A stretch of DNA of 29,474 nt, from IMG/VR virus record IMGVR_UViG_3300035523_000138, positions 1-29,474 of that record. One strand, given 5' to 3'. Shown here piece after piece: positions 1 to 29,474 of the stretch (position 1 is the first letter of the stretch; each line of letters starts with the position of its first letter). The translations under genes were made by a program, and so were the position numbers. The notes below the pieces were generated by a model, which worked only from the letters and a program-made list of their open reading frames with translations, searched no databases and was not told the origin of the DNA. Source of the DNA: a virus.

Positions 1-867
1 ATGTCTTTCTTAAGGAAGTCTACTGACAGTCTTCATTTCAGGTTCGCGGTGTTGCTGGCCTGCGTCTTCTCGGGATTCGCCCACGCGGCCAATACGAAGC
101 TGACCAGTCCATCCGTTGCGTTGTCCTCGCCGATCGCTGGGGCGACCACCACATACACTTTCAAGGCAAAGCTGCGCAATCGGTCGGGAGCCGACATTGC
201 TGTCGGCAACACGGTCACGCTCACATTCCCTTCCGGGACAGACCTGACGAATTTGGGCGCGGTGACGTTTCAAGGCACACTCGTCTCGGCTGCAAATATC
301 ACCAAGACGCTGTCAACGGTCACTTTTTCCGCGCCGGGATCTGTAAATAAAGGCACGCAATTCACCATCGTGCTCGATGGTGTCAAGAATTTGACGACGC
401 CGGGGAGTTATGCCGCCTCCATCACGACCGGCAACTCATCGGGGGGCATCAACACCGGGAACAACATCTTCCTGTACACGATCGTGACCGGCGCTCCGGT
501 CAAGCTCGCAATTACCGTTCAGCCTACGAATACGGCGGCAGGGGCGACGATCTTCCCAGCCGTTCGCGTCGCCATACAAGACACCATTGGCAACACGGTG
601 ACGACCGCAACTAACGCGATCACGATCGCAATAGGAACAAATGCCGGCGGAGGAACCCTGTCAGGCACAAAAACGCTGACCGCAACCAATGGCGTGGCGA
701 TCTTCAACAATCTGAGCATCAATGCGAGCGGCAATGGCTACACGTTGGTCAGCACGTCGCCAAGCCTGACCGGTGTAAAGCAACGGCCGAAAAACACGAA
801 AAGATGGCATTACAAACGTCCAGCACAACCCCGCTCGGTTCTGGCGCGCGTTTGTAGGATGGCATAA
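1..867 (+). pseudogene. Truncated host exported Ig-like protein, interrupted by the prophage
   Basis: Bacterial gene fragment fused by chance to prophage DNA. Residues 1-30 form a signal peptide (hydrophobic core FAVLLACVFSGFAHA). About 31-160 is a Thr/Ser/Gly-rich beta-sandwich region, and about 166-257 resembles a bacterial Ig-like repeat (begins PVKLAITVQP, ends STSPSLTG). After residue 257 the composition changes at once to a basic, unstructured tail (VKQRPKNTKRWHYK) up to the stop at 865-867. This is what reading from a secreted protein gene into unrelated DNA would look like. The host part is less GC-rich than the phage genes. I infer that the rest of the host gene lies on the far side of the prophage, outside the window. 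The ATG is the first base of the window, so the true start could be further upstream. The exact function of the protein is unknown; such proteins are usually cell-surface or extracellular. Confidence 0.7.
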
Positions 868-1016
868 GCGCCCAAAAGCGCGATCTGGCGCGCCTCGCGA
901 TGCGCCGGCTGATACGTCCACAATCCACCGCAAGACACCACCCCAAAAAGCGTATTCATTCCTGACAAGATACTCTCTTCTGACAATCCTTCCATTGTCA
1001 GAAGCGCGGGCGCGCC
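774..1016. mobile_element. Putative right end of Mu-like prophage with transposase-binding sites
   Basis: Begins with TG, as Mu-type ends do, at the point where the host reading frame loses sense. CGAAAAACACGAAAAG at 788-803 closely resembles the R1 transposase site of Mu, recalled as CGAAAAACGCGAAAG a similar distance from the terminal TG. Two weaker A-rich copies follow at about 871-882 (CCCAAAAGCGCG) and 941-952 (CCCCAAAAAGCG). GATGGCAT occurs at 803-810 and again at 858-865, and TACAAACG at 811-818 is repeated inverted as CGTTTGTA at 849-856. No gene is convincing between 774 and the stop of the methyltransferase gene at 1017. The boundary base is an inference; the left end of the prophage would settle it. 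Confidence 0.65.
977..1004 (-). terminator. Hairpin terminator after the methyltransferase gene
   Basis: A perfect 11-bp inverted repeat (CTTCTGACAAT / ATTGTCAGAAG) with a 6-base loop lies 12 bases beyond the stop of the last phage gene. It is well placed to end transcription of the long minus-strand operon before it runs out into the host gene. There is no long T tract, so it could also be a bidirectional or factor-aided terminator. Confidence 0.55.
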
Positions 1017-2009
1017 CTACGGCGGCGTGTCGCCGGCCGGCACGATCTGGCCGCAAGCGGCAACGGCGGCGCGCGCATCGCCTTTCACGAAGACTAAGAC
1101 GTTCTGATGGCACTTCCCGAGCTTCCTTAGCGCCAGAAACTGCTTGCCTGCACGCACAGGCACGCTGCCCAGCGGCGTCAGCAGCACGGCATCGTTGTAG
1201 AACGCCGCGCCAGCGGCTTCAAACGCTGCCACAGTGTCAGCCACAAGGTTGCGGTACCGTCCGGCCTTGTCGCGGATGTTGCCCACCACAAAGCATGCAA
1301 AGCGATCACGGCGAAGCAGAGCCATGCTTGCGGCGATGATGCGCCCGTAGGCTTCCAGGAAGGCGGGATAGGGCATCGTTGAAAGGTCACGCCGATCGCG
1401 GCTGTAGACCTCAAGATCAGCGTAAGGTGGGCAGGAGAAGACGAGATCATAAGCGCCGGGCGCGAGCGTCTCCACCTTCAAGGCGTCTCCGCACACCCAA
1501 GACGGCTGGAAGGGCAATCGCACAAGGCCGGCCTGCCGGACGTTCTCGCGCACTTGACGCTTGCGCAGGTCGATGCCGACGTAATGGCGGCCTAATCTAC
1601 AAGCGACGATGCCGCGCACACTGCCGCCAGCGAACGGATCGAGGATCACGCCGCCTAGCGGGCAGAACCAGCGATAGACCGCTTCACAGAGAACAGGATC
1701 GAAGATGGATGTCTGCCCCTGCAACGTGAAGCCGGCGTTGCGGGCGGCGGCAAGGGTTTCTTCCCAGTTCGGTTGCCGCCCGAGCTGCGCGCGAAGCTTG
1801 TTGCGAAAGCCGTAGATGTTGGTGCCTTGCGCAGACGAGTTGAAGAGCAATTTCGCGCAGCGCCCCTTGCCGCTCGAAAAGCCCAGGCTCAGCCACGCGC
1901 GCTTGCGCTCCATCCAGTAGCCCTGACGAGCATCAAGCACGCTGAAGGGCGGCACTATGAAACGGCGCGCGAGTTCGGGAATCTTCTGTTTACGAGAAGG
2001 AACGGCCAA
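1017..2009 (-). CDS. Phage DNA methyltransferase (N4-cytosine/N6-adenine type)
   Basis: Predicted S-adenosylmethionine-dependent DNA methyltransferase that modifies an exocyclic amino group, probably to protect phage DNA from restriction. Visible motifs are an N-terminal PPFSVLDARQGYW segment (about 20-32), typical of phage methyltransferases; the SAM-binding motif I DPFAGGSVRG (about 124-133); a second strand with VGIDL (about 144-148); and the catalytic SCPPY (about 192-196). Motif I precedes the catalytic motif. At 330 residues it is a normal length for a stand-alone enzyme. The start is uncertain: the open frame begins with TTG at 2009 without a strong ribosome site, and a GTG just before PPFSVLD is an alternative. 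It is the last gene of the minus-strand transcript and is followed by a hairpin. The target sequence cannot be read from the protein. Confidence 0.88.
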   Translation of the reverse strand: MAVPSRKQKIPELARRFIVPPFSVLDARQGYWMERKRAWLSLGFSSGKGRCAKLLFNSSAQGTNIYGFRNKLRAQLGRQPNWEETLAAARNAGFTLQGQTSIFDPVLCEAVYRWFCPLGGVILDPFAGGSVRGIVACRLGRHYVGIDLRKRQVRENVRQAGLVRLPFQPSWVCGDALKVETLAPGAYDLVFSCPPYADLEVYSRDRRDLSTMPYPAFLEAYGRIIAASMALLRRDRFACFVVGNIRDKAGRYRNLVADTVAAFEAAGAAFYNDAVLLTPLGSVPVRAGKQFLALRKLGKCHQNVLVFVKGDARAAVAACGQIVPAGDTPP

Positions 2010-2118
2010 GGCATGATTCGATTCTCTTCACCACTGCATCTGTGGAAGGGTCCGGCGGGTCGCTTTTCCTTCACCACGGCGACTGCGGTGTTAGCAGCAC
2101 TGCAACGCCGGGCCTGAA

Positions 2119-2325
2119 CTAAACTCCTCTGACGTTCAATGCGCGCGGGCCTTTGGATTCCTGCTGAATGTCGAACTCGACGCGCTGGCCGGATGAAAGG
2201 CTCTTGCGGCCGGGCGCACCCAGAATGCCGGTATAGTGAACGAAGCAATCGGGCAGCGTCTTATCGTCGGGGCGGATGAAACCGAAGCCCTTCTGATCGT
2301 CGAACTTCTTCACTGTGCCCTGCAT
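2119..2325 (-). CDS. Cold-shock-domain protein (CspA family)
   Basis: A 68-residue single-domain OB-fold protein that binds single-stranded RNA or DNA. It has both nucleic-acid binding motifs: RNP1 KGFGFI (12-17) and RNP2 DCFVHY (26-31), and the family's closing pattern GPRALNV. An ATG at 2325 is preceded by GAAGGAGAAG, a good ribosome site. In bacteria such proteins act as RNA chaperones or antiterminators; in a phage it may help late mRNA translation or transcription, which is inference. It has a loop insertion between the RNP motifs and GQRVEFD, with LGAPGRKSL, that is common in variants of the family. The 109 bases between it and the methyltransferase gene hold no other gene that I can support. 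Confidence 0.93.
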   Translation of the reverse strand: MQGTVKKFDDQKGFGFIRPDDKTLPDCFVHYTGILGAPGRKSLSSGQRVEFDIQQESKGPRALNVRGV

Positions 2326-2359
2326 GATCTTCTCCTTCCATCGGGAAGGCTGCCGGCGT

Positions 2360-2986
2360 CTACTGGCGTTGCAGATGTCGCACGGCGGCGGTCAGGTACT
2401 TGATCTTTTCCGGGATGCTCATGACGTGAGGCGAAACAATGTTGACGCCTGCTGGGACGCCGGCGTAACCGGGATAAATAAAATGGTCCCACGCCTTCGG
2501 CAGCCGCGCGATCTCCACGCCGTGCTCAGGCGTGCATGCGTTGACGGCATCGTTCGAGTCTCCCGCGTTCAGCAGCCGGCGCTCATAGCAGTACCTCACG
2601 AAGCACCTGCCGCCGGGCGTATTGCGGACCATGATGACTGCGGAGTGAAAGTCCCGGCCGCCCCATTCAACAAGGCCAACATCGCCGCGCGGAAAGTCGG
2701 CATCGAGCGGGATGGCCTGATTAACGATCAGCGAATCACAATCGATGATGACGGCGACTTCGCAGAGCGGATTCTTAAGAGCCTGAAGCAAGAAGTAGAA
2801 CCGCTGAAAACTGAATTGCGAGGAACGCCAAGCCCGGCCTTGCGGTGTCGCGCGAGCTTCCAGAGGATCGCTTCGCTCAGCGGTGTATTGCCAGCCGTGC
2901 TTCGCTGCACAGCCACCGTTCCATGCCTCAACTACGGCAAGAACCGGCAGCACTTCACCGGCAGCATGTTGAATGAGCATCTTCAT
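2360..2986 (-). CDS. Glycosyltransferase-like protein, DxD type (copy 2)
   Basis: Likely nucleotide-sugar glycosyltransferase with a GT-A fold. The key sign is VAVIIDCDSLIVNQ (about 77-90): a hydrophobic strand ending in D-C-D, the metal and sugar-nucleotide binding DxD motif. The N-terminus MLIQHAAGEVLPVL matches the start of the other glycosyltransferase in this window (LIQHATGRHLALL, at 4259-4879), so the two seem to be paralogues. Between strand and motif lies an aromatic helix (FSFQRFYFLLQAL) like the one that packs under the nucleotide in this fold. No signal peptide or membrane segment is seen. The ribosome site is weak; ATG at 2986 or 2980 could be used. The substrate is unknown. A role in decorating virion proteins or host surface sugars is inference from its place among late accessory genes. 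Confidence 0.65.
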   Translation of the reverse strand: MKMLIQHAAGEVLPVLAVVEAWNGGCAAKHGWQYTAERSDPLEARATPQGRAWRSSQFSFQRFYFLLQALKNPLCEVAVIIDCDSLIVNQAIPLDADFPRGDVGLVEWGGRDFHSAVIMVRNTPGGRCFVRYCYERRLLNAGDSNDAVNACTPEHGVEIARLPKAWDHFIYPGYAGVPAGVNIVSPHVMSIPEKIKYLTAAVRHLQRQ

Positions 2987-3155
2987 GAGCGATTGCTTTC
3001 AGGCTGGCTTGCGCAGGGGAACCGGCGGTCGGTTCCGCACTGTGCTCGTTTCTCGCTTCGATCGACCGCCGATCGTCGGACTCTAGCTGGGGGTGAGTGC
3101 CGAACGCGTCACGGTTCAGGGTGCGGGACTTACGCGATGGAGTCCCCAGCTCCAT
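2955..3155 (-). CDS. Possible small hypothetical protein (66 aa)
   Basis: A weakly supported reading frame that fills an otherwise empty stretch between two genes. Its ATG at 3155 is preceded by AAGAGGGCTGCGA, a plausible ribosome site, and its end overlaps the start of the following glycosyltransferase gene by 32 bases. The product is polar, low in hydrophobic residues, with no domain that I recognise. AGCTGGGG, directly after the start codon, is complemented by CCCCAGCT on the same transcript about 50 bases downstream. If this is not a gene, then 2987-3172 is a leader region containing inverted repeats, including GGAACCG/CGGTTCC around 3017-3035. Confidence 0.25.
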   Translation of the reverse strand: MELGTPSRKSRTLNRDAFGTHPQLESDDRRSIEARNEHSAEPTAGSPAQASLKAIAHEDAHSTCCR

Positions 3156-3172
3156 TCGCAGCCCTCTTAGAA

Positions 3173-3409
3173 TTACAGAAAGCCGAGGAAGGGCTTCAGC
3201 ACGCCCAGGGCCTGCGTGGCGATCTGGACGAGTTCGGAGTTACTCTTCGCCTTTTCAGTTGCGGCCTTGATGCCGGCGGCGGCGGCGTCCACGGTCTCCT
3301 GCGGAATGCGGCCGGCCTTCACAGCTTCAGCGAGCTTTTCAAAGTCTCCAGCGGGCGTGTAGTCTTCGCTGTGCAGCGGGGCGGGGCTCGTACCTTGATT
3401 GTCTGCCAT
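3173..3409 (-). CDS. Small hypothetical phage protein (78 aa)
   Basis: A short acidic-to-neutral protein with a disordered N-terminus (first 20 residues rich in S, P, D) followed by an Ala-rich helical segment (about 21-66) and a hydrophobic C-terminal tail ending VLKPFLGFL. ATG at 3409 follows AAAGGGTTAGACG, a good ribosome site. It lies between the holin/lipoprotein gene and the glycosyltransferase gene, in the same direction. The C-terminal tail could touch a membrane, but it is too short for a confident transmembrane segment. I do not recognise a family. Confidence 0.6.
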   Translation of the reverse strand: MADNQGTSPAPLHSEDYTPAGDFEKLAEAVKAGRIPQETVDAAAAGIKAATEKAKSNSELVQIATQALGVLKPFLGFL

Positions 3410-3456
3410 CGTCTAACCCTTTCACAAAAGATTCCGAGGGGAAAGTGACTGCGCCG

Positions 3457-4206
3457 CTACTTTGGCGGCGCAGTCGCACTGCTTGCGGGCGTCACAACCA
3501 ACTTCACAAGATCGACGGTTCGCTTGACCAGTTCGGTATAGTCGAGACCTTGCTGCGAGTACTCCTGAAGCAGCGCATCGAGATTCAGAAATGTGATCAA
3601 CTCCTTGCGCGCTTCATCGAGTGCCGCGTTCTGCTGTGCGATCTTCGTCCCGATCGCGGCCTTGCCGGCATCTTCAGCGAGCTTCAAGCGCGCCATGAAT
3701 GCCTTCGCATCGGCGACATTCACCTTGCCTTGCGCGTCCGCAGATTTCTCGAAAGTCTCGATGTCCCAGGCTTGTCTTGTGCCCAGATGCGCGAGGCATT
3801 CCTGACGATAGCCATCTTGCAGCGCGTCCGTGATCTTGCGCATCGCCTGATCGTAAGATGTCACCGCATCGCGCCGAATCTTTTCGCCTTGCGTGACTTC
3901 TGCTGGCGGCTTGCCGCAACCGGTCAGCAGCGCGGCCAATCCAATGCCGCAGAACAGAAGCGGAAGCGTGCTGCCGATGTTACTGGGCGGCGGCGTTGGA
4001 TTGAGCGACTGCGCAACCGTGCTCGTAGCGCCTCCGGACCAGCCATCCGCCACGCCCTGCCCGAGCACGTAGGAGATCGCAATCCCCGCGAGCGCGAGCA
4101 CGCTGTTTTCGTCCATGCCGAAAGCGTTCTTTAGAGCGACTGCGAGAAGTGTGGCCAGCGCCACCAAGAACTTTCGCCCGCCCAACTTTCCCAGCAAACC
4201 ATTCAT
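3457..4206 (-). CDS. Holin-like membrane domain joined to lipobox-containing helical domain
   Basis: Predicted lysis-associated membrane protein of 249 residues. The N-terminal part has two hydrophobic segments (about 11-27 and 35-50) with the pattern GRKFLVALATLL...ALAGIAISYVLGQGVAD, which resembles small phage holin-like proteins. After a Pro-rich linker (68-75) there is a third hydrophobic stretch (about 81-96) ending in LLTGC with Cys97, a textbook lipobox. The rest (about 100-235) is charged and helical and ends in a short Ala/Pro tail. Known spanin outer-membrane lipoproteins carry such a lipobox at their N-terminus, not in the middle, so this could be a holin-spanin fusion or two products from one frame. 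No ATG lies just ahead of the lipobox. ATG at 4206 follows AAAGGAGAGG, a strong ribosome site. Confidence 0.6.
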   Translation of the reverse strand: MNGLLGKLGGRKFLVALATLLAVALKNAFGMDENSVLALAGIAISYVLGQGVADGWSGGATSTVAQSLNPTPPPSNIGSTLPLLFCGIGLAALLTGCGKPPAEVTQGEKIRRDAVTSYDQAMRKITDALQDGYRQECLAHLGTRQAWDIETFEKSADAQGKVNVADAKAFMARLKLAEDAGKAAIGTKIAQQNAALDEARKELITFLNLDALLQEYSQQGLDYTELVKRTVDLVKLVVTPASSATAPPK

Positions 4207-4258
4207 GATGCCTCTCCTTTGAAAAAGGGTGACTGTCTCTTCGCGAAGATAAATACGT

Positions 4259-4879
4259 CTAGCGGACTTCGAGGGCGCGCTTCAGCCCGTGGACCTTCGC
4301 TGCCATACCTTCGATGCGGCAGTGAAAGGGGCGGCCGTGCCATGCGTGAATAACGACCGGGCGCAAGGGCAGCGACGCCGCGCCGCAAAAGTTGAAGGCG
4401 TCGTCAAGAGGCTCAACAAGCGCTTCGCTGTGCGCGCCGGCGAGTTCCTGCCAGACGGCGGTTTCATCGCGCCATACTCCGCGCGCAACCTCTCGCGCAG
4501 AGGCCGCGTAGATGCGTTGCAGCGCCGCCAGAAGGGCTGGCGAGCTGCGCAGGCACATTACGCCCGTGTTGAAGGAAGTGTTGCCCACAGTCATGCCCAG
4601 ATCGAATCCGGGCGCGAGGGCTTCACCAATATTGACTGTGGGGTTGATCCATAACGCGTCGGAGTCGATCCAGATCGCCGGCGCGCCAGCGGGCGCAGTT
4701 TCGCACCACTCGATCAGATCTGCGTACTTGTCGAAGTACGGATTGTTGGGGCAGCGCCGATCCGTGCGAACGCGGTACTCGATGCCCCAACGCGCGCAGA
4801 AGGATGCGTGAATCGGCCGCGCAAGCTCCAACAAAGCGAGATGCCGCCCGGTGGCGTGCTGGATCAGCGTTGCGCTCAT
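4259..4879 (-). CDS. Glycosyltransferase-like protein, DxD type (copy 1)
   Basis: Likely GT-A glycosyltransferase resembling the galactosyl/mannosyltransferase group that includes GMA12/MNN10 and related families. APAIWIDSDALWINP (about 66-80) carries the DxD motif at 72-74. Downstream come FNTGVMCLRSSPALLAAL, the family's NxG acceptor-side motif followed by a helix, and WRDETAVWQEL, the conserved D-E-x-A helix. HAWHGRPFHCR near the C-terminus supplies a late His-x-x-His as often seen in this fold. At 206 residues it is shorter than cellular enzymes but complete in core motifs. It starts 21 bases after the tail-tip gene, so it is probably co-transcribed with virion genes. I infer modification of a tail or capsid protein, or of host receptor sugars; donor and acceptor are unknown. 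Confidence 0.75.
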   Translation of the reverse strand: MSATLIQHATGRHLALLELARPIHASFCARWGIEYRVRTDRRCPNNPYFDKYADLIEWCETAPAGAPAIWIDSDALWINPTVNIGEALAPGFDLGMTVGNTSFNTGVMCLRSSPALLAALQRIYAASAREVARGVWRDETAVWQELAGAHSEALVEPLDDAFNFCGAASLPLRPVVIHAWHGRPFHCRIEGMAAKVHGLKRALEVR

Positions 4880-4900
4880 GGCCGCGTGTCCCTCGGTCGC

Positions 4901-7498
4901 TCATACGCGTGTATCCCTCGGGCGCGTTGGGATGAAAACCCCATAGCCACCCTGAGCTTGATCGAACTGATCAACAATCACGCATGGGCAACCTTCTGGC
5001 CGATTCGCCAGCGCGACATTCGGCAGATTCTCGACCTGCGGCGCGGCGGGCACTCCCTTGCGCCAGTTGTCGTAGAGTCGCTGCTTGCTGATCCGCTCTT
5101 CTTTCTTCTCATGCATGAAATCACGCACGGGTTGCTCGCTGCATTCGAGCGCGATGGAGCGTGCCACGAAGTCAAACTTCAACGCACGCACGCGTACATT
5201 TGATTCTGCGCCAAAGTTTACGATGCGGCTGCCGGGCAGTAGATCGCCCGTGACATCCTTAATATGAACGTTGATCGAGCCGCTCCAATCGATGCGGCGG
5301 CTATATCGCGTCCAGTAACGGTCTGCGACATCCTGGAGTTCCGCGGTCGGATCGATCGCGGTGGCCTGCTCAATCATCACGCCCTGATCGCTGTAGAAAT
5401 TCGGCGAGGTGAACTTCACCAGTTCCGGGCGCTGAATGACGAATTCGCCTTCGGCCACAAGTGCCGGATTAAGCAGCGCCTGATTCGCCGGCGCGTAGGC
5501 GATCAACGGGCCTTTGAATGCGGTGTAGCGGCCCTTGAAGTTTGTGATCTGCGGCGGTGCAGGTTGCCCGAGATTCTCCTGAATCAGCACAAGCTCGATG
5601 TACCAGCGGCACTTCATGATGTTCGGCTGCTCACCCGTGCAGGCGTTCGTGTTGTCCAGATCGAGCGCCGGAATCGCCTTGCCCGTGAAGATCGTGTGCG
5701 CGGAGTACGGCGTCGGGTTCGTATAGAAGAATTCAGCGTCGAACCAGTACCAGACTTCGTTCTGTAGTTTGCCATCCTTATCAAAGAACCACCCGCTGAT
5801 GTTGGTTTCATCGAAGTACCAGCGCAGAGTAAACGCCCAGGAGTTGCCGTCCGGATTGTGCGCGGGCTCGCCGCAATAGATGTGCTGCATCGGCCAGTTG
5901 ATCTTGCGTTCCCAGATACCGCCGCCTTCCGCGCAGATGCGGAAGTATTTTTCATCCGCCGTTTCAGTCAGCTCGAAACTTTCGATCAGCAGTTGCTGAG
6001 GCGTGATGGTGAACGTGCGCTCGAAGTTCCCCAGCTTCAACGTGACGTCCGGCTGCGTCATGTAATCGACGATCTTCAAACCGTTGATGTAGCCACCGCC
6101 GCCGCCAGCCGCCCAGTAGACGTAAGCAACCGCGCTGGGTGTTTGGTCCAGAATGTCATCGATCCATGTGGCTATCGACATGCCGCCCTTGTCGCTATCT
6201 TTGTACGTGAGGATCGCCGCAACGGTCGGATCGACAATCACGCCGGCCGGCAGAAAGTTCCAGCCAACAAGCCGAACGGTCTGCGTGATGATGTCAATCG
6301 CGTCGTCAATCCGCGTGCCCTTGCGAATGTGAACGTGCGTAGTCCCGAGCGTCGCAGGCGGATTGCTGTAGTCCGGCACTGTGTGGTTACAAAGCAAGCG
6401 CGCGGGCTGCTTCGCGAGCGTGCGGTATACGTCGCTGGCGACGTATGTGATACCTTCGCCGTCTTCGCCCTTGCGCTTGCGCGTGCGAATCTTGCCGACG
6501 AAGCAAACGCCCAGGTCCGGATCGTTGTAGACGAACCAGTCGCCGACATTCCACATGCGGTCGTAATCATCGACGCGGATGTCGTGATCGATCTCGATGA
6601 CGCGGGCCTGATTGATGCCCCAGTCCATCGAACGAACCGTGAAGCGTTCATCGCCTGCCTGCGGGTCGCTGGCGTCGATCATGTGAACCGTCTCGGGAAG
6701 TTCCAGCGTGGCACTCGAACTTCCGTCACTGTCCGCCGCGCAGTCGAGATACACGGCCGCGTCAACTTCGCATGACGAACTTCCGTCGCTGTCGGAAAAG
6801 CAGCTAATGAAGGCGTCGCTGTGAATGTGTAGGACGGTCGCGATGCCCCCTACGCCGGGCGAAGTCGCTAGCCACGTCATGTTCGAGAACCCGCCGTCAC
6901 TCAGCCGGCTCTGGCCGTGCAGGCCATAGACGTCTGAGCTTGGCGATGGTGCCATCGCTTGAACCTTGAACACTGCCTGATCGCTCAGTACGTCCGAGGT
7001 ATACGCACCGTTCGCAGAGAGCCACGCCATGACGCCGAAGAGCATTTCAGTATTCTTCGGATTGAGCGGCGTGACTGATAGCTCCTGCGTCTCCCACGGA
7101 TAGTCGTGCCATTCATGATTGATGCCCGTATTGAGCAGGTGGCACGGATCGTCCTGATCGACGCCGGTCCAGCTCGTAGAGGCGAAGAGCAGCGTCCAGC
7201 CGTTGCCAGTCAGATTGAGGATGAATTGATGCTCGCCGACTGGCGGCGCAACTAATGCCCAGATTTGCTGCCGGGATGCGGCAGGGTGCGCTTGCACGCA
7301 ATCGGCGACCTTCACCAACGGCACGCCGTTGAAAGAAACATCGACGACGGCTTCTGCGTTTGATTCGCCAGCGATGTAGCCAATGTGAAAGAGCAGCAGC
7401 CGGTTAGTCCCAGCGCTGACTGTGTGATTCCACGTCACCGTTGGACTTGGGTAGGCAACGCGGTAGCCCGTGATGTAGTTATCGAAGGCGATCGCCAC
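4901..7498 (-). CDS. Tail-tip / hub protein with N-terminal adhesin-like domain
   Basis: An 865-residue late tail protein, the last of the tail morphogenesis genes after tape measure, distal-tail-type and Gp80-like genes. Residues 1-225 look like a lectin-type beta sandwich (pattern NHTVSAGTNRLLLFHIG, then VSFNGVPL, IWALVAPPVGEH and SWTGVD), which resembles domains found in bacterial surface proteins. A linker with two SDGSSS copies (about 235-262) separates it from a long beta-rich region that behaves like a baseplate hub (VGDWFVYNDPDLGVCFVGKI, then TPQQLLIESFELTET). The C-terminus has VADRYWTRYSRRIDWSGSI, typical of late hub domains. GTG at 7498 follows AGAGAGG. Roles in host contact and in closing the tail tube are inferred from position and length. 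Confidence 0.7.
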   Translation of the reverse strand: MAIAFDNYITGYRVAYPSPTVTWNHTVSAGTNRLLLFHIGYIAGESNAEAVVDVSFNGVPLVKVADCVQAHPAASRQQIWALVAPPVGEHQFILNLTGNGWTLLFASTSWTGVDQDDPCHLLNTGINHEWHDYPWETQELSVTPLNPKNTEMLFGVMAWLSANGAYTSDVLSDQAVFKVQAMAPSPSSDVYGLHGQSRLSDGGFSNMTWLATSPGVGGIATVLHIHSDAFISCFSDSDGSSSCEVDAAVYLDCAADSDGSSSATLELPETVHMIDASDPQAGDERFTVRSMDWGINQARVIEIDHDIRVDDYDRMWNVGDWFVYNDPDLGVCFVGKIRTRKRKGEDGEGITYVASDVYRTLAKQPARLLCNHTVPDYSNPPATLGTTHVHIRKGTRIDDAIDIITQTVRLVGWNFLPAGVIVDPTVAAILTYKDSDKGGMSIATWIDDILDQTPSAVAYVYWAAGGGGGYINGLKIVDYMTQPDVTLKLGNFERTFTITPQQLLIESFELTETADEKYFRICAEGGGIWERKINWPMQHIYCGEPAHNPDGNSWAFTLRWYFDETNISGWFFDKDGKLQNEVWYWFDAEFFYTNPTPYSAHTIFTGKAIPALDLDNTNACTGEQPNIMKCRWYIELVLIQENLGQPAPPQITNFKGRYTAFKGPLIAYAPANQALLNPALVAEGEFVIQRPELVKFTSPNFYSDQGVMIEQATAIDPTAELQDVADRYWTRYSRRIDWSGSINVHIKDVTGDLLPGSRIVNFGAESNVRVRALKFDFVARSIALECSEQPVRDFMHEKKEERISKQRLYDNWRKGVPAAPQVENLPNVALANRPEGCPCVIVDQFDQAQGGYGVFIPTRPRDTRV
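6716..6793. repeat. Two-copy 60-base repeat inside the tail-tip gene
   Basis: CGAACTTCCGTCACTGTC at 6716-6733 recurs as CGAACTTCCGTCGCTGTC at 6776-6793, differing at one base, exactly 60 bases apart. In the protein it produces two SDSDGSSS/ADSDGSSS blocks 20 residues apart. This is a hinge-like linker between the adhesin-like domain and the hub. Exact-period repeats of this kind can expand or contract by slippage. Confidence 0.7.
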
Positions 7499-7501
7499 AG
7501 A

Positions 7502-7909
7502 CTAAGCCTCTCTGATCTTGAGCGCTCCAATTGGAATGCGCAGCGCCGGGCCGTTCGCAATGATCTGCTTCGGCACGCTCAGCACAGCCACGCGTCGCAC
7601 TGCGCCGCCTTGCGCGGCCGGCATGCGAATGCCGATGCCGACGATGTAGCCCCACGCCGCAGCGCCGGGCGCAACGAAGACGAGTTCCTGCCCGTTCATC
7701 TTCAGCGCGTCCGCAGCGGCCGGCCAGTTGGCCGCATCGTTCGGCACGCTCAACCGCGCATAGCCCGACGCGCCGACTTCCACACCGCCCGCGCCGGCCG
7801 CGTCGGGCAACGTGGTGAAGCAGGAAAGTTCCAGCGTTGCGGGAGACTCCGAGCCGAATTCGTCATCGAGAATTTCGTTGCAGCGCGTGATCATCTTGAA
7901 GCCGGCCAT
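7502..7909 (-). CDS. Gp80-like phage tail protein
   Basis: A 135-residue protein with the layout of the Gp80-like putative tail-fibre family. It has LELSCFTTLPDAAGAGGVEV, then SGYARLSV, WPAAAD, a conserved middle strand (ELVFVAPGAAAWGYIVG) and a closing LRIPIGALKI. These short, beta-rich proteins sit in tail modules between the tape measure and the host-contact proteins. ATG at 7909 follows GGAGGGTTAGAC, and the gene begins 2 bases after the stop of its upstream neighbour, so they are translated together. The exact place in the virion is not known for the family. Confidence 0.75.
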   Translation of the reverse strand: MAGFKMITRCNEILDDEFGSESPATLELSCFTTLPDAAGAGGVEVGASGYARLSVPNDAANWPAAADALKMNGQELVFVAPGAAAWGYIVGIGIRMPAAQGGAVRRVAVLSVPKQIIANGPALRIPIGALKIREA

Positions 7910-7911
7910 GT

Positions 7912-8673
7912 CTAACCCTCCACGTATCCTGTCGCGAAGCTCAAGTCGTAAGTCATCGCGTCCAGCAGATTCATTTCACCAGCCGTCACTTCTTGCAGAT
8001 GGCACAGACCCTTGTTTGTGCTGTCGATCAGGAGCGCTTGCGACGTGCCCTTGCGATCAACCCACGCCTTCAGTTCGGCTTCGATCGCCTGACGACGCGC
8101 CAGATCGGACGAACCCGTGATCAGCTCTTTGACGGCGGTAACGCTGATGGTTTGCAGGCCCGGCCCGCCAACAATGCGGACGGGAGCGAAGCGGAAGGGT
8201 TTCTTGAAGACGGTGCGATCTTCGACGCCATACCCGACGATGAACGCGCGCGCACTAACCGTCTTAGCGCCAAACTGCAAAGTGCGAGCGATCTCGCCAC
8301 CAACAGAGTAATCGAAAACCAGATCATAATCGATCCACCGGTTCGCACTGCTCTCGTTGAACTTCACGTCAACCAACTTCACATTCGCAAACGATGCGCT
8401 GCCAGCGCCAGCCCAGGTCGCGTCGCCATCGCGCGCGACATCGAGCGTGCCCCGCCTCAGCCGGTAACTCCACAACAGCGTCTGCACGCGATCTTCAACG
8501 GCCTTGCGCGCGTCGTAGGCGTGCTTCGAAGGGTCTGTCACTTCCCAAATGCGCGCGAGCGTGACTTGAAACGTGGCAGGATCTCCGCTCGCGCCGTACT
8601 CAACGCGGAAATCCGTGCCCGTCTTGGTGAGAGTTCCGGAGCCGGTCACGAAGCGGAATTTCAAGCCTTCCAT
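7912..8673 (-). CDS. Distal-tail-type virion protein
   Basis: A 253-residue beta-rich protein encoded directly downstream of the tape measure gene, where siphoviruses of this type usually place the distal tail protein. The start overlaps the tape measure stop (TAATG). The first half has alternating strands (LKFRFVTGSGTLTKTG, ATFQVTLARIWEV) and a central DYDLVFDYSV. The second half has a helix with IEAELKAWVDRKG and ends MTYDLSFATGYVEG. I do not see a definite family motif, so the role rests on position, size and strand pattern. It could be a baseplate-initiating ring protein or another tail-tip component. Confidence 0.6.
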   Translation of the reverse strand: MEGLKFRFVTGSGTLTKTGTDFRVEYGASGDPATFQVTLARIWEVTDPSKHAYDARKAVEDRVQTLLWSYRLRRGTLDVARDGDATWAGAGSASFANVKLVDVKFNESSANRWIDYDLVFDYSVGGEIARTLQFGAKTVSARAFIVGYGVEDRTVFKKPFRFAPVRIVGGPGLQTISVTAVKELITGSSDLARRQAIEAELKAWVDRKGTSQALLIDSTNKGLCHLQEVTAGEMNLLDAMTYDLSFATGYVEG

Positions 8674-11600
8674 TAGATTCCGCCTCCGCGCGCGACGTTC
8701 TCAAGATTGAGCTTCATTTCGATGGCTGCGAGCCGGCTTGTGTTATCGTTGAGCCGCCCTCCAGCCTCCTGAAAACTTGCGGACGCCGCTGCGAACTTGT
8801 CGAGGGCAGCTTCGCAGAAGCCCGCCAGACTTCCGCCGAAAGCCTGCTGCTGCGTAACGAGATCATTGAGCCCTCCGCTGATGTCGGGGAGCTGCGCGCC
8901 GGCCTGCGGCAACGCGGCGGCGATCTGCGCCGTGACGGCCGCGAGCGTCTGCGGAAGCTGAGTCAGCGCCGTAATGAGCGATTGCATCGCCGTGGCGATC
9001 GCGCCGGCCGTCTGCGTTAGCGTGCTGACCTGGGCGGGCAAGTCTTCGGCCTTCGCCGGTTGCCCTGGCGCGCCGGGCTTCGCAGCGTCCGGGCCTGCGC
9101 CGGCCTCCTTCTTCTGCTTCGCCAGCTCGGCTTGCTTCGCTTGCTCTTTCTTGAACTGATCATCGGCGAGCGCCTGAAGGCGGCTGCGTTCCTTCTCCGC
9201 GAGCTGCGCTGCTTCAATTTCAGCTTTTGCCTTGGCCTGCGCCTGCGCTTTCAGGTCTGCGACGTTCTGCTGCGCGGCTTGCCTGTCTGCCTTCGATCCG
9301 AACTTCTGGCCGCGCAAGGCGGCTTGCGCTTGCTCGAAAGCCTTCTGCGCGTCCACCGCTTCCTTGTGCGCGTTCTGAAGCGTTCCACTAAGAGCCTGAT
9401 CTGCCGCCTTCTTGAAATCGTTCAGTCCCTTCGTGTCCGTGATATTCTTGATCTGATCTTGCGCGCCCTTCGCCGCCTCGCGCACGTCCACAACCGCGCC
9501 TTTACCGCCGCGCCGATCCGCTTGGTTCTGCTGCTGCTGCACCCAGTCATTTAGCGCGCCCTTTTTGCGAGCATCTTCCTCTTTCTCTTTGCGCGCTTTC
9601 TCTTCAACAAGGCGGATTTCTTCCATCAAATACTTCTTCGAGATTTCACCGCGTTCGGCTTCACTCTTTGCCAGCGCAAGCTCACGATCGCGGCGCTCTC
9701 GAAGGAGATCGATGTCATCCTGTAAGGAATCAGTGGCAGCGGCGCGCGCAGCCTTCACCGCGTCTTCGGCGGAAACAGCAGCTTCGGCCGCGCGCTTCGT
9801 GGCGTCTTTCTTACGGTTCTCTTCTTCGAGCAAGAGCTTCGCTTCGTCCGCTGCCCACTTCTTCTCGATGTTGGCGCGTTCATCCGCAGACTTCGCGGCG
9901 GCGAGTTCCTTCTCCGTGCGCTGATCGAGAAGCAGAAGTTCATCAATGATCTTGCCGGAGGACTTCGCGCGCGCATCGGCCAAGGAATCCTCTGCGGCCT
10001 TCGCAGCCTCGCCCGTAGACTTCACGCGGTCCTTACGCTCTTCATCCGCGCGGCGTTGTTGCTCGTCTGTCAGCGCGCCCAACTCAGCGGCCTGCTTCCG
10101 AGCAAGCAAGTCTCTATCGACGCCGACAACGCCCTTCAAGTCTTCGGCGTGCCGTTGCTGCATCAGTTTGATGTCGTCATCGAGCGTCTTCGTCGCACGC
10201 ACGCGCGCATCCTCGCGCGCGCGTTCTGCGGAAACAGCGTCAGCGGCCGCATCCTTTTCGATCTTCTTGATCTTGTCGGCAAGGATCATGCGCTGCTGAC
10301 CGATCGTCTTGTCGATGTCAGACATCGCGCCCGCGTGCTTGCCATAATCGGCTTCGAGGCGTTCGAGCGCCGCCTTGTCGTTTTCAGTCTGCGCCCCGCC
10401 GCGCTTCTTGAATTCTTCCATCGACGCCGCGGAGGCGTCCATTGCGTCGCGTTCGGCGGTCTTGCGATCTTGCAGGCTCTTGATGATTGCGGCCGTCTCG
10501 CGTTGCGCGCCGTCGATCATCGCGGCCGTCTCGCCGCTGCGGACTCGCACCATTTCATTGGCCGTCTTCGAAACGAGCGCCGCGAAGTCTTTCTCGGTCT
10601 CCTTCAGCTTTTCGCGGGCCTTGATCGCTCGATCGAGGCGAAAGGTGGACTCATCAAACGCGGCGTTCTCTGCGTTTAGCGCGTCAATGTCTTGTGCAAC
10701 AACCTTCGGTACTCCCGTCCCTTTGTCGCGCGTTGCGAACGCGGTCCATGCCGTGGCCAATGCCATAATCCCGAGCATCAACAGGCCAATGGGGCCTAGC
10801 GCCGTGTAGGCAACCGCCGCAATGCCTTCCAGCGCGCTAATGCCGGCTCCGACTACCAGAACGAACGTATCGATGCTGCTTGTGACCGCCGTCATCGTCG
10901 TCGTGAAGACTCGCATCGCGAGCGGCGCGAGCTGCACGGTCGCAACTAAGCCACCAAGCACAGTTGCAGCGGTAGTGATTGCGCTGGTAAGGGCGGGATT
11001 CTCCTTCACCCATTCTCGCGTTTTGGCAGCCGCGTCCGCAGCGGCTTGAACGTAGGGCTTCACCGCGTCATTAACGAAGCGGCCGATGTCGCTGAAGAGT
11101 TCGGAAACATTCGTCCCGAGTTCTTGCAGAACGCGCGCGAACGTCTTCTCCTGCGCATTCGTGCTCGCGGTGGAAGTTCCCACGGCCTTCGTAATGATGT
11201 CCAGCCGGAGAAGCGCCTTCTCTTGCTCATTCAGAGAATCTAGGTCGAGTCCCTTCGCCCAGGCTGCCTCTTTCTCTTTCGTTTCATCAAGCCCGATGCC
11301 GAACGCCTTCAGGCCGCGCGTGTTGCCCTGAAGCGCCATTTGGATCACGGCGGATGTCTGATCGAAACTTTCGCCAGAGAGTGCGGACAGGGATTGCGCG
11401 AGCTTCACGGTCTGCTGCGTCATATCGAGCGCGGCGCTCTTGCTCAGCCCGAACTGCTGCGCGGTGAACTGCATGTTGACCATGAAGTTCTTGACTTCAC
11501 CGCCGGTACGAGCGAACGCCGTAGCCGTCTGTTCAGCGAACTGCCCCGCCGCTGCGCTCGCTTCGCCGAAGACTTTCGTGAAGCGGCGGTCGATCGATTC

Positions 11601-11795
11601 ATCGGACGCAGCTTCGGCGCTCGCGCGTTTCAGAACTGACGCGAGGCCGTTGCCGAGTTCCGCGAATTTCGAGCTGAGTTGTGTGAGTGTGCCTTGGGCT
11701 GTGGATACGAAGCCTGTGAGACCGCTTCCCGCCTCCGCGAGGCCGGCCTTGTAGTCGGCGAGCGAGAGCTTCAGGTTAAGAAGGAAGTCGCTCAC
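8673..11795 (-). CDS. Tail tape measure protein
   Basis: The longest gene in the window (1040 residues), placed after the chaperone frames as expected. Residues 1-270 hold the FAEQTATAFARTGGEV and QFTAQQFGLSKSAALDMTQQ motifs common in tape measure proteins. About 275-360 contains several hydrophobic segments (AITTAATVLGGLVATVQL, TALGPIGLLMLGIMALATAW) that may enter the host membrane during DNA ejection. About 370-890 is a long Ala/Lys/Glu-rich coiled coil, and the C-terminal 130 residues hold a Pro/Ala linker and more helices. By the usual rule of about 0.15 nm per residue it predicts a tail near 150 nm, which is inference. GTG at 11795 follows GGAGACACC and overlaps the second chaperone frame by 20 bases. 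Confidence 0.92.
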   Translation of the reverse strand: MSDFLLNLKLSLADYKAGLAEAGSGLTGFVSTAQGTLTQLSSKFAELGNGLASVLKRASAEAASDESIDRRFTKVFGEASAAAGQFAEQTATAFARTGGEVKNFMVNMQFTAQQFGLSKSAALDMTQQTVKLAQSLSALSGESFDQTSAVIQMALQGNTRGLKAFGIGLDETKEKEAAWAKGLDLDSLNEQEKALLRLDIITKAVGTSTASTNAQEKTFARVLQELGTNVSELFSDIGRFVNDAVKPYVQAAADAAAKTREWVKENPALTSAITTAATVLGGLVATVQLAPLAMRVFTTTMTAVTSSIDTFVLVVGAGISALEGIAAVAYTALGPIGLLMLGIMALATAWTAFATRDKGTGVPKVVAQDIDALNAENAAFDESTFRLDRAIKAREKLKETEKDFAALVSKTANEMVRVRSGETAAMIDGAQRETAAIIKSLQDRKTAERDAMDASAASMEEFKKRGGAQTENDKAALERLEADYGKHAGAMSDIDKTIGQQRMILADKIKKIEKDAAADAVSAERAREDARVRATKTLDDDIKLMQQRHAEDLKGVVGVDRDLLARKQAAELGALTDEQQRRADEERKDRVKSTGEAAKAAEDSLADARAKSSGKIIDELLLLDQRTEKELAAAKSADERANIEKKWAADEAKLLLEEENRKKDATKRAAEAAVSAEDAVKAARAAATDSLQDDIDLLRERRDRELALAKSEAERGEISKKYLMEEIRLVEEKARKEKEEDARKKGALNDWVQQQQNQADRRGGKGAVVDVREAAKGAQDQIKNITDTKGLNDFKKAADQALSGTLQNAHKEAVDAQKAFEQAQAALRGQKFGSKADRQAAQQNVADLKAQAQAKAKAEIEAAQLAEKERSRLQALADDQFKKEQAKQAELAKQKKEAGAGPDAAKPGAPGQPAKAEDLPAQVSTLTQTAGAIATAMQSLITALTQLPQTLAAVTAQIAAALPQAGAQLPDISGGLNDLVTQQQAFGGSLAGFCEAALDKFAAASASFQEAGGRLNDNTSRLAAIEMKLNLENVARGGGI

Positions 11796-12060
11796 TGAAA
11801 GGTGTCTCCATCTCTGCGATCAACTTTCCAAACTCTTCACCGGGCCACTGAATCGCGGCTCTCAGCCGCATGAATTGCTGCGCGTCACGCCGATCCTGCG
11901 CGTCCAGTAACTTGAAGACATCGATCAGCGAAACCTCCCAGAGCGCTTCGCGAAACGAAAAGCCGAACGCCTTGACCTTGATCGCGGTATCGACGATGGC
12001 CCTGTCTATTTCGTCTTGCGATCTAGCAGGGCCATCCGAGGGCGTATGTTGATGTCCCAC
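11776..12060 (-). CDS. Tail assembly chaperone, second frame (GT-type extension)
   Basis: This frame lies between the first chaperone frame and the tape measure and overlaps both. It is in the -1 frame relative to the first and is open from 12108, just after a stop at 12109-12111, down to 11776. The only formal start is GTG at 12060, which has no ribosome site, so the likely product is a fusion made by -1 frameshifting, as with lambda G/GT. Its content is amphipathic and rich in R, E and aromatic residues (FSFREALWEVSLIDVFKLLD, MRLRAAIQWPGEEFGKLIAE). It adds about 75 residues after the first stop. No canonical X-XXY-YYZ heptamer is visible in the overlap, so the mechanism is not proved. Confidence 0.6.
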   Translation of the reverse strand: MGHQHTPSDGPARSQDEIDRAIVDTAIKVKAFGFSFREALWEVSLIDVFKLLDAQDRRDAQQFMRLRAAIQWPGEEFGKLIAEMETPFSERLPS

Positions 12061-12431
12061 ACCGCGCGCGCGAGCGCTTCGAAGTCGTACTGATTGAGGT
12101 TTGCGACTTCATCCGGGCTTAGTGAGTCTGTGCCCGAGTCCATCGTGTCCGCCAGAGGCCGGCGCGCGAGCGTCGCATCCGAAATCATCTGGCAGGCGCG
12201 CTTCACGTTTTCGTCACTGAGGATCGCGCCCAGGTCGAGATTCTGGAAGGCTTCCAAGCCTTGCGCGCTGAAGTCGATGCTGTCGAGTCCCGAGCGCCCC
12301 AGGCTGGCGAGAAATTCTTTGATCGCGAGAACGTGATTGCGCGTCGGCATCACTGCCCAGGCCGTGACAAGCACGCGGCGCTTGTCGCTGAGCGTCACAA
12401 TCTGTTCGGCGGGTTGTTTTGTGGGTTCCAC
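12006..12431 (-). CDS. Tail assembly chaperone, first frame (G-type)
   Basis: A 141-residue helical, acidic protein directly upstream of the tape measure, following the major tail protein. This is where phages encode the chaperone that coats the tape measure during tail assembly. The likely start is GTG at 12431, because AAGGAG lies 6 bases before it; the open frame extends further upstream to 12569, but that would overlap the tail protein gene and run through a hairpin. It contains PTRNHVLAIKEFLASL (central helix) and SPDEVANLNQYDFEALARAV near the end. Assignment rests on position, length and the overlapping -1 frame behind it, not on a strong motif. Confidence 0.65.
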   Translation of the reverse strand: MEPTKQPAEQIVTLSDKRRVLVTAWAVMPTRNHVLAIKEFLASLGRSGLDSIDFSAQGLEAFQNLDLGAILSDENVKRACQMISDATLARRPLADTMDSGTDSLSPDEVANLNQYDFEALARAVWDINIRPRMALLDRKTK

Positions 12432-12470
12432 TGCGCTCTCCTTGTCCGTTGTCCTGTCCTGAAAAGATGC

Positions 12471-12504
12471 GCCCGGCGCGCCGTCCTGCTTTGACGCGCC
12501 GGGC
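12471..12504 (-). terminator. Hairpin between major tail protein and chaperone genes
   Basis: A perfect 10-bp stem (GCCCGGCGCG / CGCGCCGGGC) with a 14-base loop, followed on the transcribed strand by GCATCTTTTC. It begins 16 bases after the tail protein stop and ends 40 bases before the chaperone start. A partial terminator here would lower the amount of chaperone and tape measure relative to the abundant tail tube protein. It could instead protect the 3' end of the tail tube mRNA. Confidence 0.6.
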
Positions 12505-12519
12505 TTTCCGTGGGGGTTT

Positions 12520-13365
12520 TTAGATGAGGGCGCCGCCAGCGTTGTCGTAGCCGTAGATGCGCAGCTCACCGAAGGGCGCGGTCGGATTCGCGGCGCTGTC
12601 GTCTTGCAGCGTCAACTCAAAATCCATGTTGGAGAATTCCTTCGTTTGCAGATTGAAGTTACCGCCGCCCGCGAGCACCGCCTTGTTGAAAACCAGCTCC
12701 ATGTTCTGGCCAGTTTTCGAGACGATCTGAAGCACGCCACTGACCGCGCGCTCGGGCTTCGTGAGGGGGTTGATCTTCGCGTGCGCGAGCTTGAGGTAGT
12801 GATATGCGGTGTCCGCTGTCACACCTTCACCAACGCGGATCGTCTTGCCCGCCCAGTCGTCAACCAACAGCTCAATGAAGGTCCAGGAGAATTGCCGGAC
12901 AAGCTTGTAGTCCGTATCGAGCACAAGCAGCGCCGCCGTGCCTTCCGTCGTGTCGTACACCTTCAGCGCGGTCTGCTGTGCATCGCTCTGCCGGCCTTCG
13001 GCCAGGCCGTAGCGCGCGCCAGTCTTTCCAGCGACGAAGGTTTCCGCAGCGTGCGCGGCAACGGCATCGGCGGCAACATCAGTCGGCGCGCCGGCCATCA
13101 TGAAACGGGCGATGTTCGCGCGCAGAAATTCCTGTGCGACGAACTTCATCGACATTTCGAGGAGCGACGCGACCTTGCGCAGCTCCACTTCCGCGCCGCT
13201 GCCGGCGTCGAAGATGGAAGCGAAGGTGAGCTTCTCTTCGAACTTCGGCTCCTTGATCGAGCCCAGATATTCCAGCAGGCCATTGGCCTCGCGCAGCATG
13301 ATGCGCACGCCGGCGATCGGCGCAGTCAAACAATCGTACGGGGTGCCCGAAAGAACCTGACCCAT
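12520..13365 (-). CDS. Major tail (tube) protein
   Basis: A 281-residue protein placed between the head-tail adaptor and the chaperone genes, the usual position of the tail tube subunit. It is mixed beta and helix, with central strands (LVLDTDYKLVRQFSWTFIEL) and a C-terminal domain (FGELRIYGYDNAGG). The strand pair ELVFNKAVLAGGGNFNLQ followed by FELTLQDDS is like tube subunits that stack as beta barrels. ATG at 13365 follows AGGAGACAAAC. It is separated from the downstream gene by a strong hairpin, consistent with a highly expressed structural gene. I do not recognise a named family. Confidence 0.65.
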   Translation of the reverse strand: MGQVLSGTPYDCLTAPIAGVRIMLREANGLLEYLGSIKEPKFEEKLTFASIFDAGSGAEVELRKVASLLEMSMKFVAQEFLRANIARFMMAGAPTDVAADAVAAHAAETFVAGKTGARYGLAEGRQSDAQQTALKVYDTTEGTAALLVLDTDYKLVRQFSWTFIELLVDDWAGKTIRVGEGVTADTAYHYLKLAHAKINPLTKPERAVSGVLQIVSKTGQNMELVFNKAVLAGGGNFNLQTKEFSNMDFELTLQDDSAANPTAPFGELRIYGYDNAGGALI

Positions 13366-13374
13366 GTTTGTCTC

Positions 13375-13818
13375 CTAGTCTTTGAATGAGCCGACTCGCG
13401 AAATCAGTTTCGCAAGCACCGTGAAGGCTCTGGGACAAAGCGGCGAGCCAACCCCCGCATCCATCGGCGAAGCCTTCGCGCCTTCCCATTGTTTGCGGTC
13501 AGCTTCGCCATTCACCATCAACCAATCGGCTTGGTACACCTGCGCCAGCCGCACAACGTCGGGCGTCGCGTAGTCAACCTTGCGCGGAAACGTCAGCGCC
13601 TGGGCGGCGACATCCTTGACCGCGTTGTGAAAGCGGTGTGCTTCAATTTCGATGCATGCCCTCAAGAGCGCTTGATCAATCTGCTGATCCGTCTTACCCG
13701 TCCAGCTCGCGAGCCCCATCTGCGCGGCGAGCGTCTTGGCTTCGGACAAGCTGATGTACGAATTCGAGTCGGCACCGCTTTCGGTGTCTTTAAGAATCGA
13801 TTCGTAGGGATCAGCCAT
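13375..13818 (-). CDS. Head-tail adaptor (DnaT-like/gp6-type)
   Basis: A 147-residue head completion protein. The N-terminal pattern SNSYISLSEAKTLAAQMGL followed by WTGKTDQQIDQALLRAC and ALTFPRKV is typical of the phage adaptor family sometimes annotated as DnaT-like. Such proteins form the ring that connects the portal to the tail. ATG at 13818 is chosen because AAGGA lies 8 bases before it; GTG at 13824 is too close to that site. It is encoded directly after the major capsid protein and before the tail protein, the standard place. Confidence 0.8.
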   Translation of the reverse strand: MADPYESILKDTESGADSNSYISLSEAKTLAAQMGLASWTGKTDQQIDQALLRACIEIEAHRFHNAVKDVAAQALTFPRKVDYATPDVVRLAQVYQADWLMVNGEADRKQWEGAKASPMDAGVGSPLCPRAFTVLAKLISRVGSFKD

Positions 13819-13839
13819 CGCCACAGTCCTTTAAGGAGA

Positions 13840-13866
13840 GCGGCCAGCCCGGCGAGAGCTGGCCGC
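13840..13866 (-). terminator. Hairpin after the major capsid gene
   Basis: A perfect 9-bp stem (GCGGCCAGC / GCTGGCCGC) with a 9-base loop, followed on the transcribed strand by TCTCCTT. It sits between the capsid stop at 13893 and the adaptor start at 13818. It may act as a partial terminator or as an mRNA 3' stabiliser that keeps capsid mRNA more abundant than downstream mRNA. Confidence 0.6.
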
Positions 13867-13892
13867 CCAGGTTCCGTTGTGAACGGCTACGG

Positions 13893-14834
13893 CTAGGCCG
13901 TGGCCTTGACGCCGCGAAGCTGTGCGACGGCATTCGTCTTATTCGTGGCCAGACCGGCCATGAACCAGTTCATGTCCGTGGTCTCGAACGCGCCAGCGCG
14001 GCGCGGGGCGCTGAGACTGAAGATGTCCGTGTGGACACCGAACAGCCCGTCAAGGCCGATGCGCGCGGCCGTGATGCGAGAACAGGCCGCGCCGGAATTC
14101 CCGCGCTCTTCATCGAACGGCAGGATTTCCGTATCCACGCCCGTGGTGTCATCCGGCGCTTCGGCGATCGGGATGATCGCGATGCCCTTGTACGTCGGAA
14201 CGAACATGTCGGATGTGATGCCGCCCTGGTTCAGCACAACGTACTTCGCGATGCCGACGTTCAGGCCATCAATCTGCACGGCCAGTGTGCGATTGCAGAG
14301 AATCGCGTTGCAGCCCGGCACCAACGCGATCAGCGCATCCATCATCGCGGCCGTGACCACCGCGCCGTTGTCCCCGGCGTAGATGACCTTCGCCAGATCA
14401 GTGCACAGCTTGTTGACGCCGGTCCACTGAGCACCGCCCGCGTCAGCCTTGTCGCCGGTGAACCACATCCGGTTCAGGCGCGCGCCGATGTCGCGCAGCT
14501 TTTCGGTCATCAGGATGCCGCGAATCGTGCCGCGCGGATCACTGTCGATCTGGTTCACGTCCAACTTGATCGCGCCGCCGGCCGCGCGCTTCGTGAACGT
14601 GTAGTCCGTGATCGGACCGGAGCTTTCAGTGAACTCCGCATTCATCGCGCGGGTTGCGGCCTGCGCGCTGCGGCCAACGAAGTTGGCGATGAAGCCTTGC
14701 CCCTTCTCAGGCCGGAACGGCAGAATCTTCAGCAGCGGCCATCCCGCTTGCAGGGATTCCGTCGTCTGAAGGATGTCCGCCTGACCCTTCGGATCGCTGA
14801 TCGTTTTCGCCCAGTCGGCGAGACTCAACGTCAT
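13893..14834 (-). CDS. Major capsid protein
   Basis: A 313-residue protein between the scaffold-like gene and the head-tail adaptor gene, with the layout of HK97-fold major capsid proteins. The N-terminal arm (MTLSLADWAKTISDPKG) is followed by the FTESSGPITDYTF loop region and a spine helix (EKLRDIGARLNRMWFTGD). The middle holds MMDALIALVPGCNAILCNR, a common P-domain motif (helix then VPGCNAILCN, a strand-turn). FDEERGNSGAACSRITAARIGLDGLFGVHTD continues it, and the C-terminus resembles the major capsid proteins of Mu-like siphoviruses. ATG at 14834 follows AGGAGAATTG. It assembles into the icosahedral shell on the scaffold; no protease gene is recognised next to it. Confidence 0.85.
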   Translation of the reverse strand: MTLSLADWAKTISDPKGQADILQTTESLQAGWPLLKILPFRPEKGQGFIANFVGRSAQAATRAMNAEFTESSGPITDYTFTKRAAGGAIKLDVNQIDSDPRGTIRGILMTEKLRDIGARLNRMWFTGDKADAGGAQWTGVNKLCTDLAKVIYAGDNGAVVTAAMMDALIALVPGCNAILCNRTLAVQIDGLNVGIAKYVVLNQGGITSDMFVPTYKGIAIIPIAEAPDDTTGVDTEILPFDEERGNSGAACSRITAARIGLDGLFGVHTDIFSLSAPRRAGAFETTDMNWFMAGLATNKTNAVAQLRGVKATA

Positions 14835-14901
14835 GATTCAATTCTCCTATTCAGTGCCGGTCCAGACCGGCGCGCCTTCCGTCTCGCCGGACACTCCGGC
14901 G

Positions 14902-15459
14902 TCACTTGCGTTGTGCGAAGTACCCGATCGGTCCGGAAATCTCCGGCGTCTTAGCGGCCTCGGCCGCCGCTTCCGCAGCTTTGCCGCCAGCCGCTGGCAT
15001 CGCGGGATTTGCCCCGACTTCGAAGAGAACGGGGTCGGACGCCTTCAAGGCATCGAAGATGTCCTTGGTCAAACCCGTAACCGTCTTCTTGTCCAGATCA
15101 ACATCCACGGACTTCAGGCGCTCTTCAGCAAGCCGACGCGCCGTATCGATAGCCTTCGGATTCAGGCCGTTCTCCTTGCCAGCCTTCTCGAATGCCGCCG
15201 CGAGAATCGTGTTGCGATCCTTCGTCTTGTATTCTTCCAGCTTGGCCTGCGCTGCTTCTGCGCCTTTGGCCTTCGGTTCGAGGTCTTTGACGGCCGTCGT
15301 CAGTTCCCCGACGCGCGTTTCGGCCGTGGTCAAGCGAACCACAACATCCTTCGCTTCCACGCCGGCCAGTTCGCCCAGCTCTGCCTTCAGAGCTTCGGCC
15401 AGCGGCTTCGTCGCCTCGACCTTCAGCCCAGCCTCGATCAATTCGGAAATCTTCGCCAT
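14902..15459 (-). CDS. Scaffold-like head protein
   Basis: A 185-residue Ala/Lys/Glu-rich protein directly upstream of the major capsid gene. Its main part (about 30-75) is a predicted coiled coil (TTAETRVGELTTAVKDLEPK), followed by a second helical part (LNPKAIDTARRLAEERLKSV) and a Pro/Ala-rich flexible tail. This architecture and position fit an internal scaffold that guides capsid assembly. ATG at 15459 follows GGAGACTGCGAGAC. The family typically lacks strong sequence motifs, so the role is inferred. No serine-protease motif is visible in it. Confidence 0.7.
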   Translation of the reverse strand: MAKISELIEAGLKVEATKPLAEALKAELGELAGVEAKDVVVRLTTAETRVGELTTAVKDLEPKAKGAEAAQAKLEEYKTKDRNTILAAAFEKAGKENGLNPKAIDTARRLAEERLKSVDVDLDKKTVTGLTKDIFDALKASDPVLFEVGANPAMPAAGGKAAEAAAEAAKTPEISGPIGYFAQRK

Positions 15460-15519
15460 GTCTCGCAGTCTCCAGTTCAGCCCACGCAGAAGAGAACTTC
15501 GCTGCGGATGAATACGAAA

Positions 15520-15702
15520 TCAGCCAAACTGAAGCGGGCGGGAGGTGAGGTGATAGCCGTTGCAGACGTCACAGAAATAGGCGCGCAGGCCGGTCAGTCG
15601 CGCGGCGTGCTTCGCCTGTTTGTGTTCGTGAAAGCGGCGCTTGCGGTAGCAGTTCTTGCGCGTAAGTGGCCGGAAGATTCGGCGGGCAAGATCACGATTC
15701 AC
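15520..15702 (-). CDS. Small zinc-binding phage protein (CxxC-HLTS type)
   Basis: A 60-residue basic protein with AYFCDVCNGYHLTS at about 41-54, a pattern seen in many small phage proteins (Cys-x-x-Cys, then His-Leu-Thr-Ser). The N-terminal half is rich in Arg and Lys. The GTG start at 15702 lies one base after the terminase stop (TGA-A-GTG), so translation is probably coupled. Biochemical function is unknown; zinc binding is inferred from the Cys/His motif. Confidence 0.7.
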   Translation of the reverse strand: MNRDLARRIFRPLTRKNCYRKRRFHEHKQAKHAARLTGLRAYFCDVCNGYHLTSRPLQFG

Positions 15703-15703
15703 T

Positions 15704-17182
15704 TCAGATCATCCTCGGGCATGCGCGCCCGCGACAGTTCTGCGCGATCATTAAGCCGGTCACACAATCATCGTGTTGCCCAGGCTGCGCGCCGTAACCG
15801 CCGCCGGGCAAAGAGAGGTAAGTGGAAAGTTCCTCGACGGTCTGCGCGTCGAACACAGCGATCGAGCCCTTGCGCAGGCCCGTGCTGAGTTCAGCCAGCA
15901 TGGCCGGCTTACTGGCAACGTCAGTGAGGATTCCAAGCCGTTCACTGGGCGCGCCGAGAGCGCCTTTCGCTTCGCGCGTTTCGCGGTAGAGCTTTTTCCA
16001 TCGCAGATGCTTGTATATCCACATGCAGACGGCATGGCCGTGATTGTTTGCTTCAACGCCGATCCACGCGTTGCCGTACATTTTCGCCAGATCGACAAGG
16101 TACTCAGCCCACTGTGTCACGTCGATGCGGCCATAGAGCTTGGCGAGCTGGCGGCCAGTGCGGCGGCTGAGTACATGAGCGCAACTCGCGTCTCCATCTT
16201 CGAAGCCTTCAGCCACGTCGGAACCGATGACAGCGGTGTCCGCAGGGTTCGGCATTTCGTAAATGAGAAGATGCCCGTCCCATAAGATCTTGATCGGCTG
16301 CTTCACGCCCGCGCGAAGCGGCGTGATCGTCTCGTCAGCAAAGTAACACGCACCTGGTCTGCTGAACTTCCCGCCATACTCGCGGTCGAAGTCGCGCTGC
16401 CCGAGTTCTTTGATGCGCGCCTGCTTCCAGGCTTCATCGCGTCCAGGCCGCTCATTCCAGAAGATTTCGCGATGAACGAACGGATCGCCCAGGCCGGACA
16501 GGCAGAGCTTCCAGACTTCGGCGAACTTGCCAGCTTCAACGCGCGGCGTCGAAAACATGTGAAGCTCGCCGAATTCGACGGCGGGAAGCAGCGCCGCCCA
16601 GTTGCTTGCAAGATCAGGGATCAGACCCGCTTCGTCGATGCCCATCAGCGAGTAGGTGTATCCGGCTCCGGAAACATCCTTTGTCGCCAACGCCATCGCG
16701 CGCGATCCGTTCGCGAGTTCAACACTCTGCGAACTCCAACTTGTGCCTTTGCGAAGTGGCGGGCGCATTGCGGCGGGCATCGTTTGCCAAAGGGTACGCA
16801 TACGCCAGATCAGTTCGCTGGCCGCTTCCTGCGTGTAGTTGACGCTGGCGACGGTGCGGTAGCCCTTCCAGCCCATGTGAAAAAGCGTGTATAGCGCGAA
16901 GTCCCATGAGACGCCCAGTTGCCGCGCCTTCTTGATGATGGTCCGCTTGTGCTGCGTCCAAAACGTGTCGAGCAATTCGACAGCGATAGGCCAGCGTTCC
17001 ATCTTCGACAAGTTGATGCCCTTAGGATCGAGCACCTGGACGTAAGGAGTGAGGTCGGACGCTTTCGTAATCTTCGCGGCGGTTTTTGTGGCCGATTTTT
17101 GGGCAGCAGAAAGGGCCTGATCGATCGGGTCGATTATGACCGGCGGTTCACTTTGGGGCAGCTTGGGTGTCCGTTTCGCCAT
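15704..17182 (-). CDS. Terminase large subunit (Mu Gp28-like)
   Basis: The ATPase/nuclease that pumps and cuts phage DNA. Residue numbers use the ATG at 17182. Walker A-like KKARQLGVSW is at 84-93, Walker B MGIDEAG at 180-186 with catalytic E184, and coupling motif STP at 211-213. RNase H-type nuclease acidic residues are in GSDVAEG (D322), GVEANN (E377) and HDDCVTG (D471/D472). Total 492 residues, a normal length. A TTG start 13 codons upstream is open but has no ribosome site, while AAGGGG lies ahead of the ATG. It is downstream of the portal gene, reversing the common order. In a transposable phage it would package by headful with attached host DNA. Confidence 0.93.
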   Translation of the reverse strand: MAKRTPKLPQSEPPVIIDPIDQALSAAQKSATKTAAKITKASDLTPYVQVLDPKGINLSKMERWPIAVELLDTFWTQHKRTIIKKARQLGVSWDFALYTLFHMGWKGYRTVASVNYTQEAASELIWRMRTLWQTMPAAMRPPLRKGTSWSSQSVELANGSRAMALATKDVSGAGYTYSLMGIDEAGLIPDLASNWAALLPAVEFGELHMFSTPRVEAGKFAEVWKLCLSGLGDPFVHREIFWNERPGRDEAWKQARIKELGQRDFDREYGGKFSRPGACYFADETITPLRAGVKQPIKILWDGHLLIYEMPNPADTAVIGSDVAEGFEDGDASCAHVLSRRTGRQLAKLYGRIDVTQWAEYLVDLAKMYGNAWIGVEANNHGHAVCMWIYKHLRWKKLYRETREAKGALGAPSERLGILTDVASKPAMLAELSTGLRKGSIAVFDAQTVEELSTYLSLPGGGYGAQPGQHDDCVTGLMIAQNCRGRACPRMI

Positions 17183-17294
17183 CTTCAGCCCCTTCACTTG
17201 CCCCAGAAATGCCTTTTTCAACAGACGGGAGGCCCGCTATTGCGTTTTTATTGATCAATGGGCAATCTTATGGCGTTTCAGCCACAATCCGCGT

Positions 17295-18698
17295 TCATGG
17301 CGCGCCTGTAACGTTTCCAGGTTTCCCGCCCAAAAAGCGCCCGGTTTCGAGTCCCAAAGGGGCACTTTGCCCGCCTTCGGCTTCGATCTCTGCCGTTTCG
17401 GCGTCCAGTTGCTTCCCGGTTAACCCTTGCCCGACTTCCACGGCTTGCCGAATCGACATAGCGTTTGCCGCGCGGAGCTTCTGAACCTTGTCTGTGATCT
17501 CGACTTCATCCGCGATGAACGTGTCCGGCATTTCAACTGTGAGCTGATAGTCGCCGGGCGTCCGGCCGTTGAGCACGTCCTCGCGACGCAACGCGAGGCG
17601 GAAAGCTTCGGTGAACCCTTCGGCCAACTCGCCGCCGGATCGGCGCGCCTTTCCCAGGCCGGCGAGAAGCCGGAACTTGAGCGCCCGGCCGCTTTCTGCG
17701 AGCCCGTTTTTATCGCGTCCCCACAGCGCCGCCGGCGTTTCGGTCAAGAGCGACAGCAACTCCATAATCTTGTCGATTTCCGTGTACGCTTCTTGAAGCT
17801 GCGAAGTCCACGTGATGTACTCCGCGCCGTTGCCGCTCTGGTCACGACTGAACGCCTTGATCTGCGACACGTCGAGTTTGCCTTCTTCATCGAGCGCGCC
17901 TTCCGGCACGTTCATCGGCGGTTCGGCGTGGCGATCCAAAATCTTCGAGACTTGGCGGAAGCGGTTGCTGATCTCGTAGGCTAGATCGTCGCAGCCGGTC
18001 GAGTCGCCTTCGCCGAAGCCTTCGTCGTCAGGATCTTCCCGCATCGCGGAAAGATGCACGGCCAGCGGCACGACTTCGCGCGTCTCGCCGCCCGCGTTCT
18101 TGAAAGCGTCGGGCAGTTGCGTTGTTCCGCTCGATGCGAACGCAGACCAGTTGTCACGGCCCGCGAGCACTTCACGGAAAATCTGCGTGCCATCAGGCAG
18201 GTATGAGCGGAAGACAAACTGGCGGTCGAACGGGGCGTCTTCCGGCCGGACGTTTCGTGCCAGCGAGTTGCTTGCGCGACGCATCGAAATGACCGGCTGC
18301 GGTTTCCCGCCTTTGACCTGGGGGACATCGCTGATCAATAGATAGGAGTCGCCGTGCGCTGAGAGCCAGTACGCCGCGCGCCATGCCACGCGCCGCAAGC
18401 GCGAGCGTGTTGCGATCGAATCGATGCGCGTTTGCAACTCGGGATTTTCGACGGTGGGTTTGATCGTGGGCGGCTTCGGCAAAAGTAGATCGGCGGCAGT
18501 GCGCGCGACAAGGCCCGGAATGTTTACCCAGAGTTGCGGCGGCTTCTGATAGCAGTCTTTCGCATTGCGGATGTCGCGGGCGTAGAGCGGATCATGTGCT
18601 TGCGCGTGCTTCCCGATCAAATCGTCAACCAACGCGTAATCGTACAGGCGCTGCTCTTCGAGCGGTGTCAGCGTCCACGGTCCAAAATTGCCGCCCAT
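17295..18698 (-). CDS. Portal protein (SPP1 Gp6-like)
   Basis: The 467-residue dodecameric ring at the capsid vertex through which DNA enters and leaves. Recognisable are an N-terminal helix-rich part with PQLWVNIPGLVARTAADLLLPKPP, the wing region with LSAHGDSYLLIS, and YEISNRFRQVSKILDRHAEPPMNVP, followed by ITWTSQLQEAYTEIDKIMELL, matching the clip and stem regions of the SPP1/HK97-type portals. The C-terminus (EITDKVQKLRAANAMSIRQAV) is the typical crown helix. ATG at 18698 follows AGGAGGTTCT, an ideal ribosome site. The 112 bases after its stop hold no gene beyond a 6-codon open frame that overlaps the stop. Confidence 0.9.
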   Translation of the reverse strand: MGGNFGPWTLTPLEEQRLYDYALVDDLIGKHAQAHDPLYARDIRNAKDCYQKPPQLWVNIPGLVARTAADLLLPKPPTIKPTVENPELQTRIDSIATRSRLRRVAWRAAYWLSAHGDSYLLISDVPQVKGGKPQPVISMRRASNSLARNVRPEDAPFDRQFVFRSYLPDGTQIFREVLAGRDNWSAFASSGTTQLPDAFKNAGGETREVVPLAVHLSAMREDPDDEGFGEGDSTGCDDLAYEISNRFRQVSKILDRHAEPPMNVPEGALDEEGKLDVSQIKAFSRDQSGNGAEYITWTSQLQEAYTEIDKIMELLSLLTETPAALWGRDKNGLAESGRALKFRLLAGLGKARRSGGELAEGFTEAFRLALRREDVLNGRTPGDYQLTVEMPDTFIADEVEITDKVQKLRAANAMSIRQAVEVGQGLTGKQLDAETAEIEAEGGQSAPLGLETGRFLGGKPGNVTGAP

Positions 18699-18706
18699 AG
18701 AACCTC

Positions 18707-19126
18707 CTAGCTGTCGAACTCACTGATCGCGGAAACCAGCATGCGGAAGCGCGTCTCGATAATCACGCGCCCGCGATCATCGCGAAGTTGCAGCGCGGGC
18801 AACGAATCGACCATGATGTTGCGAATGCCGCTCGGGACCGGCTTCGGATTCTTCTTGAAGCCCGCGAGGATCGCTTTGATCGTCTTCGCCGCGAGCGCGC
18901 GCCCTTCCTTCAACGTTGCCGCGCGCGTGACCAGATGCAGCCGCCAGTTCTGCGCGTTGCTGGACTCATCCCAATCGCCGCCATTCTCAAAGAGCGCGCA
19001 CACCGCGTCCGGCGCGGGCGGAAGTGAAGGTTCCAAGAAGATCGTCGTGCCCGCGACGGCCTTCGCTTCGGTGACAATCCAGTCGCCGACTTGCTCGATC
19101 GCCGCGCCGTACTCGGGAAAGCTCAT
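18707..19126 (-). CDS. Minor virion protein (tail terminator/connector-like)
   Basis: A 139-residue protein just upstream of the portal gene. Pattern EYGAAIEQVGDWIVTEAKAV, then a spaced NAQNWRLHLVTRAATLKEGR with ALAAKTIKAILAG, and a closing RGRVIIETRFRMLV resembles the small alpha/beta proteins that end or join the tail. Those are usually encoded after the head genes, so the location is unusual. ATG at 19126 is preferred because GGAG lies 5 bases before it; GTG at 19129 is too near. I infer a structural role only. Confidence 0.55.
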   Translation of the reverse strand: MSFPEYGAAIEQVGDWIVTEAKAVAGTTIFLEPSLPPAPDAVCALFENGGDWDESSNAQNWRLHLVTRAATLKEGRALAAKTIKAILAGFKKNPKPVPSGIRNIMVDSLPALQLRDDRGRVIIETRFRMLVSAISEFDS

Positions 19127-19145
19127 CACGTCTCCAGTTGCGCGC

Positions 19146-20684
19146 CTACCAGTTCGGCGCGATGTACGGTCCCACGTAATGCACCTGAATCTTCGCCTCC
19201 ATATTCAGGTCGCTGCCTGAATCCTGGTCTGCCCAGACCTCCAAATACTCATTCGTGTTCAGACTGACGATCTGTGAGAACGAGGAGCGCAGCATCATGC
19301 TATTGCTGCTGGCCGGCGGTTCACGCCGCTGCTCCGAAACCTCTGCGAGGCCGTTCAATTTCAGCGCAACCTTGCGGTACGCGCCGCCAGTGCCATCAGC
19401 CCAGGCGTAGTTGCACGTCACGAGATACAGCCCTGCGTGGATAGCCGTAACTTTTGTGTTGTCTGTCACGGTGTCGTGCATCGTGTCGCTGTCGTACACC
19501 TCCCACGTAAATGGACAGGCGCTCGGAGTTGCAGTTACTACCGTCTGACTGCCCTGCGTTGACACGGTGTATTGCGGGGGAGACGGCACTTCCCAACTAC
19601 CGCTTGCCTTCAAAAACTTCCCTGCCGCCGCGTCGCCGGCCGCAGGCGCGGGCACAAGCCCGTGCGATCCGCCTCCGCCCCCGTCTCCGAAAAAATCCCC
19701 CGGCGTGGGCGGCACTTCCCATCCGCCGCTCGCCTTCAGGAACTTGCCCGCCATGTCATCGTTAGCCGCTGGCGCTGGCACTGTACCTTGGCCTCCAGGA
19801 TTTCCGCCAGCAGCACCCATAAACGCCGTGACCGATGAACCAAAGATCGTTCCACCGTTCGCAGTATAGATGCCTCCTGCTTGATCAATGCGAAGCCTTT
19901 CGACGGGAGCCTGTAGCCCGGAACTTGTAGTCTTGAAAATGATTGAGCCGCCGAATCCTGTGTTGGTAGCGCCTCCGCCCGCGAGGATTACGCTACCACC
20001 GGGCACGGCCTCATCAGTCGAGTTGGTGCCACTGATCATGTAGTCGGTTGGTGTCGCAGACGACTTCCCGTTGCCAAACCAAACGTCGGTCACGGGCGCG
20101 CCAACACTGCCGCCGATGAAATCCGTGCCGGTGACGTAGCTTGCGCCGCCCGGCAAGTTCGTTAGGTTCGCCCCGCTAACCGCAGGCAGAGCGCCCGCCG
20201 TCATAACGGGCACGTTCGCGCTCAACCGCGCATCGTCGAGTGTGCCGGTGATCAGGGCGCTCGCATCCGTTGTCGCGCCGCTTCCGCCCGGAAGATTCGT
20301 CAGGTTCGATCCATCGAGCGCCGGCAGCTTGCCGTCGTCGGGAAGCTTCACGAGTTGCCCAGGCCCGTTGAAACTATTGCCCTGCATCGTCAGCTCGTAC
20401 TTGTTGCCGTTCGAGTTGATGAAGAAATAGGTTCGCATCGACTGCGCGTTCGTTCCTGCGTAACCGCGCAAGTATCCCGCTTCAGGATTGGCCGGCTGCT
20501 GCGTGAGCTGAAAGTCTGTGTATTCCTTGACGGTCATTTTGTACGTGGCGAAAGCAGTCACCGCGACAAGCGTCACTGCCGCCGCCGCGCGCAGCACTTC
20601 TGGCGCAGTCATGCGCTGAACCGCGCCCGCCGGCACGCCCGCGCGCGCCGCAAGGTCACGAAGATTTTCGAGTAGGTTAGCCAT
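19146..20684 (-). CDS. Tail-fibre-like protein with N-terminal membrane segment and C1q/TNF-like tip
   Basis: A 512-residue protein built of low-complexity repeats and a globular tip. At the start is a helix, then a hydrophobic stretch at about 31-48 (LRAAAAVTLVAVTAFATY), unusual for a tail fibre. Two LPALDGSNLTNLPGG/LPAVSGANLTNLPGG blocks (about 120-180) and two AGKFLKASGGWEVP/AGKFLKASGSWEVP blocks (about 312-366) are common in phage fibres. After about 370 comes a beta-rich tip (ACPFTWEVYDSDTMHDTV, AGLYLVTCNYAWADG, TNEYLEVWADQDSGSD) similar to C1q/TNF-type jelly rolls. It starts inside the stop of the terminase-small-like gene (8-base overlap). Placement inside the head genes is odd for a fibre; host recognition is inferred. 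Confidence 0.65.
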   Translation of the reverse strand: MANLLENLRDLAARAGVPAGAVQRMTAPEVLRAAAAVTLVAVTAFATYKMTVKEYTDFQLTQQPANPEAGYLRGYAGTNAQSMRTYFFINSNGNKYELTMQGNSFNGPGQLVKLPDDGKLPALDGSNLTNLPGGSGATTDASALITGTLDDARLSANVPVMTAGALPAVSGANLTNLPGGASYVTGTDFIGGSVGAPVTDVWFGNGKSSATPTDYMISGTNSTDEAVPGGSVILAGGGATNTGFGGSIIFKTTSSGLQAPVERLRIDQAGGIYTANGGTIFGSSVTAFMGAAGGNPGGQGTVPAPAANDDMAGKFLKASGGWEVPPTPGDFFGDGGGGGSHGLVPAPAAGDAAAGKFLKASGSWEVPSPPQYTVSTQGSQTVVTATPSACPFTWEVYDSDTMHDTVTDNTKVTAIHAGLYLVTCNYAWADGTGGAYRKVALKLNGLAEVSEQRREPPASSNSMMLRSSFSQIVSLNTNEYLEVWADQDSGSDLNMEAKIQVHYVGPYIAPNW

Positions 20685-21279
20685 TGGCCTGCGGTGCCTC
20701 CTGCTGTTGTGCCTCTTGAGCGAACGCCTGCAACTTCGCGGCGTAGCGCGTCTTGATTTCCGTGATCAATTGTCCGGCCTTGCCTTGCCCGAGCATCTGC
20801 ACGGCCGCTTCGAGAACCGATTCGACAAGCGCGGTTGCTTCGCGCGTTTCAGCCACAGCCGGAATTAGTTCGCTCTTGCGCCGATCGTGAATCTTCGTCA
20901 TCGTGGCGTAGAGCCGAACGGCTGCGTCTGTGTCGAAGTCCGGCTTGGCAGTTTCCTCTTCAACGCGCTTGCGCAGCGCGTCGAGAATCGCCTCGTCATG
21001 TTGCAGGCGCGCCACCATCGTGCCTTCGGCTTCGCGGCGCGCGCGCTCGCGTTCTGCGGTCGCGATGCCTTCGGCCCGAGCGGCGAGCATGCGCTCGCCT
21101 TCTTCCGCCACCATCGCAGCGAATCCGTCTTCCTTCAGGCAGCGGCGCAGCGTGCTCTCGCCGATCTGGCGGAAGCTCTCGTACTCCTCGCGCAAACGTT
21201 TCAGCGCGGCCATGACGTTGCCGCCACTCCGCGCCAGTTCGCGTGCAATATCGCGCTGCTGTTCTGCCGTGTACGCCAC
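20677..21279 (-). CDS. Putative terminase small subunit (Mu Gp27/DUF3486-like)
   Basis: A 200-residue, mostly helical DNA-binding protein candidate. Near the N-terminus is AYTAEQQRDIARELARSGGN followed by ALKRLREEYESFRQIGESTLRRCL, which fits a helix-turn-helix as in small terminases. The central part is a long helix rich in Arg/Glu (GIATAERERARREAEGTMVARLQ), and the C-terminus TRYAAKLQAFAQEAQQQEAP is disordered. GTG at 21279 is chosen because AGGAG lies 5 bases before it, although the frame is open to 21318. It would recognise DNA for packaging and load the large subunit, which lies three genes downstream. Confidence 0.6.
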   Translation of the reverse strand: MAYTAEQQRDIARELARSGGNVMAALKRLREEYESFRQIGESTLRRCLKEDGFAAMVAEEGERMLAARAEGIATAERERARREAEGTMVARLQHDEAILDALRKRVEEETAKPDFDTDAAVRLYATMTKIHDRRKSELIPAVAETREATALVESVLEAAVQMLGQGKAGQLITEIKTRYAAKLQAFAQEAQQQEAPQANG

Positions 21280-21294
21280 GACGACTCCTGAAGC

Positions 21295-21320
21295 GGTTGT
21301 CGAAGGAAACTCCGACAACC
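21295..21320 (-). other. Hairpin upstream of the small terminase start
   Basis: A perfect 8-bp inverted repeat (GGTTGTCG / CGACAACC) with a 10-base loop, lying between the stop of the coiled-coil gene (21327) and the preferred GTG (21279). There is no T tract, so it looks more like a translational or processing element than an intrinsic terminator. Confidence 0.4.
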
Positions 21321-21326
21321 TAGCCG

Positions 21327-21719
21327 TTAGTGTCCGAGAACTTTCGCGATGGCAACCGTGATGCCGCCGCCCGCCGCGCCCGTCGCCATTGCGCCGATAA
21401 TTCCGGCGACGGAGTTGCCCTGCTTCTCTGCTTTCTTTTCGAGTTCCGCGATGCGCGTCGAGTGTTCGACGAAACGCTTGTCGCCTTCGTCCAGGCGCGT
21501 CTTGACCGCAACCAAGTCTTTGCCTTGCTCGATTTGCGTGTCGAGGATTTTCTCTTGCGTCACTTCGATCTTCGTCATCTGCCGTGTGAGCCGATCCTCA
21601 GTCGCGTGCACATCCGCGCGCACGCTTTCGATGCCGCGCGTCATCGTCTCTTGCACGCGCGCCGCGTACAGATCGAGAAGGTCGCGAGCCTCGGGGGTGA
21701 GCTTCACTTCGTCAGCCAT
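21327..21719 (-). CDS. Coiled-coil protein with C-terminal membrane anchor (XhlA-like layout)
   Basis: A 130-residue protein. Residues about 20-100 are a continuous amphipathic coiled coil (ARVQETMTRGIESVRADVHA, then TRIAELEKKAEKQG). Residues about 103-126 (VAGIIGAMATGAAGGGITVA) are a Gly/Ala-rich membrane segment ending in AKVLGH. This order resembles XhlA-type cytolysis helpers and other phage membrane accessory proteins. ATG at 21719 follows GAGGGAGAATCTAT. It is adjacent to a divergent plus-strand gene and shares a mirrored leader with it. A lysis role is inferred from layout only; a second holin-like candidate lies nearby at 22225-22506. Confidence 0.6.
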   Translation of the reverse strand: MADEVKLTPEARDLLDLYAARVQETMTRGIESVRADVHATEDRLTRQMTKIEVTQEKILDTQIEQGKDLVAVKTRLDEGDKRFVEHSTRIAELEKKAEKQGNSVAGIIGAMATGAAGGGITVAIAKVLGH

Positions 21720-21734
21720 ATAGATTCTCCCTCG

Positions 21735-21772
21735 CGTATTCACTCAGTGAGCACGTGTCGGGAGTGAATACG
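21735..21772. promoter_or_regulatory. Inverted repeat in the divergent intergenic region
   Basis: A perfect 11-bp inverted repeat (CGTATTCACTC at 21735-21745 and GAGTGAATACG at 21762-21772) with a 16-base spacer. Both genes also have GAATCTAT near the ATG, so the two leaders are mirror copies; the minus-strand copy has an extra block containing its GAGGGA ribosome site. A shorter palindrome TCACTCAGTGA lies at 21740-21750. It could be an operator acting on both genes, or the trace of an inverted duplication. Confidence 0.5.
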
Positions 21773-21777
21773 AATCT

Positions 21778-22224
21778 ATGTCCGATACCGTGGACGGCGC
21801 GATCAGAGACCTTGCGCGAGAAGGCGACGCGAAGGTTCTGCGCGCGTTCAAGCAAGCTCTGGGAAATGTGGAGGGCGTGTCGAAAGACTTGTGCCCGGTC
21901 GGGCACTACGGCCGCAAACGCGGCTTTGGCGGCCGGGCCGGCGCTGCGCTACAGAACTCGCTGCATGTTGAGTTTCTCGGACAGCAGGGAACGGACTTGA
22001 TCGGCCGCTGCATTTCGCCGCTGCCCTACGCGCGCGCGCAGCACGAAGATCTGTACTTCCATCCGGGCATCTACACCGGCGCGCCGGGCTCGCAGTACGA
22101 AGCGAAATTCTTCGAGAGAGCGGTTGCGATCATCTTCGGAAACGGCGTCGATCCTGCCGGCGATCCGGGCGGGCAACTCCGCACGCTGCCGGCAGGGTTT
22201 CAAGAATTGCTGGAGGGAGCTTAG
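21778..22224 (+). CDS. HK97 gp10-like minor virion protein, only plus-strand phage gene
   Basis: A 148-residue protein that resembles head-tail connector/tail completion proteins: CPVGHYGRKRGFGGRAGAAL then NSLHVEFLG, PLPYARAQHEDLYFHPGIYT and GSQYEAKFFERAVA, the familiar order of small-loop, strand, Y-A-x-x-x-E and H-P-G-x-x-T motifs of the gp10/HK97 family. It is encoded on the opposite strand to all other phage genes and converges tail to tail with the gene at 22225 (stops abut). The ATG at 21778 has GGAG 13 bases upstream, which is far, so it may be weakly translated or use another start. Coding on this strand is better supported than the poorer minus-strand frames there. Confidence 0.65.
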   Translation: MSDTVDGAIRDLAREGDAKVLRAFKQALGNVEGVSKDLCPVGHYGRKRGFGGRAGAALQNSLHVEFLGQQGTDLIGRCISPLPYARAQHEDLYFHPGIYTGAPGSQYEAKFFERAVAIIFGNGVDPAGDPGGQLRTLPAGFQELLEGA

Positions 22225-22506
22225 TTACTTCTTTGTTTGAGCGATACGAAACAGCACGCCTACAACCGCGCCGATGCCGCAGACAATAATTGCCATTTGG
22301 CGCTCGTGCATGCGAGAAGCGTTCACTATGCGCCCTACCGGAGAATCAACCGATGGGTCGAAGCCGAGCCAGAAGTAGACTATTCCACCAACGCATGCGG
22401 CCATCCACACAAAGAACAGCATCGCTCCCCACTCATCACTGCCAGCATCGCTCTCGCGACTCGCGTTCATCTGCTGCAATTGTTCATCGTTCGGATGGAA
22501 TCCCAT
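22225..22506 (-). CDS. Small two-pass membrane protein, possible holin
   Basis: A 93-residue protein with a polar N-terminus, a first membrane segment at about 27-47 (WGAMLFFVWMAACVGGIVYF), an outward loop with DPSVDSP, and a second at about 71-88 (MAIIVCGIGAVVGVLF) ending in a basic KK tail. Size and topology fit a class II holin, but no motif proves it. ATG at 22506 follows GAGGAGGGGCTT, a strong ribosome site. Its stop abuts that of the plus-strand gene. Confidence 0.6.
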   Translation of the reverse strand: MGFHPNDEQLQQMNASRESDAGSDEWGAMLFFVWMAACVGGIVYFWLGFDPSVDSPVGRIVNASRMHERQMAIIVCGIGAVVGVLFRIAQTKK

Positions 22507-22540
22507 AAGCCCCTCCTCAAGATTGGCTCTTTGCCTAAGT

Positions 22541-22861
22541 CTACACCGCGCCTTCAAAAAACGCCTTCACGTCCTCACTGACGCTCCTTCCGTCTGCGTA
22601 ATTCAGAATCTGCCACCACGGCCGGCCATCGTCATTCTTGGCGATGAAGCGCGCGAGTGTTGCCCAGGCATCTTCCCCGCCGTTCCACCCCGCCGCGCGT
22701 TTGATCATTCCGCGCCACATGCCATCGTCACGGAGATAGCCGCCCAGTCGCCGCACAGCCTCGCGCGCGTCCTTCGATTGCCTCGCATCCTGCAAGGCAA
22801 ATTGCAGTGCATCGTGCATCTCGTCTTGAAACAGTTCGACGAAGCGGTCTGCGCTTGTCAT
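22541..22861 (-). CDS. Hypothetical protein (106 aa), coupled to the Mu F-like gene
   Basis: Starts within the stop of the minor head protein gene (ATGA), so the two are made together. The protein is helical, with SADRFVELFQDEMHDALQFA and ALQDARQSKDAREAVRRLGG at the N-terminus and a Trp-rich middle (GWNGGEDAWATLARF, PWWQILNYADG). No family is recognised. Because the head protein carries an extra toxin-like domain at its C-terminus, this neighbour is a candidate partner or immunity factor, but that is only inference from coupling. Confidence 0.65.
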   Translation of the reverse strand: MTSADRFVELFQDEMHDALQFALQDARQSKDAREAVRRLGGYLRDDGMWRGMIKRAAGWNGGEDAWATLARFIAKNDDGRPWWQILNYADGRSVSEDVKAFFEGAV

Positions 22862-24225
22862 TTGTAACGCTCCACATAGTCGCGCTGCCAGTCTTCAGAG
22901 CCCAACGGATAGGCGGTCACAACTTCGCCGTCCACAGGCTGCACGATCGCAACCCATCGTGCCTTTGGATCGTGGAAGATCAAGCGCCCCTGCAAAGAGA
23001 CAACAGGATCGCCTGCGCCCGCGCGCAACGTATCGGCGATGCGCTGCCGGTATTCCTTGCGCGAAGTGATGCCGCTGTCCTCCATGCGCAAGGTCAGATG
23101 CACGTCTTCCGCCCAGGCACTCTTATTCTTCGCCGGGAAGAATTCCTTCGTCCCCACGATTCCGGGAATCGGCTCGCCAGCCAGCGTCTTGTTGCTGCCC
23201 GTCAAGCGAACCGTTCGACTCCCGAACCCTTGCCGCGCCGCCGTCTCCGCGATTCGCGCTGCGTATTTCGTCGGGTCTTTTTCGAGCTTATCGAGGAACG
23301 CCTTCTGCGCGGAAGCGACCGGACTCTTCTCGCCGCGCGTGAGCATCGCATCATCAGCGACCGGAACTTTGCCCGCTTGTTTTTTTGTCATCACAAACGG
23401 CGAAGGACTGTGGCGGCAGTTCGGATGAAACGGCGGGCCTCCGTTCGGACAATCGGCGAGCAACGGCACGTCGAACGTCTTCGCGGCCTCTTCAGTCAGA
23501 GCAAAGACCTTGCCTTCCAATTCCAGGCAAAAGTCGATCGCGCCCGGCGCGATGTTGATCTTCACCGTTTCGATTCCCGCGTCATCGCAGTAATCGAGCG
23601 TGCCTTTGTTATTCGCCCAGACCGTAGTTGTGCGCGCGAGCATGTGCGCGTACTTTTCGGCGCTGATCACAAACCCGTTCTCAAGCTCGATCGCCGCGCC
23701 GCGAATGAGTTCGCTTTGCACGGGCTTCCCCGTCTCCGGTAATTCCTTCTGGATCAGCTTCGCCGTCTGCCCCCAGGTCAGTCCGCGCGCGTTGGCTTCC
23801 ATGACGAGTTCAGCAAGCTTCGCCTGCTTCTCTGGAAGCATCTTCGGCGCGATGAACGGAAGCGGAGACGTTGCGTTGCTCAGCGCCGCCGCGAGCGGAT
23901 CGGCGGCGATCCGCCCGAGTTCCAGCATCACGTTCTTATCGATCGCCGGCGTCAGGCCCGCGCCGCCTTGAAGCAGCCCGGCCGCGTTTGCTGCGACGTA
24001 GCCTTCTTCGTAGCTTGCCGCCAGCGCGCCGCCCAGAGCCTGAAGTTGATCCGGATTGCGCAGCCGATCGAGCAACTCACGAATGCGCGCGGCGGCGAGT
24101 TTCGCGCGCCGGACATCCCCGACGATCTTGTTGCCGTCGCGTTCCACCAAGAGCGGTTCGAGCTTCGCGAGCAACGCGCGCATGACGCGCTCAACCGATG
24201 CGGCGGCTTCCTGCTGTGTGGCCAT
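22858..24225 (-). CDS. Mu F-like minor head protein with C-terminal BECR-like domain
   Basis: A 455-residue minor capsid protein, the homologue of Mu gpF/SPP1 Gp7 that enters the head and may follow the DNA into the host. The conserved core runs from KYAHMLARTTTVWANNKGTL (about 191-210) to CPNGGPPFHPNCRHSPSPF (about 259-277), the hallmark HPNCRH motif. After about 310 comes a separate domain: VHLTLRMEDSG, EYRQRIADTLRAG, GRLIFHDPKARWVAIVQP and DGEVVTAYPL. That order resembles the barnase-EndoU-ColicinE5-RelE-like nuclease domains fused to phage head proteins. ATG at 24225 overlaps the upstream stop (TAATG). Open frame further upstream is ignored because it lies inside the sigma-like gene. Confidence 0.8.
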   Translation of the reverse strand: MATQQEAAASVERVMRALLAKLEPLLVERDGNKIVGDVRRAKLAAARIRELLDRLRNPDQLQALGGALAASYEEGYVAANAAGLLQGGAGLTPAIDKNVMLELGRIAADPLAAALSNATSPLPFIAPKMLPEKQAKLAELVMEANARGLTWGQTAKLIQKELPETGKPVQSELIRGAAIELENGFVISAEKYAHMLARTTTVWANNKGTLDYCDDAGIETVKINIAPGAIDFCLELEGKVFALTEEAAKTFDVPLLADCPNGGPPFHPNCRHSPSPFVMTKKQAGKVPVADDAMLTRGEKSPVASAQKAFLDKLEKDPTKYAARIAETAARQGFGSRTVRLTGSNKTLAGEPIPGIVGTKEFFPAKNKSAWAEDVHLTLRMEDSGITSRKEYRQRIADTLRAGAGDPVVSLQGRLIFHDPKARWVAIVQPVDGEVVTAYPLGSEDWQRDYVERYK

Positions 24226-24752
24226 TATTCGTCCTCGTCTGTTTCTTCTGCTTCTGGCGCGAAGGGTTCGGGGATTGAATCGAGCGAGTAGAACTTCGGC
24301 GGCTTCTCGATGATCTCGCCGGCCGCGAGCGCGCGGTCCAGCTCGCGCTTCTGCTTGCGCATCCAGTCGATCAGCCGGTTGCGCGCGAGCATGTACGAAT
24401 ACTGCTTGAGCGTGACCTTCGCATTCTTGAGCCGGTACTTCTGCAATTCGGGCCACGCCAGATCGTAGACCAGGGCGCAGAAGTCTTCGAAGTCCATCCC
24501 GGCCGGCGTGAATTGCGCGTGCTTCGCCGCCACAATCTTCGCCGCCTTCAGCAGCGCCAGCGCGTAGCGATCGGCCAGATGCGCCGGCAACGGCTTGATG
24601 CGCAGCGAGCGCTTAAACGCCTTCTCATTCAACTCCCACAGTTTCCGCGTGTCATCCGTGCGCCGGCGTGAACCGATCACGGCGATCTTCAGCTTCGGCT
24701 GAAGTTCCGGATCAAAGGGAAACTGCATCGCCCGCATCTGCACCGCGCCCAT
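24225..24752 (-). CDS. Sigma-70 region 2-like protein lacking region 4
   Basis: A 175-residue protein. Residues about 57-140 follow the plan of sigma-70 region 2: LADRYALALLKAAKIVAAKH, then FEDFCALVYDLAW, TLKQYSYMLARNRLIDWMRK and QKREL. This corresponds to the core-binding helix, the aromatic promoter-melting part and the -10 recognition part. After that the chain ends in an acidic linker (SIPEPFAPEAEETDEDE); no helix-turn-helix for -35 recognition is present. It sits at the border between early genes and virion genes, where Mu places its late activator C. ATG at 24752 follows AGGAGCGGACAAG. I infer a transcription factor role for the late operon; confirmation is needed that the fold is a true sigma domain. 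Confidence 0.65.
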   Translation of the reverse strand: MGAVQMRAMQFPFDPELQPKLKIAVIGSRRRTDDTRKLWELNEKAFKRSLRIKPLPAHLADRYALALLKAAKIVAAKHAQFTPAGMDFEDFCALVYDLAWPELQKYRLKNAKVTLKQYSYMLARNRLIDWMRKQKRELDRALAAGEIIEKPPKFYSLDSIPEPFAPEAEETDEDE

Positions 24753-24769
24753 CTTGTCCGCTCCTAAAG

Positions 24770-25036
24770 TCAGCCTCTATTGATCAAACGCGCGTCCAGC
24801 GCTCGCGCCAGCGCGCGCAGCTCGCCGGCCGTGCAGTCTTTGATGTGAGTGAACGTTGTCCACTCGCCAGACTCCTCTGCGCCGTTCCATTCGACCCGGC
24901 ATTCCACGCCGAAGACGCCGAGCGATACCGTCCAGTAGTAGATGCGCCACTTTGGCGTGCGCTGTTTCTTCTGGCGAATCTTCACCCATGCCTTCACGGC
25001 CGCATCGTGCCGTCGAAGTTTCTTAGTCTTCTTCAT
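24770..25036 (-). CDS. Small hypothetical protein (88 aa)
   Basis: Basic N-terminus (MKKTKKLRRHDAAVKAWVK), then two beta strands (WRIYYWTVSLGVFGVECRVE, EWTTFTHIKD) and a C-terminal helix (GELRALARALDARL). ATG at 25036 follows GAGGAGAGCAG. It ends 17 bases before the sigma-like gene and reads in the same direction. The strand-helix plan is like small nucleic-acid-binding or inhibitor proteins, but no family is recognised. Confidence 0.6.
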   Translation of the reverse strand: MKKTKKLRRHDAAVKAWVKIRQKKQRTPKWRIYYWTVSLGVFGVECRVEWNGAEESGEWTTFTHIKDCTAGELRALARALDARLINRG

Positions 25037-25045
25037 CTGCTCTCC

Positions 25046-25375
25046 TCACCAGACTCTCGGGTATCCGAATTCGAGTTTCCCCCCGCAGTTTGCTTTCCAG
25101 TGCATGTCTTCGGCGTAGCTCTCGAAAAGGTAGCGGACGCCGCTGGCCTGCCCGCGCTCCGGTTCCATCGAATCGAAGCTGCAAACGATCGGCATCTTTC
25201 TGAACTTCTTCCACACGTACTGGATCGCTTCAGCCAGTGAGTGAAAGGTGTCTTCGTCTTCATCTCCGCCGATGCCCATGTGGTTCACGTCCATCACATG
25301 GAACTGCGGCCCCCAGCAATTCGGCGCGATGAAGACATCGGTGTCGAAGTTAAACTCCAACTGTTTCGGCGGCAT
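25046..25375 (-). CDS. Hypothetical protein (109 aa)
   Basis: Acidic and aromatic, with PKQLEFNFDTDVFI, NCWGPQFHVMDVNHMGIGG and SLAEAIQYVWKKFRKMPIV, then SYAEDMHWKANC near the C-terminus. ATG at 25375 is 8 bases after the upstream stop and has a weak AGAAAGAAG ribosome site; an alternative start 15 codons further up would overlap the neighbouring gene. No family is recognised. High content of His, Cys and Asp may point to metal binding, which is inference. Confidence 0.55.
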   Translation of the reverse strand: MPPKQLEFNFDTDVFIAPNCWGPQFHVMDVNHMGIGGDEDEDTFHSLAEAIQYVWKKFRKMPIVCSFDSMEPERGQASGVRYLFESYAEDMHWKANCGGKLEFGYPRVW

Positions 25376-25383
25376 CTTCTTTC

Positions 25384-25542
25384 TCACTTCGGCCTCGTTT
25401 CGATCAGCGCCGCCGTGCAACGCTGCGCTTCGTGGATTGCGCGCAACGCGAGCAAGGCCACGCGCAGTTGTTCCCGTAGCGCATCACGCTCCGTCTCGAC
25501 GGTACGCAATCGCAGGAGCGCTTCGTCCAACGTCGTCGGCAT
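25384..25542 (-). CDS. Short coiled-coil protein (52 aa)
   Basis: MPTTLDEALLRLRTVETERD followed by ALREQLRVALLALRAIHEAQ forms one long amphipathic helix with Leu at heptad-like spacing. The ATG at 25540-25542 overlaps the preceding stop (TGATG), a sign of coupled translation. The frame is open far upstream inside the neighbouring gene, but that part looks like out-of-frame Arg/Ala-rich sequence and is rejected. Function unknown. Confidence 0.55.
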   Translation of the reverse strand: MPTTLDEALLRLRTVETERDALREQLRVALLALRAIHEAQRCTAALIETRPK

Positions 25543-26051
25543 CACATGCCCCACAATTCGTTCTGTTCGCGCTCGACTCGCACGGCGGCGCGCGAGTTGT
25601 ACGGCGGGCGCGTGCAGCGGCGCGCGTCGGCTTCGCGCGCGGCTCCGGACGGGCGGCGCTCGCCGCGCGTCTCTAAGGTTTTTACGAGCCGGTAAACCTG
25701 CGGCGCGGGCAACGTGGCAAGCGTGTGGCCGCGCCACTTCTCAAATGATGGCTTCTCTGCACAGCCGGCGATCCACGCGTCGAGATTGTGCACGCCGCAG
25801 AGCGGCGCGAGTTCCTGCGCGCGCACAACCATCTTGTTGGGCTTTCCGTTGAGCAAGTCTCTCAACAGATTCACTTCCCAGTCCTTCAATACATTGAACG
25901 TCGGCACCACGCGCCCGAGCGTGTTGTACGCCCAGATTTTTCGGCTCTCGTCAATGTCCAGGTGCAGCCGCTCGCGCAACCCTTCCTCGACCTGCCGCTT
26001 GTACTCGATCACGATGGCGCGTATCTGCGCGGCGCGTTGGGCTTCAGTCAT
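25542..26051 (-). CDS. Hypothetical protein (169 aa), possible Mu Gp16/GemA position
   Basis: Helical protein starting with MTEAQRAAQIRAIVIEYKRQ and a following amphipathic helix. The centre has NTLGRVVPTFNVLKDWEVNL and LLNGKPNKMVVRAQELAPLC; toward the end is GHTLATLPAPQVYRLVKTLE, followed by an Arg-rich tail. Its place in the middle region and the closing DAWIAGC...QVYRLVKTLE layout remind me weakly of Mu Gp16-type (GemA, DUF1018) proteins, but I would not assign it. ATG at 26051 overlaps the upstream stop (ATGA). Confidence 0.6.
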   Translation of the reverse strand: MTEAQRAAQIRAIVIEYKRQVEEGLRERLHLDIDESRKIWAYNTLGRVVPTFNVLKDWEVNLLRDLLNGKPNKMVVRAQELAPLCGVHNLDAWIAGCAEKPSFEKWRGHTLATLPAPQVYRLVKTLETRGERRPSGAAREADARRCTRPPYNSRAAVRVEREQNELWGM

Positions 26052-26401
26052 GTCTTGATCTCCGTAACGGTGAACGTGTAGCGCTTCCAAACTTCTGGCC
26101 ATTCGGACTTCGCTTTCGCGACCGCTGCTTCAAACGTGAGAATTCCGAACAAGATGAACGTGCTGTGTGAACCTGGGCGGGGATCTACGCTGCGGTCCCA
26201 AAACGATAGAACCGTCCAATGGAAAATATGATGTAGCGCCGCGCGGCCTTCCTGGAGGTCGGAAACCGGCGCAAAGCAGGCGTCTAGGATGTCTTCCTGC
26301 AAAATGCGCGGCAGTCCGATCCTTTTGGCGTCGCAGGTCTCATACATCGAGCGCCACAGATGATGCCCAAGCCCGCGTATGCATCCAAAATAGGGGTTCA
26401 T
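26048..26401 (-). CDS. Hypothetical protein (117 aa)
   Basis: Starts MNPYFGCIRGLGHHLWRSMY and continues RIGLPRILQEDILDACFAPV with ALHHIFHWTVLSFWDRSVDP, then a strand FILFGILTF and a helix ending in WKRYTFTVTEIK. Rich in aromatic and His residues. The start overlaps the upstream stop (ATGA) and its own stop overlaps the next start, so it belongs to a tightly coupled chain. I do not recognise a family. Confidence 0.6.
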   Translation of the reverse strand: MNPYFGCIRGLGHHLWRSMYETCDAKRIGLPRILQEDILDACFAPVSDLQEGRAALHHIFHWTVLSFWDRSVDPRPGSHSTFILFGILTFEAAVAKAKSEWPEVWKRYTFTVTEIKT

Positions 26402-26712
26402 CGCGCGGCCTCCGCAACGGCGAGGGCAACGGTGCCAACGGCAACGGCTTCGCGATTCTCAGTCAGGCCCGCAGCGGCGCGGGCTTCGTCGATGATCTTC
26501 TTCGCGGCGTTGAGTGCGATCTCGTCTTCTTCCGCCGCCTTGAGCAACGCGCGGGCGTAAATCTGTGGCAGCAGATCGCGCGTGGCAGATTCCAGCCGCT
26601 CGATTACGCCCTGCACGATGGTGCCATTAACAACAATCCTGACCGATGCTTCGCGCCACTCAGACCTGACTTCCAACTTGTCCTTCAGAGCCAACAACGG
26701 TTGAACGTTCAC
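26398..26712 (-). CDS. Hypothetical protein (104 aa)
   Basis: Two beta strands near the start (LEVRSEWREASVRIVVNGTI) are followed by long Ala/Glu-rich helices (ARALLKAAEEDEIALNAAKK, then IIDEARAAAGLTENREAVAV). The GTG at 26712 follows GGAGGAGAGACA, a strong ribosome site; an ATG eight codons upstream lies ahead of that site. It is the first gene after the palindrome at 26757-26804. Function unknown. Confidence 0.6.
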   Translation of the reverse strand: MNVQPLLALKDKLEVRSEWREASVRIVVNGTIVQGVIERLESATRDLLPQIYARALLKAAEEDEIALNAAKKIIDEARAAAGLTENREAVAVGTVALAVAEAAR

Positions 26713-26756
26713 TGTCTCTCCTCCTCCCTGCATCACTCCCTTAGCGATGCTTCCGC

Positions 26757-26804
26757 CGCTCTCGAATTCTGAGTTCTGAATTCAGAATTCAGAATTCGAA
26801 AGCG
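26757..26804. repeat. 48-bp near-perfect palindrome with four GAATTC sites
   Basis: A palindrome centred between 26780 and 26781. The inner 38 bp (26762-26799) pair at 18 of 19 positions and four more pairs extend it on each side after a mismatch, with no loop. GAATTC occurs at 26764-26769, 26778-26783, 26785-26790 and 26792-26797. It is AT-rich inside GC-rich DNA and lies in the 104-base gap between two genes. In RNA it would fold into a long hairpin; in DNA it could extrude a cruciform. Confidence 0.85.
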
Positions 26805-26816
26805 ACAGAAGAGCCG

Positions 26817-27251
26817 CTAGGCGGCGTCCGCTTCGTCTTCGTCGTCGCGCGCGTCGCTGGCGAGCACTTCGCCCTTCGCCAGCACTTCCAGCGTCGGCTT
26901 CCCGAGCTGCTCCACGCGACAGCCGGCCAGGGCCTTGTCATCGGGCAGCGCCTTGAGGCGTGCGTTGAGCTTGTTGGTGTCGGGCTTGCGCGGGCAGAGC
27001 AGGTCGAGCAACGGCGCAGGCAGAACCTGCACGCATTTGTCAACCAGCCAGCGCATGCCCATCTTGCGCGTCACACTTGCGGACGCGCCGGACGGCGCTT
27101 TGAACTCGCTGACCTTCCGGCACATCAGTTCCTCTTTGATGTCTCCGGTCAGATCGCGGTACTCATTCGCGTAGGGCCTGATCTCGATCAAGCGGTCGAT
27201 CTTCCCCGCCAGTTCCAGATCGTTGAGCTTGACGTGTTTCTTCTTACCCAT
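26817..27251 (-). CDS. Hypothetical early protein (144 aa)
   Basis: Begins MGKKKHVKLNDLELAGKIDR, then a helical part (IEIRPYANEYRDLTGDIKEE), GASASVTRKMGMRWLVDKCV, a Pro-rich turn and TNKLNARLKALPDDKALAGC, closing with acidic DDEDEADAA. The layout, a helical start followed by a strand-rich middle, is shared by several phage nuclease-inhibitor-type proteins, and Mu has Gam in this neighbourhood, but there is no clear match. ATG at 27251 follows AGAGGAAGCGCAG; 14 codons of open frame upstream are rejected. Function not assigned. Confidence 0.6.
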   Translation of the reverse strand: MGKKKHVKLNDLELAGKIDRLIEIRPYANEYRDLTGDIKEELMCRKVSEFKAPSGASASVTRKMGMRWLVDKCVQVLPAPLLDLLCPRKPDTNKLNARLKALPDDKALAGCRVEQLGKPTLEVLAKGEVLASDARDDEDEADAA

Positions 27252-27329
27252 AACTGCGCTTCCTCTCCCCGCCCGCTTTCCATGCCGCCTCATTTTCGAG
27301 GCTCTTGAGTTGTGCGGCTTCAGGCCGCG

Positions 27330-27506
27330 TTAAAGGCACTCACTCATCTTCCGAAAGTCACTCACGCGTCCGCACAGCGCGATGGTGAGCACGCAGGCGA
27401 GAATCAAGAATGCCCAGAACAGGAACTTCGCATCGCTCGCCAGACTTTCCCCACTGTGTCCCTGACCGCCCTTCACCAGGGCGGGCTCCTCCACGTGTTC
27501 GCTCAT
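27330..27506 (-). CDS. Small single-pass membrane protein (58 aa)
   Basis: Polar N-terminus (MSEHVEEPALVKGGQGHSGE), one strongly hydrophobic stretch at about 28-46 (FLFWAFLILACVLTIALCG) and a short basic/Cys tail. ATG at 27506 overlaps the stop of the upstream gene (ATGA). Small membrane peptides in early phage operons often act in superinfection exclusion or host takeover, but nothing here proves that. Confidence 0.6.
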   Translation of the reverse strand: MSEHVEEPALVKGGQGHSGESLASDAKFLFWAFLILACVLTIALCGRVSDFRKMSECL

Positions 27507-27709
27507 CCCCTTGCGCACTCCTCTGAAACTTGCAGCAGCGCCCGCATGTACGGCGAGAGCGTCACTGCTTGTCCGATTCGTTGCGCCGCCCGAGCGGCCG
27601 GCGCTTCCAGAAGTCTCACTTCGCACGCGCGCGCGGCGTCGATCACGTCGGCTGTCGGCGCGCGGCCCGAGGCGAAATGTTCCTGCACGGTCGCAACGGC
27701 GCTTCTCAT
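27503..27709 (-). CDS. Small hypothetical protein (68 aa)
   Basis: Ala/Arg-rich helical protein (MRSAVATVQEHFASGRAPTA, then VIDAARACEVRLLEAPAARA). Its ATG overlaps the stop of the zinc-ribbon gene and its stop overlaps the ATG of the membrane peptide gene, both by the ATGA pattern. No family is recognised. Confidence 0.55.
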   Translation of the reverse strand: MRSAVATVQEHFASGRAPTADVIDAARACEVRLLEAPAARAAQRIGQAVTLSPYMRALLQVSEECARG

Positions 27710-27873
27710 CGGCAGCTCCTATCCTCGTAGATGTACTTCCGCCGCTGCAACGGCTTCACTGCGGGCGGTTCGGCAAGCGGCCCGAACAGTTCCCGGTTCG
27801 TCTGCGCGCAGCGTTCGCACAGATGCAGCGGCGCTCGCACCGGCCGGCGACACTTGAGGCACAGGCGGTTCAT
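27706..27873 (-). CDS. Zinc-ribbon protein (55 aa)
   Basis: A very short gene found by reading the coupled frames. The protein begins MNRLCLKCRRPV and continues HLCERCAQTNREL: two Cys-x-x-Cys pairs (C5/C8 and C19/C22) 10 residues apart, a classic treble-clef or ribbon spacing, followed by a basic tail (VKPLQRRKYIYEDRSCR). The ATG overlaps the stop of the deoxyribosyltransferase-like gene and its stop overlaps the next ATG. The competing frame at this place gives Ala/Arg-rich sequence without structure. DNA or protein binding is inferred. Confidence 0.7.
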   Translation of the reverse strand: MNRLCLKCRRPVRAPLHLCERCAQTNRELFGPLAEPPAVKPLQRRKYIYEDRSCR

Positions 27874-28352
27874 CGCTTGATCGCCTCCACGCCGCCGACA
27901 TGTTTCGTGTTGTCGAAGAGTCCGGCTAGAACGCCGGGCGTTTCGGGTTCGTGCGATGCGGCGAGATCGAGAAGCAACTCATTGAAGCTGTCGAATTGCT
28001 CGACCTGCGGCAGGTAGTGGAAGACGTTTTCGCGCGGACCAACCAGCATCACGCGCTTGCCCAGGGCAACGGACAGTCCGAACTCGACATGCCTTCCGCC
28101 GCGTTGAGCGCCGCCCTTGCCCAGGCCATCGGTGAAGTTGATGACGATCTGCGCCGCCGCGATGTCGCCCAGGTCGATTTGCGCCGCGTTGCGCGCGAAG
28201 GATTCTCCCATTCCCGATTCGCTCGCCTCGTCTTCTTCATGTCCAGCCCACGGCCAACGGCTTGTCACGCGATGCCCGAGGTCCGCGAGCCGCTTCGAGT
28301 AGCCTTGCATTTCCAGATGCCGCGAGTACCTCGCGGCCAGATAGATGTTCAC
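27870..28352 (-). CDS. Nucleoside 2-deoxyribosyltransferase-like protein
   Basis: A 160-residue Rossmann-like enzyme. MNIYLAARYSRHLEMQGYSK (the usual Y-L-A-x-x-Y/F-S opening), AQIDLGDIAAAQIVINFTDG (first acidic pair near 60-63) and GGRHVEFGLSVALGKRVMLV with Glu90 as the likely nucleophile match the family's order. Known members cleave or exchange the base of deoxynucleosides (or hydrolyse related N-glycosidic bonds); phage members act in nucleotide metabolism or make modified nucleotides. GTG at 28352 follows GGGGAGGAGCG, so I ignore 13 upstream codons. First of the translationally coupled early chain. Confidence 0.75.
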   Translation of the reverse strand: MNIYLAARYSRHLEMQGYSKRLADLGHRVTSRWPWAGHEEDEASESGMGESFARNAAQIDLGDIAAAQIVINFTDGLGKGGAQRGGRHVEFGLSVALGKRVMLVGPRENVFHYLPQVEQFDSFNELLLDLAASHEPETPGVLAGLFDNTKHVGGVEAIKR

Positions 28353-28381
28353 TTTCGCTCCTCCCCTTTGGTTCCCCGTTT

Positions 28382-28696
28382 TCAACTGCACAGTTTTGCG
28401 TCAGAGCTTGAGATCGATGCACCGGCCGGCGTCGTAAGGGCCGGGCCTTCCGTCTTCTTGGCGAGTCGGGCGATGCGCGCCGCTTCGGTCTGCGCGCGGG
28501 CCTTCGCTTCGTCTTCGTCGTAGGCAGCGAGCACCGCCGCCGCTTCGTCTTTCGGGCAAAGTTCCTTCACACCCAGCTTGAGCGATCGAACATAGATCGC
28601 CTTTTCGAGGCGGTTGAGCGTCGAATTTCGTTCATGGAAATTGCGCGCGTACTCGCGAATCGCCGTCTCGATAAGCCTGAGTCTTGCGTCCTTCAC
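28382..28696 (-). CDS. Small helical early protein (104 aa)
   Basis: Basic N-terminal helix (VKDARLRLIETAIREYARNF), a second helix (NSTLNRLEKAIYVRSLKLGV), an acidic helix (KDEAAAVLAAYDEDEAKARA) and a disordered tail. GTG at 28696 follows GGAGGCAC closely, a strong ribosome site; upstream open frame is Arg-rich and rejected. It lies 109 bases after the MuB-like gene, a gap that includes a hairpin. Family unknown. Confidence 0.6.
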   Translation of the reverse strand: MKDARLRLIETAIREYARNFHERNSTLNRLEKAIYVRSLKLGVKELCPKDEAAAVLAAYDEDEAKARAQTEAARIARLAKKTEGPALTTPAGASISSSDAKLCS

Positions 28697-28754
28697 CGTG
28701 CCTCCTTTCCTGTCCCGTCCTGTCTGGTCTCTGCGTCCCCGCTGGCCGCATCCC

Positions 28755-28788
28755 GGTTGCCTCGCGGTGTCTAATCGTCGAGGCGACC
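28755..28788. other. Hairpin after the MuB-like gene
   Basis: GGTTGCCTCG at 28755-28764 and CGAGGCGACC at 28779-28788 pair at 9 of 10 positions with a 14-base loop. No T tract follows on the minus strand, so it is a weak terminator candidate or a processing site between the MuB-like gene and the next gene. Confidence 0.35.
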
Positions 28789-28805
28789 AGGGCGCGGTCA
28801 GGCGA

Positions 28806-29474
28806 TCAGCTCGCCACGGCTCGCGCAACCTCTGCGGCCGGCACTTCGTCCAGCAGCGGTGTGGCTTCTGTCACGGGCACGAATTCCTCGGCGGGTCGAA
28901 GGAACTTCAGTTCCTTCTTGTTGTAATTCCACATGCGCGCGCGCCCGGCGATCAGCTCATTCCGCTCCGGAAACTTCCAAATCTTTCCGCCTGCCTCGCG
29001 GTCATAGAGCCACGCCTGCGTTGAGATAAAAACGATGCGCACGGAAAGGCCCAGGCGATACCGCGCTTCATCGGCAGCGCGGTACAACGTGCCCAGGCGT
29101 TCACACGACACCTTGCCGACGTGATCCACAACGATGCACACGGGGCGCTTCGTGCTGCTATTCAATTCGCTCAGCGCAGCACAGAGGTTGTAGATCAGCG
29201 TCTGATAGCTTCCGCCCTTGACCGCGAAGCGACGGGCGCAACTTTGCAGGCCCGCGTAAAGAGACAGTTCATTGCAGTCGATCAGGGCAACGGCTGGATA
29301 CTTCAGCGCCTTCGCGGATGCCGCCTCTTCACTTCGCAGCGCCGTTGTTACGCCGCCATCGTGGTAGGTGCTTTGCGCAACGATGTCGAGCATCGTCTTG
29401 TCTGCGGGACCGCATTCCCGGCAGAGTTTCACGAGCCGCTTCTGCCGCGTGTCGAGTTCCTGGTACGTTCTCAT
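28806..29474 (-). CDS. MuB-like ATPase, possibly cut at the window edge
   Basis: Candidate transposition target protein that would load the transposase onto target DNA. Residues 25-160 look like an AAA+ core: a Walker A position with HDGGVTTALR (38-47), which lacks the usual GK; a strand KYPAVALIDCNEL; Walker B at PVCIVVDHVG (111-120); and a sensor-1-like strand VRIVFISTQAW (145-155). A C-terminal segment (PERNELIAGRARMWNYNKKE) and an acidic tail follow. MuB is about 312 residues, and this frame starts with ATG at the last base of the window, so upstream sequence could add an N-terminal domain. The gene order suggests the transposase gene lies just to the right. Confidence 0.5.
   Translation of the reverse strand: MRTYQELDTRQKRLVKLCRECGPADKTMLDIVAQSTYHDGGVTTALRSEEAASAKALKYPAVALIDCNELSLYAGLQSCARRFAVKGGSYQTLIYNLCAALSELNSSTKRPVCIVVDHVGKVSCERLGTLYRAADEARYRLGLSVRIVFISTQAWLYDREAGGKIWKFPERNELIAGRARMWNYNKKELKFLRPAEEFVPVTEATPLLDEVPAAEVARAVAS

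Follow-up and report, generated by a model that had tools for sequence, protein, structure and literature searches.

A holin-family domain followed in frame by a lipobox segment in a divergent phage: a possible fusion of holin and lipoprotein genes

The reading frame and its setting

The DNA analysed here (the window) spans all 29,474 bases of a virus record, and its minus strand carries genes for terminase, portal, capsid and tail. To judge from its proteins it is a divergent phage. The terminase has less than 30% identity to the best 20 of 2295 matching named-phage records, and the best matches to the portal protein, from Paenibacillus phages, are 26–27% identical. Queries with a tail protein and with the terminase found no related virus record. 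Amid the minus-strand structural genes lies a plus-strand frame of 148 residues (21778–22224), which is head-tail-like by eye and has no Pfam match.

The gene of interest is found at positions 3457–4206 of the minus strand, as are all its parts described below. The ORF listing gives it as one frame of 249 residues with an ATG start and a stop, in agreement with codon usage, and a Shine-Dalgarno-like AGGAGAGG (4211–4218, with AGGAG at 4214–4218) precedes the ATG. Its downstream neighbour in the ORF listing, after a gap of 47 nt, encodes a protein of 78 residues with weak profile matches only (3173–3409, minus strand). These two genes are flanked by a pair encoding paralogous proteins of 208 and 206 residues (2360–2986 and 4259–4879, both minus strand), which are 27% identical, have D-C-D and D-S-D motifs and look sugar-transferase-like by eye.

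Residues 1–56 (4039–4206) are the two-helix holin-family domain, recognised by phrog_9987 and by a family HMM and including the sequences GGRKF and SYVLGQGVADG. Residues 57–79 (3970–4038) make up a Pro-rich linker, with NPTPPPS at residues 69–75, in which sequence, codon usage and charge count reveal neither Lys or Arg nor a start codon. The third hydrophobic segment, residues 80–96 (3919–3969), resembles an internal type II signal by hydropathy and by the lipobox test given below. The lipobox L-T-G-C is at residues 94–97 (3916–3927), and Cys97 is followed by Gly at +2. Residues 97–249 (3460–3918) are the putative lipoprotein part, for which the searches detected no relative and AlphaFold2 predicts helix with low confidence. 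In a Kyte-Doolittle plot with a 17-residue window the hydrophobic peaks are at about residues 13–29 (1.99), 37–53 (1.72) and 81–97 (2.07). Hydropathy and sequence agree with the layout given in the initial annotation, namely two membrane segments, a Pro linker, and LLTGC ending at Cys97.

The holin family and its lipoprotein neighbours

By profile comparison, the N-terminal domain is a member of PHROG 9987, a small and common family of phage holins. The phrog_9987 'holin' profile matches the whole protein with E 0.0035 and residues 1–68 with E 2.9e-4, as expected from the holin-type N-terminal part that had been proposed. Features shared with the family are a basic start, an [SG][RK]K motif, two helices and the pattern Y-x-x-GQG-x-AD. 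A scan with this pattern gave at least 119 stretches, and 96 of the matches listed passed the family filter. A family HMM was built from 60 domains (less than 75% identity) taken from 97 among the matches listed. The window domain scores 44.5 bits with this HMM of 60 relatives, a value that is partly circular because the nine-residue motif of the scan was taken from the window. Compared to these holins, the window protein adds a third hydrophobic segment, a lipobox and 153 residues. In 81 non-redundant members the median number of residues after the domain is 5, and the longest such tail is 62 residues, apart from the 170 of a locus discussed below (L193). On the basis of family membership, the N-terminal domain is predicted to form membrane lesions and trigger lysis.

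In the Bacillus phages Finn and Curly, a homologue annotated 'holin' sits after a gene annotated 'endolysin'. The family HMM gives these homologues 51.6 and 48.9 bits, and tblastn matches them weakly (E 0.05 and 0.01). Three holin queries were run against named phages. Two of them had no match, and the third matched 14 Bacillus phage records at 33–35% identity (E 7e-4 to 5e-2), 4 of which are annotated 'holin' and 10 'hypothetical protein'. The pattern scan of genome_contigs returned at least 118 stretches, with no holin-family member among the matches listed. Searches of 8, 387 and 398 bacterial genomes with the holin profile found none; they had no positive control, and nothing follows from them.

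Genes for cell-wall hydrolases occur near the holin-family gene in relatives, for example a PG_binding_1 gene immediately before it in L039 and a CHAP gene third after it in L068. Among the window proteins scanned, a subset, no endolysin or cell-wall hydrolase was recognised, and the window record may be a fragment of the virus genome. This result, and the position of the gene, after the tail genes and flanked by those of the two D-x-D paralogues, would fit a lipoprotein part that acts not in lysis but in superinfection exclusion or in changing the host surface, as do Llp of T5 and Cor, with the fusion merely securing its export. Given that the N-terminal domain is a holin-family hairpin, found beside cell-wall hydrolases in several relatives, we consider such a function improbable.

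A role in lysis is the reading that we prefer. In some relatives the two parts appear to come from neighbouring genes. The initial annotation had suggested looking for split versions in related phages, and these were found. A lipoprotein gene directly follows the holin-family gene in 9 of 80 non-redundant members among the matches listed (L017, L019, L022, L039, L049, L068, L098, L199 and L419), with starts observed between −50 and +9 nt relative to the holin stop. For a locus to be counted, the lipoprotein gene had to start between −60 and +90 nt relative to that stop and to encode a lipobox. The 80 members have less than 80% identity, the window was left out, and members with less than 200 nt downstream were kept only if their tail had 80 residues or more. 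One control used the ends of frames that have 150 codons or more, perhaps not all of them genes, and 4 of 941 were followed in this way (Fisher p 4e-8); in a second, for which non-overlapping frames with 100 codons or more were chosen greedily, the count was 12 of 1261 ends (p 1e-6). When the near-alike pairs L022/L098 and L049/L419 are each counted once, 7 of 78 members remain (p 5e-5). The lipobox rule was broadened after L199, which has Gln in its lipobox, had been seen; the stricter earlier count was 7/70 vs 4/847. In the remaining 71 of the 80, no lipoprotein gene lies next to the holin-family gene.

Two further loci are worth describing. L401 has a lipoprotein gene (2260–2511, plus strand; lipobox LSGC) upstream of the holin-family gene, with one gene in between. 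In L070, the gene after the holin-family gene (3031–3342, plus strand) encodes a hydrophobic helix and a coiled-coil-like body, and gives the impression of being i-spanin-like in plan.

A second, independent fusion was found in L193. A scan for the motif QG-x-AD followed 106–136 nt on by a lipobox returned 78 stretches, L193 among them, and the same scan at 137–167 nt returned 73 stretches with no additional fusion. In L193, the one fusion among the 78, the holin-family ORF runs on without a break through a third hydrophobic segment and the lipobox LSAC, with 129 residues from the Cys onward. The lipobox was a condition of the scan, while continuation of the frame across the hydrophobic segment was not. 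The L193 lipobox, in a locus found by a lipobox-requiring scan, holds the same architectural place as that of the window protein. Over the full length the two proteins are 24% identical, and the lipobox cysteines fall in different columns of the alignment. After the L193 fusion there is an Amidase_2 frame, with possible starts 44 and 56 nt past the fusion stop, or earlier inside the fusion. Scans without the lipobox requirement found no fusion in 77 non-redundant members, the longest tail there being 62 residues, and fusions are therefore rare. The tail of L193 is unrelated to that of the window protein, which suggests that the architecture arose more than once.

One polypeptide and its C-terminal part

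Codon usage was analysed with a model trained on 11 other minus-strand gene stretches within the window. The annotated frame outscores the other two forward frames in all 20-codon intervals tried, apart from residues 86–105 and 126–145, and at the junction (residues 41–100) it does so in every 20-codon interval inside. A reverse frame is marginally above the annotated frame at residues 81–100 and 226–245. Between codon 52 (GTG) and codon 90 (TTG, within the hydrophobic segment) there is no ATG, GTG or TTG. An internal start that would yield a normal lipoprotein precursor is rejected on this ground, there being no usable start codon, and with it the second product that the initial annotation had envisaged. 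The rest of its interpretation fares better: the holin-type N-terminal part stands, and both split relatives and one further fusion are found. Because codon usage favours a single frame across the junction and there is no usable internal start, we conclude that the gene encodes one polypeptide.

It is very improbable, in our view, that two genes were merged by an assembly or sequencing error, through a lost stop or a frameshift. Two things speak for such an error: the gene comes from a single virus record, and in the split relatives a 4-nt overlap, with the second gene in another frame, is frequent. Against it, codon usage across the junction disfavours a frameshift artefact, a separate lipoprotein gene would have no start codon in the annotated frame, and the second fusion in L193 exists.

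The tail, residues 97–249, was described initially as helical. AlphaFold2 run on the single sequence predicts mostly helix, at low confidence, with a mean pLDDT of 50.7 for the whole protein and of 60.9 for residues 97–249 alone, which agrees with that description to this degree. The low-confidence model, used as a query against a viral fold library, gave a best E of 0.13. Pfam has no match for the 249-residue protein, searches of viral_contigs, genome_contigs, phages and plasmids found no whole-protein relative, and the PDB sequences gave one chance-level match (E 1.4). When the tail was compared with the six-frame frames of 445 collected loci it matched itself only, and against the lipoprotein parts of four relatives it scored no better than shuffles (fractions 0.35–0.70). 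As the tail is unlike these four, the label 'lipoprotein' comes from the lipobox and the neighbourhood in the relatives and not from homology. The lipoprotein parts of L068 and L193 compared with each other beat all but 1.3% of shuffles, which is a weak hint of relationship.

Topology and possible function

The lipobox consensus is [LVI][ASTVI][GAS]C, as quoted in an excerpt of PMC6139136. Of the 267 stop-to-stop frames in the window that reach at least 60 codons, 2 have this strict form preceded by a hydrophobic 14-mer without charges, the second being a frame of 66 codons on the opposite strand. It arises in 0.5% of 20,000 shuffles of segment 80–100, and its presence here thus exceeds chance. 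The window protein has this lipoprotein hallmark, a hydrophobic segment with the consensus, in LTGC at residues 94–97. It lacks the other, an N-terminal signal peptide with a basic n-region: its signal is internal, and the 29 residues 51–79 contain no Lys or Arg, while three are found in residues 97–111. Segment 3 is therefore a poor signal peptide by itself, and its flanks, taken alone, speak for the reverse orientation.

The charges of the family suggest otherwise. In 60 members the mean number of Lys and Arg is 3.70 in the N-flank (partly built in, as the member-picking filter demanded two basic residues there), 0.58 between the helices and 1.38 in the unfiltered C-flank of up to 15 residues. 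At least one is present in the C-flank in 95% of these members, whereas the window protein has none after the AD motif. This distribution suggests a hairpin with both ends inside, and hence a third helix that would run outwards and place Cys97 outside. L193 has three Lys or Arg before its third segment and three in the 15 residues from the Cys on. We take an outward crossing of segment 3, with Cys97 outside, to be the more likely of the two.

The continuous frame, the holin-family domain, the lipobox and the split relatives are properties of the sequences themselves, and from them we infer the topology, cleavage, lysis role and destination of the product as follows. Neighbouring genes for a small two-helix holin and a lipoprotein would have fused in frame. 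The chain would insert such that its N-terminus stays inside; helices 1 and 2 would form the holin hairpin, and helix 3, an internal type II signal, would traverse the membrane outwards. After lipidation of Cys97 by host Lgt, LspA would cut just before this residue. The inner membrane would keep a holin part of 96 residues, and a 153-residue lipoprotein would be released. In a diderm host the lipoprotein, with its Gly at +2, would pass to the outer membrane, possibly to disrupt the envelope; action there is perhaps to be expected, on condition that the host is diderm. We hold this reading of an in-frame fusion that is cut at Cys97 and acts in lysis with belief and doubt evenly weighed.

Several known systems invite comparison. 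Two-component spanins likewise have a lipobox protein (the Rz1-type o-spanin) encoded with a lysis protein, but here the lipobox part is fused in frame behind the holin, and no i-spanin partner was identified among the window proteins looked at. Rz1 is also smaller than the tail of the window protein. The window does encode a 138-residue protein (21327–21743, minus strand) whose coiled-coil-like body is followed by a hydrophobic stretch at the C-terminus and which matches phrog_2990 (function unknown) weakly; it gives the impression of being XhlA-like in plan, and its order is opposite to that of an i-spanin, which has an N-terminal helix and a periplasmic coiled coil. Unimolecular spanins such as T1 gp11 resemble the window protein in combining a lipobox and transmembrane segments in one protein. 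According to an excerpt of PMC6139136, their lipoylation signal is N-terminal and their transmembrane domain C-terminal. In the window protein this order is reversed, the lipobox being internal, and by hydropathy there is no C-terminal transmembrane segment.

Holin T of phage T4 is a holin with a periplasmic domain, as an excerpt of PMC11413866 describes it. If uncut, the window protein would likewise be a holin whose C-terminal domain is large and periplasmic; the likeness is one of plan, and T has a single helix, the window protein three hydrophobic segments. The main rival to our reading follows this plan: an uncut three-helix holin, whose 153-residue periplasmic domain would sense or regulate lysis and whose lipobox would be incidental. 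A signal-like segment that lacks a basic n-region is what such a protein could well have. We nevertheless think it unlikely, as the hydrophobic segment ends directly in the strict lipobox, which few shuffles produce, the anatomy of the lipobox-selected L193 is the same, and the nine split relatives, for which a lipobox was the search criterion, have lipoprotein-type signals.

A literature search limited to titles and abstract openings found no holin-lipoprotein fusion. Cytochrome b/c1 of Bradyrhizobium is a bacterial membrane polyprotein that is cut at an internal signal. If the fused protein is cut at Cys97, host signal peptidase II would be maturing a natural phage polyprotein at an internal site, and the fusion would be a simple means for the joint delivery of two envelope-acting proteins. 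LspA substrates would then not have to start with their signal, and such cases would escape prediction from the start of the protein only. The holin-lipoprotein neighbourhood in some environmental phages offers a lead to lysis lipoproteins that are at present unannotated.

Follow-up and report, generated by a model that had tools for sequence, protein, structure and literature searches.

A probable neck-connector gene displaced and reversed against the virion genes of a phage, with a mirrored leader in its divergent spacer

In tailed phages, virion genes tend to lie together in a single block read in one direction, and Ne1 normally has its place in the neck cluster. The window analysed here (the 29,474 bases of IMG/VR virus record IMGVR_UViG_3300035523_000138) raises the question of why a gene resembling Ne1 runs against this block, and what role, if any, is played by the mirrored sequence in front of it. 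The explanation that we favour, and hold to be probable, is that of a displaced and inverted working neck gene, expressed from its divergent spacer; the dyad there would be a relic or a control site and does not act as a switch.

Over the whole window, the ORF list, family matches and homology place every identified phage gene on the minus strand. These include the genes for a methyltransferase, tail proteins, tape measure, tube, adaptor, capsid and scaffold, and those for terminase, portal, tail terminator, fibre, the probable small terminase subunit (terS), a MuF-like head protein and the genes upstream of it. According to an earlier note, the remaining phage genes are all on the minus strand, and this is true of every identified phage gene in the window. 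The only other credible plus-strand ORF (1-867) lies at the window edge and encodes a secreted-looking product that may derive from host DNA. It begins at window base 1 and shows repeat-like secreted sequence together with a signal peptide; its last part looks out of character, as though a host gene had been cut at a provirus edge. Two further minus-strand genes were recognised in passing: 2119-2325 encodes a clear cold-shock domain protein (PF00313, E 1.3e-21) and adjoins the DNA methyltransferase gene (1017-2009), and 7502-7909 matches PF23140 (podophage GP4 fibre gp80, E 1.4e-12) inside the tail module that also holds the tape-measure gene. The genes on which the argument turns are the following:

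13375 to 13824, minus strand: head-tail adaptor Ad1, with the tail tube gene directly next and no Neck1 gene between
18707 to 19129, minus strand: probable tail terminator
20677 to 21318, minus strand: probable terS, assigned only from its position and a weak HTH match at the N-terminus
21327 to 21719, minus strand: divergent partner gene, 130 aa from ATG 21719 (ORF and a codon score of 0.611)
21778 to 22224, plus strand: probable Ne1/Neck1 (HK97-gp10-like) head-tail connector gene, 148 aa (codon score, profile, anchor residues and model)
22225 to 22506, minus strand: convergent neighbour, a small protein with two apparent membrane segments

The plus-strand frame has a clear coding signal. It is open for 148 aa, and ATG 21778 is its first start because an in-frame stop (TGA, 21748-21750) lies just upstream. 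Its codon score is 0.305 per codon, within the 0.30-0.64 of the phage genes on which the score was trained and the best among plus-strand ORFs of 100 aa or more, whereas the other five frames score 0.034 and lower. A gene on the opposite strand of the same segment was considered and set aside, as the antisense ORFs score lower. At its 3' edge the stop of the plus gene (TAG, 22222-22224) touches the minus-strand stop of its neighbour (TAA, 22227-22225), with zero bases between. The divergent partner encodes a coiled coil and a hydrophobic C-terminus that is XhlA/holin-like by eye; searches of Pfam and PHROG gave no clear family for it.

Comparison at the level of profiles, residues and models indicates that the 148-aa protein very probably belongs to the Ne1/Neck1 (HK97-gp10-like) group. 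Most families of the Ne1 superfamily of Type 1 tailed phages, which includes SPP1 gp16.1, lambda gpZ and P2 gpS and corresponds to PHROG 5 / PF04883 HK97-gp10_like, are very divergent (PMC4362835). A direct search of Pfam and PHROG with the protein found nothing up to E 1, sequence and fold searches of the PDB gave nothing significant, and no close relatives of 21778-22224 or of its neighbour were found in viral, genome and phage collections. Among 11,174 ORFs from the comparison loci, its two best matches (E about 0.01) were an ORF annotated 'tail completion or Neck1' and the homologue of that ORF, with several of the next-best matches coming from the same Neck1 family. When the Neck1 profile was run against the ORFs of the window, 21778-22224 was the sole plausible match, at weak E values of 0.046, 0.0092 and 0.18 in three rounds, and hhalign of the protein against Neck1 gave a probability of 72%. 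All four invariant columns of a 22-member alignment (18/22 of whose rows were recognised as PHROG 5, tail completion or Neck1, and 12/22 as PF04883) are present in the protein as P40, Y84, H89 and E90. The family core P ... YA..QHE ... K(F/Y)(L/F)E is found with P40, Y84, A85, H89, E90 and K110 aligned, and the stretch YARAQHEDLYFHP...AKFFE fits the family motif YA..QHE...HP...AK(F/Y)LE. A model built from the alignment reached a pLDDT of 73.7, and its BFVD matches included type I neck, HK97 gp10 and putative tail component proteins (probability up to 1.00, E weak, at best 0.01), a likeness of fold that is not independent of the alignment because the model was built with Neck1 rows. A structure model from the single sequence (pLDDT 35) was useless. 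The earlier reading of the gene as gp10-like is thus upheld as probable by the Neck1 profile, the four anchor residues and the resemblance of the model to HK97-gp10/neck proteins. Since the window has no other Neck1 candidate, the phage would otherwise be without a protein that is present in all Type 1 phages surveyed (PMC4362835).

The location of the gene is as unusual as its strand. The usual order in Type 1 phages is Ad1-Hc1-Ne1-Tc1, and Ne1 is 'most frequently positioned' between Hc1 and Tc1, a placement that is not obligatory (PMC4362835). Here the Neck1-like ORF is not at the Hc1-Tc1 position and is found reversed, upstream of the probable terS. In all of the 50 comparison loci with a Neck1 match (33 distinct clusters), Neck1 lies on the portal/capsid strand (50/50); the arrangement pointed out in the earlier note, a gene against the virion operon, is present in this window and was seen in 0/50 of those loci. 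Pattern scans and alignments of portal and capsid across viral contigs gave a single clade relative, IMGVR_UViG_3300015360_000248 (L087), with tblastn identities of 54% for portal and capsid, 45% for terminase, 52% for the adaptor and about 46-47% for the tail terminator. In both phages Ad1 is directly beside the tube gene, with no Neck1 between them, and the portal is preceded by the probable tail terminator, a placement by which the pair mark out a rare phage group. The L087 contig starts inside the fibre gene and ends before the region matching the reversed gene, and a search of its frames gave no Neck1 match. An assembly artefact or chimera might come to mind with a single metagenomic record and no relative across the junction, but it would need two junctions, one of them exactly between two stop codons and both sparing intact genes, and we regard it as very unlikely.

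Between the reversed gene and its divergent partner lies a spacer with 48% GC, compared with 60.5% for the window. Its parts are:

21720 to 21777, no strand: divergent spacer of 58 bases, with an imperfect dyad centred at 21753.5
21720 to 21727, no strand: left outer arm ATAGATTC
21728 to 21735, minus strand: 8-base block present in the leftward leader only, with most of the ribosome site GAGGGAG
21735 to 21745, no strand: left inner arm CGTATTCACTC
21762 to 21772, no strand: right inner arm GAGTGAATACG
21772 to 21779, no strand: right outer arm GAATCTAT, reaching into the plus gene's ATG

The inner arms are inverted copies of each other over 11 nt (100%, 11/11) and the outer arms over 8 nt (100%, 8/8), which bears out the description of the two leaders as mirrored. 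Each read from its own gene, the leaders are GAGTGAATACG-CGAGGGA-GAATCTAT-ATG for the leftward gene and GAGTGAATAC--------GAATCTATG for the rightward gene, that is, the same 18 bases differing only by the 8-base block. The divergent gene does have an extra block with the ribosome site, as had been claimed, and the spacing of this site to the ATG is 7 nt. The plus leader does keep some site of its own, GGAG, though at 13 nt before the ATG the spacing is poor. A CACGTG is nearly concentric with the dyad.

The mirrored repeat is real: for this one site it exceeds chance at a level of roughly 1% to 0.1%, which is not overwhelming. Dinucleotide shuffling of the local 79 bases yields an 11-base arm in 17/20,000 cases, and the leader pair of 21720-21777 is the top-scoring of 378 leader pairs (13.6, with 13.3 and 12.4 for the next two). 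An equal gapped score occurs at 145/20,000 random positions with the same divergent geometry (0.7%), and 4 such inverted pairs were observed in the whole window, the 21735/21762 pair included, against 0.71 expected. We judge the repeat real but not extraordinary because shuffles rarely produce it, yet the geometry rate is 0.7% and three other pairs are equally long. The strongest dyad of the window is elsewhere, at 26760-26800, where short palindromic repeats (TTCTGAATTC units) cluster between two minus-strand genes. An RNA hairpin at the leader was also considered and rejected: minus-strand stability is ordinary (z -0.19), the plus strand has mild extra stability (z -1.9), and the best fold of the leader RNA makes no use of the 11-base arms.

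Inverted repeats beside a lone reversed gene bring to mind an invertible segment, in which the gene would flip by recombination at the mirrored leaders and so switch its expression. Such a segment needs repeats on either side. Here both arms lie on the same side of the gene, upstream of it and 16 bases apart, so the only DNA that recombination between them could invert is the 16-base loop 21746-21761. A similar sequence beyond the 3' edge (22224) was looked for and not found, and among the genes scanned there is no recombinase, invertase or integrase family, though one could lie outside the fragment. The motif is not enriched in the rest of the window either (8 matches, 6.3 expected), a count at chance that also led us to discard a recurring operator. 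The proposal of a two-way switch is therefore not sustained, and we give an invertible segment almost no credence. The note's other reading, a local inversion, is possible if taken as an event of the past.

If the dyad is fixed, it would be either a shared control site for the divergent pair or the trace of a rearrangement that placed the gene. As a control site it may be an operator for a dimeric regulator governing both genes, a role predicted from its position: it is a near-symmetric site, with the nearly concentric hexamer, in the only divergent spacer of the window. Against this, the dyad is present in a single copy in the window, no regulator was identified, and there is no recognisable promoter. 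We consider the operator a genuine possibility, somewhat short of an even chance. As a trace, the mirrored leader would be the functionless scar of a fixed inversion or of fold-back copying by which the displaced gene acquired a ready-made leader. The identity of the two copies over 18 bases save one 8-base block fits such an origin, as does the stop-to-stop abutment at 22224/22225, which suits a segment cut and turned. The other edge has no repeat trace, however, and the arms are perfect although neutral scars should decay, and we hold the scar to be possible to the same degree as the operator. A third view makes the spacer a packaging end (cos/pac region) near terS, with the reversed gene as the last one at the opposite end of the packaged DNA. 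The dyad does precede the probable terS by about 400 bases, but a coding gene stands between the two and L087 breaks off before the dyad region; we think this view unlikely.

Returning to the displaced working neck gene, its expression can be outlined as follows. A working Ne1/Neck1 connector gene outside the Ad1-Hc1-Ne1-Tc1 cluster, reversed and upstream of the probable terS, would have its promoter within the 58-base divergent spacer or next to it, be transcribed to the right and yield a low-copy connector protein. No consensus (sigma-70-like) promoter was seen around the spacer, but this divergent phage, which possibly encodes its own sigma-like protein, may do without one. The candidate for the latter is 24225-24752 on the minus strand, where Sigma70 region 2 was matched at E 0.007, below cutoff. 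An intrinsic terminator was sought without success (no T-run, count at chance). Leftward transcription of the remaining genes probably crosses the plus gene in antisense, since the stops abut and no terminator is evident.

If a displaced, reversed Ne1 is indeed what this locus holds, a neck protein can come from a separate transcript, and the phage offers a natural way to ask whether the dosage or timing of the connector is important. Beyond phage genome architecture the significance is small. A bolder and rather doubtful idea is that throughout the rare clade the neck gene is reversed and has a symmetric, shared leader, by which the connector would be timed or dosed apart from the other virion proteins and possibly restrained by antisense transcription.

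Among known systems, the Mu G and P1 C invertible segments are flanked by repeats and have the invertase (Gin/Cin) alongside. The present locus is like them in having short inverted repeats near a virion gene, but differs in that both arms are one-sided and a recombinase was not found among the genes scanned. Compared with the Ne1 superfamily, the 148-aa protein is alike in anchor residues and size and may be alike in predicted fold; it differs in being too divergent for a direct family match, in carrying 12 inserted residues between the conserved P and the G.L motif that comes after it, and in the reversed position of its gene outside the cluster. A neck gene that is reversed behind a mirrored leader may be new, although annotated phage collections may already contain cases. 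For a reversed gene within a structural module, precedent exists in the bS21 genes of a group of large phages, which lie on the reverse strand within the TerL-portal-protease-MCP region and are transcribed (PMC9723584). bS21 is a homologue of a ribosomal protein and not a virion gene, and a mirrored leader is not mentioned in the part of that account considered here, but in both cases a single gene within a virion module is reversed.
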